Under the pieces are notes generated by a model that had not been told where the DNA came from, made no database searches, and saw only the letters and a program-made list of their open reading frames with translations. Below, in pieces: positions 1 to 64,000 of a DNA stretch of 64,000 nucleotides. The DNA comes from Protonemura montana (taxonomy: Eukaryota; Arthropoda; Insecta; Plecoptera; Nemouridae), in assembly GCA_947568835.1 (NCBI GenBank), contig OX387603.1, positions 22,902,651 through 22,966,650 of the forward strand, read 5' to 3'. The number at the start of each line of letters is the position of its first letter. The stretch's first letter is position 1. A program made the position numbers and the translations under genes.

Positions 1-3000
1 ACGCATCGGTCAGTCGATCGAGACTTCTTGGCGACCCTTGTTTCCAGTTGACAGCACAAATTCCTTATGCAACCTATGTGACCTGCCAGTGGAGACAATG
101 CCGACAGCAAATAAACATTTATAATTTGTGCGAATTTTATCCGGTAGTGTACTATTTTGGTATATAAACGATCTGCAGCATTTTTGGTAAATCTATATTT
201 TTTTGTGATTTAAAAAAGTATATAGCAAAGCGATACTCGATTTTGATGCGATTCCTCCATTAAGGAAACCACGAATCCTGGATATAAACATAGAATTGCT
301 ACAATTTTTGCACAAACCTTCAACTAGGGAAGGTTAAAACTCAACTCCCAAACTTTTAATCACCATAAATAATGATTTGAACTGTTAACGCCTTGACAAT
401 AAAAGCACTGGTTTGCACGGGTCTTTTTGAGGTCGTATGTTAGACGTCCTTGTTGAAAGCGTCGTCTGGCATGAGCGTCGCGACGTCGTGGTCATGCATT
501 CGCTCGCTGTGCCCTGGCACCCAACACCGTGGCTTGATATGCGATACCGGTCCTTGTGAATTATTGCTCGCCTGCTCTCTCGTGAGGCCGGTATAAATAG
601 AGAAAGACTAGCACACACCAGATCCTTTCCCTCAATCGCTGCCAATATTCCATAACATAATCATTGTCGTGCAAAGTGAGAAGAACAGTTTATAGCATTG
701 TAAATGCATTATTGTATTTTCAGACGCTTCCTATTTTACGATTTTTTAGCAGTTAATCTATATTCTATAAGATAGTTTATTTTTTTTATTTTTGGAGTAT
801 AGATACCGCAAATAGTTTATCTGGCAGTTGATTCTGTATCGCGCCTGTTTGTTTTTATACAAGTTTTTGGTCGCAGCTCGAGGTTTCATTATAAATTAAA
901 GCCAGAATCGGACGATGATTTCAATTGAAAGGTGGTAATTATATGAACCACGATAGAAAACAACCCGAGCGGGTAATTATAGAACTCCGCGTGCATATCC
1001 ATGGATAATCGTTGTTTTCGTTAGGATTGCAATCTGCATTTTTTTGTCTGTCGGCGAGCTACGTAGCAAGGAGCCAAACGGTTGACTGCAAATGCCAAGG
1101 GACAGAAAGAAAATACTAATATCTTCTCAATTGCTTCGTCTTGACCTGTGTTTGCGATGTTTTCCACACTGGCGCTGATTTTCTGCTGATTCGGCGAGGC
1201 TGTTATGATGATTGATCATTACCGCTTATCAGAGTGGAATGGGAAGAGAAAGCGTCGACGAAACCCCGGAAGGACGATGACGTACGACTAAAGACGGAAG
1301 TGATCGGACTGCGATGGATAATCGAAAAAGGCAAAGGGTGTAAAATATTGACAAACCCACCTTCGAACCTCAGCGAACCACGAGCTACGAAGAGAAAATG
1401 TAGGTTCGTCAAGAATCTTTTGAAATCCTTGAGTCAATTTTTGCGATCAACCTAAAGTCGTTTCAATTGAAACGCATTAATGCACTCTCACTCATGTTTG
1501 TAAATTCGGTGTTCCACACATTTTGGGCAATGAACTGCAAAACACTATTTGATGGATACAATAACAACCACGTGGCAGCCGTCTTCCAAGAAATTCGTCC
1601 CTTTGCCTTTGATCCGTTAATAATTACTTTCAGAAAATACGTTGCAAACTCCGTTGTACATTTTTCTTGTATCGGACATGACAATAATGGGTTTTGTTCC
1701 ATTTTATCCATCACCCGATTGGCGGAAAGCTCGCCTATTGTCGCCCTTCGGAGAAAATCAGGTGTGAACTTACTGCCAAAGGCGGTACCACCCTGTGACG
1801 AGAATCGGCCAATCAACAGAGGCTAATCAATCTAATTAATATTACACCGCGTCGTTGATGAATGGTTTGTCGACACATTAGAAGTGCAAATTGTCTTGAT
1901 TAGAAATTCAGTGGGAGCCCGCAGAGTGATTGGGATCGAACGCTGTACCTCTACAGGCAAGCGAAACTAATGAAAATAAGATTTTCCGCGTACACTCCCA
2001 CCATTCTGCACAACGGAAGAAAAAGGAAAACGTATTGAATGTACAGGATTTTAATTGGTGTCGCTTGGTCAGCAGTAATTTGGATGATAAACCACGTAAA
2101 ATGATAATAATTTTAGCTCCCATCAATATGAACTCGGCTTACTTGTTGTGTAGTTAAATATTTACTAATAAAAACAAGCAATAATTAAATTAATGACGAA
2201 AACTGAGAGCTCCAACGAGCTCGCGATATCCCGTAGCGGATGATGTTTGCTCATTATAAAAGAATGCGAAATGCTTTTGATTAATAAATAATTATCAGGT
2301 TTCAAGATATTTGTTACAGTTTTGCAGTAAAATGATGACCAACAGCCGCGTTTTTTTAAATATCCAGCTAGGTTAGAATTATTTATCACAGACAGACAGA
2401 TATCCACTATACACTAAACTACATTGCTAATATCAATTGTTTCAACTGTTCCCTAGCTTGTCGTCCTAAACTTTGCTACTTAGAACGCGGAAAATCTGTT
2501 CACAGTTTGTTCCAGCCAAGGTTTCAATGAGTATCAAAAGGAGGTTCCACCATGTAACAAGATATTTCAAAAGTTGAACATGAAAATGAAGTTAGCTATC
2601 AGCTTCCGCGTAGGTACACCTATAAACAGCGAGTCCCTAGCATTTATAAGGTTTTACTCTAGGTGATTTTCACTGTTGGTAGTGCTCATTTTAATCAGAT
2701 GTTGTGGGACGCGAAAGACGAGAGCAGTTCTGTGATGTTACACAAACTTTTCGCTCGACCTCAAATCACTGGCAAATTCGTTTTAACACTCCTAAGGTTA
2801 CATTTGGTTCAGATTTCTCAACCATCACTATTCATCTGTTGCTCCCAATAAACGAAGACTTTTAATGCATATCCATTATTATATTATTTTGTTCTATTTC
2901 AGCGAAACGCAAACGCGGATTGGCACACGGGAGTTGTGTGATTTTCGTATTCTTTGATAATTAATTGAGATGTTCGAAGTCTTCGGTGTCAGTTTGGATT

Positions 3001-3539
3001 CTAATTGTTCAATTAAAATAAAAACATTTCCGTTTTCCGCAATTCATCACACGATAATTTCACGTGTTCGTATTAGCGGAATCTGTGATACACTCGACAA
3101 CTCTCTCATAATTTGTTTTAAAGTTTTCCTTGGCAGCATGTAAAGTTGAGAAAGTGCACGAATCGCAAATACTAAAATATATCTCGTGATAGTCGAAAGT
3201 TGGATCAAGTAACAGAAGCATAAACTGCAAAACACCGCGTCCCACTAGGCACAGGACTCCCAATCAACTGACCAAGGGTATATGGCTATATACCTAATGC
3301 ACTCAGCGACGCTATTCCACAATGGTGGTATACCTGCAACCAATTTACAAAAACACCATTTTGCCAACTTTCCGACATTTTCACACGACATTTGCCGTGT
3401 TTATTGGCTCATTCAGAGTGCCCTTTATTTCATCAGCCTTATTGGCTTATTGTTTATTGGAAATAAATTACATAACTTCTGACTATTCCTAAACCCATTT
3501 CTTTCATAAAGTGAGCCCATCTAACTGTTCGTTCCTCAG
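1..3539. other. Sequence upstream of the visible Sobp exons
   Basis: Apart from the TATA-like site near 592, I recognise nothing. A 350-bp stretch at 1463-1826 is open on both strands (117 and 119 codons) but resembles no family I know. Earlier Sobp coding exons must lie here as short unrecognised exons or upstream of the window. The last 50 bases are the polypyrimidine tract and acceptor of the first visible Sobp exon. Confidence 0.5.
592..599 (+). promoter_or_regulatory. Candidate TATA box
   Basis: TATAAATA lies in a moderately GC-rich patch and is followed by a pyrimidine-rich stretch at about 622-640 where transcription could begin. A possible splice donor (CAAA|GTGAGA) follows near 676, so a short non-coding first exon is conceivable, perhaps for the plus-strand Sobp gene downstream. 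No transcript evidence is visible, and a chance TATA match is the main alternative. Confidence 0.25.
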
Positions 3540-3783
3540 ACCCCGTGGCTGCGCCTCCTGGCTGCACGATCTGCGCGTGGTGCACCAAGATCGTGAACAA
3601 CAAGCAAGCGTTCAGCGTGAAGACTCCGACCGGCCAAAAGGCCTTCTGCTCGGAGGTGTGCTTCTCCCAGTGCCGACGAGCCAACTTCAAACGCAACAAG
3701 ACGTGCGACTGGTGCCGACACATCCGGCACACCGTCAACTACGTCGACTTCCAAGACGGCGAGCATCAGCTGCAGTTCTGCAG
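3540..3783 (+). CDS. Sobp: Sine oculis-binding protein homolog, zinc-finger exon (partial)
   Basis: This internal exon of 244 nt has acceptor TTCCTCAG ending at 3539 and donor CAG|GTACAC. It starts one base into a codon and leaves two bases (AG) for the next exon. The readable codons begin VAAPPGCTICAWC. A first FCS/MYM-type zinc finger shows CAWC paired with FCSEVC. The second begins at CDWC, but its closing FC-x3-C pair is split by the intron: the cysteine of LQFC is here and DKC is in the next exon. SOBP proteins are nuclear factors named for binding the SIX-family protein Sine oculis, and this double finger is their most conserved part. The exon is GC-rich against an AT-rich background. 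Earlier exons are not recognised in the window. The identification is firm because fingers, exon order and downstream sequence all agree. Confidence 0.93.
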
Positions 3784-4276
3784 GTACACATTGCCGTCCT
3801 CTGAATCGGCATCGTGCATCTCTGCTCGCTGATCTGCTGATTGCGGCGCTGGGAGTGATGTTTTGACAGAGTGGCATTGCATGCTTGCTACGAGTCGAAA
3901 GACACTCCCACACTAGGCTTGGCGGAGGAGCGGGTCACACTCGAAGAAGGCTCAACGGATTTGAAAATGGGAAATATGAGAGTCTGAAAAAATCAGTAAT
4001 TACTTCGGAATGATTATACAGTCGCGAAGCAAAGATATCGGTTCTAACCGAAAGGAAGTGTACACAAAAATATATTAAAATTATGGGTAGGTACCTTAAT
4101 AGATACACAAACAGTCACAATTGAGTTTTGAAATGTTAAGTTTTCTCAGGCGTTTTCATTACATAAGAAGCACCTTTCGCGCATACCTATCTCAGGGGTA
4201 TTACGGCCTGTCAGTGACCCCATACCAATTCTGATATCTGGCATCGGCTGATTTCCCTTCTTTTCCCTTGTTTCAG
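3784..4276 (+). other. Sobp intron (493 bp) interrupting the second zinc finger
   Basis: The intron runs from GTACAC at 3784 to a polypyrimidine tract and TTTCAG ending at 4276. It joins AG|T, so the codon for the serine in FCSDKC is split. I see no other element inside it. Confidence 0.9.
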
Positions 4277-5426
4277 TGATAAATGCTTGAACCAGTACAA
4301 GATGAACATATTCTGCCGCGAGACGCAAGCCCACCTCCAGATGCACCCTCACCTCCAAGACGGCGCACCCTCCGGCTCGTCGGGCTCCGGGGGTGGCGGT
4401 GGTGGCGGCGGAGGACTCATCACTCCCGACCTCTGGCTGCGAGACTGCCGATCGGCGTCCCCTCTGTCCGACCGGTCCCTGTCCCCAACTCCCCCCAAGT
4501 CCCCGGCGTCGCCACCCCCACATGCCATCTCCATGCGATCCCCTTCACCGCCGCCGCCACTGCCGGTGAACCCACCGACAGAGCGGAAGCTGCGTTTCCG
4601 TCGGCTGAGCCGGTCTCGACGGAGGGTCGCGCTGCCCGCCACTGTTACCTCGGCCTCGACGCCGACAGATCTCAGAACGAACTGCTCGTCACCTCGGAGC
4701 GGTGACGAGCAGTTCCATTCGCAGCCGACGACGAAACACAACAATATTCCACACCTGCACCCTCTTCCGACGTCGTCGTTGATGCCACCAATCTTGCATC
4801 CACCCCCGAACCTGTTTCGCGGCGACCACCCCCGTCCTCCTTTCTTACCTCATGGGATGCTGCCCCCACCGCACATGCTGCCAGAACACATGCGATTCCC
4901 GCTACTTCGCAACCCTCTCCGGGCGTCGCCTCCATCCGGCGGACCTCGGCCACCCCCCATGATGCCGATGCCTCCTCACATGCCGCTCAACCGGCCGCCG
5001 TTCGGCTTTCATCACCCGCCTCCCAGAAGCCTCCTACCTCCAGTCACAGTCATGGTGCCATATCCCGTGATAATCCCTATCCCATTCCCTATCCCGATAC
5101 CCATACCGATAATGTGGCCAAAGAGTAAACTGGTAGCCGAAGACAAGGAAGCATCGGACAGGAGCAAAGCGGAGGGTGGAGTCGACAAGACAGCTGATAA
5201 GTCTCCCGAGAAGGAGGAAGGACACGTAGCTGCTTTCTTGAGGATGACGACGCCAAAGACACAGGCGACGCCGACTACTCCGCTAGCACCGGCACCCAAG
5301 GCAGACAAGGAGGAGACGAAGCCGAAGACGCCGACAGCGAGGGGGCCTCTGCGGAAAAGGAAGCGACTTGTCGAGCCGCCGAACGACGACGATCCTCTCG
5401 GGAAGCGTAAATTTGTGCCAGTGTGA
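4277..5426 (+). CDS. Sobp: Sine oculis-binding protein homolog, C-terminal exon
   Basis: This terminal coding exon has about 382 codons and a TGA stop at 5424-5426. It opens with DKCLNQYKMNIFCRETQ, completing the second FCS finger and the conserved helix after it. Then follow a glycine run, Ser-Pro-rich and Pro-rich segments, a basic RFRRLSRSRRR patch near residue 105, and a His/Pro/Met-rich region. Near residues 255-275 is the alternating Pro/Ile stretch (VMVPYPVIIPIPFPIPIPI) that I know as a signature of SOBP proteins. A Lys/Glu-rich segment and a basic, probably nuclear-localising C-terminus (LRKRKRLVEPP, GKRKFVPV) end the protein. Low-complexity length varies widely in this family. Overlapping long ORFs in other frames and on the opposite strand are GC-rich shadows. 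A perfect 15-bp inverted repeat lies at 4679-4715. Confidence 0.95.
4679..4715 (+). repeat. Perfect 15-bp inverted repeat inside Sobp coding sequence
   Basis: GAACTGCTCGTCACC (4679-4693) and its exact reverse complement (4701-4715) are separated by the 7 bases TCGGAGC. The mRNA could form a strong hairpin. In frame the element encodes part of NCSSPRSGDEQF. A GC-rich arm this long and perfect is unlikely by chance. Confidence 0.95.
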
Positions 5427-5726
5427 TTTTGGCAATTCACATTCTTGATTCACTTACACACATACAATGAAATACTACGTGTTCTGTCCTGCTGCTGTAT
5501 ATCTAGTCTGCACCGAGTCCTTTACTGTGTGCGTGAGTAGATTGTATTATTCGATTGGTGGATGAATCACGTTCGAATTAGGTATAGAGAACATTGAAGG
5601 ATGCGATCGAAATGTCATAGTGGACCGCTGTCGTGATCGGTTCAATGTTGTGAGTGTGTCTGAACTTATAAGGTTCATCATTATGATAATCATGAAATGC
5701 ATGTGCAATTTAAAGAAAATATTAAA
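5427..5726 (+). other. Probable Sobp 3' untranslated region with ATTAAA signal
   Basis: The sequence becomes AT-rich directly after the Sobp stop. No AATAAA is present nearby. The variant signal ATTAAA at 5721-5726, about 300 bases past the stop, is the best polyadenylation candidate, though longer 3' ends are possible. Confidence 0.45.
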
Positions 5727-8001
5727 ACATTTCCCGAGTGTATTAGCTTTATAAATAGAAGATACCCAAAATGTTTGAATGTTTGTGAGTTTTCCAAATC
5801 TAGTGGTGAATTTCATCTTTATTATCTCGATTGTGGTCTGTCATTACATAATCGACGCTGTCGATAGCCAGGCTTTCAGGTGCGTAATTCTACACCCCTT
5901 TACTCCCACGCTACTCCAGCTTAGTGCTTTTTACCTCTCAGTCTCATAATAGGCGAAGGACAATCAATTGAGCACAGAATATAAGAAGTCACAATTCCCG
6001 GTATTCCTCGAGTGCAGAGCATCTGCTGGCTAGACGGGCGAAGGTGATATCACTGTAACAAAATGCACAACAAAAGAACAGACGGCGAAAAAAAACAAAA
6101 AAAAAAACAGGTGAGAGTGTTTTTATTAGCACAATATACGTCAACTGATGATGTACAGCCGTCAAAATTCCAGGAAAAATGTTTTTAATTATCGACACGG
6201 CACCTAGATCTTTTGCGCCTAGTCATTATTCTGGTTATCCAGGCAAAGGGCTGCCTGAACCCTCGCGCTGAATGGTAGAGGGTTGTGCTTTTAGTGCACG
6301 CAGGGGTGGAAGGGCTGATTGTCCGTCACAGAACAGTTTTTTTAAGCAGATACCATAAGAACCAGCAGTTATTTGGTACCAAATTTCACAATTGGCAATA
6401 CATATGACCAACAGCTTTGCTTAATTTGATTTTCATGGCAATTTAGCAGATCAAATTGATATAGGTATGGTCTAAATCCGAACTATAGGCACTACCTATA
6501 AATTAAGAGACGCAAGATATAGGAGCAATCAATTCAAAGTTACAAAATTGAAATTAGTTAAGTATTTATAATGTTAATTAGGAAGTCGTGCCGCCTGATA
6601 AGGAGCATACGGAGCTCGCTGATGCAACTTCATGGTAGGTGCTATCAAACTGGGCGGACATTTGATTTACTGATAGACATGACAAATGAGATCGGGCGAC
6701 TTTGACCCGCCTACTTTTCAACCACCCAGTTGGAGAGGGGGGGGGGGGGGGGGGTATTTTACACCCTTTTCTTGTCGCTTGTCTTGAGCTCGTGCCAAAA
6801 GTACACAAATCGACTTCAGTTTTCAATTGCCCGGAAATCTCTTGATCTCCGCGTTTTCGAATACATATTTTCAAGAAATGTTCTCTGACTGTTCTCTGAA
6901 AAAAATCGGATAAAAAAGTGAAGAAGTACTATCATTTTCTCTCTTGACCTCGGAAAATAGTTCCCTTGAATCATTGGCATTTGAAAAGGTATATGTTCCG
7001 AAACCGACATCTTTTTTGAAAACGCACCCAAGAAAAAAATTTAAATCAAGCATCACTTTAAGGATGCTTGAACTAGGTAATTGTTATAATTACATGTGGT
7101 TCTTTTGTTATCGGAAAATTGTCAGGACTGCTCTAAACCTTGAAGAAGTAACTAGTACATGTTACGAAACGTCGGGAAATTTAGCTGTCCTTTACTTAGC
7201 ATTCAAAACCCAGTTCAAATAGTTTTTCTTAAAACTAGTGCTAAGGATAATTCAAGTAGACATGAGTCTAAAAACCATAAAAAGATACGTTCATCCTCTT
7301 TTTCTCACCTCCCCCCTTTCTTCCCAAAAAACAATCCTCAATTCAACGCAAGTCATTAGGAAACATTCTAAATTTGGTGGAACATACTTACGGTTTACGT
7401 AAGGTTATGTTAGGTCAGATATGGCAATTATTAATTGAGACACGATCAGGGAAAGGATTACTAATTTGACTCGAGGTGGAGAAAGAGTCAAGCGTTGGCA
7501 GAAGTTAGGAAAGGGCCAATTATCAAAGATACTCTTCTAGAAAGATAAGAGACAGTCAATTATCTGATAAAACACTCGTAAAAAGCGGTGGAGACACGGC
7601 CTAGACATGATAAGACAATCCTAGAGGAAACAGGAAATGAACAAGTTTTAAAAAACCCAGCTGGAGGGGTTTGGGAAAGGCTCAGTCTTGAAGGACGCTT
7701 GTCGAAGAAGGCCCCTGCACTGATAAGATACTTCTTAAGTCACTCGTGGCAAGGGCAAAACAGGAAGTGAAAGAGCAATTAGCACGACTAACAACATTAG
7801 AGAGTGCTTCAGAAATAGAATTTTAATCTGTTTCAACTATTTAATTATAATCAAATAATTTCTATCTTTTAAAAATCACGCGTTCTTTGTATCAATGTGC
7901 AAGGGAGGTCGAGCTGCTTGCAGTTTGCATCGACGCGCGTCAAACTAGCTTCATCACTAGCTGCCAGGTGGCAGCGCTGTAGCCATCCCTGACTCGATCA
8001 G
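5727..8001. other. Intergenic stretch between Sobp and the next candidate exons
   Basis: I find no convincing gene. The stretch holds an 18-bp G tract at 6737-6754 and AT-rich low-complexity sequence. ORFs here (for example 6944-7222 and 7588-7770) have no recognisable motif or coding-like composition. Confidence 0.5.
6737..6754 (+). repeat. Poly-G tract, 18 bp
   Basis: This is an uninterrupted run of 18 G, one of eight G or C runs of 13 bp or more in the window. Such tracts are mononucleotide microsatellites and possible quadruplex formers. Confidence 0.95.
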
Positions 8002-8054
8002 TCAACGGCCTTCAATGCCGGCGCGCCAGGATCGGACGCCACACGTGGTAATAG
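8002..8054 (+). CDS. Candidate coding exon a of an unrecognised gene
   Basis: This GC-rich 53-nt segment follows a weak acceptor (CGATCAG) and ends at a strong donor (ATAG|GTAAGC). In frame 0 it encodes STAFNAGAPGSDATRGN and leaves AG. Those two bases join the first C of the next candidate exon to make serine and keep the frame open. I recognise no family. The acceptor lacks a clear polypyrimidine tract, so the start is uncertain. Confidence 0.3.
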
Positions 8055-8179
8055 GTAAGCTCATGTATTATTTGGGCAAAAATTCGCCAATTTATAGTAA
8101 ATTATTGAAACTAAAGAACTCACACGTTACCCTGCAGCACTTTTATTTGAAATGATGTAGTCGTTTTTTCTTTTTATAG

Positions 8180-8234
8180 CGACACGAGTATGTTCGTAAC
8201 CAGCATGTACGACCAGCACGAGAAACCTGGCACT
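8180..8234 (+). CDS. Candidate coding exon b of an unrecognised gene
   Basis: The acceptor is TTTCTTTTTATAG and the donor is ACT|GTGAGT, enclosing 55 nt. After one base, 18 codons read DTSMFVTSMYDQHEKPGT and end in phase 0. That reading fits exon a upstream and continues into CCREC downstream. A second frame (RHEYVRNQ...) is also open. Both splice sites are good, so an exon is likely; which frame is used is not settled. Confidence 0.4.
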
Positions 8235-8338
8235 GTGAGTGGTTTTTTTTAAATTGAAATTAGGCGAGTGGTACTTATTATGATAATGCTATTCTGGTTG
8301 TTTTACTGGTGAAGTCATTTTAATAACGTTTATTTTAG

Positions 8339-8491
8339 TGTTGCAGAGAGTGCGTACTAAATGGCCTATCGACGTACTCCATTACTTCAAGTACCAATGG
8401 TCGGAATACGACCTCGAATTAATTTGCTTTCCTGCTACTCATTCACCCAGTACTCATGCATGGGTTACGTTGCTTCTCATTTGCAACAGGG
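8339..8491 (+). CDS. Candidate coding exon c with two possible reading frames
   Basis: The acceptor is TTTATTTTAG and the donor at 8492 is GTAAGC; the length is 153 nt. Joined in phase 0 to exon b it reads CCRECVLNGLSTYSITSS and so on, with a TAA stop at 8420-8422, which would make it a C-terminal exon. In the other open frame (LQRVRTKWPIDVLHYF...) it has no stop and joins exon d in phase. PGT-CCREC looks faintly like the end of a von Willebrand C domain, but this is too little to name it. Which frame is coding cannot be decided by eye. Confidence 0.35.
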
Positions 8492-8579
8492 GTAAGCCAA
8501 TGTTGTTATTTAGTACAGACATATTATTCTACTCGTTTTGCCGGTGGTGCGCTTGAAATAACGCTCAATTTCGTTTCAG

Positions 8580-8726
8580 AAACTCTAGTGTATCGACTAG
8601 CGTACATCGTGTCTCGTCGGATAATGACCTCGTTGACACTTACATCGCAGTGCACGCCTACATGTAGCTCGAGCTCTAGTCACGACCACTGGCCGTCGCA
8701 AGGGTCGCTTGAAATATGCAAACGGG
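8580..8726 (+). CDS. Candidate coding exon d, near a polyadenylation signal
   Basis: The acceptor is TTTCGTTTCAG and a donor-like GTGAGT follows at 8727; the length is 147 nt. One frame is open throughout (ETLVYRLAYIVSRRIM...) and is in phase with the alternative frame of exons b and c. Another frame reads SSDNDLVDTYIAVHAYM and stops inside the exon. An AATAAA lies 19 bases past the exon, so this may be the 3' end of the gene. No family is recognised. Confidence 0.3.
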
Positions 8727-8744
8727 GTGAGTTATTCTGTGTTC

Positions 8745-8750
8745 AATAAA
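8745..8750 (+). promoter_or_regulatory. AATAAA polyadenylation signal
   Basis: A canonical AATAAA lies just after the candidate exon cluster at 8.0-8.7 kb and would end that transcript. Such hexamers are common in AT-rich DNA, so position is the only support. Confidence 0.35.
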
Positions 8751-8810
8751 CTAACCCTGCGAGTAGGAAGTGCTTTCTGAATACGTGTAAATTCCTTTTG
8801 TGGTATGGTG

Positions 8811-8843
8811 GGTAGGTGGGTAGGTAGGTAGGTAGGTAGGTAT
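8811..8843 (+). repeat. (GGTA)n microsatellite
   Basis: About eight GGTA units, two of them altered to GGTG or GGGT. Confidence 0.9.
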
Positions 8844-10689
8844 GCAAAACGCTTCGTTGCCAAGAGTTCAGGCTGAATACCGACTATAATTGCCAGGGCC
8901 ACTCCGTTTATCAGTTGAAACGCAACTCCAAATCACATTTCAAACCACTTTATCACGAGACTCACATTTGCATACTCATAATTACTATTTGATTCTGCTA
9001 GGTATGATAAAAATAGTTGAATCATAAAACGTTTGATATCCGCGTTACCTCTGTTATGATTCCGTTTTTAATAAATCCCATTTGCTATTTATATCTTTGG
9101 GTCAGGGTAAATGAACTCATTTTGGGTCAATTCATGCAGTCTAAAATAAAGATTGCATGTTAAAATTACATCGCACAGTTGTTATAACTTATAATCCTCT
9201 TGGCTTGGCTATATACCTCGTAAAGCCACTCGGTTGTATCCGCTTCTTTTGAAAGAGAGAGGGTGATACGAGCGGGCAGAGCAAGCAGCAACAGCAGCAG
9301 TAGCCACCATCCCTTGGTGAAGCCAACCCCTTGGACGCACCAGGCAGCCACACGCGATCGCCGTGTAATAACACAATAAACTAGATCCACTTATTACGGA
9401 CAGAGAAAACGCGAGCGACACCTTCGAAAATTGCACCCTGCTATCGCAAGGGGGGGGGGGGGGGGGGGCAGATATGTAATCAAATCGTGGGCATTGCTAA
9501 AACGAGCAGCGGCGAATTAATTTTTAGATACACATCAGAGATTGTATAAAAATCTAATTATATTGGGTGTTGCATTTTAGATTGTGTGGGAAGGAAGGTA
9601 AAGTACGTAATGAAAGGAGTCGCATTTGCAAATTGGTATAGCATTGCTTTATTTGTATATATGTATGTAGGGAATCTATTTTGTTAGCCTAATATATGAT
9701 CAAATAAGTCTGAAGCTGAGAAAGTATCCCATGTTTCTGACGTATTATTCACTCATCTATGTGTTGTAACTTTAACGACATTCGTGAAGATTGCTTGCAT
9801 CGTATTGTTGTTCACTGAGGATAGGACGACGTATATTGCACATTGCAATGTAATTTCAAAAAGTCGTGCAGGTGTTGCGATCAGTGAGGAAGTCTTAAGA
9901 CACTGCTTCCTTCGGTAGTCGAGACTCAGCTCACCCAAAATGATGCCACTCACTCTGGTTTCAGAATCGAGAATATTACAAATTTACGAGTGAGGTTTCA
10001 ATTGTTTCACCGCCAAAACATTGATTTCTTAAGACTTCACTTTAAAACATACTCTATCACAACCTCTACCATTGAAGTTCAAATTCAGGTGATACATCAC
10101 ATTTTGTGATTCACGTGTGTAAATCTGCATGGCACGGCCAATGAGGCTGGGTTTCATTAATTTCAACAACCCAACCACTTTGTGCTCTGTCATTAAATAG
10201 CTAGCTCGTTATTATCAGGGTTCAACCCAATGTCATTATGAATCGGTCGGGGTAGTCGAGTGTGTACCTACACAATTACCTAACCATACGAGCGAATTCC
10301 TGTTAACCATCATGTACTTGATTAACTAACGAGCTTTGACATCCATTGTTAGTAAACCAATATTTACGTCAGCCCCCTTGAAAAGTCGTTGTAATATTCC
10401 ACGGTCAGTAAATTGCGCGAGCTATTCCTGCATTACCTTGTCGGCGTGTATATCGAGTCGGCAAAGGTACGTGAAAGTAGTTTGCGAAGTGGTCGGAGAT
10501 GGCTACGATCTATCAGAGGCCCCCTTTGAAGTGATATTAGCGGCGCCCGGCGATGCCATAACGACGCTGGAAACGACGTCCGGCCACCATCGCTCGGCGC
10601 TCTCACCGATGTCACGTGACTCTTGACGGGAACATGAGGGGGGTTACAAGGAATGTCAATGAGGCCGGAAGTGTGCGTTTGCCTTCCAG
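8844..10689. other. Non-coding stretch
   Basis: The stretch contains a 19-bp G tract at 9450-9468 and no convincing gene. A patch at 10430-10620 is GC-rich with a consensus donor (AAAG|GTACGT near 10467), but its open frame (VVCEVVGDGYDLSEAPF) has no good acceptor and is left uncalled. Confidence 0.45.
9450..9468 (+). repeat. Poly-G tract, 19 bp
   Basis: An uninterrupted run of 19 G. Confidence 0.95.
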
Positions 10690-10758
10690 CGTCGACAATG
10701 CCTCAACTTCCCGGCGCGCGTTTTCAACGTTTCACTATCTTGACGTCTTGGCAGAGAC
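10690..10758 (+). CDS. Candidate 69-nt coding exon, unrecognised
   Basis: The acceptor GTTTGCCTTCCAG and the consensus donor GAC|GTAAGT enclose 69 nt. One frame reads STSRRAFSTFHYLDVLAE with no stop; a second (STMPQLPGARFQRF...) is also open. GC content is above its surroundings. I recognise no domain and cannot place the neighbouring exons, so this rests on splice-site quality alone. Confidence 0.3.
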
Positions 10759-12313
10759 GTAAGTCTTTAAAGAGGCCGAGCTGCTTGGGGACCGGGGTTC
10801 CTTTATTGAGAAATGGAGCGCACATACACAAGCGTAGAAAGGAAGTAGTTTCGATTTTCGAGTACAATATCATGCGTGTTTTATAGTAGAATGTCTTAAG
10901 AAATTCGTCTTCCTCTGTCATTAGGGAGCATTCCATTTTATGCAAGAATTACAGTGGTTTATTGCATAGTTGCGCCGGGAATTACATGTCTTTACGATGG
11001 ATTCTAACGGAAACAATTTTACACGAAGTTTTAATAGTGGAGTAGGTCGAGAGGGTTTCTCAGTAGATTTTCAACATTTAAATCCGCTTCTCCAAGTTTT
11101 TAGCAAAACTCTACACAAGAATAAGATTTGTGGAAATTCAATCTGCACACTTTTAAATGTTTGGCAAAGCGAGGATGGGCAACGAGGTTTCATTTTCTTT
11201 TCAAATTAATCACACCGTTTTATACGTTCGCTATTTTTAACCAAGAGTGTACGTTGAGGGAAGAGACATGTTCTAATCCTGTAAATAACAGACGATGCCC
11301 GTAAAGACCTTATAAAGAGTCTAAAAGAGGAGAGGGAAAAAAAAACTCGGGTTGGCTGAAATAAGTTTATCGCTCTCTGCAACTACGAGCGGGAAAAGTT
11401 TCGATCGCTCGCCGTGATGAACACCGAGAGCGAGTTTGTATCATTTTTTGATTAAACCACGAGATGGTGATATTATAAATCTTTTTCGACACTTCGGGAT
11501 GAAACAGTTGGGATTAATCTCAGCATGGACGCTCGGTGTGTATGGTGATACCTAGCTAGAGTATTTAGAGTTTCACCTCGTGCTTTGGAACCAAGGCTCT
11601 GCGCTAAAATCCTAGCACGCCCTTTTGTGCTTTTCAAACTTTGTCAACGTGAACCACATCACTACAGATTATGCTGCGATCAAAAAGATTACACAACCTA
11701 AACCCAGTTGACGACATACAACGTATCACTGTATTCTGTTTCACTTTCTTAGAGGAAGTCAATTTCTTAGTGCATGGTTTATGGATTCCTTCAATTTTCC
11801 ACACATTTTTCTTGAGATAGAATATATGACCGAGCTGACGCTGACCATTACTTGCACAGAACGTGCCGGTCCTCACTCAGCTTTGACGAAGATGTTACAG
11901 TTCAAACATCATGACTTATCAGCGACGGCAACTGCATTTAAGAATGTAGTACACATGCAGGTTCGAAACTCTTACGTTTCTAGGTTCCGCGGTTTCTGGA
12001 ATTCTCGACATATCACATCAGTGGGAATAAACGACACTCATTTCTTTAACAAGAATTCACCGACCTCGCATGTAGATTTACCTATAAAGTTTTGGAGTAA
12101 CGCGAACTCAGCACAGGCAGAGAAAGCAAACACATGTCGGACGTTCAGAGTGTATGCACTTACTCTTTAAATCCGATTTTTTTGTGTCGCTACAAATTGC
12201 CACTGATGATCGTGCCTAATTTATGAACGGCTCAATCCAATATTCTCTTCAGTTATCTGGAAATTCTCATGTTAACTCCAAAAGTTCACCAAAAATTGAA
12301 CCATTCCCCAACA

Positions 12314-12340
12314 CAACAAACAAACAAACAAACAAACACA
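12314..12340 (+). repeat. (AAAC)n microsatellite
   Basis: About six CAAA units in a row. Confidence 0.85.
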
Positions 12341-12639
12341 ACAACAAAATATCTTTCCTGATTAGCTGTGAATTGCCACCTCATACACAATGAATTTCTT
12401 TAACGGACCTGGCGATCGTAATTAATGCTGCACATCCTATTCTAGCATCACTGCTGAGCCGTCTAAATGTCCGGGTTAGTCTCTTATACGAATTCCTCAA
12501 ACTTACTCGGCGCGTTGCTTGAGATGTTATATCGAAAGCATCATTTTGCACTAACCATAATTTAATTACTCTAGCCACCGTTGCCCCAGCTCGGTTCATT
12601 CATGGTCTGAGAGCAGAGTTTTTTCTCTTACCATTACAC

Positions 12640-12905
12640 CACCGCCCCTGCGCCCTGCGCCCTGTGTCGGGTGCCCCGCCCCGCGCAGCGCATCGCACCA
12701 CGTGACCTAGGTTCCGCGGTTCTGGGTCAGGTCATAACCCAGCGTCCCGAAATAGACCCACCACCCCCCACCCTCAACGCGTCCCGTGACGTCAGGGGGT
12801 GCGCGGTGTCCAGGCGGGCTGGGGTAAATGGAGGAGGGGGGCGCACACCTAGCACACAAGGGGTCACCGAAAAACACCGGCGAAAAACCGCAAAGATGAG
12901 ACATT
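12640..12905. promoter_or_regulatory. CpG-rich island, candidate promoter
   Basis: This 265-bp patch is strikingly GC- and CpG-rich within AT-rich DNA. It contains a GC-box-like CCCCGCCCC near 12675, an E-box CACGTG near 12699 and a full CRE-like TGACGTCA near 12786. On the minus strand a splice donor (ATG|GTAAGAG near 12628) sits at its left edge, which would suit a first exon transcribed leftward. On the plus strand only a 22-codon ORF follows. This combination is typical of a promoter, but direction and target gene are unknown. Confidence 0.4.
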
Positions 12906-15868
12906 TTTGTCGGGCTAGGCGCTCGATTGAACGACGCGCCCTTTGTTATTTCCGATGGTTTTAGAGGTACGGTACCATGAGAGCATACCTCAACTTAACC
13001 TAACTGCGCAGTTGGCCGTGGTGGAGGTGCCGTGTTTTTATCTTAGCTTTACTTACCTAGTTTTCACCAAACTGTTGACGGGTGACGCACGTGCCGAGCG
13101 GTGTTATTTAAAGTTCAGGGTGGAGTTGGTTAAGCAGTACGGCATCATCGCTAGAATTCCGCTCAATATCAATCACCCACGGCATTATCTAAGGCTGTTT
13201 TATGACACAAACTACGTCATACTCTCACATAAGAAGCACCTGTGGATTGGGAGAGTTTGCTATATTATTTTGAAACTTGAATTTGTAAAAGGAGTTGGTT
13301 TTTAGAAATCATTCGGCGGAGGAGAATTGTAGGGATGCTAGAAAAACGAAGCACAAGCGCACAAGATTGAAGCATTTTTCTCGAGAAGATGTACGAGGTT
13401 AAGTGTTTGATGCAAAAGAAAGCTAAAATGAGCTTTTCAACTGTTAGAATATGGTTGGTCTATAGTTTCCGTACATGTCTTTATATTTGATCAATTTCTC
13501 TTTCCCTAGAGGAAAAAAGGATTGAGAAACTTTAACAACCAATTTTATACATGTTGCCGGGGCTGAGCGGACGACATTTGAAATTTCGAATTACGGTATG
13601 AGACTTACCTGAAAAGTCCTGCTTTTGTTAGGAGATTTCACGACAATACCTATGTACAAGTAATATTAAATCAACGTTGGCATTTTCCTATAAGTACTTC
13701 TTACGATCGCTGCGAAATTACTATTGCAATGTCTTTAATCCAACCTCTTTGATGAATACCGTGTCATATACCAGAGACCACTGTTACCGTGAGCTATCAC
13801 AGCGCCGTATCACCATTTTAGAGTATTTATAACTGTAAAGCGACATCCACCAAAGTAGAAAAAAAACAAAAATTTGAACGAATCATTTTATTTTTTCAAA
13901 ATCATAATTCCATTGGACATTATTACCAGAAAAAAGAAATGCTTAACATTTAGATATTTTGAATGAAAATATATAATTTATAGAATAGCAATATTCTAGG
14001 TATAGCTACACTTCATTGCCAGTCTTTATAGGAGTTAAAAAAATATTTTGGAAACGAGGATGTTTTTTCATTTTTGTAATATCATTTCGTATGTTGGCAT
14101 GCAATATTCCATGGGTAGGGTCCATCCACATGGATTGATGGATGATCAGGCAGTGAATGCTCACGCAGTAGAAAGAACTTTCCGACAAACTTAATTAGAT
14201 CAAGAGGCAAATGGTTCCTAACCAGTGTATTTATGTATCAAGAAATGTTTCGGTTCTTAAAGACACGTGGCAGCGTGCTAATGAAGTCTTTTAATGCATG
14301 CGTGCTTGGTGAAATTATAATCAAGTTCTTAAAATAATGAAGCCTTGTTATTATTGAATGCAAGGGAATTGAATTTAATTATAATCTGTTCGGCATGCCA
14401 GTTCTGATTTGCATAATGTGCAATATCAGGAGAAAATTGTAGCAAGAACATTCATGAAGTCAATACAACTTCATGAATATGATCTTATTATTAAGAATTT
14501 AAAACTTCTTGCAGCATTTGTTTTTTAAATTGTTTACTCTGTGTTTACTTTATGCAAAATGAAATCCAATGCACTGGGTTTGTTGATTCTACCTCACAAA
14601 GATACAAAGAAGACAACTAGGGAAGGGACGAGGTGGTGCAGTCATGCAATTCTTGCCGTTGCCAATAGAAATCATTCTTTTGCCACAAAACTGGATTAAC
14701 TGATATTCCGATGCCCTCGATATAGCAGTACCATACACAGGTGTATTCTATTATATTTCCCATAGCTTGTTGTTTTCGTAAAAGGATTTTTTTTCTTAAT
14801 GTGTATGGTATAAGTGATCGGTACAAGAATCTTAAAATATCTCTCGACACATCGGTGTGGTTAATTGGCAAAAGCAAAAAGAATTTCACATTCGGTTTTG
14901 GACGAACAATAAATGGGATCTTTTCTGGTCAGTCAACAACGTTTTTGAAAACGCGGACAAGGAAACGAGAGCTTCAATTCTGACATTTCTGTTTTTTATA
15001 CCGTGCATATATGCGACATTCAACAAATATTGAAAGCTCTTAGCAATGAATTTGAATTCTCTCATGCGAAGAGCGAGAAAAAAAAAAGTGTTTGCAGTTT
15101 GCACCAATTTTGAGAATCGAAACAGCGGACTCGTCACTGTAAGAGATGTGTTGTTGTAGGCATTTTCTTCGGTGTGTATGTGTGAGTGCGCTATTTCAAC
15201 ATGAAGCGACGCCAAGGACGCACTAATCAGGTACAAGTGCTCTCGTGCAATGCTGCTTCGGTGAAGGTATCAAAAGAAAGTCCTGAAAGAGCGGGTGTGC
15301 AGTGAATGGGCATCCTCAAGATTGATGTAATACCAAATCGTCTTTGGTTGAATCTTCCTGGAAACGAAGGAACGAAACGGCGGGGTGTTTGCGGGCTATT
15401 TGCGGTCGACACTGCGTTTTCCGTGGCAGCTCTCTGTCCGGGACAGACTCTCTCTTACTTGAAACGCGACCCAATGCAGCATTTCGTAGCGTTATTAGAT
15501 GTAAGGATTATATGTGAAATATAGCAAATAAAGACCCCCTTACTGGCTGAGGCATTTTATTAATCATTATTTTTTTTATATATATATACTTATACTTCCT
15601 GTGGGCACGAACATGCTGACGATATGATTCTCACATACATTATAATTAATAATCAATCATAATTAATAATAATAAATTAATAATATTATAGTAAAATATA
15701 CACATGTACAATATTTGTATTCCTAAAATTACGAATCATCGCACTTCATGGATGTGATACATCATTTTCCTGATCTGTCTCACCTAGTTAGATTTATATA
15801 CTTTTGTTGCATTCAAGTGTTTGAAATATTCAGGCTTGATTGTTTTCTGAGTGAGATTTTACAAAGTA

Positions 15869-16118
15869 ACTGGCAAGTGTGTGTCGAATCGGAAACGAAA
15901 ACCCTATGTCTCTATATCAAACTGAGGGTCAGCTCGGTCTGTTTGGAAGAGGATCGCCCGCGGGCTGTTCGAGCTCGGAGGACTCGACTATATATACCTA
16001 CAGAAGGAAATCTGCTCAAACTCGTGCTCTCAGAGAAGCCCGTAGCTTTCACGGTACCAGCATACGGCAAATTCCCGATATATATAATAACGTCTCGACC
16101 GAACAAATACGTTTTTGA
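15869..16118 (+). CDS. Candidate 3'-terminal coding exon, unrecognised
   Basis: About 78 codons run from after a TAA at about 15864-15866 to TGA at 16116-16118. The patch is GC-richer than its flanks. The reading includes NENPMSLYQTEGQLGLF, SSSEDSTIYTYRRKSAQ and a C-terminus IRQIPDIYNNVSTEQIRF, a composition typical of a cytoplasmic tail rather than random DNA. An AATAAA lies 140 bases after the stop. The acceptor (GGCAAG near 15873) is weak. Another frame is open from 15748 to 16257 (169 codons) but is Phe/Ile/Leu-rich at both ends, as AT-rich chance ORFs are. No family is recognised. Confidence 0.35.
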
Positions 16119-16258
16119 GTCGAGTGATCAAACACAAAAAAAGTGTATATATTTCCTGTTAGAAATTACCACAAATACATTCAATAATGGTACTCCCTCA
16201 AAACACAGATATATTATTATTATTTTTTTTTTATTAATGCTTTTCACTTTCGATTGAA

Positions 16259-16264
16259 AATAAA
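16259..16264 (+). promoter_or_regulatory. AATAAA polyadenylation signal
   Basis: A canonical hexamer 140 bases downstream of the candidate terminal exon's stop codon. Confidence 0.35.
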
Positions 16265-19200
16265 ACCACACAGAGTGCAACGTGCTTCTATTCCTACTAT
16301 AATATCATTTTAAATATAACAGTAAAGGTGATGGCAGGAGGCATCAATATCACAATGTCACAGTGTAAGTGCACAGGTATAGAAACGTTCACGTGCGGTA
16401 TTACAAATATAGTGTATGCTGCTAAGAATCGTGCTCTTCATTTAAACATTAATATCAAAAAGAACATTTTATGGTTTAAATTGGTGTGAGTGTGAGTGTG
16501 TATGTGTGTAGGTGAGTGGGTTTGTGTGAGACAGTGCATAATATATTTTATAATCATCTTCAAAGTCGAGAATTTTATACTTTTCATAATGATTCGGTGC
16601 ATTAAAATGACTAGCAACGTAAACAATAACGTGTGAGTTCAGTGAAATTCAAAACGAGGAATACAATGAAAGCCAAACATGTATATTTATGATTATATTA
16701 TTATATATCTTCGAGGGGTGGGGTTCCTTCCTGGTGGGGGGGTATGCTGGTTGATTTCACTCTGGGGTTTCTTGCGGTTAGGATGCCATTTTCACTATCC
16801 TTTTTTGGGAACAGTTTTAGGTACGCCATGCAATGACTGCGCAGGCAGTAAAGAAGGAGGCGGCCGAATGTGATAAAACATCCATCACAGTTTAAAAATA
16901 ACCAAAAAACGAACTGAAACTATTTCGACGAATTGCTTCGCTTTGTAACGTGTAGTACTGAATTGTAACTCGGGAACTCGGGATCCAGTTCTCATCACCG
17001 AGACTTGAAGCCGTGACAATGTAAAGCATTGGCTGCTCAGGATTTGTGGATTCACCACTGGGATCTCAGCGGAAGTTTTATTGAACTATTGCCCGTTGTT
17101 GCCTATAGGTCTCTGCAGCATGGAATGCTAGAATTTCTGTTTGAAAAGCGTCTTCTCCAATGAACTCGACTTTGACCAATTAAGGATGTTCTGTACAGCA
17201 CGCGGTGACTTCATACTATATCCTTAAACGGCTGCCTTCAACAGGATAACTATATATTTGTTAAGTAGGCCAGGTTATACTTGTTGTGTCCGTTTTTTCC
17301 TCAATTCCATCACACAATCTCACTGTGTTCCACCCCGGAGGCTTGCTACTGCAGGCGGCGCGTCAGCAAGGAGCGTGGTGCCTACTACCACTGAGCCAAT
17401 GCAGACCATCGACGTCTGCAGCAGCGAGCCTCTGGATTGATCACAGTGATCACAACTCTTGTCCTAACTTGTTTATCAGCCTTTCATTCTCATTCTTTTC
17501 ATATATTTTGCATATTATATTATAACTGCTTTTAATCGTAATATATATTATATTTACAAGACTATTTTAACTTATCATAAAGGCCATGTTTGAAGTTTTT
17601 CACAAATTAGCTATGAAAGTGAAGTCATTTCACAACAGAGTGGCTCTGGCTATACAAGAACAAGGAAACGTCGCTTAAATGAATGACAATATATATTTTT
17701 TTGCGCCGGAAAGTTTGCTTTCCCGTTCCCGTACGATTCGAAAGAAAATTCGATGTAGTTGCTCATATATCAATTAAATGCGTCAAACATTTTTCTCACT
17801 CAATTAATCAAGATGGCTGCTTATACTTATTTTATTTTCTACTCATTTAACAAAACCTTCCTTTTAATGAACGTAAATGTCTGTCGATTTGCCTTGCACA
17901 TTTCCTTTCTTTTCAACTGTTCGTCGTTCCACAAAATTCCATCGTCCCACTCTCACGAAATTCAACGACAACATGCACATTCATTTGAACAATACCTCGA
18001 ACAAGAACTCGCAACGTCACGGCTGACCAAATAGAGCCGTGCTTCGAAAAGGACAAAGATAATTTCAAATTTTTTAATTGTTTTATCATAAAGATTTGAT
18101 TTACCGCGGCAAGAACCAATCGCGGAACAATGTTTCCAAAACGAACCCCGCCTGAGAACTAACTCGGTGGCTCAGGACAATCATTAATGATCATCTGCCG
18201 AGGCTCCCGGACGGAATTCACTGTATAAGCTAACTTTTTTTGCTGACGTTTCTGAGATGCAAGACGAAATAAGAGTCCAGCCTCCAAATATGCATATTGT
18301 CATTACACCATTTCATGATTTCTTTACCCAAAATCAACTAAGAAATCCAAACGACAGGCAAATTCCTTGCACAAAGATCACTCCGTAAGCAATGTGGCGT
18401 GATGGTATTTTACACAAATGCTTTACCTCTCTACTAATGTGGCATATGGATACTTTTGCAGGGGTGACGTCTAGAATAACTGGCACAACACTGACATTAT
18501 ATAATTACGATAATTGATTAAAACGGTGGACCCCTGCATCAGAATGCCCCATTTAAACAGGCGGCGGGTATATGATTTCCCTCCCTAATTTATCTTAATT
18601 GCGTGGTGCTCATAGTCGACTATTTACACTTATACCACAACATCGATACACCAATTGAAGCAACAATATTCCATTGCGCTACACTCAATTACACAATATG
18701 ACTTAAATTTATATATATATATATGAACATCGAGTAATTCACATCGTACATTTTTTTTTTGCTTTTTCAACACAAAGTTTGATATTTTTTTTTGTCTTTT
18801 TCCTCTTTTGTCTGTGCATTTGGATCTAGGTACTTATAATTATTAATAAAGATATATCAGCTCGTGAAGCACACACACTGTTCTTCGGAGGGAAATCAAC
18901 CCCACGCGCGCGTTTTTGAAAACTCCAAACTTTCTCGACGCTTGCCGCAGCCAAAAACCTTCGTTAAAACTTGTCATCTTTTCACATGCGTTTCGGCTTA
19001 CAAACCAAGAACAATCATTTTAAAACTAGAACTTGTTGATAATAGCAATGAAACAATCATGATTGGAGCGGTCGCCTGCCGAGGCTCTTGGCAGGAAACG
19101 CGAAATTTTCTACGGCAATAAATAAACCAAACATCCTGATTAATATTTTAACTTTTTTTTCTCTTATATTCTTGTTTGAACGCCTCTAAAATTCATCTGG

Positions 19201-20160
19201 TAACTACGTATTGTTCGTCTTCGAACAACCTGGAAGCTTCTCGAATGTCTATTTTTATAATAACATTCAAATTTTGCAGCCATCTTGCAATTGATTTCAA
19301 AAAACGAATCCGCAGCTTAAACCAAAGAGTACAATTTTAACTGTTAATTAACGAGCTAAAGTGAAATCCTGAGATAACCAATGTAACGCTAGAACTATAC
19401 CAAGTGGATTTCTGCACTATCGTTCAGGGGTGTAACCCAACCTACGTCGCACGGAAGTCACCTTAGGAATGTGTAGGAACCCTGACGTGTCGCCTGGGAG
19501 CGAGAGAACGCCATCACAATCTTTGCATGTCAGTATTATTTAGGCATTATTACTACTATCTATTGCATCTCGATTTCATGAAACAGAAACATTTCCCTTA
19601 AAAAACTCTACACCCATGTGTGCACTGTTTGAATATTTTCTTGCAAATAGGCCTTGTAACTTGAACTTTGTTATATTTTTAAAAGTAATCAAAGAAATCA
19701 ATGATGAATATTTAAACTGATATAACAGTACTTAATATTTGCCAATGCCGACATTCTGTTAACCCAAACACTTTCAAGTTATCTTAGGGTAAATTTAGCA
19801 TTGACAGTGACATTCCAAGGTTTTAACGCATGCTGTATCCACCATCCAGGATAGCAATAATCGTCTGGGATAGCAGCTAACCGAACCGAATGTCAGTTAT
19901 TTTTTTTTGGGTGTTTATTTGACAATAACAGGGGTTGGTTTACTGTGAAACAATATCTGTACTCGTTCCTTCCCTGTGGCATGGCGTCCACTGGTTAAGG
20001 CAAGCTTTACCTTGTTCCGGTTGATCAAGTACGATAAACGAGACACTGATATCCGAGTACCAATTGCGCACTGAAATAATTTCAAGGGAGATGATCATTC
20101 CAGGGCCAGCGTTTCAGGATTTGCGTGTCCTCGCGTTTGCTCGCTAGTGTAATAGCCATT
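16265..20160. other. Non-coding stretch between convergent candidate transcripts
   Basis: This holds a TG-rich run near 16485-16525, the tRNA-like remnant at 17325-17399, a short palindrome (TGATCAC-A-GTGATCA near 17436) and TA-rich runs near 18710. ORFs here show no motif. Confidence 0.5.
17325..17399 (-). mobile_element. tRNA-like box A/box B remnant, possible old SINE head
   Basis: On the minus strand, TTGGCTCAGTGGTAG (17384-17399) matches the tRNA box A consensus almost exactly. A degenerate box B-like GGGGTGGAACAC lies about 50 bases downstream (17325-17336). No cloverleaf or acceptor stem can be drawn, so it is not a working tRNA gene. A decayed tRNA-derived SINE is the simplest explanation, but the spacing could be coincidental. 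Confidence 0.3.
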
Positions 20161-20166
20161 TTTATT
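20161..20166 (-). promoter_or_regulatory. Polyadenylation signal of the LDLa-protein gene
   Basis: On the minus strand this reads AATAAA, about 385 bases after the stop of the LDLa gene's terminal exon. It is the first canonical hexamer I see in that direction. Confidence 0.45.
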
Positions 20167-20548
20167 TTTGCTCGCTGTTCTTCATTCATTGGAAGCAGCG
20201 GCAGTCCTTAACGGACTTGAATCCAAGTCCCTTGGGACAAAGAATCTAATACTTCCTAGTGTCCACCGGAATCGGAAAAAATCTTTCCGTAAGGGCATTC
20301 CTTGTGTATAATTCCCGTTTTAAGGTTTAAGTTTTTTTTTTGTTAGCAATTTTACATGGAACTTGTTTGGAATGATGATGGCTCTTTTAATGGAATGGCA
20401 TTTAGAGAGTGAGGTACAACAGTAGACGAAATAAAAATGGGAATATAGATTTCTCGTTTTCATATTCTGACGAATTTCTTGTTTGTATTCTGTTTTCCCG
20501 TACTGTTTGTTGACGTATTGCCTCCGAGTCCGGTTGAAGTCCTGTGTC

Positions 20549-20608
20549 TTAGCGTCCTCTTGCCCACCTTAGCAGTGCGTCGGCCAGGACATCCAGATGC
20601 GCTTTCGT
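20549..20608 (-). CDS. LDLa-domain secreted protein, terminal coding exon
   Basis: On the minus strand an acceptor (TTCCTGTTGCAG) is followed by 19 codons, TKAHLDVLADALLRWARGR, and TAA. It starts in phase 0, exactly matching the phase-0 end of the LDLa exon 2.7 kb away, so the junction reads MFYKT-TKAHLDV. I recall this tail, joined directly to an LDLa module, as conserved in arthropod secreted LDLa proteins. The amphipathic AHLDVLADALLRW helix followed by basic RGR suggests a functional C-terminus rather than a membrane anchor. I cannot recall an agreed gene name; a neuropeptide-like precursor or a jelly-belly-type ligand are alternatives. It is too short to appear as a long ORF but is certain as an exon. 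Confidence 0.85.
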   Translation of the reverse strand, partial: TKAHLDVLADALLRWARGR

Positions 20609-23347
20609 CTGCAACAGGAAGAATAAATGGTCCAGGCAATGTACAACATAGGCACAACGAGCTGCACGCTAGAACGAGGATAGGTTTTCTACACATTAAT
20701 CTTCTGTTATAATGTTAAAGCGATGGCGAGATTTTGGGTCATGTCTGAAACCAAATATTGGCCCGTTCAGAGTCTTTCAAAATTTTCAATTTGAATCTTA
20801 CATTGCTTTTTCCTGTTTAATGCTAGGCGTGTCATTGTTTGAACTAATCTCCCTAGAAACGAATCTGTAGTAAAGTTGACATGACGCTCGTTGCCGGGAA
20901 GACAGAGAGGGAGCGAGTCGTTCTACAGTTCGTTTGTATTCTTGGCGCACCCCGTGCTGATTACCGCGCGCCTCTCCTCTGTAACTGTCGCGGTGGCGAC
21001 CACCCGGCCAAATACATCATCGCAATTCGCACGCAAGCCAGCTAACCTGGATCTGAACCAAGGAATATCTCACGTAGTGTTTAACAAGCAGTGACGTCCG
21101 TGTATGCGCCATGTAGTAGACCCTCCGGCAGCGGGTAGGGGGCGAAGATGATAGCCCATCTGAGACCTGCTCCATGCGCTGTACTTGATTACCTAAGACT
21201 TGCCGAACTCTATGTGCGCTCGGTACGTGGCAATGCAGCGAGCACGATACGGTTCGCTGTGCTTGCAACCTATTTTTAGACAGTACACCGTCGTATTTTA
21301 AAACAAGGTATGAATGAATTGGATCTGGTGTAAAGCGCGCGAATAGATTCTTGCCGTGAGTCAGGTGTTTTATTTTTCTCTCTGCTTGAGCAGTACAGCA
21401 TTCATAAAACGAGTGTCGGGCAAATTCAATTACTCATGAGCATGAGCCGAGCTGAGAGGAGCCCACTGAAATGTTATACTGCCAAAGGAGAAAATCTCGC
21501 GCGCGCAGCAGTGCAAAATAGAGTTTTATGCCCCGGCATTAAATTGACATAAAAGACTAGCTGGTTTTTATTTAGATTTTCACATTTTTGAAGACAATTT
21601 TCCGCATGAAATGTTAATTCTTCGTGAAATTTTCTTTGCGTTTAAATATAACATTTCACAATATCTTAAGACAAAAGCACTAAAGGTAATGCATAGTCCA
21701 TGTTTAGCAAACACGACGCTGAAAACATCCTGCCGCGCTCTGTCTCTGCCCCGCACATCCGTCCTAAAAGCTGGCGTCGCTCGCGTCGCGACGTTCACGA
21801 CGCCAATTCATGTCGTTGAAAAGTTTGTTTCAAAAATGAGAAAGCTTGGCCGCTCGCACACCTGCGCTTGGATATCTCACTGGCGTAGCACGCGTCATCA
21901 ACGACGCACCACCTAGGATGTTATCTTGCAAGATTGATCCGTTCAATTCCTTACACAAGAATGTCCAATCAATAAGTTCATTCAGAACGCGGCGAACGCG
22001 CGACGGAACATCAAACAACTCTGTTCAAACTACAAACGTGAATTTCAATGCTTAACCCATTCACGTCGCCGGCGAGGGTCCGGAGTTCGATGTTGTTGCC
22101 GAGGCGCTAGACACTTTCACGAAGAAAACTTGGGTCATATTCTTCGTCCTGTTTTCGAAACGTCGAGACTCGGCAAGGCGCGCGAGTGAAATTTGTAGAG
22201 TGCTGGCAAGAACTTTGCGGAGGTGTCTCGAAAAAAAAAAAAACACTCTAAGAAAGCCGAGAGAAATGGATGCTGTATAAACACGGAAATTTTAAACTCC
22301 ACTGCCGGGCTGGATGAGTTTCACTCTCAATTACAAGTTTTACATCCAAGTTGTGCGAGATTTACATTCATACTCGAACAGTGATTTGGATGGCTTTAAG
22401 CGAATTATTGTTTTAAATTGCAAATACTTGCGATTGATTCCAGCAAATTTGATCCCATATTATTTCTACACGCTACCAATTCTGCAAAAGGACCGTCACA
22501 ATGTTTGGGATGAAATCACAGTAATATGACTGGCGATCGTGTAGGCTGTCGGGAGCTTTATGTCATCACTAGAAGCTTTGAAACAGGCCGTGACTTCGAT
22601 GTTTCTCATTCGACAAAGTTTCACATCGATCCCTCAAGAGAGAGTTGCATGGAACGTGCAACATTTTTCATCCACCGTGTCAAACTTTCAAGACCTTGTA
22701 TTGAAACTCCTGGACGCAGCCCGCAGAGCAAACCTGGCACCTCCACATTAAGGCTGTAAGCATTGGGTGCTCAGGTCTATTTATAGGCTTACTGGATACA
22801 ACTAATCGGTCAAACCACTCGTCCGATCGCAACGAAACAAAAACTAGGCGACTCATCACAATATTGGCAACAGATTGAAACTTTTTTAAATAAAAAATAT
22901 TATTTTGTCGCGTTGTAAAAGGGCCGGTTAAATATGGGTTTTCCGGTGTTTTTCAGAAAAAAAGCTGAAGGTCCCACATTTCTTCAATCTGTTAACACTA
23001 CTTAACTACACATAAAAAAATAGAGCTAACTATTTTGATTAGCCTCTCTTATTAGTTGCATCCAGTTATTATATATATATTATTATAGAATTAATTTTCT
23101 AGAAAATGTGCACTAAAAGAGATTCTTTTAGTTGCTGAAACAGTTTTCACCAACCCCAATTAAAGAATAAAAAGTAAGATTTAGTTCCCTGGATCCCCCA
23201 GAAAAAGGAGATGAAAGCGATTCCTACTAACATTTCCCCAAGAAATAATTTCTGTCTATCATTTGCAAACATCGGTTTGGCGACAAACGTGTCACGTGCA
23301 ATCGACCTATTGACCGCGCAATCGACACACACCACACACAAACTCAC
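20609..23347 (-). other. Intron of the LDLa-protein gene (2739 bp)
   Basis: The donor GTGAGT (minus strand, 23342-23347) and acceptor TTGCAG (20609-20614) bound this intron in phase 0. It contains one copy of the dispersed GACGCAGCCCGCAGAGCA repeat at 22709-22747 and a small hairpin near 23111. ORFs inside it on either strand show no motif. Confidence 0.8.
22709..22747 (+). repeat. Dispersed ~38-bp repeat, copy 1
   Basis: It begins CCTGGACGCAGCCCGCAGAG and ends AACCTGGCACCTCCAC. It is nearly identical to copies near 36.6 kb and 41.1 kb, while the flanks are unrelated. Confidence 0.8.
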
Positions 23348-23508
23348 CGTTTTATAAAACATGCACGCTTGCCGATCCTCGTCCTCGCCGCTCGGACAGT
23401 CAATGAAGCCGTCACAGAGCACGTGGTCGTCGATACACCGGTACCGTCCCATCCTGTCGGGGGTCGGGCACGCGAACCGCTCCATGCCATCCTCGGCCGG
23501 CGGGCATT
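23348..23508 (-). CDS. LDL-receptor class A domain exon of a secreted protein
   Basis: This 161-nt minus-strand exon has acceptor GTTGTTGCAG before 23508 and donor ACG|GTGAGT at 23347. It starts in phase 1 (two bases finish a codon) and ends in phase 0. It encodes a complete LDLa module: six cysteines (exon residues 2, 14, 25, 32, 38, 49), the F-x-C motif before the second cysteine, and the calcium-binding core VLCDGFIDCPSGEDEDRQAC. LDLa modules are extracellular, disulphide-bonded, calcium-binding ligand domains, so the protein is secreted or has an ectodomain. The next exon is 20549-20608. The signal peptide and N-terminus must be encoded at higher coordinates and are not recognised. The IDLSRF-type precursor and jelly belly also carry a single LDLa, but I cannot match this protein to either. 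Confidence 0.88.
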
Positions 23509-23565
23509 CTGCAACAACGGAGACAAAGCCACGTCAGCACACGTCACCGCCCAGCACGTAGTTTA

Positions 23566-23588
23566 GGGGGGGGGGGGGGGGGGGGGGG
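23566..23588 (+). repeat. Poly-G tract, 23 bp
   Basis: A run of 23 G lying 58 bases upstream (in transcript sense) of the LDLa exon, where it reads as poly-C in the intron. Confidence 0.95.
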
Positions 23589-24882
23589 TGGAAGAGGACG
23601 AGACAAATTGGTCTTAGAGATCGTCTGGGCTGTAAGCAAGGAAACAGCTGATTAGAACCCACAGCGAGGTGCGATACGTTGTAACGAGAAATCAGACACT
23701 GCATATGGGACTTTTATAAAAAATGAGTTTGCAGACCAGACATGTGTAATGGACAATGCGTGACAAATTTTAACAACCGTACGACACCCGTACCAAATAC
23801 TTTACCGTGGGCGACGGGTTGACTGGAAATTGAATTTTCCGACTGGAAAGTTTGTACCAAAGTTAAGAAAACATAGTCACGAGTCTGAAATATATGCTTA
23901 ACCAACAATGCAGGGAATGACCTGACACCTACTTTCAAATAAGACTTTGTACTGAAGAGTGAATTCTTTTATTGGTATCCTCGTTAAATTTTTTATTTAT
24001 GCACTAACAATGTGTAGGGTGTTTTTTTATCATAACCAGTGCCCGTATACAGCCCATGTTTTAATAATAATTACCATTACTACACGCGTCTTAATAATGT
24101 TACATGCCTTAATGCCCCCGAAGGCATGTAACACCAACTTGGATCTCACGCTTGTCTACCGAGAACCCGCGAGAAAGTCTTATCCTTCATCCTTTAAGGA
24201 CCTCAGGACGTACCGCGCCATTGTTGGAAACCTTTCTCTCTCCCTGTCTTCCCCTTTTCTCACTCTCTCTCTCTGTCTTTCTGCATCGGTCTCTCTCTCC
24301 CCTGCTCGCTATGACGTCAAAGCGTAGTTGTACAAGAATAATGAAACCGTGCAATCAATACAACAAAAGCCAGGCTGCGTACCTACAAGTACTTTTACAC
24401 GCTTTGCATATACAGCGAAATGTTTCTGGCACTCAGCTGGGACTTCTCGCGGGGCGAAGTGGCCCACGACACACAATTGCTTTCGCAAATGTCCCCGCGA
24501 GTTAGCCTTGCGCCTGGGGCCGGGACGAGAGGTCAGAGTTATCGCGCAAAGACGATACACCAAAATCTATTCCGCCGTGTAAGCCCCGCGTGTGTGTTTG
24601 AATTTAATTATTTATATTTCACTGGAATTGTGGTGTAATCCTGAATTGTGACCGCAGTTCTGCATCCAATTAATTTCAATAACGTGATTTTAGTCTCTGC
24701 ATTAATCCCTGAGAAATGTCTCTGGTGTCTAATTGCACAGGTGTGCTATGCGATCATCGTTATTTCAATGCAATGATAAAATATATATAAATGATAGACA
24801 TTTACAATTCCTATGCAGGCCATCAAATAATCCCCGTTTTATCCTTTCTACAATTTTGACGATTTTCTGATCGGTTTTTCAG
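23589..24882. other. Non-coding stretch upstream of the LDLa exon
   Basis: A CT-rich run at about 24238-24300 is the only distinct element. Overlapping ORFs at 24152-24638 on both strands have no motif. Confidence 0.5.
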
Positions 24883-24970
24883 ATTCCGTTGAGCCAGCCC
24901 GGCGCGGCTGTCAGACGCGGACGGCGTCGACGTCGGATTAACGAGGCGTCGCGACGTCTAGCTGACGCAA
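24883..24970 (+). CDS. Candidate 88-nt coding exon, arginine-rich
   Basis: The acceptor CGGTTTTTCAG and donor GCAA|GTAAGA bound a GC-rich segment. Starting directly after the acceptor it reads without a stop, including RRGRRRRRINEASRRLADA. The Arg run could be a nuclear-localisation or cleavage signal, but CpG-rich DNA also yields Arg runs by chance. It is on the strand opposite to the LDLa gene 1.4 kb away. No family is recognised. Confidence 0.25.
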
Positions 24971-27023
24971 GTAAGACGCCACAGTCATCACTGCCTTATA
25001 GAGGTTCTCTCTTATCTCCGGGAGACGACACTAGGGGCGGCGTTCCGATCGCTCTCGTTTCCCGGGACCCGACACTTTTGCCTTGCACTTTTCCGAACGC
25101 GCGACTCGCCACTTGCGCGCGCACGTCCACGAAATTTGATAGCAGAATTACTGAAACACTTCACGGCGGTGTCCGAAGCGATGAAATATAAAGCTTGCCG
25201 AAATTTCTGACTCCGACTCTCTAGGGTTATGTTTTCCTTAGAGCCTATATGTCAACGATCGCTCTCTGGTGGATTGCCACGCTCCGAAAGCCAAATTTAG
25301 AGAAAATAATTCATATCCGCTCCTAATCAAAAGGAATAAAATTCGTTTTTGGAACTTTGACACATGCGGTGTTCATCATAACGAATATTTAACGTCATAT
25401 AGCTGTCAGCTGTTCGGAATGAAATTCCCTTCAAGTGCCTTTGACTAAGCCCTATACCTTTGCACTTTTTTTTTTGCTGCAAAATGGAAATTCGATTGTT
25501 AACTGTCTGTTGGATCACGTCCCTTCGGCGCCGTCAACCGAACGTAAGATGGTTCGGTTACCCAATTCGCTTGACGTGCCTAGCGGTTTAGCCGAAGAAT
25601 GTAACCGCCGATGTAAAATCGGTTATCAATGCAATGAACGCCAAATGGTTGAAACATCGCTCGAGCATTACCCACATCTTGCCTGATACGCGTGTGTGCT
25701 ATCTCTCTGTCGGAATCACACAGGTACATTTCAGAGCGGATACGCCAGATAGGTCATGTGAGCACCATTTCATTTCATTAATATGCAGTGAATGCAGTGG
25801 CATGCTCGATTGAGTGGTGGTTCATCTGTCTGGTGCAGACAAGCAATTCGGTCTGCGTAGCATGCAGCGCCCCGTGTGGCAGTTTGTACATTAGCAAGTG
25901 CGAAATTGTATCAGTCATTACTAGTTTGTAGCGGTTGGCATTTCAGAAAACCTTAGCTCATGGGATAGTATTTCATCCCACCGCTGCGTAGAATCTAGAT
26001 TGTTTCAAATTATACTCTGATTTTTAACTGCACGCTCGGAGGTCATGTAACTCAGATTAAAAGTCTAGAGAAACCTTCGGTGAAAGTTTGTCATTTTGAG
26101 TCGTTTTACGAGTGCCACTTGAAGTACGCAAGATCAACGGCTTGGAGTTGTTTCTAGCGATTTCCACGTTACTCGTTCGGGTGTTTGCTCGTGGGTAGAG
26201 GCAAATAATCTAGCGACGTCGACTGGTTGTCTCCAGCAAGGGAGCGTTGGTACCAACGTCGGCACAAAGCACACGCTGATCAAACAGCGACAAGCCCACG
26301 CGCTGGGTGCAAAGCGGCGGAATGCGTCGGGGCGCTCGACAAACAAATAAAACGCGTGTCTCTGGCAAGCCCGTGAGAAAATTGCCGCAATATCTGAGAT
26401 CACGCGGTCGAGAGACGCGGCGCGGGTGGAAATCTGTATACGTTCTCTGTTCACAATTTCCCCGCCTGATTTCATTAAAAATTGTATCGACCCCTGAAGC
26501 CTGAAACACGAATCCCTGCCCAACCAGTTATAAAGGGTGTTAAAGATTAAAATCTACTTACGGATCTTGCATTAAATCAAACAATTTTTCTCCGCGCGTA
26601 TCATTATTCATTAATACAATGGCTTTGTTGCTTCCCACTCAATCCAATCATATTATATTAACGTAACAAGTGGCTGTTTGCGGTGAATCGATACGCTTGC
26701 GTGTTACGAAAGCGCCACATTTTTAGCGAAACAAGCTTCGCCTCTCCATGGCTTGTGTTAGTATTTAGCATTGTTTTCCTCATCCCTCATATAGCGGTAT
26801 CGAAACCACACCGCGACCGTTTCCTCGATTTATCGACAAACCCGGATGGGTGAGCGAGATGCTTACTTGACACATATCACCCGTGCCGGTGTGCTACACG
26901 GGATTTTATGGGTTTCCCCCGGGCTGCTTGAGACCGGACATCAAACAACCACGCGTGATCAATTGTGACCACACGACACGAGCAACTGGCTTCGCGACCG
27001 ACGGCTACACGGCCGAGGAGGTT

Positions 27024-27047
27024 GGGGGGGGGGGGGGGGGGGGGGGG
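27024..27047 (+). repeat. Poly-G tract, 24 bp
   Basis: An uninterrupted run of 24 G after a GGCCGAGGAGGTT flank. Confidence 0.95.
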
Positions 27048-27236
27048 CATTCTGATTTCAAACCAGATGCCATTTAATTGGAGATTGCTTTTAAACAACC
27101 GTGTGCTCTCGACAAGATTGAATCGAAACTTTGGTTGTGGTTCTCCTAATTTCTACAACAATATCGTTGTGCCCCGAGGCTTGATTGTATCTGGATGAAG
27201 ACGATATTCTATTTGCAATAAATAACAGTTGGTTCT

Positions 27237-27262
27237 CGCCGGCAAACTCGGCACCTCCACCA
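27237..27262 (+). repeat. Dispersed repeat, partial copy
   Basis: GGCAAACTCGGCACCTCCAC matches the second half of the dispersed repeat (compare the copy at 41141-41178). It ends near a strong GTGAGT donor, so the segment could be mistaken for an exon. Confidence 0.5.
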
Positions 27263-29330
27263 CTAATTTTACGTCCCGTGGTGAGTTTCGACGCGCGCGT
27301 GATTTTCAAAACGTACGCCGTTACGATATGGATTTTTCCTTATTTTACACAAATTGGGATACTTTATTCTAATTTTGTCTTTGGCGTGTCCTGAAATATT
27401 CCAGCTAACAATAGCACGACATGAAGGTTACACGGTGTAGAATGTAGATGGTCAAAACACGGCGTGGAATGGGATCAAACATTTATTGTTATGCCGTCGA
27501 CGTAGGCATCGTGGCGATGGCGTTGCGGGGAAAAAGCTGGGAAAAGTTATTTGCGATGTTGCAACTCTCTGGCAGTCACCCTGTAATTTGTTATTTCTGT
27601 TAAAAATAGATATAAGTGTGGGAGTTTTACAACGTGGTCTTGCTATGCAGTTATTGACTGTAATTCGTACCGATCAGTGATGCAATTTGAATTGGGTAAA
27701 GCGTAATGTCGGCGAGTTTCAGTTGTTGTGACCCGAAATGCGCTAGAAAGACGACTCGAAGAAAAGACGGAATCGCGGAGTGCGGTACCTGTTTTGACTT
27801 CATAATGTTAATGAAATTGATCCACGGGGAAGACTTTGATATGTGTATGGTCTATTTGCTGGATGTAAGCAACAAAATCAAACCTAGTTAATCATAAAAC
27901 TGCAGCGGTGTATTTACCGTTGTGCACTTTATTTTTCCATTTCGTTTATTGTCATTAAATCATAATGCAGATCCTAAATTCCATAATTGGAATCTCCATC
28001 GCCGTACATTTTACTTCGCTATTCTAGTGTAGCCAATTTTTAAAACAAAATACTATTATAAAATATAGAATTTTGAAAAATTATATCAGTTTTACGTTAT
28101 TAAATTTTGGATCCAGGGATGCGGTGAGATTTGTGTAAGGAACACGTTATGTCTCAAAATGTCTCAATTTAAGGTAATTGTTTGGTTTTTTTTAACAATT
28201 ATTTGAGTGTCTCTGTGCTTGCACTCAGCATAATTCTAGATATATTCGTCAAAGAAAATTGTCGGTTGGGCTGTGAACAAATTCGACACCGTTTCAAAGG
28301 TACAAACGGTCCAGTTGAAGGATTTCAAAGAACTCGAAATAGCCGCCTTGCCCGGCACCGTTAACCGATGCGTAAATATTATATGTCTCTATGCTAACAC
28401 TGCAGTGGATTCGTGCTACGGGTAGTTAATTTATTTGACTAATTCCACGTTTAAGCGTTGGTGGTGCACACAAAATATGGCCGAGCATAATTCCACAGGG
28501 GAATATTCTTTAAATTGGCTCATTTTATTTCTGCAGTTCGTGAAGGTATCACCAGCGCGTAGGAGTGTCAAGATATTTATTATACATATATTTTCGTTGT
28601 CTACGTGAAAGATACTATAAAAAAAGTAAAACGATGACAATAAAAATATCCATATCAAGATAAACTGCCCGCAGGTAATGTAAGTAGGTACATTTCATTA
28701 ACAATTTGTCGCTTTGTGCAACTGAATTTAATTGCCAAAACAAAACAATGTCGATGCAAATGTTATCGAGCTCCATTAACGAATTTCACGGTACCGTATT
28801 TTTTCATGTTTTTAATTGCATTGCACGCTGAAAATACTGTGTTTCTACTCACATTTTGTACGCTCACGAGCGTGAAATCGAGCTGAAGCCAATTATGTTT
28901 GCATTTTTAAATTTTCCTGCCTGAATGATGATGCTGAAAAGTCGGTGCGACTGTAACTACCTTGGATCTCTGTCTGCTTTTAAAATTACACACTGATTCA
29001 CTTTCGAGGAAGAATTGAAACTGTAATCTTCATTCCAAATTTCAGGGGATTTGCTAACTGTTAATATCAGAAAGGCTTAATTAATGAAAATCACGAAACC
29101 CATCCGCTATTCAAACGAAATCCGGCAGCAATTTGCAATTTTTACTTTCTTATAAACACATCCGAGTAAAATAACTTGAAGGTCTAGGTCGCGAACTATT
29201 GATTATCACCCGGAGCTTTTAAACCATTCGTAACCTCAAATAGGGAGCATTCTAGATTTAGCTATGGGCTAACAAGTGGCCATTTCTATTTCCAGCTGCA
29301 CATTATTTAGTTGAGTTCTCCTTTTATCGC

Positions 29331-29395
29331 CGCCGAGGATCGAGCTCGGGACCTTCCTACCTGAACACACCCCTAATCGATCAGTGAATTGCATG
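29331..29395 (-). mobile_element. Possible tRNA-derived SINE remnant (box B-like)
   Basis: The minus strand reads GGTCCCGAGCTCGATCCTCGG, the kind of box B context seen at the head of tRNA-derived SINEs. No clear box A is found upstream. A similar isolated box B-like site (GGGGTTCGATT, minus) lies at 55871-55881. Both are weak. Confidence 0.2.
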
Positions 29396-29947
29396 GCTTA
29401 TTTACAAAAATGTAAGCAATAACCGTTTCCGTGTGCCTGCTAAACCAATCAATTCTCTTTGAATACAGTATTAATATTTAAAATAGACCAATTCAAAATG
29501 TGATAAAAAACACGTTAGACAAGACCATTTATCATGTATAATTCTTTACTTTCTGTCGCTCCTATTTTTAGGTCTACTATTTTTACCAAAACTGACAGGA
29601 AGGTACTTTTATTCAATTGCCATAGCTCCCAACGTTTAAGATGAATTATAATTTGAAATAATATCATGGCCAAAATGTGACATAGCATAAGTCGTTGCAA
29701 AGATGCCGCAGTTTCTTCCTTCACTTTTTCGTGTGTCGCCATTCAATGGAGAGGAAAGATAATAATTTGAACCGTTTCCCGACGTCGCGCAGTTCACCAC
29801 TGTGTTCCCCTCGTTTGACTGCCAAGAAACGTCAGCTAACGGGATCATTATTTGCGAGGACGCTCGCGAGTGCAAGAAATGACGTGACGGAATGCCAAAT
29901 TTGCCGACATACGAACACAATCCCCTTCCACCTATTTGGACAATCAG

Positions 29948-29995
29948 CCGGCGACGCCGACATTTCCATAGATATGCTGGCAACGGCTCCTTTCG
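29948..29995 (+). CDS. Candidate 48-nt coding exon
   Basis: The acceptor GGACAATCAG and an excellent donor (TTTCG|GTAAGTG) bound 48 nt. After two bases it reads GDADISIDMLATAPF without a stop. The acceptor's pyrimidine tract is moderate. It could equally be a chance pairing of sites. Confidence 0.22.
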
Positions 29996-32449
29996 GTAAG
30001 TGTTCTCGTCGTTACATTTGCCATGGAGCGTCGCGTATCGAGCAGTTTTCATGAATGAATTACGCAAATGGGAGTTATTTAAAATGAAATGGAATCAATT
30101 TAGCGAGGCTCGCGCTCACGACAAAGCTCTTTTCCATTTCGTGCATTGTTCGCCGTCTTCGCAAAGTCTTCACTGACGGACGCTCGACGCCTCTCTCAGC
30201 GTACCTATAGATTCACGATTGCCAAACCAAAGTGACGCTTGAACGCCTGCGACGCGGTGAACGTAATTGTCCAAACATAGGTACACCAACGGATTTTGGA
30301 CACGAAATTTCAACGATCGAAAATCGGAACTGTGGAAAATGTGCCTCGCAGCGAATAACCTAAAATAAATACTCCAACCGTTTTTTTTTTTTTGCTGCTG
30401 GCGTTCGCTCCGTAATTGGCTATTTCGAAATCCACGAGATATGAACGCGTGGAAAATGCTGATTGACGTAGTCCCGGCTTTAGCGAATGGCCAGGCTTCA
30501 GCTGCAGAGAAAAGCGCGGCGGTGGCTGGAGGTGGAATTGCGGCTAGCTCCAAGTTGAAATGAATGTAATTATTGTAAAACAAGGATTGAATGCCCGCCA
30601 TGAGCGTGTTGAACAAAGAAGATCACGTACGGCGGGCAGCTGATTAGCGGAGGACGCGTTTTAGATGGAAAATAAAAGCGTTGCGGTGCGGACCCCGGCC
30701 GCCACGTCGCTGGCTGTGTACGGAGAGGATCGCGGCAAAATTGCTCCAGTTTCACGAAAAGGTCAAAGGTGATTACCTCCCTGCGTTCTCTGCGCGGAGG
30801 AGACCGTTAATCCGCATGGGTTGTTCTAGCATAATAAATTAATGCTCATATAAAAGTTCTTGGGTAAATATTTTCTACTCGGCTGGCGGACTTGTATAGA
30901 TTTTCTCTTAGCATTTTAGATTGACCGCTAAACAGGCTTGTTGTAAGGATGCTCACGTGCGACGATAATGTTGATGGGATCTTTCTTTGTTGGATTCTTA
31001 CCAATAAACAAGGCGCACTGGCATTTTCTCTGAAGCAAGAAGGCCTGAGAAATAAATCGCATTACTCGCAAATAAATAGTCTAGGTGGTTTGCCCGCTCT
31101 CCTGTTGCTTCTGGGCATAAATCTCAAAGGTAAAACGGTTGCGCAAGGCGTGCCATAAAGCAGGGGGAGAGGAATTGGTCCCCTTATCTAATGGCCCATT
31201 TGGAAACACCACACCGAAACTTTACCATGGCAGTATATCTTCAAAATTTTTACGATGCATTAAAAAGTTAAAAGTTATTATCATAGAAAATAGTGTGTTC
31301 ACGCCCTAACGCTAGGAGAAAACCTTCCAAATTTCGCCGAATTTGTAAACGATAAAAATACACGCGTTGAAACTGTATATGAAAGGCACTAGCAATAAAT
31401 TGATGTTGCAATGCCGCCTGCGAGGAAAAGAAAAACACTTTTAAGTTGCTTTTGACGTTGGTACACTTCTAGAGAACAAGTAGATTGCAAACGGCGTGCC
31501 CTTCGTCTTGGCCTAATGGCTTCCTACAATGATTAGCGCCCAACCGGCGAACATGCACGGTGGAGGTGCTTCGGCTTAGGCTGGCTAACAAAGCTCGGCC
31601 GTACCTCCATCTACACCCGACGTTCGCCGTAATTTCCGCTCGGATATTCCCAGCATTAACAGACGCCTCGCGGCCCGGTGCTCCGTCTCGCCTAGCCACG
31701 GATCCAGGCATTGATTTACACAACCGCTGGATGATATCAACGGGGCTGATTCAATTACAAGAATAATGCGAATTGCTTCCCACAGCTTTTCACGGACAAG
31801 TTATTGTGTGGCTCAACGTTTCCTGGTTTGCTTTCGCCGCTTAAAGGAATTCTCTGACTTGGATAAATATTTGTCTTGCGAGTTGCTCGTTCTGGTGTGC
31901 AAGTGTTGGGAAGAGAATGGATTAGATGAGAACAAGCGACCGTTCTTTGAGACTTTGATGAAGACACATTTCACAACGGGCGTCATATCCATTTTAAGAA
32001 GTTTGTTTTCTTGTTGGCTGAGCCGAGAGTTCACCTGTCTCTGGTATAGTCAACTTAGTTCCGTCTTGTTCGTGTCTTGCAGATGCATTTTCCATCAAAT
32101 ATAGCTTCCTTTTTATGAAGCTAGTGACAGGATGTTGGAAATAAATTAATAACGACATCGAACTGTCAACGAAATATAAAATGATTAATAATCGATGGGC
32201 ATACGTTAATTGCTTCTATTCTTATTTTGAATAAGACAAATTGTGATGGGTAAGAATGCGAGATTCTTTTGAAATATAATTTTTTTGGACTAGTCCCACC
32301 CTATTCCATTCTGTTGTGTAAGTTTTCCTCGACGGAGACGAAGACGAAAATAAGATTGATGTTGGGTAGTGCATCTCTCGGCATCAGCTTTCGCAAGAAG
32401 CTCCCCGCTCAGCACATGCTCTTATTTCTCACGCCCACCGCTATCACAA

Positions 32450-32491
<42 letters not shown>

Positions 32492-34847
32492 AAAAGCTAT
32501 TTGCTTCTATCATTCAGAGTTTGTCTCGCCGCAGGCTGAACTACTTTCATCAGCTGCGACAGTGAAAATAGGGAAAACAACACGTCGCTGTGAAATGAAA
32601 CCGAATGACGCCGCCGTACGGGTTTACCACCCAAAACGACGCCCACCACGCATTTAGGTGCGTTTCGCTCGACATCTCACTTGGTGGATTCGTGGTTTGG
32701 GACAAATTTCACATTTTTGGGACATGTGCTGAATAATTGACACGCCAGTTGTTTAGTTCCTACAGTTAATTTCCTTGTGAGGGTTAGCGACACAATTTAT
32801 TTATAATTGGTATTACAATATCGCTGACTGGAATTCGTAGTCGTTACGAGAATGAATGTTTTTTTTTCATTCGTCTTGATCTTCTTTCCCATTTCAAACC
32901 CCATTTCAGGAGCTATTTTAAAACCAAGAAGCTGATGAGTTCCGGTAGGAAGAGTGTACACTTATATAAAGTGTGGTCTCTTTACTTTGGAGGTGAACTA
33001 CATTTTTATGGTGCCACGTACACGGTTGTTTGAACAGAAACTAATATTGATAAGGAAAGTTTCGTACCGAATGCTGTCTAAATAGCTTCCCTGTGACCGT
33101 AGTGACGTGACACGCAAATCATGCCGTCGTGTCAACGTTTCTGTCGCAAGCTGCGAACCGCCGAGGCAAAAACCCGCTCGTCCAAGTTGGTAATTGGTTC
33201 CACCACATCACTGGGATTTCACGGATCACGCGAAAGAGTGGAAACTGTGGAAGGGCGTTCATAAACAAGCTTCTTCTTTTGCTATTTTTGGTTTAAAGTC
33301 CAGAAATGAGTTAAAAATAAACGCTGAAAATAGAGCGACCAAGTTTTAAGCAGTTTATACATGAAAGGTCGTTTTAGAGCGAAATTGCGATGCAAATGAA
33401 GATTTTTACAGATAATGAAATGTTTTAACAGTTATGAAGAAAACTCTTCTACCCACTTCTAATCGTCGAGGAGTTCAAAGTAATACTAATAACTAAGAAG
33501 TTTTCTGTGTAGACATGATTTTTTTAGTCTCTAAAACTACGAAACTTTTGGAAATCCATTAAATTTTCCAATGATTTTTATATTATCTTCCGGGCTCTTC
33601 GTTCACCCAACGTTTAAAATAAAACTCCTACTTAAGATCACCCTATTTTTAGGGATACTTTCTGATAAATGTACACCTACACTGCGACAGGGTGGACCCA
33701 CCGACGGGTTTCATCTCGAAATCCAGCTGCACGCCGTCCGACCGATGGGATATCCCCCAGAGTTTTATTTTATTCCAGAGTAAGCTCTCCGTCCATCAAG
33801 TAAAGATAATACACGAGATGCGAAGACGAATCGATCTTGCGTACAGCACGCCTCGCAATCCTCCCGGGACGCTGCCCGCTCGGAAATAATCCCAAAAACA
33901 AAATGTCACCATCATTCGGCAGCGTGTTCCGATCAGCTTTTACTCGTGTTCTGTTGATTCAGCAATAAGGCTGGTAACTTCTCGCCCCATTTATCTCTTG
34001 AGAAGGCACCGTAATTATTTTGACTTAATTACATCTGTGTTTTATGCAATGCTAATTCATATTAGACGCTGAATTATGAGCGGAAATTTGCAGCAAGTTA
34101 TCGAATTACAGTTTCCAGACTCGCAAATCACGCGCAAATAGTTTTTGACTAAAATTGATTACCATGTTACCGCTTATCTGCTCGGAGGGAACTGAACCGT
34201 CAAAATCTTAAGAATAAGTTCGTGTTCTTGGAGCTCAATGGAATATATACATATTTTTTTGTTATTGGTATTTCTGTCGATAGGACAAGACAAGTCAATT
34301 TCATTGAGCTCCGGGGTAAATCAGGGCAAGATATCCTTAACCTTGTAGTTTATTCATTTTCAAAATTTCTTGCAAGGTGGGTTCAGCAATGTAAACAATC
34401 TTGATTTTCGCAGTCTCTATAGGAAGAGATGAAGTACCTGCCACACTCGATTCGCTGTATCTCAAATATTTTTCTTCCGAAGGAAGTGGGATTTTGCGAG
34501 AACCATTGAAGATGAGGAACGTTCCTCTTCTTGTCCCTTCGTGCGTGATTTTTGTTCGCTTCGAAACACAAAGATAATTTTGGGAAGTTGGTTCATGTTG
34601 CAAAACAGAGCAAGAATCGGAGAAGGGCAACAAATAGACGCCCTTGGGCGACTAAACTTATTTTTGTACCGGACGTTCGGTGGCCAGGTTTGGAATTAGC
34701 CACTTGAAGAGAAAGTGGGTATATTTTTGGCGCCCCTATATCGATTTATTAAACGCTACACATTTTTTTTTAAGATTTTATTATTTTCATCTTATTATTA
34801 CTACAGTTAGAAAAATTTTAATATTTAACTTGATTATGCATAGATAA
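29996..34847. other. Non-coding stretch
   Basis: This holds a (CAG)10 run at 32453-32483 and a TATA-like TATATAAAG near 32964 with no gene behind it. A 40-codon Ala-rich ATG ORF (30441-30563) starts MNAWKMLIDVVPALANG and has coding-like composition, but no splice or family support. Confidence 0.45.
32453..32483 (+). repeat. (CAG)10 microsatellite
   Basis: Ten CAG units flanked by CAA units. Confidence 0.95.
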
Positions 34848-35232
34848 TCATTTTTCGTCTTCTTCATGCTCTTTTTCATATTCATTTTCATTCATCAACT
34901 TCTTCCATATCTCCTTATCTAGCCAGCTTTCTTTCTCTTCTACTTCCTTCAATTTCCCACCTCTTTCCTCCACACCTGCTTCTACTTTTTGTATTCATCT
35001 TTCTCTTGGTCTCCCTCTTCCCCTTCTCTCATATTCCAAGCTTGAAATATTTCTTAGCAATCTTTCTTCCTCCATTTTCATAATTTTCCCAAATAATCTC
35101 AATATTTTCTTCCCAATTGTAAAACCTAATCTCGCTATATTTATTTGTTTTCTCAATATTTTGCTTTTAATCTTGTCCAGTTACGTCACCATTTCAATAC
35201 TTCTGATAAACTTCATACAAACAACTGCATAC
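34848..35232 (-). pseudogene. Decayed LINE reverse-transcriptase C-terminus
   Basis: On the minus strand one frame can be followed for about 125 codons to a TGA at 34848-34850. It contains KKILRLFGKIMKMEEERL and then RRGRGRPRER-stop-IQKVEA. This has the layout of the C-terminal region of many LINE polymerases: a hydrophobic 'RLRWFGHVxRM'-like block, then a basic GRPRxRW motif, then a helix ending in W-x3-I. The expected tryptophan after GRPRER is a TGA (34995-34997), and a second in-frame stop lies at 35181-35183, so the copy is dead. Upstream RT and endonuclease domains are not visible, consistent with 5' truncation. Its strong A/G bias gives the plus strand a pyrimidine-rich look. The clade cannot be assigned. 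Confidence 0.65.
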
Positions 35233-36406
35233 ACATACGGAGAAAAAAATCCATGATGGATCTTTACACTGTGGATCGAATTTCAATCAGTTCGCGTTAA
35301 GAAACGTGAAACGGTTATAAAATTAGCATGCGTTTTTTCGCTGTAATATTGAAGAAAAAAAAACTTGTATCCATGAACTTATCAACAAATTTAAAATCAC
35401 CCGCTGTTTGATCAATTAGATACAAAATAACTGCGCCAGTGTTCCTGCTAGGCATTTTTTATGTTTTTTCCTCTGCTGGGAGGTAGTTTCCTGCACCTGT
35501 ACCGGAATATCCGGCATTGATGACCCCGGCACTCTGATATGTTTAGCGTGCGAAGACCACTACTGTCGATACCAGATTGTTTTCATTTCCCATGTCATTC
35601 AATATTGACGCGGTTTAATTGATTTATTCATCAGCCAAGGTAGAACGTGCGTGCTGACCAGTCTTCATTATAGCTGCAACACGGAATCGCCAATATTTAT
35701 TCATTTATTTCAATTCCAGTTGTAGCAAAACCAATCGACTGCCGACGTATTCACAGGATCAATGAAGTTAATAATAGGTGCTACCCGCGTTTTAAATAAC
35801 TTTTGCATATGAAATATTCACGAAAGGAATGAGAAAGTATTGTGTATTTTGAGTGTTTTCTTTTTTTTGTTAGCAAAAATATGGTATGCGTGGTTTGACA
35901 GTGTATCATTATATATGATACGGTATGATTCAATTGTTTGATTGGATTTGGTTTGGTAATTATCTGTATAAGTGTTGGATTTTTTGGATTTGCTGTACAA
36001 AATTAGTTCAATTAAACAGGAATACACTTTAACTACAGGTACACATTACAAAAATTTCAAATTATATATTTTCAAAATACTAAATTTTGATACCAAATAA
36101 CGGGATGTGCCAAATCAATTTCACATACAAGGGTACAGAATAATCTTACTACCCGTCTGTTTTATCGCGTTCAGTTGGTTTCTGGAACTATTTGTGAATC
36201 ATATAATGAACGCTTGTTATAAAAAAATTTCAACAATCTTGGACTTGTATCGAACTTGTGCGAACTTGTGCTTCTAGCCAAACGCCTGCAAACCACAGAA
36301 GTAATGAGACTTTAACGCAAAAACCAATCCATTTTATCAATTTGTAGTGTTTATTACTTTTAGGCTTTACAATTCCTGGGAATATAAATAATTTTTAATT
36401 TAAGCC
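35233..36406. other. AT-rich non-coding stretch
   Basis: No gene or repeat is recognised. A stretch near 35830-36010 is rich in GATTTG/GGTTTG-like units on the plus strand. Confidence 0.5.
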
Positions 36407-36443
36407 CCTGGACGCTGCCCGCAGAGCAAACTCGGCGTCTCCG
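36407..36443 (+). repeat. Dispersed ~38-bp repeat, copy 2
   Basis: It reads CCTGGACGCTGCCCGCAGAG and then CAAACTCGGCGTCTCC, with a few changes from copy 1. Confidence 0.75.
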
Positions 36444-36611
36444 ATAGTATGTTTGAAACTATTATTTGTAGCACAGGGTTTAGTTTATTTTCTAGAGGTT
36501 AAACTTTTTTTTTGCGTTTATGCTAAGTTTATAAAGAATAACTGACTTTAAATTGACCGAGGGTTATATAACTAATTCAATACTACTTTAAGATGAAGTC
36601 AGTTAGAATCT

Positions 36612-36649
36612 CCTAGACGCAGCCCGCAGAGCAAACCTGGCTCCTCCAC
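36612..36649 (+). repeat. Dispersed ~38-bp repeat, copy 3
   Basis: It reads CCTAGACGCAGCCCGCAGAG and then CAAACCTGGCTCCTCCAC, two changes from copy 1. It lies 205 bp from copy 2 in the same orientation. Confidence 0.8.
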
Positions 36650-39600
36650 GGACAGCACTTCGAGATTTTGGTTAAATTCATTGCGTTAGTATATTATATC
36701 TTAAAAGCAAGGACCTTATAACCCATAAAGGATTGCGTTTCTATTTCTAACAGGACGTGTTGCTCTGGCAGTTGGCTTAGAAAGCTTACAATGGAAATCT
36801 GATTATTAAGACGTTTGTTATTCGCGGCTCGTATCGCATCTGGGACAACTTTCTCCCTCTGGCGGGACGCTTTGTTGTTGCAGTTGGTTGTACTGGGTGC
36901 GGGGTGCGGCACGAGCATCACAGAGTCTTCTGGCATACCAATTATTCAAACGAGAAGATGTTGAAACCAGGAATAGAACTTTACTCTCAAACGATTTATA
37001 TTATATTAAAATAAATCTTTTGAAGTTATATATCGGTACAAGAAAAACACAACGTATCCATGTTTGAGAGACTTTAAGAGCGAGGATTAATGAAGAGTGG
37101 CCCCGAGGGGCACTTGTTCATCTAAAGACGCTAAAAACTTTGATCTTACTTTTTCGACCATGCTCATCAACGCTGTTGCAGGTCGCAGCGATTAATGAAA
37201 AGTCTTCTTAACGTTAGTGCGCCGAATGACGGGGCAAACGGTACATTGTCTAGGTACACAGTCGCACGGAGGGTTCCTTCGCCGTATAATACCTACATCA
37301 TGCACATTTGCATGTTGGAGGTATTTTTATGACCTCAAATATTTATGAACTTTACCGTTGTTTTCATTTGATTAATGTCCGCGAGCAAAGCAACATGCTT
37401 GGATTCACAGACTTGGTTTAACTTTTCAATTCAAGTTATGCAAATGTACATTTTCTGTGGTGTGAGTCGGCACCGGGGACTTTATATACTCATATATAGA
37501 TTTGGTTTTAATTGCTTCGCCATAATATGGTATTATATCAAGGAAACATTGCAAGTAAACGAAATGAAAATTAACTCTTGAAATACAAATTATAATTTAA
37601 AAATAATCAACGTTGTTCGAACGGTTTCGGATACATTTGAATCAGAATGATTGTTTTGTCAGTGTCATCTAATGATCTCATCGCACAGTCTTTGACTGTT
37701 GAACTCACGGGTGAGCACCCGTTAGCTCCGGTTTCAAGCTGAAAGGTTAAAGGTAGCACTGGTGTTATCTAAAAGGGATTTAATGCGAGAAAATGCAAAT
37801 CTAAGTAATTGCTTCGCGACTGTTGTTAGACAGCTTAATCTACTCGGCTCACATATGGCGTCGCATCCTGTGACTCCAAAATCATTTCCTCACGACAGCG
37901 ATCCTGACACGACGAACCGGGGGGGGGGGGGGGGGGGGGGGGGTGAAAAACAAGTTACAGCTCGTGTGAAAACGCGCGATATTTCCGCGCGCTAAACAAT
38001 TGCACCTGATTAATTCCATTGGCTCGACAAATTAGGCGCGATCGATGAATACCAGACTAACGAATGGAATAATCGCGCGGAATGTGCTCTGCGAATCGCA
38101 TCCAAAATGCCAATGAATGGCGCCGCTTTCGGGATGAAAAGCGCTGGGCATCATGTCGACGAGGGTGCATAGGAAATCTGCAATCGCCGGTCGCGCGAAT
38201 TTGCGTACATGATGATCACTCCGCACCTCCCGAACCGGTGCGGGGGTTGGTAGCAAACTTCGCACATGCCCTGGTCCCACGCGTTTAATTAAGCGCACAT
38301 TGTGTTGGCCATCCTGTCAGCAGAGGTCAAAGGTAAATAATTATAAAGCGTGTATTAATTCATACTCTCGCGAATATAATTTTATACGTATCTGTGCACA
38401 ATATGTACGAGCTATAAGTAACTTGATCCGTGGTGGGATGTAGTGTTATTTGATTTATTATTAACTAAGGTGTAGAGCGTGGGATCAAATGGTATCAAAG
38501 ATGCCATCGCACAGGCAAATAATCGTGTGTCGTGATTTGTGCTTGGTTCTGAAACGCGTTTGTTAATTAATTTTGCGACGCTATGATCCGCGTCGAGCTC
38601 GTTTGGTGTGATCTCGTGTGGGACGTCCGATCAGTGCTCAGTAATGCCGAGAAAGTGATGTTGGTCGTTTCACCTTCAAGGCCATATCCGCAAGTAGACA
38701 TAGACTTGAGTTCAAAATCAAGCGGGAGCTATTGCGTTAAAAACTGGTGGTCATGACATTTAAAATCTAAGGTTTCTTTTTGGAAATCCTGCTTTTGTCG
38801 ATGTACCGAACATCTTGAAGCTTCTTGTAGCCCGAAACTCAAGTCCATTCACGCTAATTATACAGATCCTTGCTAGAAATTTGCATTCGGTATTAGTTTG
38901 GAATGAATTATCTTCTCTCAACCTAAATGCCAGCAGTGTTGACTTGCATTCTTGCAGAATTGGAAGGTTGAGTTAGGTGTGCAGTTAGTGCTGATGTTTC
39001 TGCATAATGTTGAAGCATTGAGTGAGAATGCGAAGTATGTTCAACGTCATGTACCCAACGAATTTAATTATAACTGTTGTCAGACTTTTATTACGATAGA
39101 CAGCTTGGAACAAGCTAATGTTGAGCAGATGTGAGTCAACGTAATAAATGTTCTAGGCTAAATATAGAAAATACTTGATTTTTTCAGACCCCCCAAGAAA
39201 CAGACTTTTAAGGATTTGGACCAAATATGTTTTAATTGGAGGAATATGAAGCCTTGAGGTAGCAAATATCTTCAAAACTTACTTTCTTCTAGCAGGAGCA
39301 GCAGATATTTGCTTCCAAATAGATTTTCTTTCTTAAACTAGAACGGGTTCTGTTATATTTATCTATTACAAAACAAACAGAAAGTACAAGCAATTTGTAT
39401 CGAGATTTTGTTCAGATTTTTTTATGACCTAAGGACTAAAATTGTTTGAGGCTTTATTGTCACTGGGAATTGTTTCGAATACGTTGCTTTGGAAACAAAA
39501 CGCCCACCCAGGTTTTTTTTCTCGATGCTATTCAAAATAATGGTCCCAAAATGTATCAACTTTATCAAAATATACACGATGCTCTCATCCATTGTCTCAA

Positions 39601-39679
39601 ATCTTACCCGAGGGCATTTTCGAGCGGTTAGCAAACATTCTGCTAACGAACGACAAAAAGTCCCTAAAGCTTCACTCAC
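36650..39679. other. Non-coding stretch
   Basis: This contains the 25-bp G tract at 37919-37943. The GC-rich patch at 38050-38290 has open frames on both strands but no motif. Confidence 0.5.
37919..37943 (+). repeat. Poly-G tract, 25 bp
   Basis: An uninterrupted run of 25 G, the longest G run on the plus strand. Confidence 0.95.
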
Positions 39680-39731
39680 CAAAGCGCCGAAATAATTTTC
39701 CTCCAGCTCCATTTCACAGAAGCGCAACGGA
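39680..39731 (-). CDS. Candidate coding exon (minus strand), unrecognised
   Basis: On the minus strand an acceptor (TTCAGTGCTCAG, with an alternative CAG giving start 39738) leads to a segment reading PLRFCEMELEENYFGAL. It ends in phase 0 at a near-consensus donor, TTG|GTGAGTGAAG. The reading looks protein-like and the splice sites are good. It lies upstream, in sense, of the LDLa gene and could be one of its missing 5' exons, but the phases of the two (0 out, 1 in) require at least one more exon between them. No family is recognised. Confidence 0.33.
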
Positions 39732-40969
39732 CTGAGCACTGAACAATGAATGCGAAATAGACCAGCAATGATGAATGTGCACGGTGATCAACTGTAGCTG
39801 CTCCCTCAGGATATTATGCAATTGCGCCCGTTCCTTTCTTGTCATAAAGAACGCCCCGACTCTCATTTCCCATCGATATTATTGGTTTGCGTTGATTGAC
39901 GTTCCAAGCCAGCTATCTGGGCGGCCGTTCGCTCTCCTTACAGAACGTAATGTATTATATTCTCGGACAGTTGATAAGCCATGTTTCATTTTCGATGGGT
40001 TGGTCTTCGATGGGCAAGAGAACAACAAAACATAGATCATCTTGTACGTGGGTGCCCGGCGAGAGAGTGGGGTGACACGTGTATACGGGGCAATCATTCG
40101 AAATGGGGTTAGACGAAATGTGAGGATATGAAACACTTTGTAGGACACATGTGGTTGCGTATATTTATCTAGTATTCGTGCACGCACTAGAAAAATATAA
40201 CTCCATCTCTGGACTTAAGACTGAATTTTGGTGCCAGCTTATTTAGCCGCCAGTTAAATTCTCTTTCCAGCTTTATGAAGTTCTGTTTGTTAAATTGAGA
40301 AAATCACGAACCGTTCTCGAAGACTTCTCTTGTATTGTTACAATCTACATTTCATCATCGTTGAACTAGTTTTTATTTTCTTAGTCCCTGGAATCGTTAT
40401 GCGTATTTATTTGTCGACTCCTTGCTGCTTCTGCATGCATAATGTGCACTCCCATTAAGTGTCATTATTTATTATCAAAGGACCACATAAGTCTCATTAA
40501 ATAGTAATGATGTCACATCTTTGATGGTGCGTTCTCGCTGAAATCCAGTCATGTCGTAGTCAGTCACATCTGAGATATTAATGCTTCTCGATTGTAGCAA
40601 TATTTCCAGATGGCGACGATCTTAAATCTAATTTTCTTCAAAAAACGTAGTCGTAATTATAACCTTCGCCGATCAGCGATTAGCAAGTTTCCTGAATTTT
40701 GAATCGTCAATTAGCTAGAAGACCTTTCACACGTTGCTTGAAGGAATTTCCAGTTAAACTTTTCATTCGGTTCACAAATCCTTTTTTTTAACTAGGTATT
40801 TATTATTTCTTAAAACAGCGCTAAGTTTTTTTTTAAGGGCGGCAGAATCAGATACGCACATGACGCGCTCCAGATGATTTTTATTACTAAAATTTCGTTG
40901 AAACGTTGAGATTAGTGTTAATAAATATGTTTAAAACGCATAAAAGTGATAAAATTATTTTCGATCACT

Positions 40970-41005
40970 CCTAAACGCAGCACGCTGAGCATACTTGGCT
41001 TATCA
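40970..41005 (+). repeat. Dispersed repeat, divergent copy 4
   Basis: It reads CCTAAACGCAGCACGCTGAG and then CATACTTGGCTTATC. It aligns to copies 1-3 along the first 30 bases and is the most diverged copy. Confidence 0.55.
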
Positions 41006-41140
41006 TAGAAATTTAGTTCGACTTGTCACAAAAATGCGTGTCTATTTCAAGAATATTTTGAATTCATTGTAAAACATCATACTAAAGAAAGATATTACAC
41101 AATCGTAAAAAAAAAAAACGCCCTACGCCCTTTTCGATAA

Positions 41141-41178
41141 CCTGAACGCAACCCGCAGAACAAACTCGGCACCTCCAT
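41141..41178 (+). repeat. Dispersed ~38-bp repeat, copy 5
   Basis: It reads CCTGAACGCAACCCGCAGAA and then CAAACTCGGCACCTCCAT, in the same orientation as copies 1-4. Confidence 0.75.
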
Positions 41179-42977
41179 CTCATAAAGCAAAAATGTGATT
41201 GATCAAAAAGTCGGTGGCTATTGGCACAATACAGAATTGTTTGAATGTTTGCACAAAACATTCGTCAAGCACCACACTCGACGCACTTTCAATGAGTCGC
41301 TCTGTCAACGGGTCTCGAACGGGACCGAATCTCGTCCAAGCAAATTACTTTTTTCTGTTCTCTTGATTTGCGGGTGGGGTTGGGATTTGCTGTGTACGTC
41401 ACTTATATCCCCATCCCCCTCTTCCTCTCTCTTCGGAAACTACATTTCAAGCTGCAATCAAGCTTGCCTTGTGCCTGTACGCTAGCGGAATAATTCATAT
41501 AGAACTAACTCTTTGACACATCTTTCTTGTTATATCTATGTAATTTAAAGAGCCATGGTCTCTTCTTAAACTCACACTTTTCTGGTGCTCCATTAAAGAT
41601 TGTCAAAGCACTTTTAAACCAATCAGACACTCGCTAAACAGTTTGAAGTGAAATGCACCGGAAATGATTCCCATAAAACGGCCGGTCCGATTCTCGCTGA
41701 CCTGCCACAAATCAGATGGCCGTGGCTGGTGTGCGACAGTCAAGTGTCCTTCGCCACCCGCCGCCCGTTACGTATTTACGATCAATCGCCACCCCGCGGG
41801 AAAACTCGTTGATCCATATTCAGTCACGCGAAACAAATAATGTAATAGCTTCTGTATTCAAGGGGGCCGTATACAATGTACGCTATCCACGAGCTCCTAA
41901 AGAAAGTTGGGCGTGCTCCCCATTTTAATGCGTCGTGCAAAGACGTGACTGCCTGTTCGATGCTACGAAAAAAAAAAAAAGTTTCAGGGATCTTTAGATA
42001 TTTTTAAAGTAGAATTACCGACTATCCGGAATATGAAGTAGGTTAACATACAAAACACATAACACCCAAGAAATTCCTTATGTATTTCTATAAAAAAAAA
42101 AAAACATCGCATTGTACCTTTTAGATCTATCACATAAAATACGTATAATTAAATTGTCGTACGTATAGAGTTCTTCTTCCATTTGAGTTTCATGTCTTGG
42201 CAATAAAGAGGATAAAGGTTCGCCTGAATAATGTTACGGCCCGCGCGTTTTGCCAGGGATACTCGATCGAGAGACTATACGACCAGGGCACCACGACTCG
42301 GTGACTCAACTTTCCAACTTTCTGACTGCTTTCTTGTGCACTTTTTGGGGGTTTGCGCCGTAGACAAGGCGATGAAGAGCCAGACAGGCGGGCTCCCGTG
42401 TGGCGAACAGGTTCCAGCGGCCCGCCAGGCCCCCACCCCTCCCCAAAAACTACCCCCGAACGTGTCCTCCTACATCCCTTGTCGCCCCTATCGCCCATAC
42501 TCGACCCGGCCGCCGCCAAAACTAGCCAGATAGGAGCGACGCACCTACTTTTGAATTTGGTTGGCACATGAATTAAGGAAATCTCACCTTGAGGAAAACG
42601 TTGCTCTTTAAGTAGTCAGGTATAATTGGTAGTTGTCAAGGGTTATGTGTCGGTAAAATCAACGGAGAACTTGGTAATCGAATTCAATTTCATTCAGAGT
42701 GATTGACCAATTAATAAATAGCGCTACCGAAAAGGTTTATATCAGAGATACTTCGGTCATAGCTTGCGCAATTTATGTCTGTCTGGCTCATTTATGGCCT
42801 AGAATTTCAAGCATTCAGAGCACAGATTACGATGTAAAAAATAGTGGAAGATTTTCTAAATATCTGTAAGCTCCCCGGCTTTTCAGAAAAGTGCCAATAG
42901 AAAAAAAACCAAGGCACCTAGCATTGAATTCGAGTTAAGTATCTGGCCGTAATACCACTATAGCTGATCAGAAAACT

Positions 42978-43013
42978 CAAATTTCGATTCTTATCGTTCG
43001 ATAAGAAAATTTG
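42978..43013. repeat. Inverted repeat, 9-bp core with 2-base loop
   Basis: TTCTTATCG and CGATAAGAA are separated by TT. CAAATT and AATTTG extend the stem on the outside with an asymmetric bulge. Confidence 0.85.
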
Positions 43014-46000
43014 TTAGCTTCGAATTACCGATCGAGCGCCCTGAAAAGCTCCGAGCGAAAGCTCCGAGCGCTCCGAGCAACTTTCCAGAGATTTTTTTGT
43101 CCCGCACAGTTGCCATCGCAACGGGACGCCGTGAGTTGATGTATTGACAACCCGTGCGCTGCTTAACCACCGCCAGCGAATTTATCCCACTGCCTTCCTT
43201 GTCTCGAGATCGACATCTTTATTATGAGATCTGGGGCTAGCTGCTCTACGAGCGGCTGACTTACACACCCGTCGGCCACCATGTTAGCTTGTACAACGTT
43301 CACATAACTTCTCGGTGTCATTAGGGAAAGTGTTTAGTAAGCCATTACTCAAGTTTTGTACTCCACTGCGCACTTGACGCACAATCGTGCCGCCGAAAGT
43401 ATGTGTGGGAATGCGTGGAAAGAATCGTGGAAATCGCTGATATTTCTCATACTGGTATACAGCTTGCCCTCCGACAATGTTTGTATTTTAGCATATGAAA
43501 TCTGAGTGATTATTTACATTATCTCAGGTAAGGACACAAATTTAAGACATAATTACGCTAATATTGCTTCCGTTTCAGAACCTGGTTAGGTTTTCTGGAA
43601 ACATGTTATCAGTGGAAATGTTTGTTTTGTTTTCCGTTCTTGTCATTTTATGCCTTCCATGTTCATTAGAAAGCCATCTGCCTAATGACGTAACGCGATA
43701 ACACGTTTCCAACCAAATTAACGATAAGATAAAAGAGGAGTTTTCGAGCTAATAACCTTAGGATACAATATCAAGTCTCCTGTTAGCGTTTTACATCAAA
43801 GGGGTTTAACCACGAAAACCCCAAAAACGATTATTTGTAAGGATAAAAAATCACAGGCCAGATTCTCTACCTTTTCATTCAAGCCTTAACCTCCATGTAG
43901 GTAAACAACGTATTAATTAACATTTTAGGAGAACATATCTGTATAACAACATTTTTTTTCAAAAAGATATTTTCTTATCCTATCAGCACCGTGTTGACTT
44001 TTCATAGAAACTTGTTCCTAAAGGCTGTCTTGTTATTGCCGCTCGTAACGTTTACAATGTTTCAATTTTCCCCGCACGTTCGCGTTACATGGCGACAAAG
44101 ACTAGAGGCATTGAGCTTGGCTTTTCATCATCGTCGAGTTGACGTTCCAATTTGTCTCAGTGCTGCGTTGCTCGGGGCAGCATTGCCATGGAAATCAAGC
44201 AAGTGCCGGTGGGCAAGGAGACTACCGAATGAGATTGCATTTGCACGGCGCCCTCCTGAGCTGCCATGTTGTAATAGTGATACAATCTTCGAGTGGTTGC
44301 AAAAGAAGCGATTCTAAATTTTCTTCGTCTCATTGCGCGAGTTTGTGTACCGATCATGTCGGAATTTTGTCCAGAATTTTATAACGGACAAACTCGTTCG
44401 TGTTATTTGGTGCTTTCAAAGTACCGAATCGTGTTGAAAATCGTAAAAGCGTTTTGAAATCAACAAAACTGGTACATGATTGAAAATTTATTTGTTTGAC
44501 TTCAGTATTTAGTTGCTACTGTATACAGTTGTTGCCACTGACCAATAAGAATTGACGGCTATAATTTACAAAGCAGTTGAATTGGGAATGGTTGGTTCTT
44601 CAAAATCTTGCATCTTGCATCTTGCATGAGTGTGATAACAATCTTCATTACTCCCAGAAATTTAGTTCAGTTTTTGAACGATAGTTAGAAGGTTTGGTAA
44701 TTACCTATGAAGATAGAGTTTGTCTTCAAAGAGGCGTCATAGGTGCTCGTGTAGAAGATTGAGATAAAGCTGATCCTTGCCTTGGTGAGAGGCGTTAGGG
44801 GACCACAGAGATCGGTGCTATATGTTAATTAAACTGTTTGAAATTAACTATTTGCTAGAAAATAAGGCTCGGGGAACTTGTATGTCTGCATCGTTAATAA
44901 ACCCTTCCGGGGATAATTCTATTTTGCTCCAATAATAATTAATTTAGAGTACTCTTTTGAAGTTAATTGAAATACCTGTAAGCCATTTTATAACTCCACT
45001 GGCGGAAACACTTTATGTTTCTTGGTAAACTTTCCAGTTAACTTAATTAAAATGATGGACATTTAAGGAATTTAATTTCGAAAAAAGTATGTGGTATACA
45101 TATATTTATGTTTGTGTTCTCTCTGCTGTGACAGTTGAGGATTCAAGCAAGAGAGTCAAACACATAAATCAACTAGCTAAATTACTTACACACCTCTTTT
45201 ATGTCTTTCATAATATCATACGAATTACGTTGACGTCACATGGTAAAACTATGATACAGTACTATATATATATATGATTGGAGGATTACTTTAATCATAC
45301 AGTGTGAATAGTAACAGGAAATCATCGATTTTTCTTGTTCATTGGTAATTTTTCATTTCAAATTGAACATTAGAGCAGACTTAATATTGTGTTGCTGCTA
45401 ATTTGTGGCGGATAAAACACCTAGTTTATTTATCGTCGGCTTCATTAAATTTCTTTCAGTAACTTGATTTTTTTTTTGACGATAATATATGCGGTTCGAA
45501 TAGAGTAACAACGACTCAAAGCAAAACCGATACGTGTCTTGGAGTGAGCGATTATACGCCCGCACCGAACGCGGTGGCGAATGCAAACCACTTGTTAGAA
45601 ACGCGCCTGGCTAAAAATAGCTCACCGTCCGCAGTCCTTTGCAACTGCACTTAGCTACATGCATGCAGCTAGGCGCACTTTTCTTGCTACCGCCCGTCTC
45701 ATTACCAACTCTAATCTAATAGACATGCACACACAACGTAAGGCTAGAGCTCGGTTAACCTATTTTGCGAGGTTGATCACGATACCGGCCGATATTGTTG
45801 TAATAGACGATATCGATTTCATTGTGTTAAGTTAAGTATTTTTCGCAGGCTTTGCAGCCGAGTTCAACCCCTGAAGTGCAGTGGTGACACAGTGGCGTAA
45901 AATAAAATCTTTATTTTCTTCAGCATTAAGAAATGTATCAAGTCAAAAGTTTTTTGATTGCAGATAGTGATTAGATATTGTTGAACAATGAGTGAAGTGA

Positions 46001-46817
46001 ATACCGAGAAGTCATATTTTTGTAATCTATTTCCGTTATTGTCGTTCACTTGTCTGCTGTTTCTCTGCAAGAACGGAACTAGGATCTGAATTAAGGGACA
46101 AGACTTATCCACCGCCATTCTTGAGAAGTTGTTTCATTCCGTTTCTGCTTTCGGTTCAAATCGATAACATATTTAGTATTAACAAGGTCTAAAATAACAT
46201 GCTCTATTAGCTAAAAATGTTGCTTGTCAATAGACATTCCGTTTAGATTCCAAAAAATAATTTCAAATCTCTGTTATACTCAATTGCACCTCTTATCAAT
46301 GCACAAGGAAGCGTTTTTCACATTCCATTTTTACCGACTCCGCGTCTCTCAAATCCCGCATGTTTCAAAAGTCCACACTCTCTAATGCCCATGTTCCATT
46401 ATGAAGGCAAACAAGAAAAACACACCACAATGAAATACAAATAAAATAGTTTCTCCAGAGACCCGTGCGCTAATGGTTTATAGCCTTTGCAGACGAAGGT
46501 ATATACAGAGAATACTTTCCAGACTTTCTTTCCGACTATGCGTGAATTGCAAGCCACGTTCTTTGAGACTAACATACATTGCTATGTGCCTATGCTGATT
46601 TAGAGAAGAAAGCCGTTACTAAAAAAGTTCCACCCTTATTTGGCAAAGTTCATATTATAGTGATGCGAAATGTTGTCGACGTAAATTTCCCGACGCTACT
46701 ATGGAAACGATTCAAGATGTCAGTGAACCCCATTTCGAGAGGGGGGCTAGACAGGCACGAGTGGCGTACCCGATTTTGACTTCCCTGGACGCGAGGCCAA
46801 AGTATGGTATGGCGGAA
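43014..46817. other. Non-coding stretch
   Basis: No gene is recognised. It holds a three-copy TCTTGCA tandem at 44606-44627, repeated CTCCGAGC near 43048-43079 and a GTCCCG...CGGGAC hairpin near 43100. Confidence 0.5.
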
Positions 46818-46830
46818 GGGGGGGGGGGGG
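46818..46830 (+). repeat. Poly-G tract, 13 bp
   Basis: Thirteen G at the left edge of the GC-rich island. Confidence 0.9.
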
Positions 46831-46839
46831 AGCGGACTG

Positions 46840-47270
46840 GGGCTGGCTGGGCCTGGGCGCGGGTTTTTGTGTGTAAGCCGATTGGTTTTGGTTGTTTTTT
46901 TGGAGTGGCACCGGGAGGGTGATAGGGGGGGGGGGGGGTGAAAGTTACGTCTGTGTGGCGTGAGGCAACTGGGTCATTCAAGGTCAATATCCGTCCGCCG
47001 CGCGCGGAGACTGGCGTGGAACGGGACGTTTTGGGGAGTTTTGCCAGCAGCCCGTCGCCAGCCCGGCGCCGCTCTATCTGTCGAGGTAGAAACGACGCCA
47101 ATCGCCGCGACGCCGACGCCGCCACCGTGGCCGTCGCCATTCGCCGTCGCGGTGTACACATTTTCTGTTTGGTCGCGATATTTTCGAACGGTTTGGACAA
47201 GTGTAGCTGTGGTGGCGACGGTCCTGGCTCTCTTGGTCGGCGGCCTCGTGAAAGGGGTGCATCGCTAGGA
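46840..47270. promoter_or_regulatory. GC/CpG-rich island, candidate promoter or first exon
   Basis: About 430 bp are strongly CpG-rich between AT-rich flanks. Every frame gives long ORFs: minus 46712-47200 (162 codons), plus 46938-47387 (149 codons) and plus 46960-47268 (102 codons), the last ending in a possible membrane segment (SVAVVATVLALLVGGLV). None has a recognisable domain, and long ORFs in several frames at once are expected in CpG-rich DNA. A promoter or 5' exon is the best guess. A second G tract (46925-46938) lies within it. Confidence 0.35.
46925..46938 (+). repeat. Poly-G tract, 14 bp
   Basis: Fourteen G within the GC-rich island. Confidence 0.9.
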
Positions 47271-47399
47271 ACAAAGTCGACATCCTGCTATCACGTTCAT
47301 GGTGCATACCAATTATCATCTGGATTCTGCACTTTCCGTCTCACGGAAACGCTATCGACAGATGAATGTAAATTATTCCTCTTCTGAGAGAACCTCTTC

Positions 47400-50300
47400 T
47401 GTTTATTTTGGGCGGCCCATTTAATTTGCTTCTATAGTTGAGTTATATTTCAGACATTTGCAGAACCACAAACCAAGGTGTTATTCGTCGTTAAATCCAC
47501 TAATGAGTTCTAGTATATCTAATGAGTGTGTAAGCATGCGTGTATGTTATACAATACCGATCTTGGAATTGTAACGCGTAGGGAAGATATTCGTGCGATG
47601 TGTCATATAATACACACAGATAAAACTACAGGACGAGACTTGTTGGTAAAAAACGGATTTCTCTTTCGAAACACGAACTCGACCAACACTGAAAGAAAAC
47701 GCGTAAGATGGTAGACGCCGAATGTAATCCAAGATGTCATCTTTGGAACACGACGCTCAGGATAAAGTTACGGCAATGTTGTAATTTTGTCAAACGTCAT
47801 CGAAGCTTGCGGCGAAGTAAATGTTTCGTGGTTGCTTTTCTTGTTCACGTCACCTTTGCTTATTGTTTTTTGTCACTCTTTTCGAAAGTGTTAAAGAAAT
47901 GTGAGGCTGGGTTCTATCTATATAGGATTCACTTCAATCTCTTTTGTCCATCCACCTCCTTGATATAAAATATATTTTGTTTTAACTTTGAGCCGATTCG
48001 CTTGTTATGAATTTGATGTAGCTTTCTTTCAACGGAGAGATCCCGGGAAATCTGTGACTTACGAAGATAATCGACTTTCTTTCCTGATTCTTTACTTTCT
48101 CTTTGGGTAAAGCTTGATACCGATTACTGACACAGAGACCGATCTGTGTTCCTGGCTGCCTTCGCGAAATAATTACCTCCGTCTAGTTGAACCTAATCTT
48201 TTGATGTGATTTGCTAGGAATTATTTATTTACAAGTAAATTAAAATGCTCGTAGTTTCAAGAGAGTTTCATCAGTTTTAGTAAAGCCTGCCTATCACTTT
48301 TCCTTTGTAAGTAAGATGATAATTCCAAGGAAATGTTAAAATGCTTGAGTAAGCATTTGAACAACATTTGGTTGAGCGCTGTGAAAGTCTAGCTAAGAAC
48401 TGAACAGGAAAGTTTTTTTTGTTAGTGGAATACTAAAACAAGCTGAAATCTTTAGAAAAAAGAAAGGGAAATACTAGGTCGTTATCAAATGATTTCCGCC
48501 GCGAACCGGGAAACAGATTCTGAAGCAAATGAGTTCGTTTGGTGTTAATAGTCAAGTAAAACCGTTTTTCACCGCTCAAAATAGAACACATGAAGTAGTA
48601 AATTGTAGCTTTGGGGATATTACCTTATTACTCAATTGGACAATTAGAATCGATTTTTGCTAAAAATATAACGCGCAAAGTTAAGAGTATCGTCTGTTTC
48701 TTTTATCCAGAAATTTATTTTCTGAGTTAGGTAGCGAATTTTCCTGTAGTGCGCACCACTCTTCTAATTTCTATAACCAAACAAATATCCACCCAGGATC
48801 CGGCTGATTGAGAACAAACGTTTATACTGAGGTACTACCTATTCTATTAACGAAATGCTGATGGCGCTTTCATGCAGACGCTATCCCGGTTGCGTCGGAG
48901 GCTAGCTTTTCACAAATCATTCACACACCATTGATCAAACGCACGAGAATAACTCGGATAAAACAACGATTCATTTTTCACCTCGAATAATTTTCTGCTA
49001 CAAACATGTTGCGTTCAATTAAAATAATTCAATCGGGCATACTCGACAAACAGACATGATTTCAACTAGAGTCCACAGTATAAAAAAAAACGTATAGAAA
49101 TTATTTTTCTTTGAAAGCTGAACGAGGATGGAACCTTTTAGCAGAGAAAATGATACAATTTTTCGTAATTACCACATGAGTTCTCTTAAACTGTCACTTA
49201 CACATCATCCGAGAAAATTTTAGTCCACTAAAATAATGACGAATATTTTTCAGCCAACACCAAGAACTCTTAGCCGACCATTAGGTTCTGGTGCCTGTTT
49301 TTGCATACACAATCCCGTGCGTATGTGTTACGCACACATGTGCTGCGTCGCACTCTCGTCGTATTTTCCAGTTGTTGATTACCCCGTGTGCACGCGAGTT
49401 GCAGACTGCCGGCCAGGCGAGTCGTAAATCATGCCTTATCCATTAGTACACTCAGACTAATTGGATTGCTGGAAGGTTCTGCACAACCTTTCATTAACGC
49501 AAAGACGAAGTTGGTTAATTAATAACACAAACTCATGGTCTTCGCTTACGTAAAATTTAGATGCAAAGAAAAAAAAATCTTTTCATCTGGTTTGCCGCGA
49601 GACAAGTAACATTTGTGTTGATTTACAAATTTGTTTGTTTTGTTCTTAAGTTTCGAAACAGTGCTTTGACTTTCTTACCTTAGCCAACGGCAATACGCAG
49701 CTAAAGATGCTGGGGAACAATTCACAATCACTCAAGTAGCAGATGCAATTTAAGAAATGTTGCTGACTGGACTACCGACCTAAAATTATATCTTCATAGC
49801 AATCTTCGAAACGATGTTTAAAGTAATATTCCAAACGCAGTAAAACATTACTACCTTCCGCATACCGTATAACCATTTCCTGTTAGTTCGTAGACGCTAA
49901 TATAAGTCAACAACCGCAGTAAAACAAAGAATAGATTGAGTATCTATGGTAAAACTCATGGTAAGGACGATATGACACTATTATGCCGCCATCGAGAAGT
50001 GTATTTGTTCTTACCTCCATCCCATGCATCCCATATATATATATATATATGTGTAGGTATAGACGTTTTTACGGCTATACACGTATCTTTAGCATCTAAT
50101 GAAGAATTCAAAGGCAATATAGCATGGTCTATTTTATTCTCTATACTATTTTAAGCTACTTTACTTCCGTTACGAAAAGATTTTCTGTATGAAAACGTTA
50201 TGAGGCGACTTGGAAATTCTATCATATATTTTCGAGGCACTTTCAGCGCAATTCATTCATTACTTCAATCGTAAATGCCGAGCCAACATTTAGCCAAACG

Positions 50301-51025
50301 TAATATTTGCTTGATACTATTTTTCCTTTTCACCGTTGTGAATTTTAGCAGAGCGTTTCTGGTCCGCGGCACGAACGTTTTTTCATGGAATAATCGACTT
50401 ACATAGATTACTCGACGGGGGGGCATTTTTCTCATCAACGGCACCATGCATAATTGACATCGACAGTCAAAGTTCATCGCGTAAAAACGCATAATAAGTA
50501 AAACGTTCCCATGAATATTTCAGTACTTAAAAATAGGTTGTGCACCACAATAGGCCGGCTATGCAGTCAAGCGTGAAAAGGCAGTGTCCACAAAGGAGAT
50601 GGGCGGATGGAAATACTCGACAAATTTCAACACACTTTTTTGTTGGCTTATGTCGAGCCTCTTAAATAATATGTGGACGCTTCGTGACGCTGACAGGTTC
50701 TTTTTGATAACGATAATAGCAAGAGAAAAAAAAAGAAAATTTACATACGGTATGATGTGTGGTGTGGGTGCCGGGTCGCATAGGGCAGCTAATTTACAGC
50801 AACAAACAAACTCGTTGGCTGTGCGTAGAACTGCTCTAGTTCCTCTTTGTCACCCACAATTAACTGAAATTAGAACTAAGCATCGCTTCGTTCCCGAACC
50901 ACCGCGTCTTGCAACAAGTAGCCTCAGCTCAGGTGCCCCAAGAAAGTTGTCGTGAACATTTCACGTCGTGCAAACTGAACAACCGTGCGTGCACGTTCGT
51001 GCACCTTGCCGCCTCGCTTTCTTAC
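47400..51025. other. Non-coding stretch
   Basis: AT-rich with scattered short ORFs without motifs. There is a TA dinucleotide run near 50033-50050. A possible 20-30 nt minus-strand microexon with donor AAG|GTAAGA near 49683 is too short to support. Confidence 0.5.
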
Positions 51026-51088
51026 CCCGTCCCGTGTGGATTTTAGCTCCATAAAACTGGCCGTGTAGCGAACGTGACTCCCCTTTGG
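51026..51088 (-). CDS. Candidate 63-nt coding exon (minus strand)
   Basis: On the minus strand, CTCGTCTTTTGCAG is an excellent acceptor and GACGGG|GTAAGAAAG a good donor. The 63 nt between them are 21 codons, phase 0 at both ends, including GSHVRYTASFMELKS. One of the other frames also stays open; the third stops. The composition is protein-like, and this is among the best exon signals outside the named genes. It lies upstream, in sense, of the LDLa gene, so it could belong to that gene or to a separate one. No family is recognised. Confidence 0.38.
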
Positions 51089-52250
51089 CTGCAAAAGACG
51101 AGCGGATCTAGTGTTGCTGCGGCAAGCATGTTGGGGCAACGAGACTGACCCCGATGAACTCTGGCATTTTATAGTTATCTCTAGGTGTGCATGGTGATGT
51201 AGGTACGACCGAGCATGTAACTAGGGGGAATGCGGGTTGATTTTTATTTGTTAATAACATTAATGACGTAAACCAGAGGATTATTTTGATATGAATAAAT
51301 TGTTTTAGGGATACAGAAAACTCCGTTTCAATGCTATCTGTATTCTAAACGATAATTGATTGGCGTTTATCTATTCAAATGGACATTGCCACATAATTAT
51401 GTACAAACTAAGACACTATTTGAAAGAGAAGTTCCATCTTTCTAATCTATTGCTACAGCCATTCATTTAATGTTAACTCCAGAACAAGGAAGTAGCTAAT
51501 TATTCTTAACAAAGTTTTTCAAATGTAATTTGCTCAACTTAATTATTGCACGTGTTGGTTGGCTTATGCAATATTCACGGATATCTCCCGAGTTTGTGCA
51601 TCCTTCTGTACGAATCCCTGAACATCCTGATGAATGTAAACGCCGGCTAGATGAAATCCGCGAATGCAATTTGGCCCCAAGTCGACTCGGCATGCATAAA
51701 TTACACGGTAGAAGACGTTGTGTTGCGCTGGATTTGGCTGCGCGCTGCGCAGCGGGAGAGCGGGAGGAAGGCGCCCGAAGAGCAAAAGGAAACCTTCGGA
51801 AATAAGATCTTCTCAAAGAGATCCCAGTTCGAAATTCAATCACAATCTGTGGCTCATACATGCATGCACCAAGTAAGCATTTCTGCAGGGCGACAGAAAA
51901 TGTATACAAACACGTTGCAAAGCATCGTTTCAATGATCGAAATACACGCTGTGTTTTCTCATATTATCATTTTCATTTTCTTTACTGGCTATATTTTCTT
52001 AAATAGTAATATTAAGAGTTCCACACGCGATGGTCTTTGACCACAAGGGTGGCAATGGTGTGGTATCCGCGAAGGCCGCCTTTATCCAAGGGTTCCATCT
52101 TACAACATCTTTTAAACCTTCTTGCTGTGTACAATACGCAAGCATGTGTTCGTGATAATTTCAGCAAGCTTCCGAACTGTACGCCGTTGACACACTTTTA
52201 AGCGGCCGTAACCTTATCAAGTCTTCCTTACTCTTGGCATTGTTCCACAG

Positions 52251-52302
52251 AGGCGTTCTTTTTCCTTCCGTTGCGACGCCGTGGACGCCGGCGTCCTTTG
52301 GG
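52251..52302 (+). CDS. Candidate 52-nt exon with strong splice sites
   Basis: TTGGCATTGTTCCACAG is followed by 52 GC-rich bases and a perfect GTAAGT donor. All three frames are open (GVLFPSVATPWTPASF in one), so the coding frame cannot be chosen. Opposite-strand ORFs at 52161-52462 are shadows of the same GC-rich patch. Confidence 0.28.
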
Positions 52303-53956
52303 GTAAGTAATGCCGCACACGGCCCGAGCGGCGCAATCGCCGCCAATTCTGGGTCAAAACCGTGCGCGTGGTGCGAGTGACCATGCAAGCTGACCTTGAC
52401 TCAAATAGTAGTCTGGAGTGACCACATTGTAGGGCCCCTGGTTTTTTTTGTGAGTTCTTCAAGGTCAGATAAAGCTATTAGCGGTTAGCGGAGGAAGTTT
52501 CAATAATGGCATGCATATAATTACGTTTCAATAGTGTAAATAAATAGTAATGTTTTCCCAAATTCCTTTATACTTGGTTTCATTACCTTCAAAATTGTTT
52601 CTTCCATTAACTTCCAAACATAAAACATAAATTATTGTGGCACTTTCAAAAACCTACGCGTTTAATTTTTAGTGCCAATTGCAATATCTATACCAGTAAC
52701 TCACATACAGCATGTCAAATGTCTTAAAAATTAACTTGATAATGGAAATGAATATTTAATTTTTACTCAAGGGATTTATCCGCTTTTATACAACAAAAAA
52801 TTTTCCTCCGATGGAATGATTTAGCCGTGATAGCTACGTAAGCTCTCTGGCATTTAAACTTCTAAAAGAATGAATTATTTTTGGGACGTGATGGTTCCGA
52901 AACTAATTTATTATTTTAAAAGCATTTGTTTGTTCGTCTCGCAAAGCTGATAGTATCTCTAATAAGCATAAAAAATTTGACTTGGCGCTAGAAGCTGTGC
53001 TACCGAATTATTACTTGTTATCCACGTTTATTAAGACAGCTTGAGAAAGTTCTATTTGATTGTTTGTTAAGTTCTGCGGATACCAGTTTTTAACTTTATC
53101 TACATTGGTGGCACGAAGGGGATCGAAAGAAAAAATTGAGAGTCTCTCCGCACGAACGGGCGCTTGTTTTTATGATAATATATTAAGAGTTTGTGGGATT
53201 ATCCATACTTTAAGTTTGATTGTTGAAAATATGGGAGTGCAGCAGTTGAAAAAAAGGCCAGTGATAACAGAGTACAGCGTAAAAAACCGTGTAATATGAT
53301 TGGATCAGAAAAATGCTCTCAGGTAGATTTCTGTGAAATGTTACGGTTAGGGGTTATTCTATCTTTCAGATGTCCTTAAAAAGAAAGTTTTCTCTCCGTG
53401 TTAAGGCAACACAAGGATTTCAAAAAGCTACTCTGGAGAGGCCACGACATGGGGACGTAATGGCATGAAAACAGCAATCTAAACTTCGTCATTCCTAATT
53501 TTCTCGTCTGGTAGAACCAGCCAATGGCGATGAGAAAGAAAGGGGATTCAAAATTGCAACGAAATTAAGGGTCCAAGGGAAAGGAATTCTTCGTTTTAAT
53601 CCCATCACGCACAGAGTTTTAAAATGTATTTCTTTCCAACTGCCATTAAAATTACGACACAATGCTTTTTTTTTATCAAATGTTGGATGAATACAAATCA
53701 AAAATATGAACTAGAGCATTCATAGTCGAGTGGTATCAAATTCCACACGCAACTTGTGCTGATTTCCATTTCAATGGATTTTAAAATCGCAATATCTCGT
53801 CGCAAAGTAAACAATTTCCCCCCCAATATCACCTGATTGATTGACTTGTGTACGAATGAAAAGAGCCAACGCACACTAATGGGCACAAGTCCCGTAATTA
53901 AGTAGCCGTAACGAGTCCGTTCACATCGCATCGCATCCGACACGTGATTATTTCAG
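52303..53956. other. AT-rich non-coding stretch
   Basis: No gene or repeat is recognised. Confidence 0.5.
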
Positions 53957-54062
53957 ATGCAAAGTTTGCTTCGACTGAGCGTTTCTATGTAGATCATGCG
54001 CACACCACTGTCGCTCTCGGCGTCCAGCATTTGCAGAATCCGCCCGCGCGGCCCACAGGCGG
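53957..54062 (+). CDS. Candidate coding exon; opposite strand also reads well
   Basis: On the plus strand GATTATTTCAG is a good acceptor and GGCGG|GTAGGA a moderate donor. The only open frame starts after two bases and includes FYVDHAHTTVALGVQHLQ. On the minus strand, in the same codon register, an equally protein-like reading (ILQMLDAESDSGVRMIYIE) runs to a TGA at 53953-53955, but I find no acceptor for it. The GC-rich island within AT-rich DNA suggests real coding sequence on one strand. I favour plus because of its splice sites. Confidence 0.3.
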
Positions 54063-55133
54063 GTAGGACAACAAAAACATCGACCGCAAAAGCAGTTACG
54101 TCAATCCTTGTGCATTACCATAATTGAGACGTGTAGAACATATTGTTCAAACAATAACATCAACTCTGTAGTAAAAAGTAGAGCGCGCACAGAGAAGGGC
54201 GTTATTATTGCAAAACATTATTTCTCAGTGGGTGGTTTGTCAAATATTCGTCGAGGCTAGCCGGGGCCGTACAGCCAATTTAGTTCAATTGCTTCAGTTA
54301 TACAATGATAATGTGATAACCTAAACAATTTTAATTATGAGCCATATTGTTTCACTCTGTTAAAACCATGAATAGTAAGTGAAAACAATTAAGGGGTTTC
54401 ACTTTAGGCAAAGTTTTCCAAACTTTTTTATAGTGCTATCCGCTTTCTGCTTTCATTTCCGCTGTACCCTCAATCTTGTCGGGGTGCGTAACTCTGTCCG
54501 CACTCAAATTATTCTCACCGTGCTTTTTGCCACGTGATTGCTGCGGGGTCTGTCTGAGGTAGCAATCACTACACCGAATCAGGGTACCATTTCTCGAAAC
54601 GTTATCCGGCTTAACCGTGGACTATTAACTGCGGGTCGCGGTAACGTTTCGAAAATAGGTATCACCAAGTTTCTCCGGCAGTGAGGCAACGACCTCTCCG
54701 ACGCGTTGCCCGGACTTCTAAAGCTTTAATCGAAAGAAGCGCGATGGATATAGGTTGTGACAATCTGAATTATACGCCTGGTTTATTCGCTGTGATACAC
54801 ATATACGTTACGAATCTTAATTCATCTGAAAGCATGGCTTCATTTTGAAAAGCTAAACGAACCTTTTCAAGTGTTATTCTTTTATGTTAACCTTAATGTA
54901 CCCATTTTTGGGGAAATAAAATTTAAAGAGGTTAATTGTTAAAGAAAGAGTCATTTGTAGACTTCGTTGGCTTATTTTATTTCCTATCACCGGTTTATTT
55001 GGGAATGCTAAACGATACTCAAGAAAATATAATATGAGAGTTAATCGACCTCTCCGGCACGGCACACTTTCAGCATTGCTCACAATTAGAAAATCATTCC
55101 CCAGCGATTTCGGTTACCAAGTTGCTTTTAGCA
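54063..55133. other. Non-coding stretch with an inverted repeat
   Basis: The inverted repeat at 54583-54666 is the only distinct element. Confidence 0.5.
54583..54666. repeat. Imperfect ~28-bp inverted repeat, MITE-like foldback
   Basis: The left arm GGTACCATTTCTCGAAACG (54583-54601) and beyond pairs with the right arm at 54638-54666. The core CGAAACGTTA (54595-54604) is matched perfectly by TAACGTTTCG (54642-54651). The roughly 30-bp centre includes TTAACCGTGG. It could fold as a cruciform, or be a short non-autonomous transposon remnant. Confidence 0.65.
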
Positions 55134-55160
55134 CCCCCCCCCCCCCCCCCCCCCCCCCCC
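55134..55160 (+). repeat. Poly-C tract, 27 bp
   Basis: A run of 27 C, the longest homopolymer in the window and the only long one with C rather than G on the plus strand. Confidence 0.95.
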
Positions 55161-58100
55161 TCCCCACCAACCACCACCCGACCAACGCCTTGGGCGATAG
55201 CTCCATTATCAGTTCAAGGAGTAACGTATGCTCCCCAGACCTCCCATTAAAACTATATAACCCATTCCCCGCAAGAAGCCTGCTATTTTTTATGTTGGTG
55301 TTCGTGTAGCAAGTATTTAACTTGTTGCGTACGCCTACGCACACATAGTAAGGCCGCGGGTGTCGGAAACGACGCATTTATTTCAGCTGTCAGTTGGCTA
55401 TCGTGGAGCATGCGCTATTTAGTTTAACAGCGAGCAGCTCCGAGAATCCGGTCGGACCTGGTGTACAAGATACTTTCTCGAAAGCAGCTTTGACTTGTGA
55501 CTTGCTTTGACTTGTTTGTCTGATTGAATTGGATTTCAAAAAATAAAATACAGTGAAATGCGTACAATTGAATAACTTCTGTCCCAAACAGCCTTCTTTA
55601 GAGAAAATAAAAGCTATGCTTTGGCTTCCGGAAGTCGTAGTATCACAAGGCTAAGTTTAATAAAACATTCAGTTGAAATCAATACTGAAATATACCTCGG
55701 CACCTCGGTGACGAATGTAACATCTCTTTGTAAACTCGTGCTTACGAGTGAGTTTAAGCTTTTGACCGCAAGTTCATTTCCCACGATCGCATCTGTAAAT
55801 TGAGTGCAAATAACCGAGCATCAGAGAACACACTCTGTAAGTTTTGCGAGTGGACTAGATGCCGTTGGCGAATCGAACCCCGCGTCCCATGAAGAACTTG
55901 CTTCGCAAATATTTGAACAGGAAAAGGCATACCCTGTAAACATCGGATGCTTCACAAATTAAACTCTGTAATTTATATTGGAAGACGAACATTACAATTA
56001 AGTCAATTAAGGCGTGGGTTTATGCATAAAAGCATGGAATCGCACATTTAAGATGGGATGGTTCATACCCTGTCGAGCGGTTACGGACTTGTCCATTTCA
56101 AAGTTGATCAGAATATATCAACACGAGACTCTCGTGATTTTCTCAAAGTTTAAATCAAGTTCTAAGCTGTGTGTGAGAATGTTGGTGGAGGTCTTATCGC
56201 TATAGGAATTGTTACTAATTGACTAACAATGCCAGTCTCTTTTAAGTTTAAAGTGAGATTTTTGTATTAGAACCGCTTGACACGATGCAGCCACTCGTAA
56301 TTCCTGTAAAGGCAGCGGGCAACAGCCAACACATTTTCCTGGTTAGCTGAGATAGTGTGGCGAAGTACGTCATTCGAGGGGCTTAAAATAGGCACCCCCA
56401 ACACGCAAACTCGCCGCCGTCGATGCCGTGACGAAATAATAAAAAAGAAAAAACGAGGCAATTTCTCGGTGTTATTTTATTGTGAACGGCTTGGTAAATC
56501 AAATCAAATTAGATTGTGGAAGTCTTCGCGAAGCAGTGCGGTTGATCACGACGAGAAAACGTGCTGGAAGTAGGTAACTACATTTTTGCTCATCGTTAGG
56601 TTCTGTCTGAAGAGACATGACAGTTTATTTTCAAGACCGTTATGATGGTTGAGCACGGTAATTTTTCCGAAGTAATCAACTAATTTTCTTTTACCCTGGA
56701 CAGTTTTAATAATCTACATCAAGCTTGTACCTATGCACTGTACGTACTTAATTAGTTATTAAAGACCAGGTCATATAATATTCATTAATGGTGATGTATT
56801 CCAATTTGCAGCCAGCGTACCATCAAAGTAAATTAAATTTAATGTCAGTGGTCAATGAACTGGTGATTTTCGTTAGCTGCCATTGAGCTGTATTTATACT
56901 GGTTGGAAAACATTGTGCCAATTATCTAAAATTCTCTTGAACTTACTCCTACATGATTTTAACGTTTACTTAGATTCAGAGTTTTGATCAAAACTAAATT
57001 GGGATAGGCTTGGGAACGTATCATTGAAGCCCACGCAAAACTGACGCCAACAACCAAAGATTTTGACAAAATAATTGGGATACATTGATTTAGCAGTGTG
57101 ATGTTATTTGAATTCAATGAAAATCAATAAGATTTTCTTTCATTTTCCTAGCTAATTTCAATTGATGCGATAAGGTGGTGATCCCCTTATGAAACTTCAA
57201 ATCAATTTCTTGTAATCCCAAATGCGATCGGACGTGAATTCGTTTAGACGGCTTCCGCACGCGGTGACGGCTAGCGGTGTCGACATCACTTCGCCTGACT
57301 TGACGGGGTGACAAGGGAAATAACAGGCTCAAAGAGGCTACCATGGCGCGGGCACGACACGACACAAATATACCGCTAAGGATCACCTAGTAATATCAGG
57401 ACCAAGAGCAGGACGAACCTTTCACATATCGCCCGCTCTCGAACTAGAGAAGCCTCTTATCGCCCTCAAAGCCTTCAAGATTTTCAACTGAAATTGAACT
57501 TGAGAGCTGATAAAAGGAACACAGCTTTAAAAAAAAATCTACTTTTAGTGCGCTGAATCAAGGATCAACAAAAATGTGATGTTTTGAACGAATTTATCGT
57601 TGATTTATATCTATCAGCAGAAGCAGTACTGTGTGTGAATGTATAGTTCCAACCCCTGACTAAAATCGATTTTTCAACTAACGTGAAGGTTTACACACAC
57701 ATATATATATATATATAGGTAGTACCAATTCCCGCATATGGAAATGTATTGTGTAAAGATGCTGTTTTCTTTCGGACTATCACGAATGTAAAAAGTTACT
57801 TTTTCGAGCAGTCACCCGTTATCTAAATTCACATTACCTGGGAAAACAGCGCGTTGATGGAAAGCACCAACTTTTTCTGAATACCGTGTGCACAGAGATC
57901 TAAAAATACTGCCGCCTCTACCCCTTCCCGCACTCTACCTAAAAGAAAATGGTGCTCGCCGGAGCTAACTTTGTAACCCGGAAAAATCCGGAAAAAACCC
58001 AGAGACCTTTTCACTTATTTTTGTCATGGGTGGCTGGAGCGGGAGATGGCACGGACCGGACCGGATTTGTTGACCGTAGCCTGAGAATCACGCATTCCGG

Positions 58101-61100
58101 CCTGCGTTTCTTACAAAGGTCGCATCTTTATCGAATCTGTTCTCGCAGTAAGTTAATCACAAGCTTATTGATTGTCGAATCAACCCAAAAGAGCAGAGAA
58201 GAAAGTCATTCGTCTAAAAAATTTATCTCCTGGAGATTTGAAATCATGGACCGAACTACATTGCATAATATCACGGTCGATGGTGCCACAGCTACAATGA
58301 CAAGGTTGTTCGAAATGTAACTTTTCACATCCTTGTTCCCGGATGGGTGTATAGACTATAGACAATGCGCCGCGTATAGATTCGCTGTTTCACTGCCGTG
58401 ACGTCAGCGAAGTCGTTGAGTTGGGTTTTACATCCCGAGGGATTTCAGGAAATCTGGATACGGTGTCGCATCCTCAACGGCATAAGATAGATTCCTGTGC
58501 AGCTTGTTTATGGCTATATCTAGGAACATGGCCGCAACATATCCGATTTACTGTCATTCTGTCAAAGAAAAGCTAGCGCAAACATCAGAATGCAACGGGT
58601 TTTCGAATGGGATATGATTAATGTGTCTCATCGTGGTAGGCGTGAAATGAAACCAGATGTACCTAGGTAGGGAAGTTGAAAAGTCAAAGGTGTGTAGGTA
58701 CTTTTAGAGCATTTCTTGCCGATTTTTGGAAAGAAACCAATAAAGAAATATCTAAATTAAGTCGCTCACAACTCACAATGGACACCTTAATCACTGTCTC
58801 GTGTTAAATATAACATATTTAAGTCTGAAACGAAATCCCCTCTTTCATTTATTTCGAAAACAATGAGTTGAGTTATACGAATGAGTTGTATAAGAATTAT
58901 GTAAATCAGAAATTGACATACCGAACAACAATGACAACAAAACGATATTTTCACAATGATGGAAATTTCAAGCAAACTCTCTCGTTTGTAATCTCTTAAA
59001 AGTGCAGATGCACTAACTTTGTCAAAAGTAGAAGGGATTTAAAACAAAGGCGGGAAAAACTGTCATCCTCAGTTCCCGTCGGCAATCTTTATTAAAACAT
59101 CTCAACGCGCTCGCTGCTTTTCATATGCAAATCACGAACGACATTGGCATGTCCCCATATTCTAATTCTCAATGCAAAGAGATATTGCATGCTCTGGCTT
59201 CTAATCTTTCTAATGGCATATACCGGTTAGTGAGCCATCATTAGCTCAAGTTTTTTCCTTTTTTTTTTATAACTGAAAGGACTCGGGAAAAAAATAGTGT
59301 AAAAAAGCCAACAATTTTCTTTGCCTTGCTTTAGTACGCACTTGGAAAATGCTAAGTTGTATTTGATGAAGAGATCGTAGCACGAGAAAACGAGGATTTT
59401 TCCGGGTCCTAATTTTCATCGTGGTTAAAAGACGATCAGTGCCAAGGATCAACGCCAGCTGAGTAATTGTGGTGCTGCAAGATTGCACAGCTTTGCGGTG
59501 GACTTGATTCTCCGACGGCAAAGAACGTACACCATTGGTTTACCCGGCGAGAATATATCTGCTTTGTTCACTTCAGTTATGTTCGTCAGTTGTGATTTTC
59601 AGGTACCATCTCTTTTAAGATGAGTTTAATGTCCTGCAGAGGACTTAGTTGCCCAGAGTTTTGGTCTTGCTCTGTCATCGTATCTTCCAAGAAAATGATT
59701 AAGTCGTTTTTTGGACTGCAAACCCCATCTCAAAAGAGCGGTTACCGTAAAACGTCGACTTTTATTAACCGCGGGCTCTGAAAACAGTAATTTTTCACAC
59801 ATACATTTTCTTTTGGTCTTCTAAGCAATCTCACAATAATGAGCGCCAGCTCTATCCTGTGAACCACACGCGTACCTGTTCGTTTCTCGTGCTAACCATC
59901 GTTAATAAGGGGAGGTAGAGTCATGGTCAACGGATACGTCGCTGGTTTGGGGAGGGGGAGGGCGTCTCCTGGTGAATGAATATCATGCACGCTGTGACGT
60001 CAGCCAAGTTCAACAGGCGTCGAGTATTGTGGTGCGTTACTTTGGTCAATTGGTGGAGGTGAAAAATCGTTAGTGATGCGCGGTCTAAACCATCAGATCT
60101 ATAATATGAAGTTCAGGTGACCAACGGTGTTAGTCAACCAGGAAGTCTCTCATTAGGATTCTTTTGTTAATTTAGTTGTCAAAATAAAGACATTGCAATT
60201 CAGGTAGGTCATCATATAGAACCAGGAAGTTCCTTGTGTGTTCAGACACCTGCATCCAAAGAAAAACAAGCTAAGAAATGAACTGATTTTTAAACAAAAC
60301 GTGGCTTCAAAGTTCGTAATGACTCTGAACGTGTGTTACCAATGGGCCGCGAGAGAGTCAAGTGGACGTAAATGAAGAGTTGTATTTCAAATTTAGTTCC
60401 ACTTTCATTCAGTAACTTGATCGGCAAATACATTCTTCTCCGAGATGAAGTCTCGAATCGCAAGACTAAAACCGACGATCTGATTGAACACTAGAAATAA
60501 ATTGCTCGATGTAAGGCACTCGTGCAAGAGTTGCCTCATTTCTTGGCTTTATTCGAAATTACCGATGAATTTGAATACCACCGAAAATATCAGCATTCAT
60601 GAACAAAGAAATGAGCTCCAAGCTTAAGAAGAAAAATCTGTTAATATACATAGTCGCAAATATGGTTACGTTTTTTCTAGCACACTATTAAAATGCATTC
60701 AATTAAGAAATCAACTGAATGTGTTTCAGAATTCCTTTTGCCCGATGCAGGGTACTCAGTAAAATATCGGAATAAAAATATCACCGTTGGACCACCGAGC
60801 CTCAAAGCGCATGCCCAGAGCCGTGGGCACGAATGGGTTTATCACATGCGATACTTGTGCGTAGGAATTTTTTATGGAAGTGAAAGTTTTGTCACAATAA
60901 TCACATACCAAACCAATTAAAAATTGCACGTAGAATAGTTCATCAAGTTAGGCTAGCTTCAGGGGAAATGTGATGAAAAGTAGGAAAAGAGTTTGTGCTC
61001 AAAGAAAGTTTTCACGAACAAGTGATTGCTTTTTATATATACGGTCATTTTCATAGCTTTTCCGGGATCATTATTGCCTGACGGTTAATGTGGCAACTTG

Positions 61101-62090
61101 AACCGTCGATAGGAGGCCCAGCGATGAACGAAGCAGAATAAAGGGATTTATTACACCGGGTAATGATAGTTATTAACAAATTAATTATTACGTTTTGGGT
61201 CATCGCGTAATAGTGGTCTATTAAGGTCAAAGAGGCCCCCATCCCCCACGGTCACTACAGCAGCGCGCCCAAGGCGACACTACATAAAGGCGAGGGCCAT
61301 TTACGTGGAGTTAAATTTCTTTAACTAAAAGAGTGCGTGTGCTCGTTAGTTTTCTCGCAGCCATGCATATTCATTAAAAGCTATTAAAACCACGGTATTT
61401 TTAACAGAGTTCAGAAATGGCATCACGATTCGAACACCCTTCAAAGATTTGCACTTAAAAAAATTACCTGTCGTACGTGCATGCTCCATAAAAAAAAAAG
61501 GTCGTACATTTTGTCGATGTTTGTTTGCACTCTGCATTGTATATTACCGAACGGCAAACATCCCTCCCACGTTTTTTTGCTCGATATGTGCCCCGAGTCA
61601 GCAAATATTTCCTCTCGACTGCAACCCTGCTCAGAAAGTCAGCAGTCAGCAACCTGCGCACGGGTAACAAGTAAAACACTGCTTGAAAAAGTAAAAAACT
61701 GGCGTGAATCTCATGATATTACTCTTTAATGTTAAACAGAGAGGCTTTTTTCCAAACAAATTACTTAGCAAACGTTTTCGTCCAGCGAATATTTCACATA
61801 CTCGAAAGGGTTCGAAGCCTTTCGTGCACATCCCAGTTATTATTTTAAGCATCTTCGTTCTTTTTATAGGAACAAAGGGAGGCTTTTGCTTCCAGCCACT
61901 GCGCTGGCACTGCATGCACGCAATGCGAGACCCTCCAGTCATTATTTCAGAGATCAGACTTCGGTTTCTCATCTCCAGGGACCCGAAGCTGCGTCCCAAG
62001 AATTGCCTTCAAAAACTCGAAAGTTATTTTATATTAACTTATAGCTTGAAAGTTACAAGTCATTTCTCTGGAAATAGAATTGATCGATTC

Positions 62091-62118
62091 TAACCCTTAC
62101 ATAACCCTTACCTAACCC
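62091..62118 (+). repeat. Short tandem repeat, 11-bp unit
   Basis: Two and a half copies of TAACCCTTACM. It resembles telomere-type CCTAACCC sequence, but the array is too short and irregular to call telomeric. Confidence 0.7.
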
Positions 62119-62894
62119 TGCTGAGAAGACGGGACGATCGCTGGGTGCCAGAACTTGGACAGTAAAGTCAATTCTCGAAGTAATGGCTACAAATTGGTGC
62201 TATTAAACTCGGTTAGTGTCGCTCCCCATTTATTTGGGATTGAATTCGCGTGACAAAATTTCTCACATTGTTCTTTGGCGCAATTTAAATATCTGACCGA
62301 GATGGACAGCGATCGTCGAGGTCGGTGTGTCTGTGATTCGGCGATGGCTCGATGTGGGGAACGCGTGGGTGTCCCGGCGATAGATCGATGCCGTCCGGGT
62401 GGATGACAGAGCGCGGGAGTGCTCGCGATGATGAGTGGTTTGAGTCTGGTCCCGTCTCGCACCCACCCGGATTGCCATGCCTGAAATCGTGCGCCGCACT
62501 CCGTGCCGCGCCGTGCTCGGATGGATTATGAAATATTGTTAAACGATATTGTTAGTGACGTAGCCATTATTGATAGCGTCAACTCTGAGTGAGCACAAAC
62601 AAGAGATCCATCACAATCTTGAGCCGGCGCCCTCTGGAAAGTAAATAACACTCTTGCTCTCCGAGGGTGCGACGGGCATGAGTTTTTGCGGAAGATCACT
62701 CCCTCGGCTGTGAATCGTTTTGCTTAACTTCATTTGCAATGAGTGAGAAAATCCCATGAGCAGAATTTTGCAAGAGAATTGGTTTTTCAGACGATTATTA
62801 TCATCTTCGTTTTGATGGCGATGACTAGCTGTTACTAATTATGCAATTAAAATCGCTGCATATTTTTAGACGTGATAACACTTCCAGCATTATT

Positions 62895-62905
62895 TCACAT
62901 CTCCT
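62895..62905 (+). repeat. Left target-site duplication of the 5S-SINE
   Basis: TCACATCTCCT, repeated exactly at 63362-63372 on the other side of the element. Confidence 0.92.
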
Positions 62906-63010
62906 ACCGAACGGTTTGGCGTGTTGGAAACACCGGTTCTCGTTAGATCACCGAAGTTAAGCAACACTGCGCTGAGTCAGGTATTAAATGGGTGACCATC
63001 ATACACATGA
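62906..63010 (+). pseudogene. 5S rRNA-like head of the SINE
   Basis: The sequence aligns by eye with about the first 100 bases of animal 5S rRNA, with scattered substitutions. The terminal stem cannot form because its 3' partner is absent. It serves as the SINE's internal promoter rather than as rRNA. Confidence 0.85.
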
Positions 63011-63361
63011 CCAGTTCTGTTCAGGAGAGAGGTTGGAGGGATGAAAGTTAGTACAACAACTTCATTCGCCTTGCTTATCAACCTCTCGACAGCATGGATT
63101 TGTGAAGGAATCCTGCTGTTCGAGTTGTACCGTCCTTCGGAAGGGACGTGAAGCCGGTGGTCCCCTTGGTGCTCTTCGACAGGAGTAGGCTACGTGCCGT
63201 CACCGGGTTTCCCCTCCTCCCTTCTAGGCTAGGTTAGGTTCATCATCATCCTCATCATCATCCACTCATTCACCGACGCCATTAGACCAGTGCCGCAGGG
63301 CCAGTTGTCAAAACAGTGCGTCGTTAAACACCACAAATAATAATAATAATAATAATAATAA
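62906..63361 (+). mobile_element. 5S rRNA-derived SINE (SINE3-like), apparently complete
   Basis: The element is about 456 bp. Its head (62906-63010) is clearly related to 5S rRNA: GGAAACACCGGTTCTCGTTA and GATCACCGAAGTTAAGCAAC, then ATGGGTGACC, in the correct order and spacing. The internal pol III promoter is recognisable: box A near 62953-62968 and box C near 62981-62997. A unique body follows, including CTTCGGAAGGGACGTGAAGC, similar to cores I know from several SINEs. The 3' end has a TCGTTAAACACCAC motif and (AAT)9, as expected if a partner LINE recognises the tail. The exact 11-bp duplication on both sides proves retrotransposition and suggests it is not very old. It is not a functional 5S gene, because the 3' part of the rRNA is missing. 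The partner LINE is not visible in the window. Confidence 0.9.
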
Positions 63362-63362
63362 T
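63336..63362 (+). repeat. (AAT)9 tail of the SINE
   Basis: Nine perfect AAT units at the 3' end of the 5S-SINE. Confidence 0.95.
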
Positions 63363-63372
63363 CACATCTCCT
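63362..63372 (+). repeat. Right target-site duplication of the 5S-SINE
   Basis: TCACATCTCCT, identical to 62895-62905. Confidence 0.92.
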
Positions 63373-64000
63373 GTATTCAAAGTTAAATAGTGATTAATAT
63401 CTAACCAATAAAAACTCATCGCTCTGAGATCACCGACAGATTATATGTCATTGCAACTGAACGCAAACTACACTAACCATGAGTTCCTAACTTCAATCGA
63501 TGCATCCAACCGTACACATTTATATTCTTCTTTTGCAAGCAGTCGACATCGAGGACGTCAAAGTAGAAACATTTTCCTTTGACTTGACGCTCTTTTATAA
63601 CGAAAATCATAATTGGTGGAGCATTCCGAAAAACTCATATTAATCGATTCCCTCATTCTTTATTTATCATGCAATTGATCTCTCTTTACCAATTAGCTAA
63701 GAACCAATTAGCGAAGTGGATGCGAAATCGTGTATCATATGAGCATTGCGGAAACCCGATCGTAGAGAAGAGAAGCTATTTACATTATGCATATATTGCC
63801 TTGGTTCAAGACGTCAGAGCCCGCCCCTCCGCTCGACCCAACTGATGGAGGAAATTGGCCTTCTGATATACCTAGACTTCGCAGCGTGAGGATATGAGAA
63901 AACTTTGTGTCAAAAATCAAAATACGATTCAAAAAGTAACTTCTACTCGTTCGCGTCTGAACATGGAGGCTCTAATTCAGGGAGCGGAAAAAATCGGCTG
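63373..64000. other. Non-coding end of window
   Basis: AT-rich sequence; no gene, repeat or RNA gene is recognised. Confidence 0.5.

Follow-up and report, generated by a model that had tools for sequence, protein, structure and literature searches.

The locus considered here raises the question of whether a 456-bp element headed by a 5S rRNA-like sequence is a recently inserted member of a mobile family, and of what has become of the promoter-bearing part of its head elsewhere in the genome. The window, that is, the whole 64-kb stretch of DNA analysed (G000:C2:22902651-22966650), belongs to an assembly of 258.5 Mb in 34 contigs, which was searched for further copies. The window copy is best explained as a full-length SINE of 5S rRNA origin (SINE3 class) that was inserted recently, and in many other copies the head holds a 91-bp unit repeated 2 to ~22 times. 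We place a probability of about 0.85 on the whole account developed below, which comprises a recent SINE3 insertion, retroposed multi-unit copies, and arrays grown in place, mostly near contig ends.

The window copy and its 5S ancestry

The element and its parts are laid out as follows, with positions counted along the window.

62895-62905, no strand: left target-site duplication, TCACATCTCCT, an exact match with 63362-63372
62906-63361, forward strand: complete SINE, element positions 1-456 (456 bp), with ends common to copies elsewhere
62906-63026, forward strand: 5S rRNA-derived head (Rfam RF00001, 60.2 bits, model 1-120)
62906-62955, forward strand: H5, the stretch of the head that lies 5' of the tandem unit, found once before the units where present
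62956-63046, forward strand: U, the 91-bp module, single in the window copy and tandem in other copies
63047-63235, forward strand: B, the body, with no Rfam family at its cut-off and no tRNA
63236-63334, forward strand: T, the 3' region, ending in TCGTTAAACACCAC; the 27-mer of tail and AAT start has 635 exact copies
63335-63361, forward strand: (AAT)n tail, as read from the sequence
63362-63372, no strand: right target-site duplication, TCACATCTCCT, an exact match with 62895-62905

The original prediction had read this stretch as a complete SINE with a 5S-derived head, and both the Rfam score and the exact 11-bp duplications bear it out. The 5S_rRNA model matches 62906-63026 with 60.2 bits over model positions 1-120 (cut-off 38, E 3.9e-10) and is the sole gathering-level Rfam match in the 64-kb window; 11 further matches to other families, obtained at a loose threshold, all fall far under their cut-offs and were rejected. 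No tRNA was detected by ARAGORN in the window. U takes in the internal control region of the 5S sequence together with 20 nt of the body, and box A, IE and box C, going by 5S coordinates, would be placed within it; GATCACCGAAGTTAAGC and TGGGTGACC are aligned to the 5S model in the Rfam alignment. No stop-to-stop frame of at least 150 aa overlaps the element, and no run of four T occurs within it, so that it has no plain internal Pol III terminator. The fold of the whole element was discarded as a signal, with 25/100 shuffles equal or better (z -0.70).

The sequence TCACATCTCCT has two forward occurrences in the window, both at the edges of the element, and the chance agreement of two given 11-mers is ~3e-7; since the T at its start could equally belong to the AAT tail, 10 bases are left without that ambiguity. 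The window holds this one copy of the SINE (62906-63361).

The SINE head and a Drosophila 5S sequence are equal at 73/117 aligned bases (62%). Genuine 5S genes are separate from the SINE and are represented by 40 scored matches at 87-88% to the same Drosophila sequence, even though an insect-type exact 5S pattern, which was too strict, gave 0 matches. Judging by this identity, the host is probably an arthropod. A regular array of 5S genes is present at G000:C11:72-105741; for much of its length, every ~9.51 kb contains three 5S matches, two of them forward and one in reverse, and the array looks as if it were linked to another repeated gene cluster.

Family size and dispersal

The element is far from being single-copy. 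The 27-mer TCGTTAAACACCACAAATAATAATAAT has 635 exact matches in the assembly, and, with up to 3 mismatches, a 56-base head pattern is found 2,308 times and a 54-base body pattern 3,075 times, with 0 matches for the reversed control of each; these head, body and tail patterns miss more diverged copies. The DNA search that had been suggested for counting copies scored 40 near-full places; besides the window copy itself, these comprise 39 further ones with an identity of 97-99%.

A scripted test detected a target-site duplication in 41/64 complete copies, one of which (L052) sits in a local repeat, against 32/1,263 mismatched pairs, where the 5' and 3' flanks were taken from different copies; with a stricter score, the figures are 32/64 and 1/1,263. 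By the scripted test, the duplication is absent in 23/64 complete copies. Before these counts, L009-L016, L026, L039, L063-L068 and L110, which are covered by other loci, L119-L121, which are contig ends, and L136 were dropped; a count of 47/114 still contains L110, so that one insertion is counted twice in it.

Copies that shared flanks beyond the element would point away from independent insertion, and the original prediction had named this as a check to which it should be put. Comparison of 114 flanks from complete copies gave 12 alike pairs, of which nine are between loci probably holding further nearby SINE copies, one is L032/L040, and two are within-locus; in no case do two 5' flanks resemble each other as far as the edge of the element. 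Nested copies also exist, as in L007 (the L026 locus), which lies inside another copy with a 12-bp duplication. Because of the duplications, the nested copies and the 5' flanks that are not alike up to the boundary, these data support a retroposed family with recent activity, in agreement with the recent mobility first proposed for the window copy, which is itself a young-looking single-head form.

Some copies are heavily truncated. In L111:1509-1552 and L112, the inserted piece is only some tens of bases from the 3' end of the SINE, an extreme 5' truncation, with an exact duplication around L111 and one with one mismatch around L112. By eye, L019, L069, L070, L085 and L086 begin at element positions ~44-47, a possible preferred 5' truncation point, with a clear duplication among these five copies only in L019.

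A tandem module within the head

In some copies the head appears in two pieces, and in L039 a tandem repeat finder reports a 91-bp repeat (period 91). The unit, U, corresponds to element positions 51-141, and its junction lies at the word AAGTTA, which is found at both places. Genome-wide, the U-U junction, taken as an exact 22-mer, is found 16,001 times, so that the counted junctions alone, at 91 bp each, amount to ~1.5 Mb; exact 22-mers across the U-B junction occur 4,459 + 231 = 4,690 times. Perfect two-unit stretches number 247.

When the loci are annotated by segment (H5, U, B and T), copies with the structure H5-(U)n-B-T are seen, with n = 1 to 9. In the 20 loci baited by the junction (L069-L088), H5 precedes the array in 10/20, as it also does in L117, L118 and L123, at least the start of the body follows it in 20/20, and H5 and the tail are both present in 9/20. 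Of the arrays read whole, L068 is the longest, at 22 unit rows (the final one incomplete), and has neither H5 nor body at its ends. In 73/76 neighbouring pairs of the junctions listed on C1, the spacing is a multiple of 91 to within 3 bases, and the first 2.3 Mb of this contig holds 24 junction clusters, of which the densest packs 32 exact junctions into 5.6 kb. The same 91-bp unit is carried by nine multi-unit copies that were met without this bait (L017, L040, L041, L089, L090, L091, L115, L116 and the neighbour array within L057). In the 5'-truncated copy L021, the duplication is another one, and short.

Conservation is no higher in the control region of U than in the remainder of the unit (4.5% vs 2.9% variant letters; ~3.0%, by hand, for the control region without two subfamily-marking positions), so that the arrays give no sign of a kept promoter function, and selection on the promoter part of U is not supported.

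At L073:1-450, a 15-bp minisatellite derived from unit positions 38-58 adjoins a two-unit head; it is a second level of repeat birth from module U.

Position along the contigs and subfamilies

The arrays are concentrated near contig ends. On C1-C3, 40/44 array loci lie within 3 Mb of an end, compared to 18/61 exact heads of any unit number (p 1.5e-10) and to 20% expected, where array loci are perfect two-unit stretches, which favour homogeneous arrays, and positions are those of the first 100 places listed. Compared to exact bodies on C1-C2, the proportions are 27/31 and 42/91 (p 5e-5). In a sample of 20 U-B junctions, 17 are single-unit copies above 3 Mb, some of them with small gaps or inserts, and three are multi-unit copies below 1.5 Mb; this sample represents part of one contig, taken in roughly even steps through 100 listed places, all on C1 up to 29.0 Mb, with neighbours used in place of those already fetched. 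No telomere repeat is present at the three contig ends read, and we therefore speak of arrays near contig ends and not of subtelomeric arrays proper. Other tandem repeats, of ~97 and ~30 bases, were seen at L119 (C1:1-500) and at L121 (the end of C2), respectively.

Multi-unit and single-unit copies also differ in their letters. At a first variable body position, T is found in 18/20 multi-unit vs 13/52 single-unit copies, and at a second one in 19/20 vs 22/52, the single-unit sample having been drawn largely by exact tail or BLAST score, which favours young copies. In the unit consensus, multi-unit copies have TTGGATGGGTGACC where single copies have TTGAATGGGTGACC.

An alternative to special growth near the ends is that multi-unit copies were inserted everywhere alike and persisted near contig ends, where less DNA would be lost. 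Exact bodies are themselves enriched there (the 42/91 within 3 Mb stand against 19% expected), and multi-unit copies carry the letters of a seemingly older branch, both of which this explanation would accommodate. It is nevertheless rather unlikely, given that the arrays are more enriched near the ends than either exact heads or exact bodies, and that the U-B sample from C1 separates multi-unit copies below 1.5 Mb from single-unit copies above 3 Mb.

Retroposition of multi-unit copies and growth in place

Complete multi-unit copies are flanked by a target-site duplication in 6/16 cases (L041, L074, L078, L081, L084 and L123) and lack it in 10/16; the 7/17 returned by the script for n of at least 2 was corrected, since L102 is a single unit split by BLAST. 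The duplication is exact in L041 (2 units, 11 bases), L078 (5 units, 10 bases) and L123 (7 units, 13 bases), and has one mismatch in L084 (2 units), L074 (6 units) and L081 (6 units). In L123, seven nearly perfect units stand between both SINE ends within an exact duplication.

Duplications around copies that run from H5 to the tail would also fit a quite different history, in which all arrays grew in place from single-unit insertions, via slippage or unequal exchange at AAGTTA, and multi-unit RNAs were never inserted. That growth in place does happen is shown by the private higher-order patterns, the closer kinship within arrays and the clustering near contig ends, and independent events at the same microhomology could produce the same junction each time. 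What speaks against this as the whole explanation is, first, L075, which starts at unit position 51 and continues with seven whole units, body and tail, all flanked by 14 exact bases. A cut single-unit copy would be without unit positions 1-50 and could not grow whole units, so that, in the template of L075, the cut unit must have been followed by one or more whole units. Among the loci read, this is the sole mid-unit start with a clear duplication, other mid-unit starts (e.g., L077, L082 and L122) being without a duplication or cut by the end of the locus. Second, the nine copies met without the bait share the same 91-bp unit, and the short duplication in L021 is another one. We consider growth in place alone to be improbable; the insertion of at least some multi-unit copies is shown.

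Retroposition of the longer heads is combined here with local change. Variants private to an array recur in order, as in units 4/8 and 5/9 of L087, units 4/6 of L075, and in L082. Across 18 arrays of at least three units, units differ by 4.5% within an array vs 5.5% between arrays, a difference reached in 0/1,000 label shuffles; L068 was retained in the comparison of unit divergence, despite the dropping of covered loci elsewhere. Arrays have also changed locally. Variant sets such as 20A 36A 80A recur in L063, L072 and L080, and would fit a shared multi-unit source or an exchange between loci.

Homogenisation of U relative to the body is weakly supported. In arrays of at least three units, units are 3.2% and bodies 4.9% diverged (18 copies), at a p of 0.05 only and with the bias of three arrays having been picked for their perfect units; in single copies, the values are 4.1% and 4.2% (56 copies).

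The remaining explanation, that the 91-bp repeat is an old independent satellite from which the SINE took its head, could point to the U-U junctions outnumbering the SINE (U-B) junctions and to L068 being without any SINE end, and is very hard to credit, since the 5S homology spans element positions 1-121 and U only 51-141, with its last 20 nt being SINE body, which makes U a piece of the SINE, and since the junction-baited loci have H5 before the array in 10/20 and at least the body start behind it in 20/20.

Proposed mechanism and order of events

The preferred reading, a SINE3 family that both retroposes and forms arrays, can be set out as a course of events. RNA polymerase III would transcribe the SINE from its internal 5S-type promoter, and no TTTT lies inside the element, as would be expected if the transcript were read as far as the tail. 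A partner LINE recognising this tail would then carry out target-primed reverse transcription, copying the RNA at the AAT tail into a nick and giving rise to the flanking duplication that is seen. In an older branch, recombination between the AAGTTA words, 91 bp apart, would have duplicated U, as the junction suggests, and elements with at least two U would themselves have been transcribed and inserted elsewhere; the duplications around repeat-headed copies, plus the cut of L075 in mid-unit before whole units, show such insertion for some of them. Mostly near contig ends, arrays would have grown in place by unequal exchange or slippage and become partly homogenised, a step to which their private patterns and their position point. 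The outcome would be satellite arrays of SINE origin, the longest of which, among the loci read, has ~22 units.

The likely order is, then, an old single-head family, a duplication in one lineage, the spread of multi-unit copies and growth near the ends; single-head copies, the window copy likely among them, would have multiplied again in a later burst.

LINE reverse transcriptases are scored at 150 places in the genome, with several different scores, and RT-bearing copies with long frames, of up to 1,081 residues, are common, for which reason LINE activity looks recent. The SINE tail has no match in the 3' windows of 11 RT-bearing copies, which probably lie beyond many true 3' ends, save for a SINE copy in one of them, and a 201-bp piece nearer the end of one RT-bearing copy was matched only in an ATT repeat. 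A tail pattern excluding the normal SINE context was tried as another way to the partner LINE: of its 15 matches, the eight fetched (L109-L116) include no LINE, with L109 and L110 (the latter being locus L034) showing short tail pieces, L111 and L112 very short truncated insertions, and L113-L116 variants of the SINE.

A farther-reaching idea, possible and put forward here tentatively, is that a Pol III promoter module has become an open-ended tandem repeat carried through retroposition, and that the element would be both a retroposon and a seed of satellites near chromosome ends. If true, the repeated 5S-type promoters could yield long or staggered Pol III transcripts. The array L122 starts at unit position 42 and the single-unit copy L108 at 43, with other starts elsewhere; a 5S-type start lying 50 nt ahead of the next unit would be expected at positions 42-43, which is only a lead. 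The starts seen are too few to support internal Pol III starts inside arrays.

Comparison with known systems

According to the available sections of PMC3272025, PMC8010984 and PMC10886601, SINE3 elements occur in fish, mammals, a beetle and Lepidoptera; insect families include HaSE3 (Helicoverpa), PxSE4/PxSE5 (Plutella) and SINE3-1_TC (Tribolium). That such elements are rarer than tRNA-derived SINEs, as the original prediction had it, agrees with the parts available of PMC8010984 and PMC3272025. The present family has the features by which SINE3 elements are recognised: a 5S-homologous head with an internal control region, dispersal with duplications, no coding capacity and no internal terminator. 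It shares with the insect SINE3 elements a 5S-derived head carrying box A, IE and box C, a body that is unrelated, a short repeat at the 3' end, and target-site duplications. The heads of PxSE4/5 are ~63% identical to Bombyx 5S in the section of PMC8010984 concerned, and the window SINE head is 62% identical to the Drosophila 5S. The tail is (AAT)n here, whereas it is (TGA)n or (ATGT)n in PxSE4/5, as far as these are described in the available text, the comparison being one of descriptions and not of sequences. Tandem head units, present here, go without mention in the available sections of the insect accounts (PMC8010984, PMC3272025, PMC10886601). A text search of the literature gave no paper with the SINE sequence beyond two chance matches to a 12-letter word, consensus sequences being mostly published in figures; the family may, as first suggested, be undescribed.

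As for SINE-derived satellites, the arrays described here consist of a piece of a SINE, occupy many loci, are long and prefer contig ends. Among the closest known cases is sSat3 of squamates, whose unit, in the available sections of PMC10702118, joins part of a SINE head with a promoter box to part of the body (67 nt in snakes), as here. These sections describe loci that number in the thousands in most snakes, subvariants that alternate within a locus, and a subtelomeric preference. The squamate satellites derive from Squam SINEs, with a head called tRNA-related, whereas the present head is 5S-derived (PMC10702118, same sections). In squamates, one longer terminal unit is the rule and both SINE ends occur only in minor variants, as stated there (PMC10702118), whereas H5 and the tail are both present in 9/20 of our junction-baited loci. 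The insertion of repeat-headed copies with target duplications, which is found here, is not reported in those sections of PMC10702118, which do note dimeric SINEs such as Alu, and SINEs in which a short internal stretch is duplicated. Parts of tRNA-related SINEs have given rise to Xenopus satellite 1 and Hydromantes Hy/Pol III, listed in a table of PMC9659126, where, in the part available, satellites derived from transposable elements are reviewed in general.

Repeated promoter-bearing SINE parts are what the present family has in common with dimeric SINEs, Xenopus satellite 1 and Hy/Pol III. These known cases are tRNA- or 7SL-related or fixed dimers, whereas here the module is 5S-derived and open-ended in its number of units. 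A more distant likeness is that to SVA, a composite retroposon whose internal tandem repeat is variable; the SVA repeat is not known to come from a Pol III promoter, and no sequence relation is claimed.

In the open-licence literature searched, no report of a 5S-derived SINE giving rise to a satellite was found. SINE-derived satellites are already known, and the present case differs as a 5S-derived, open-ended promoter repeat that is retroposed at least sometimes. As to how satellites are born, this genome offers stages side by side: a single-head SINE, a SINE of two units within an exact duplication, and, near contig ends, arrays of up to ~22 units with higher-order patterns of their own. A 5S-derived SINE of a probable arthropod thereby repeats what was described for other SINEs of reptiles, which would make the conversion of a SINE promoter module into a satellite near chromosome ends a general route.
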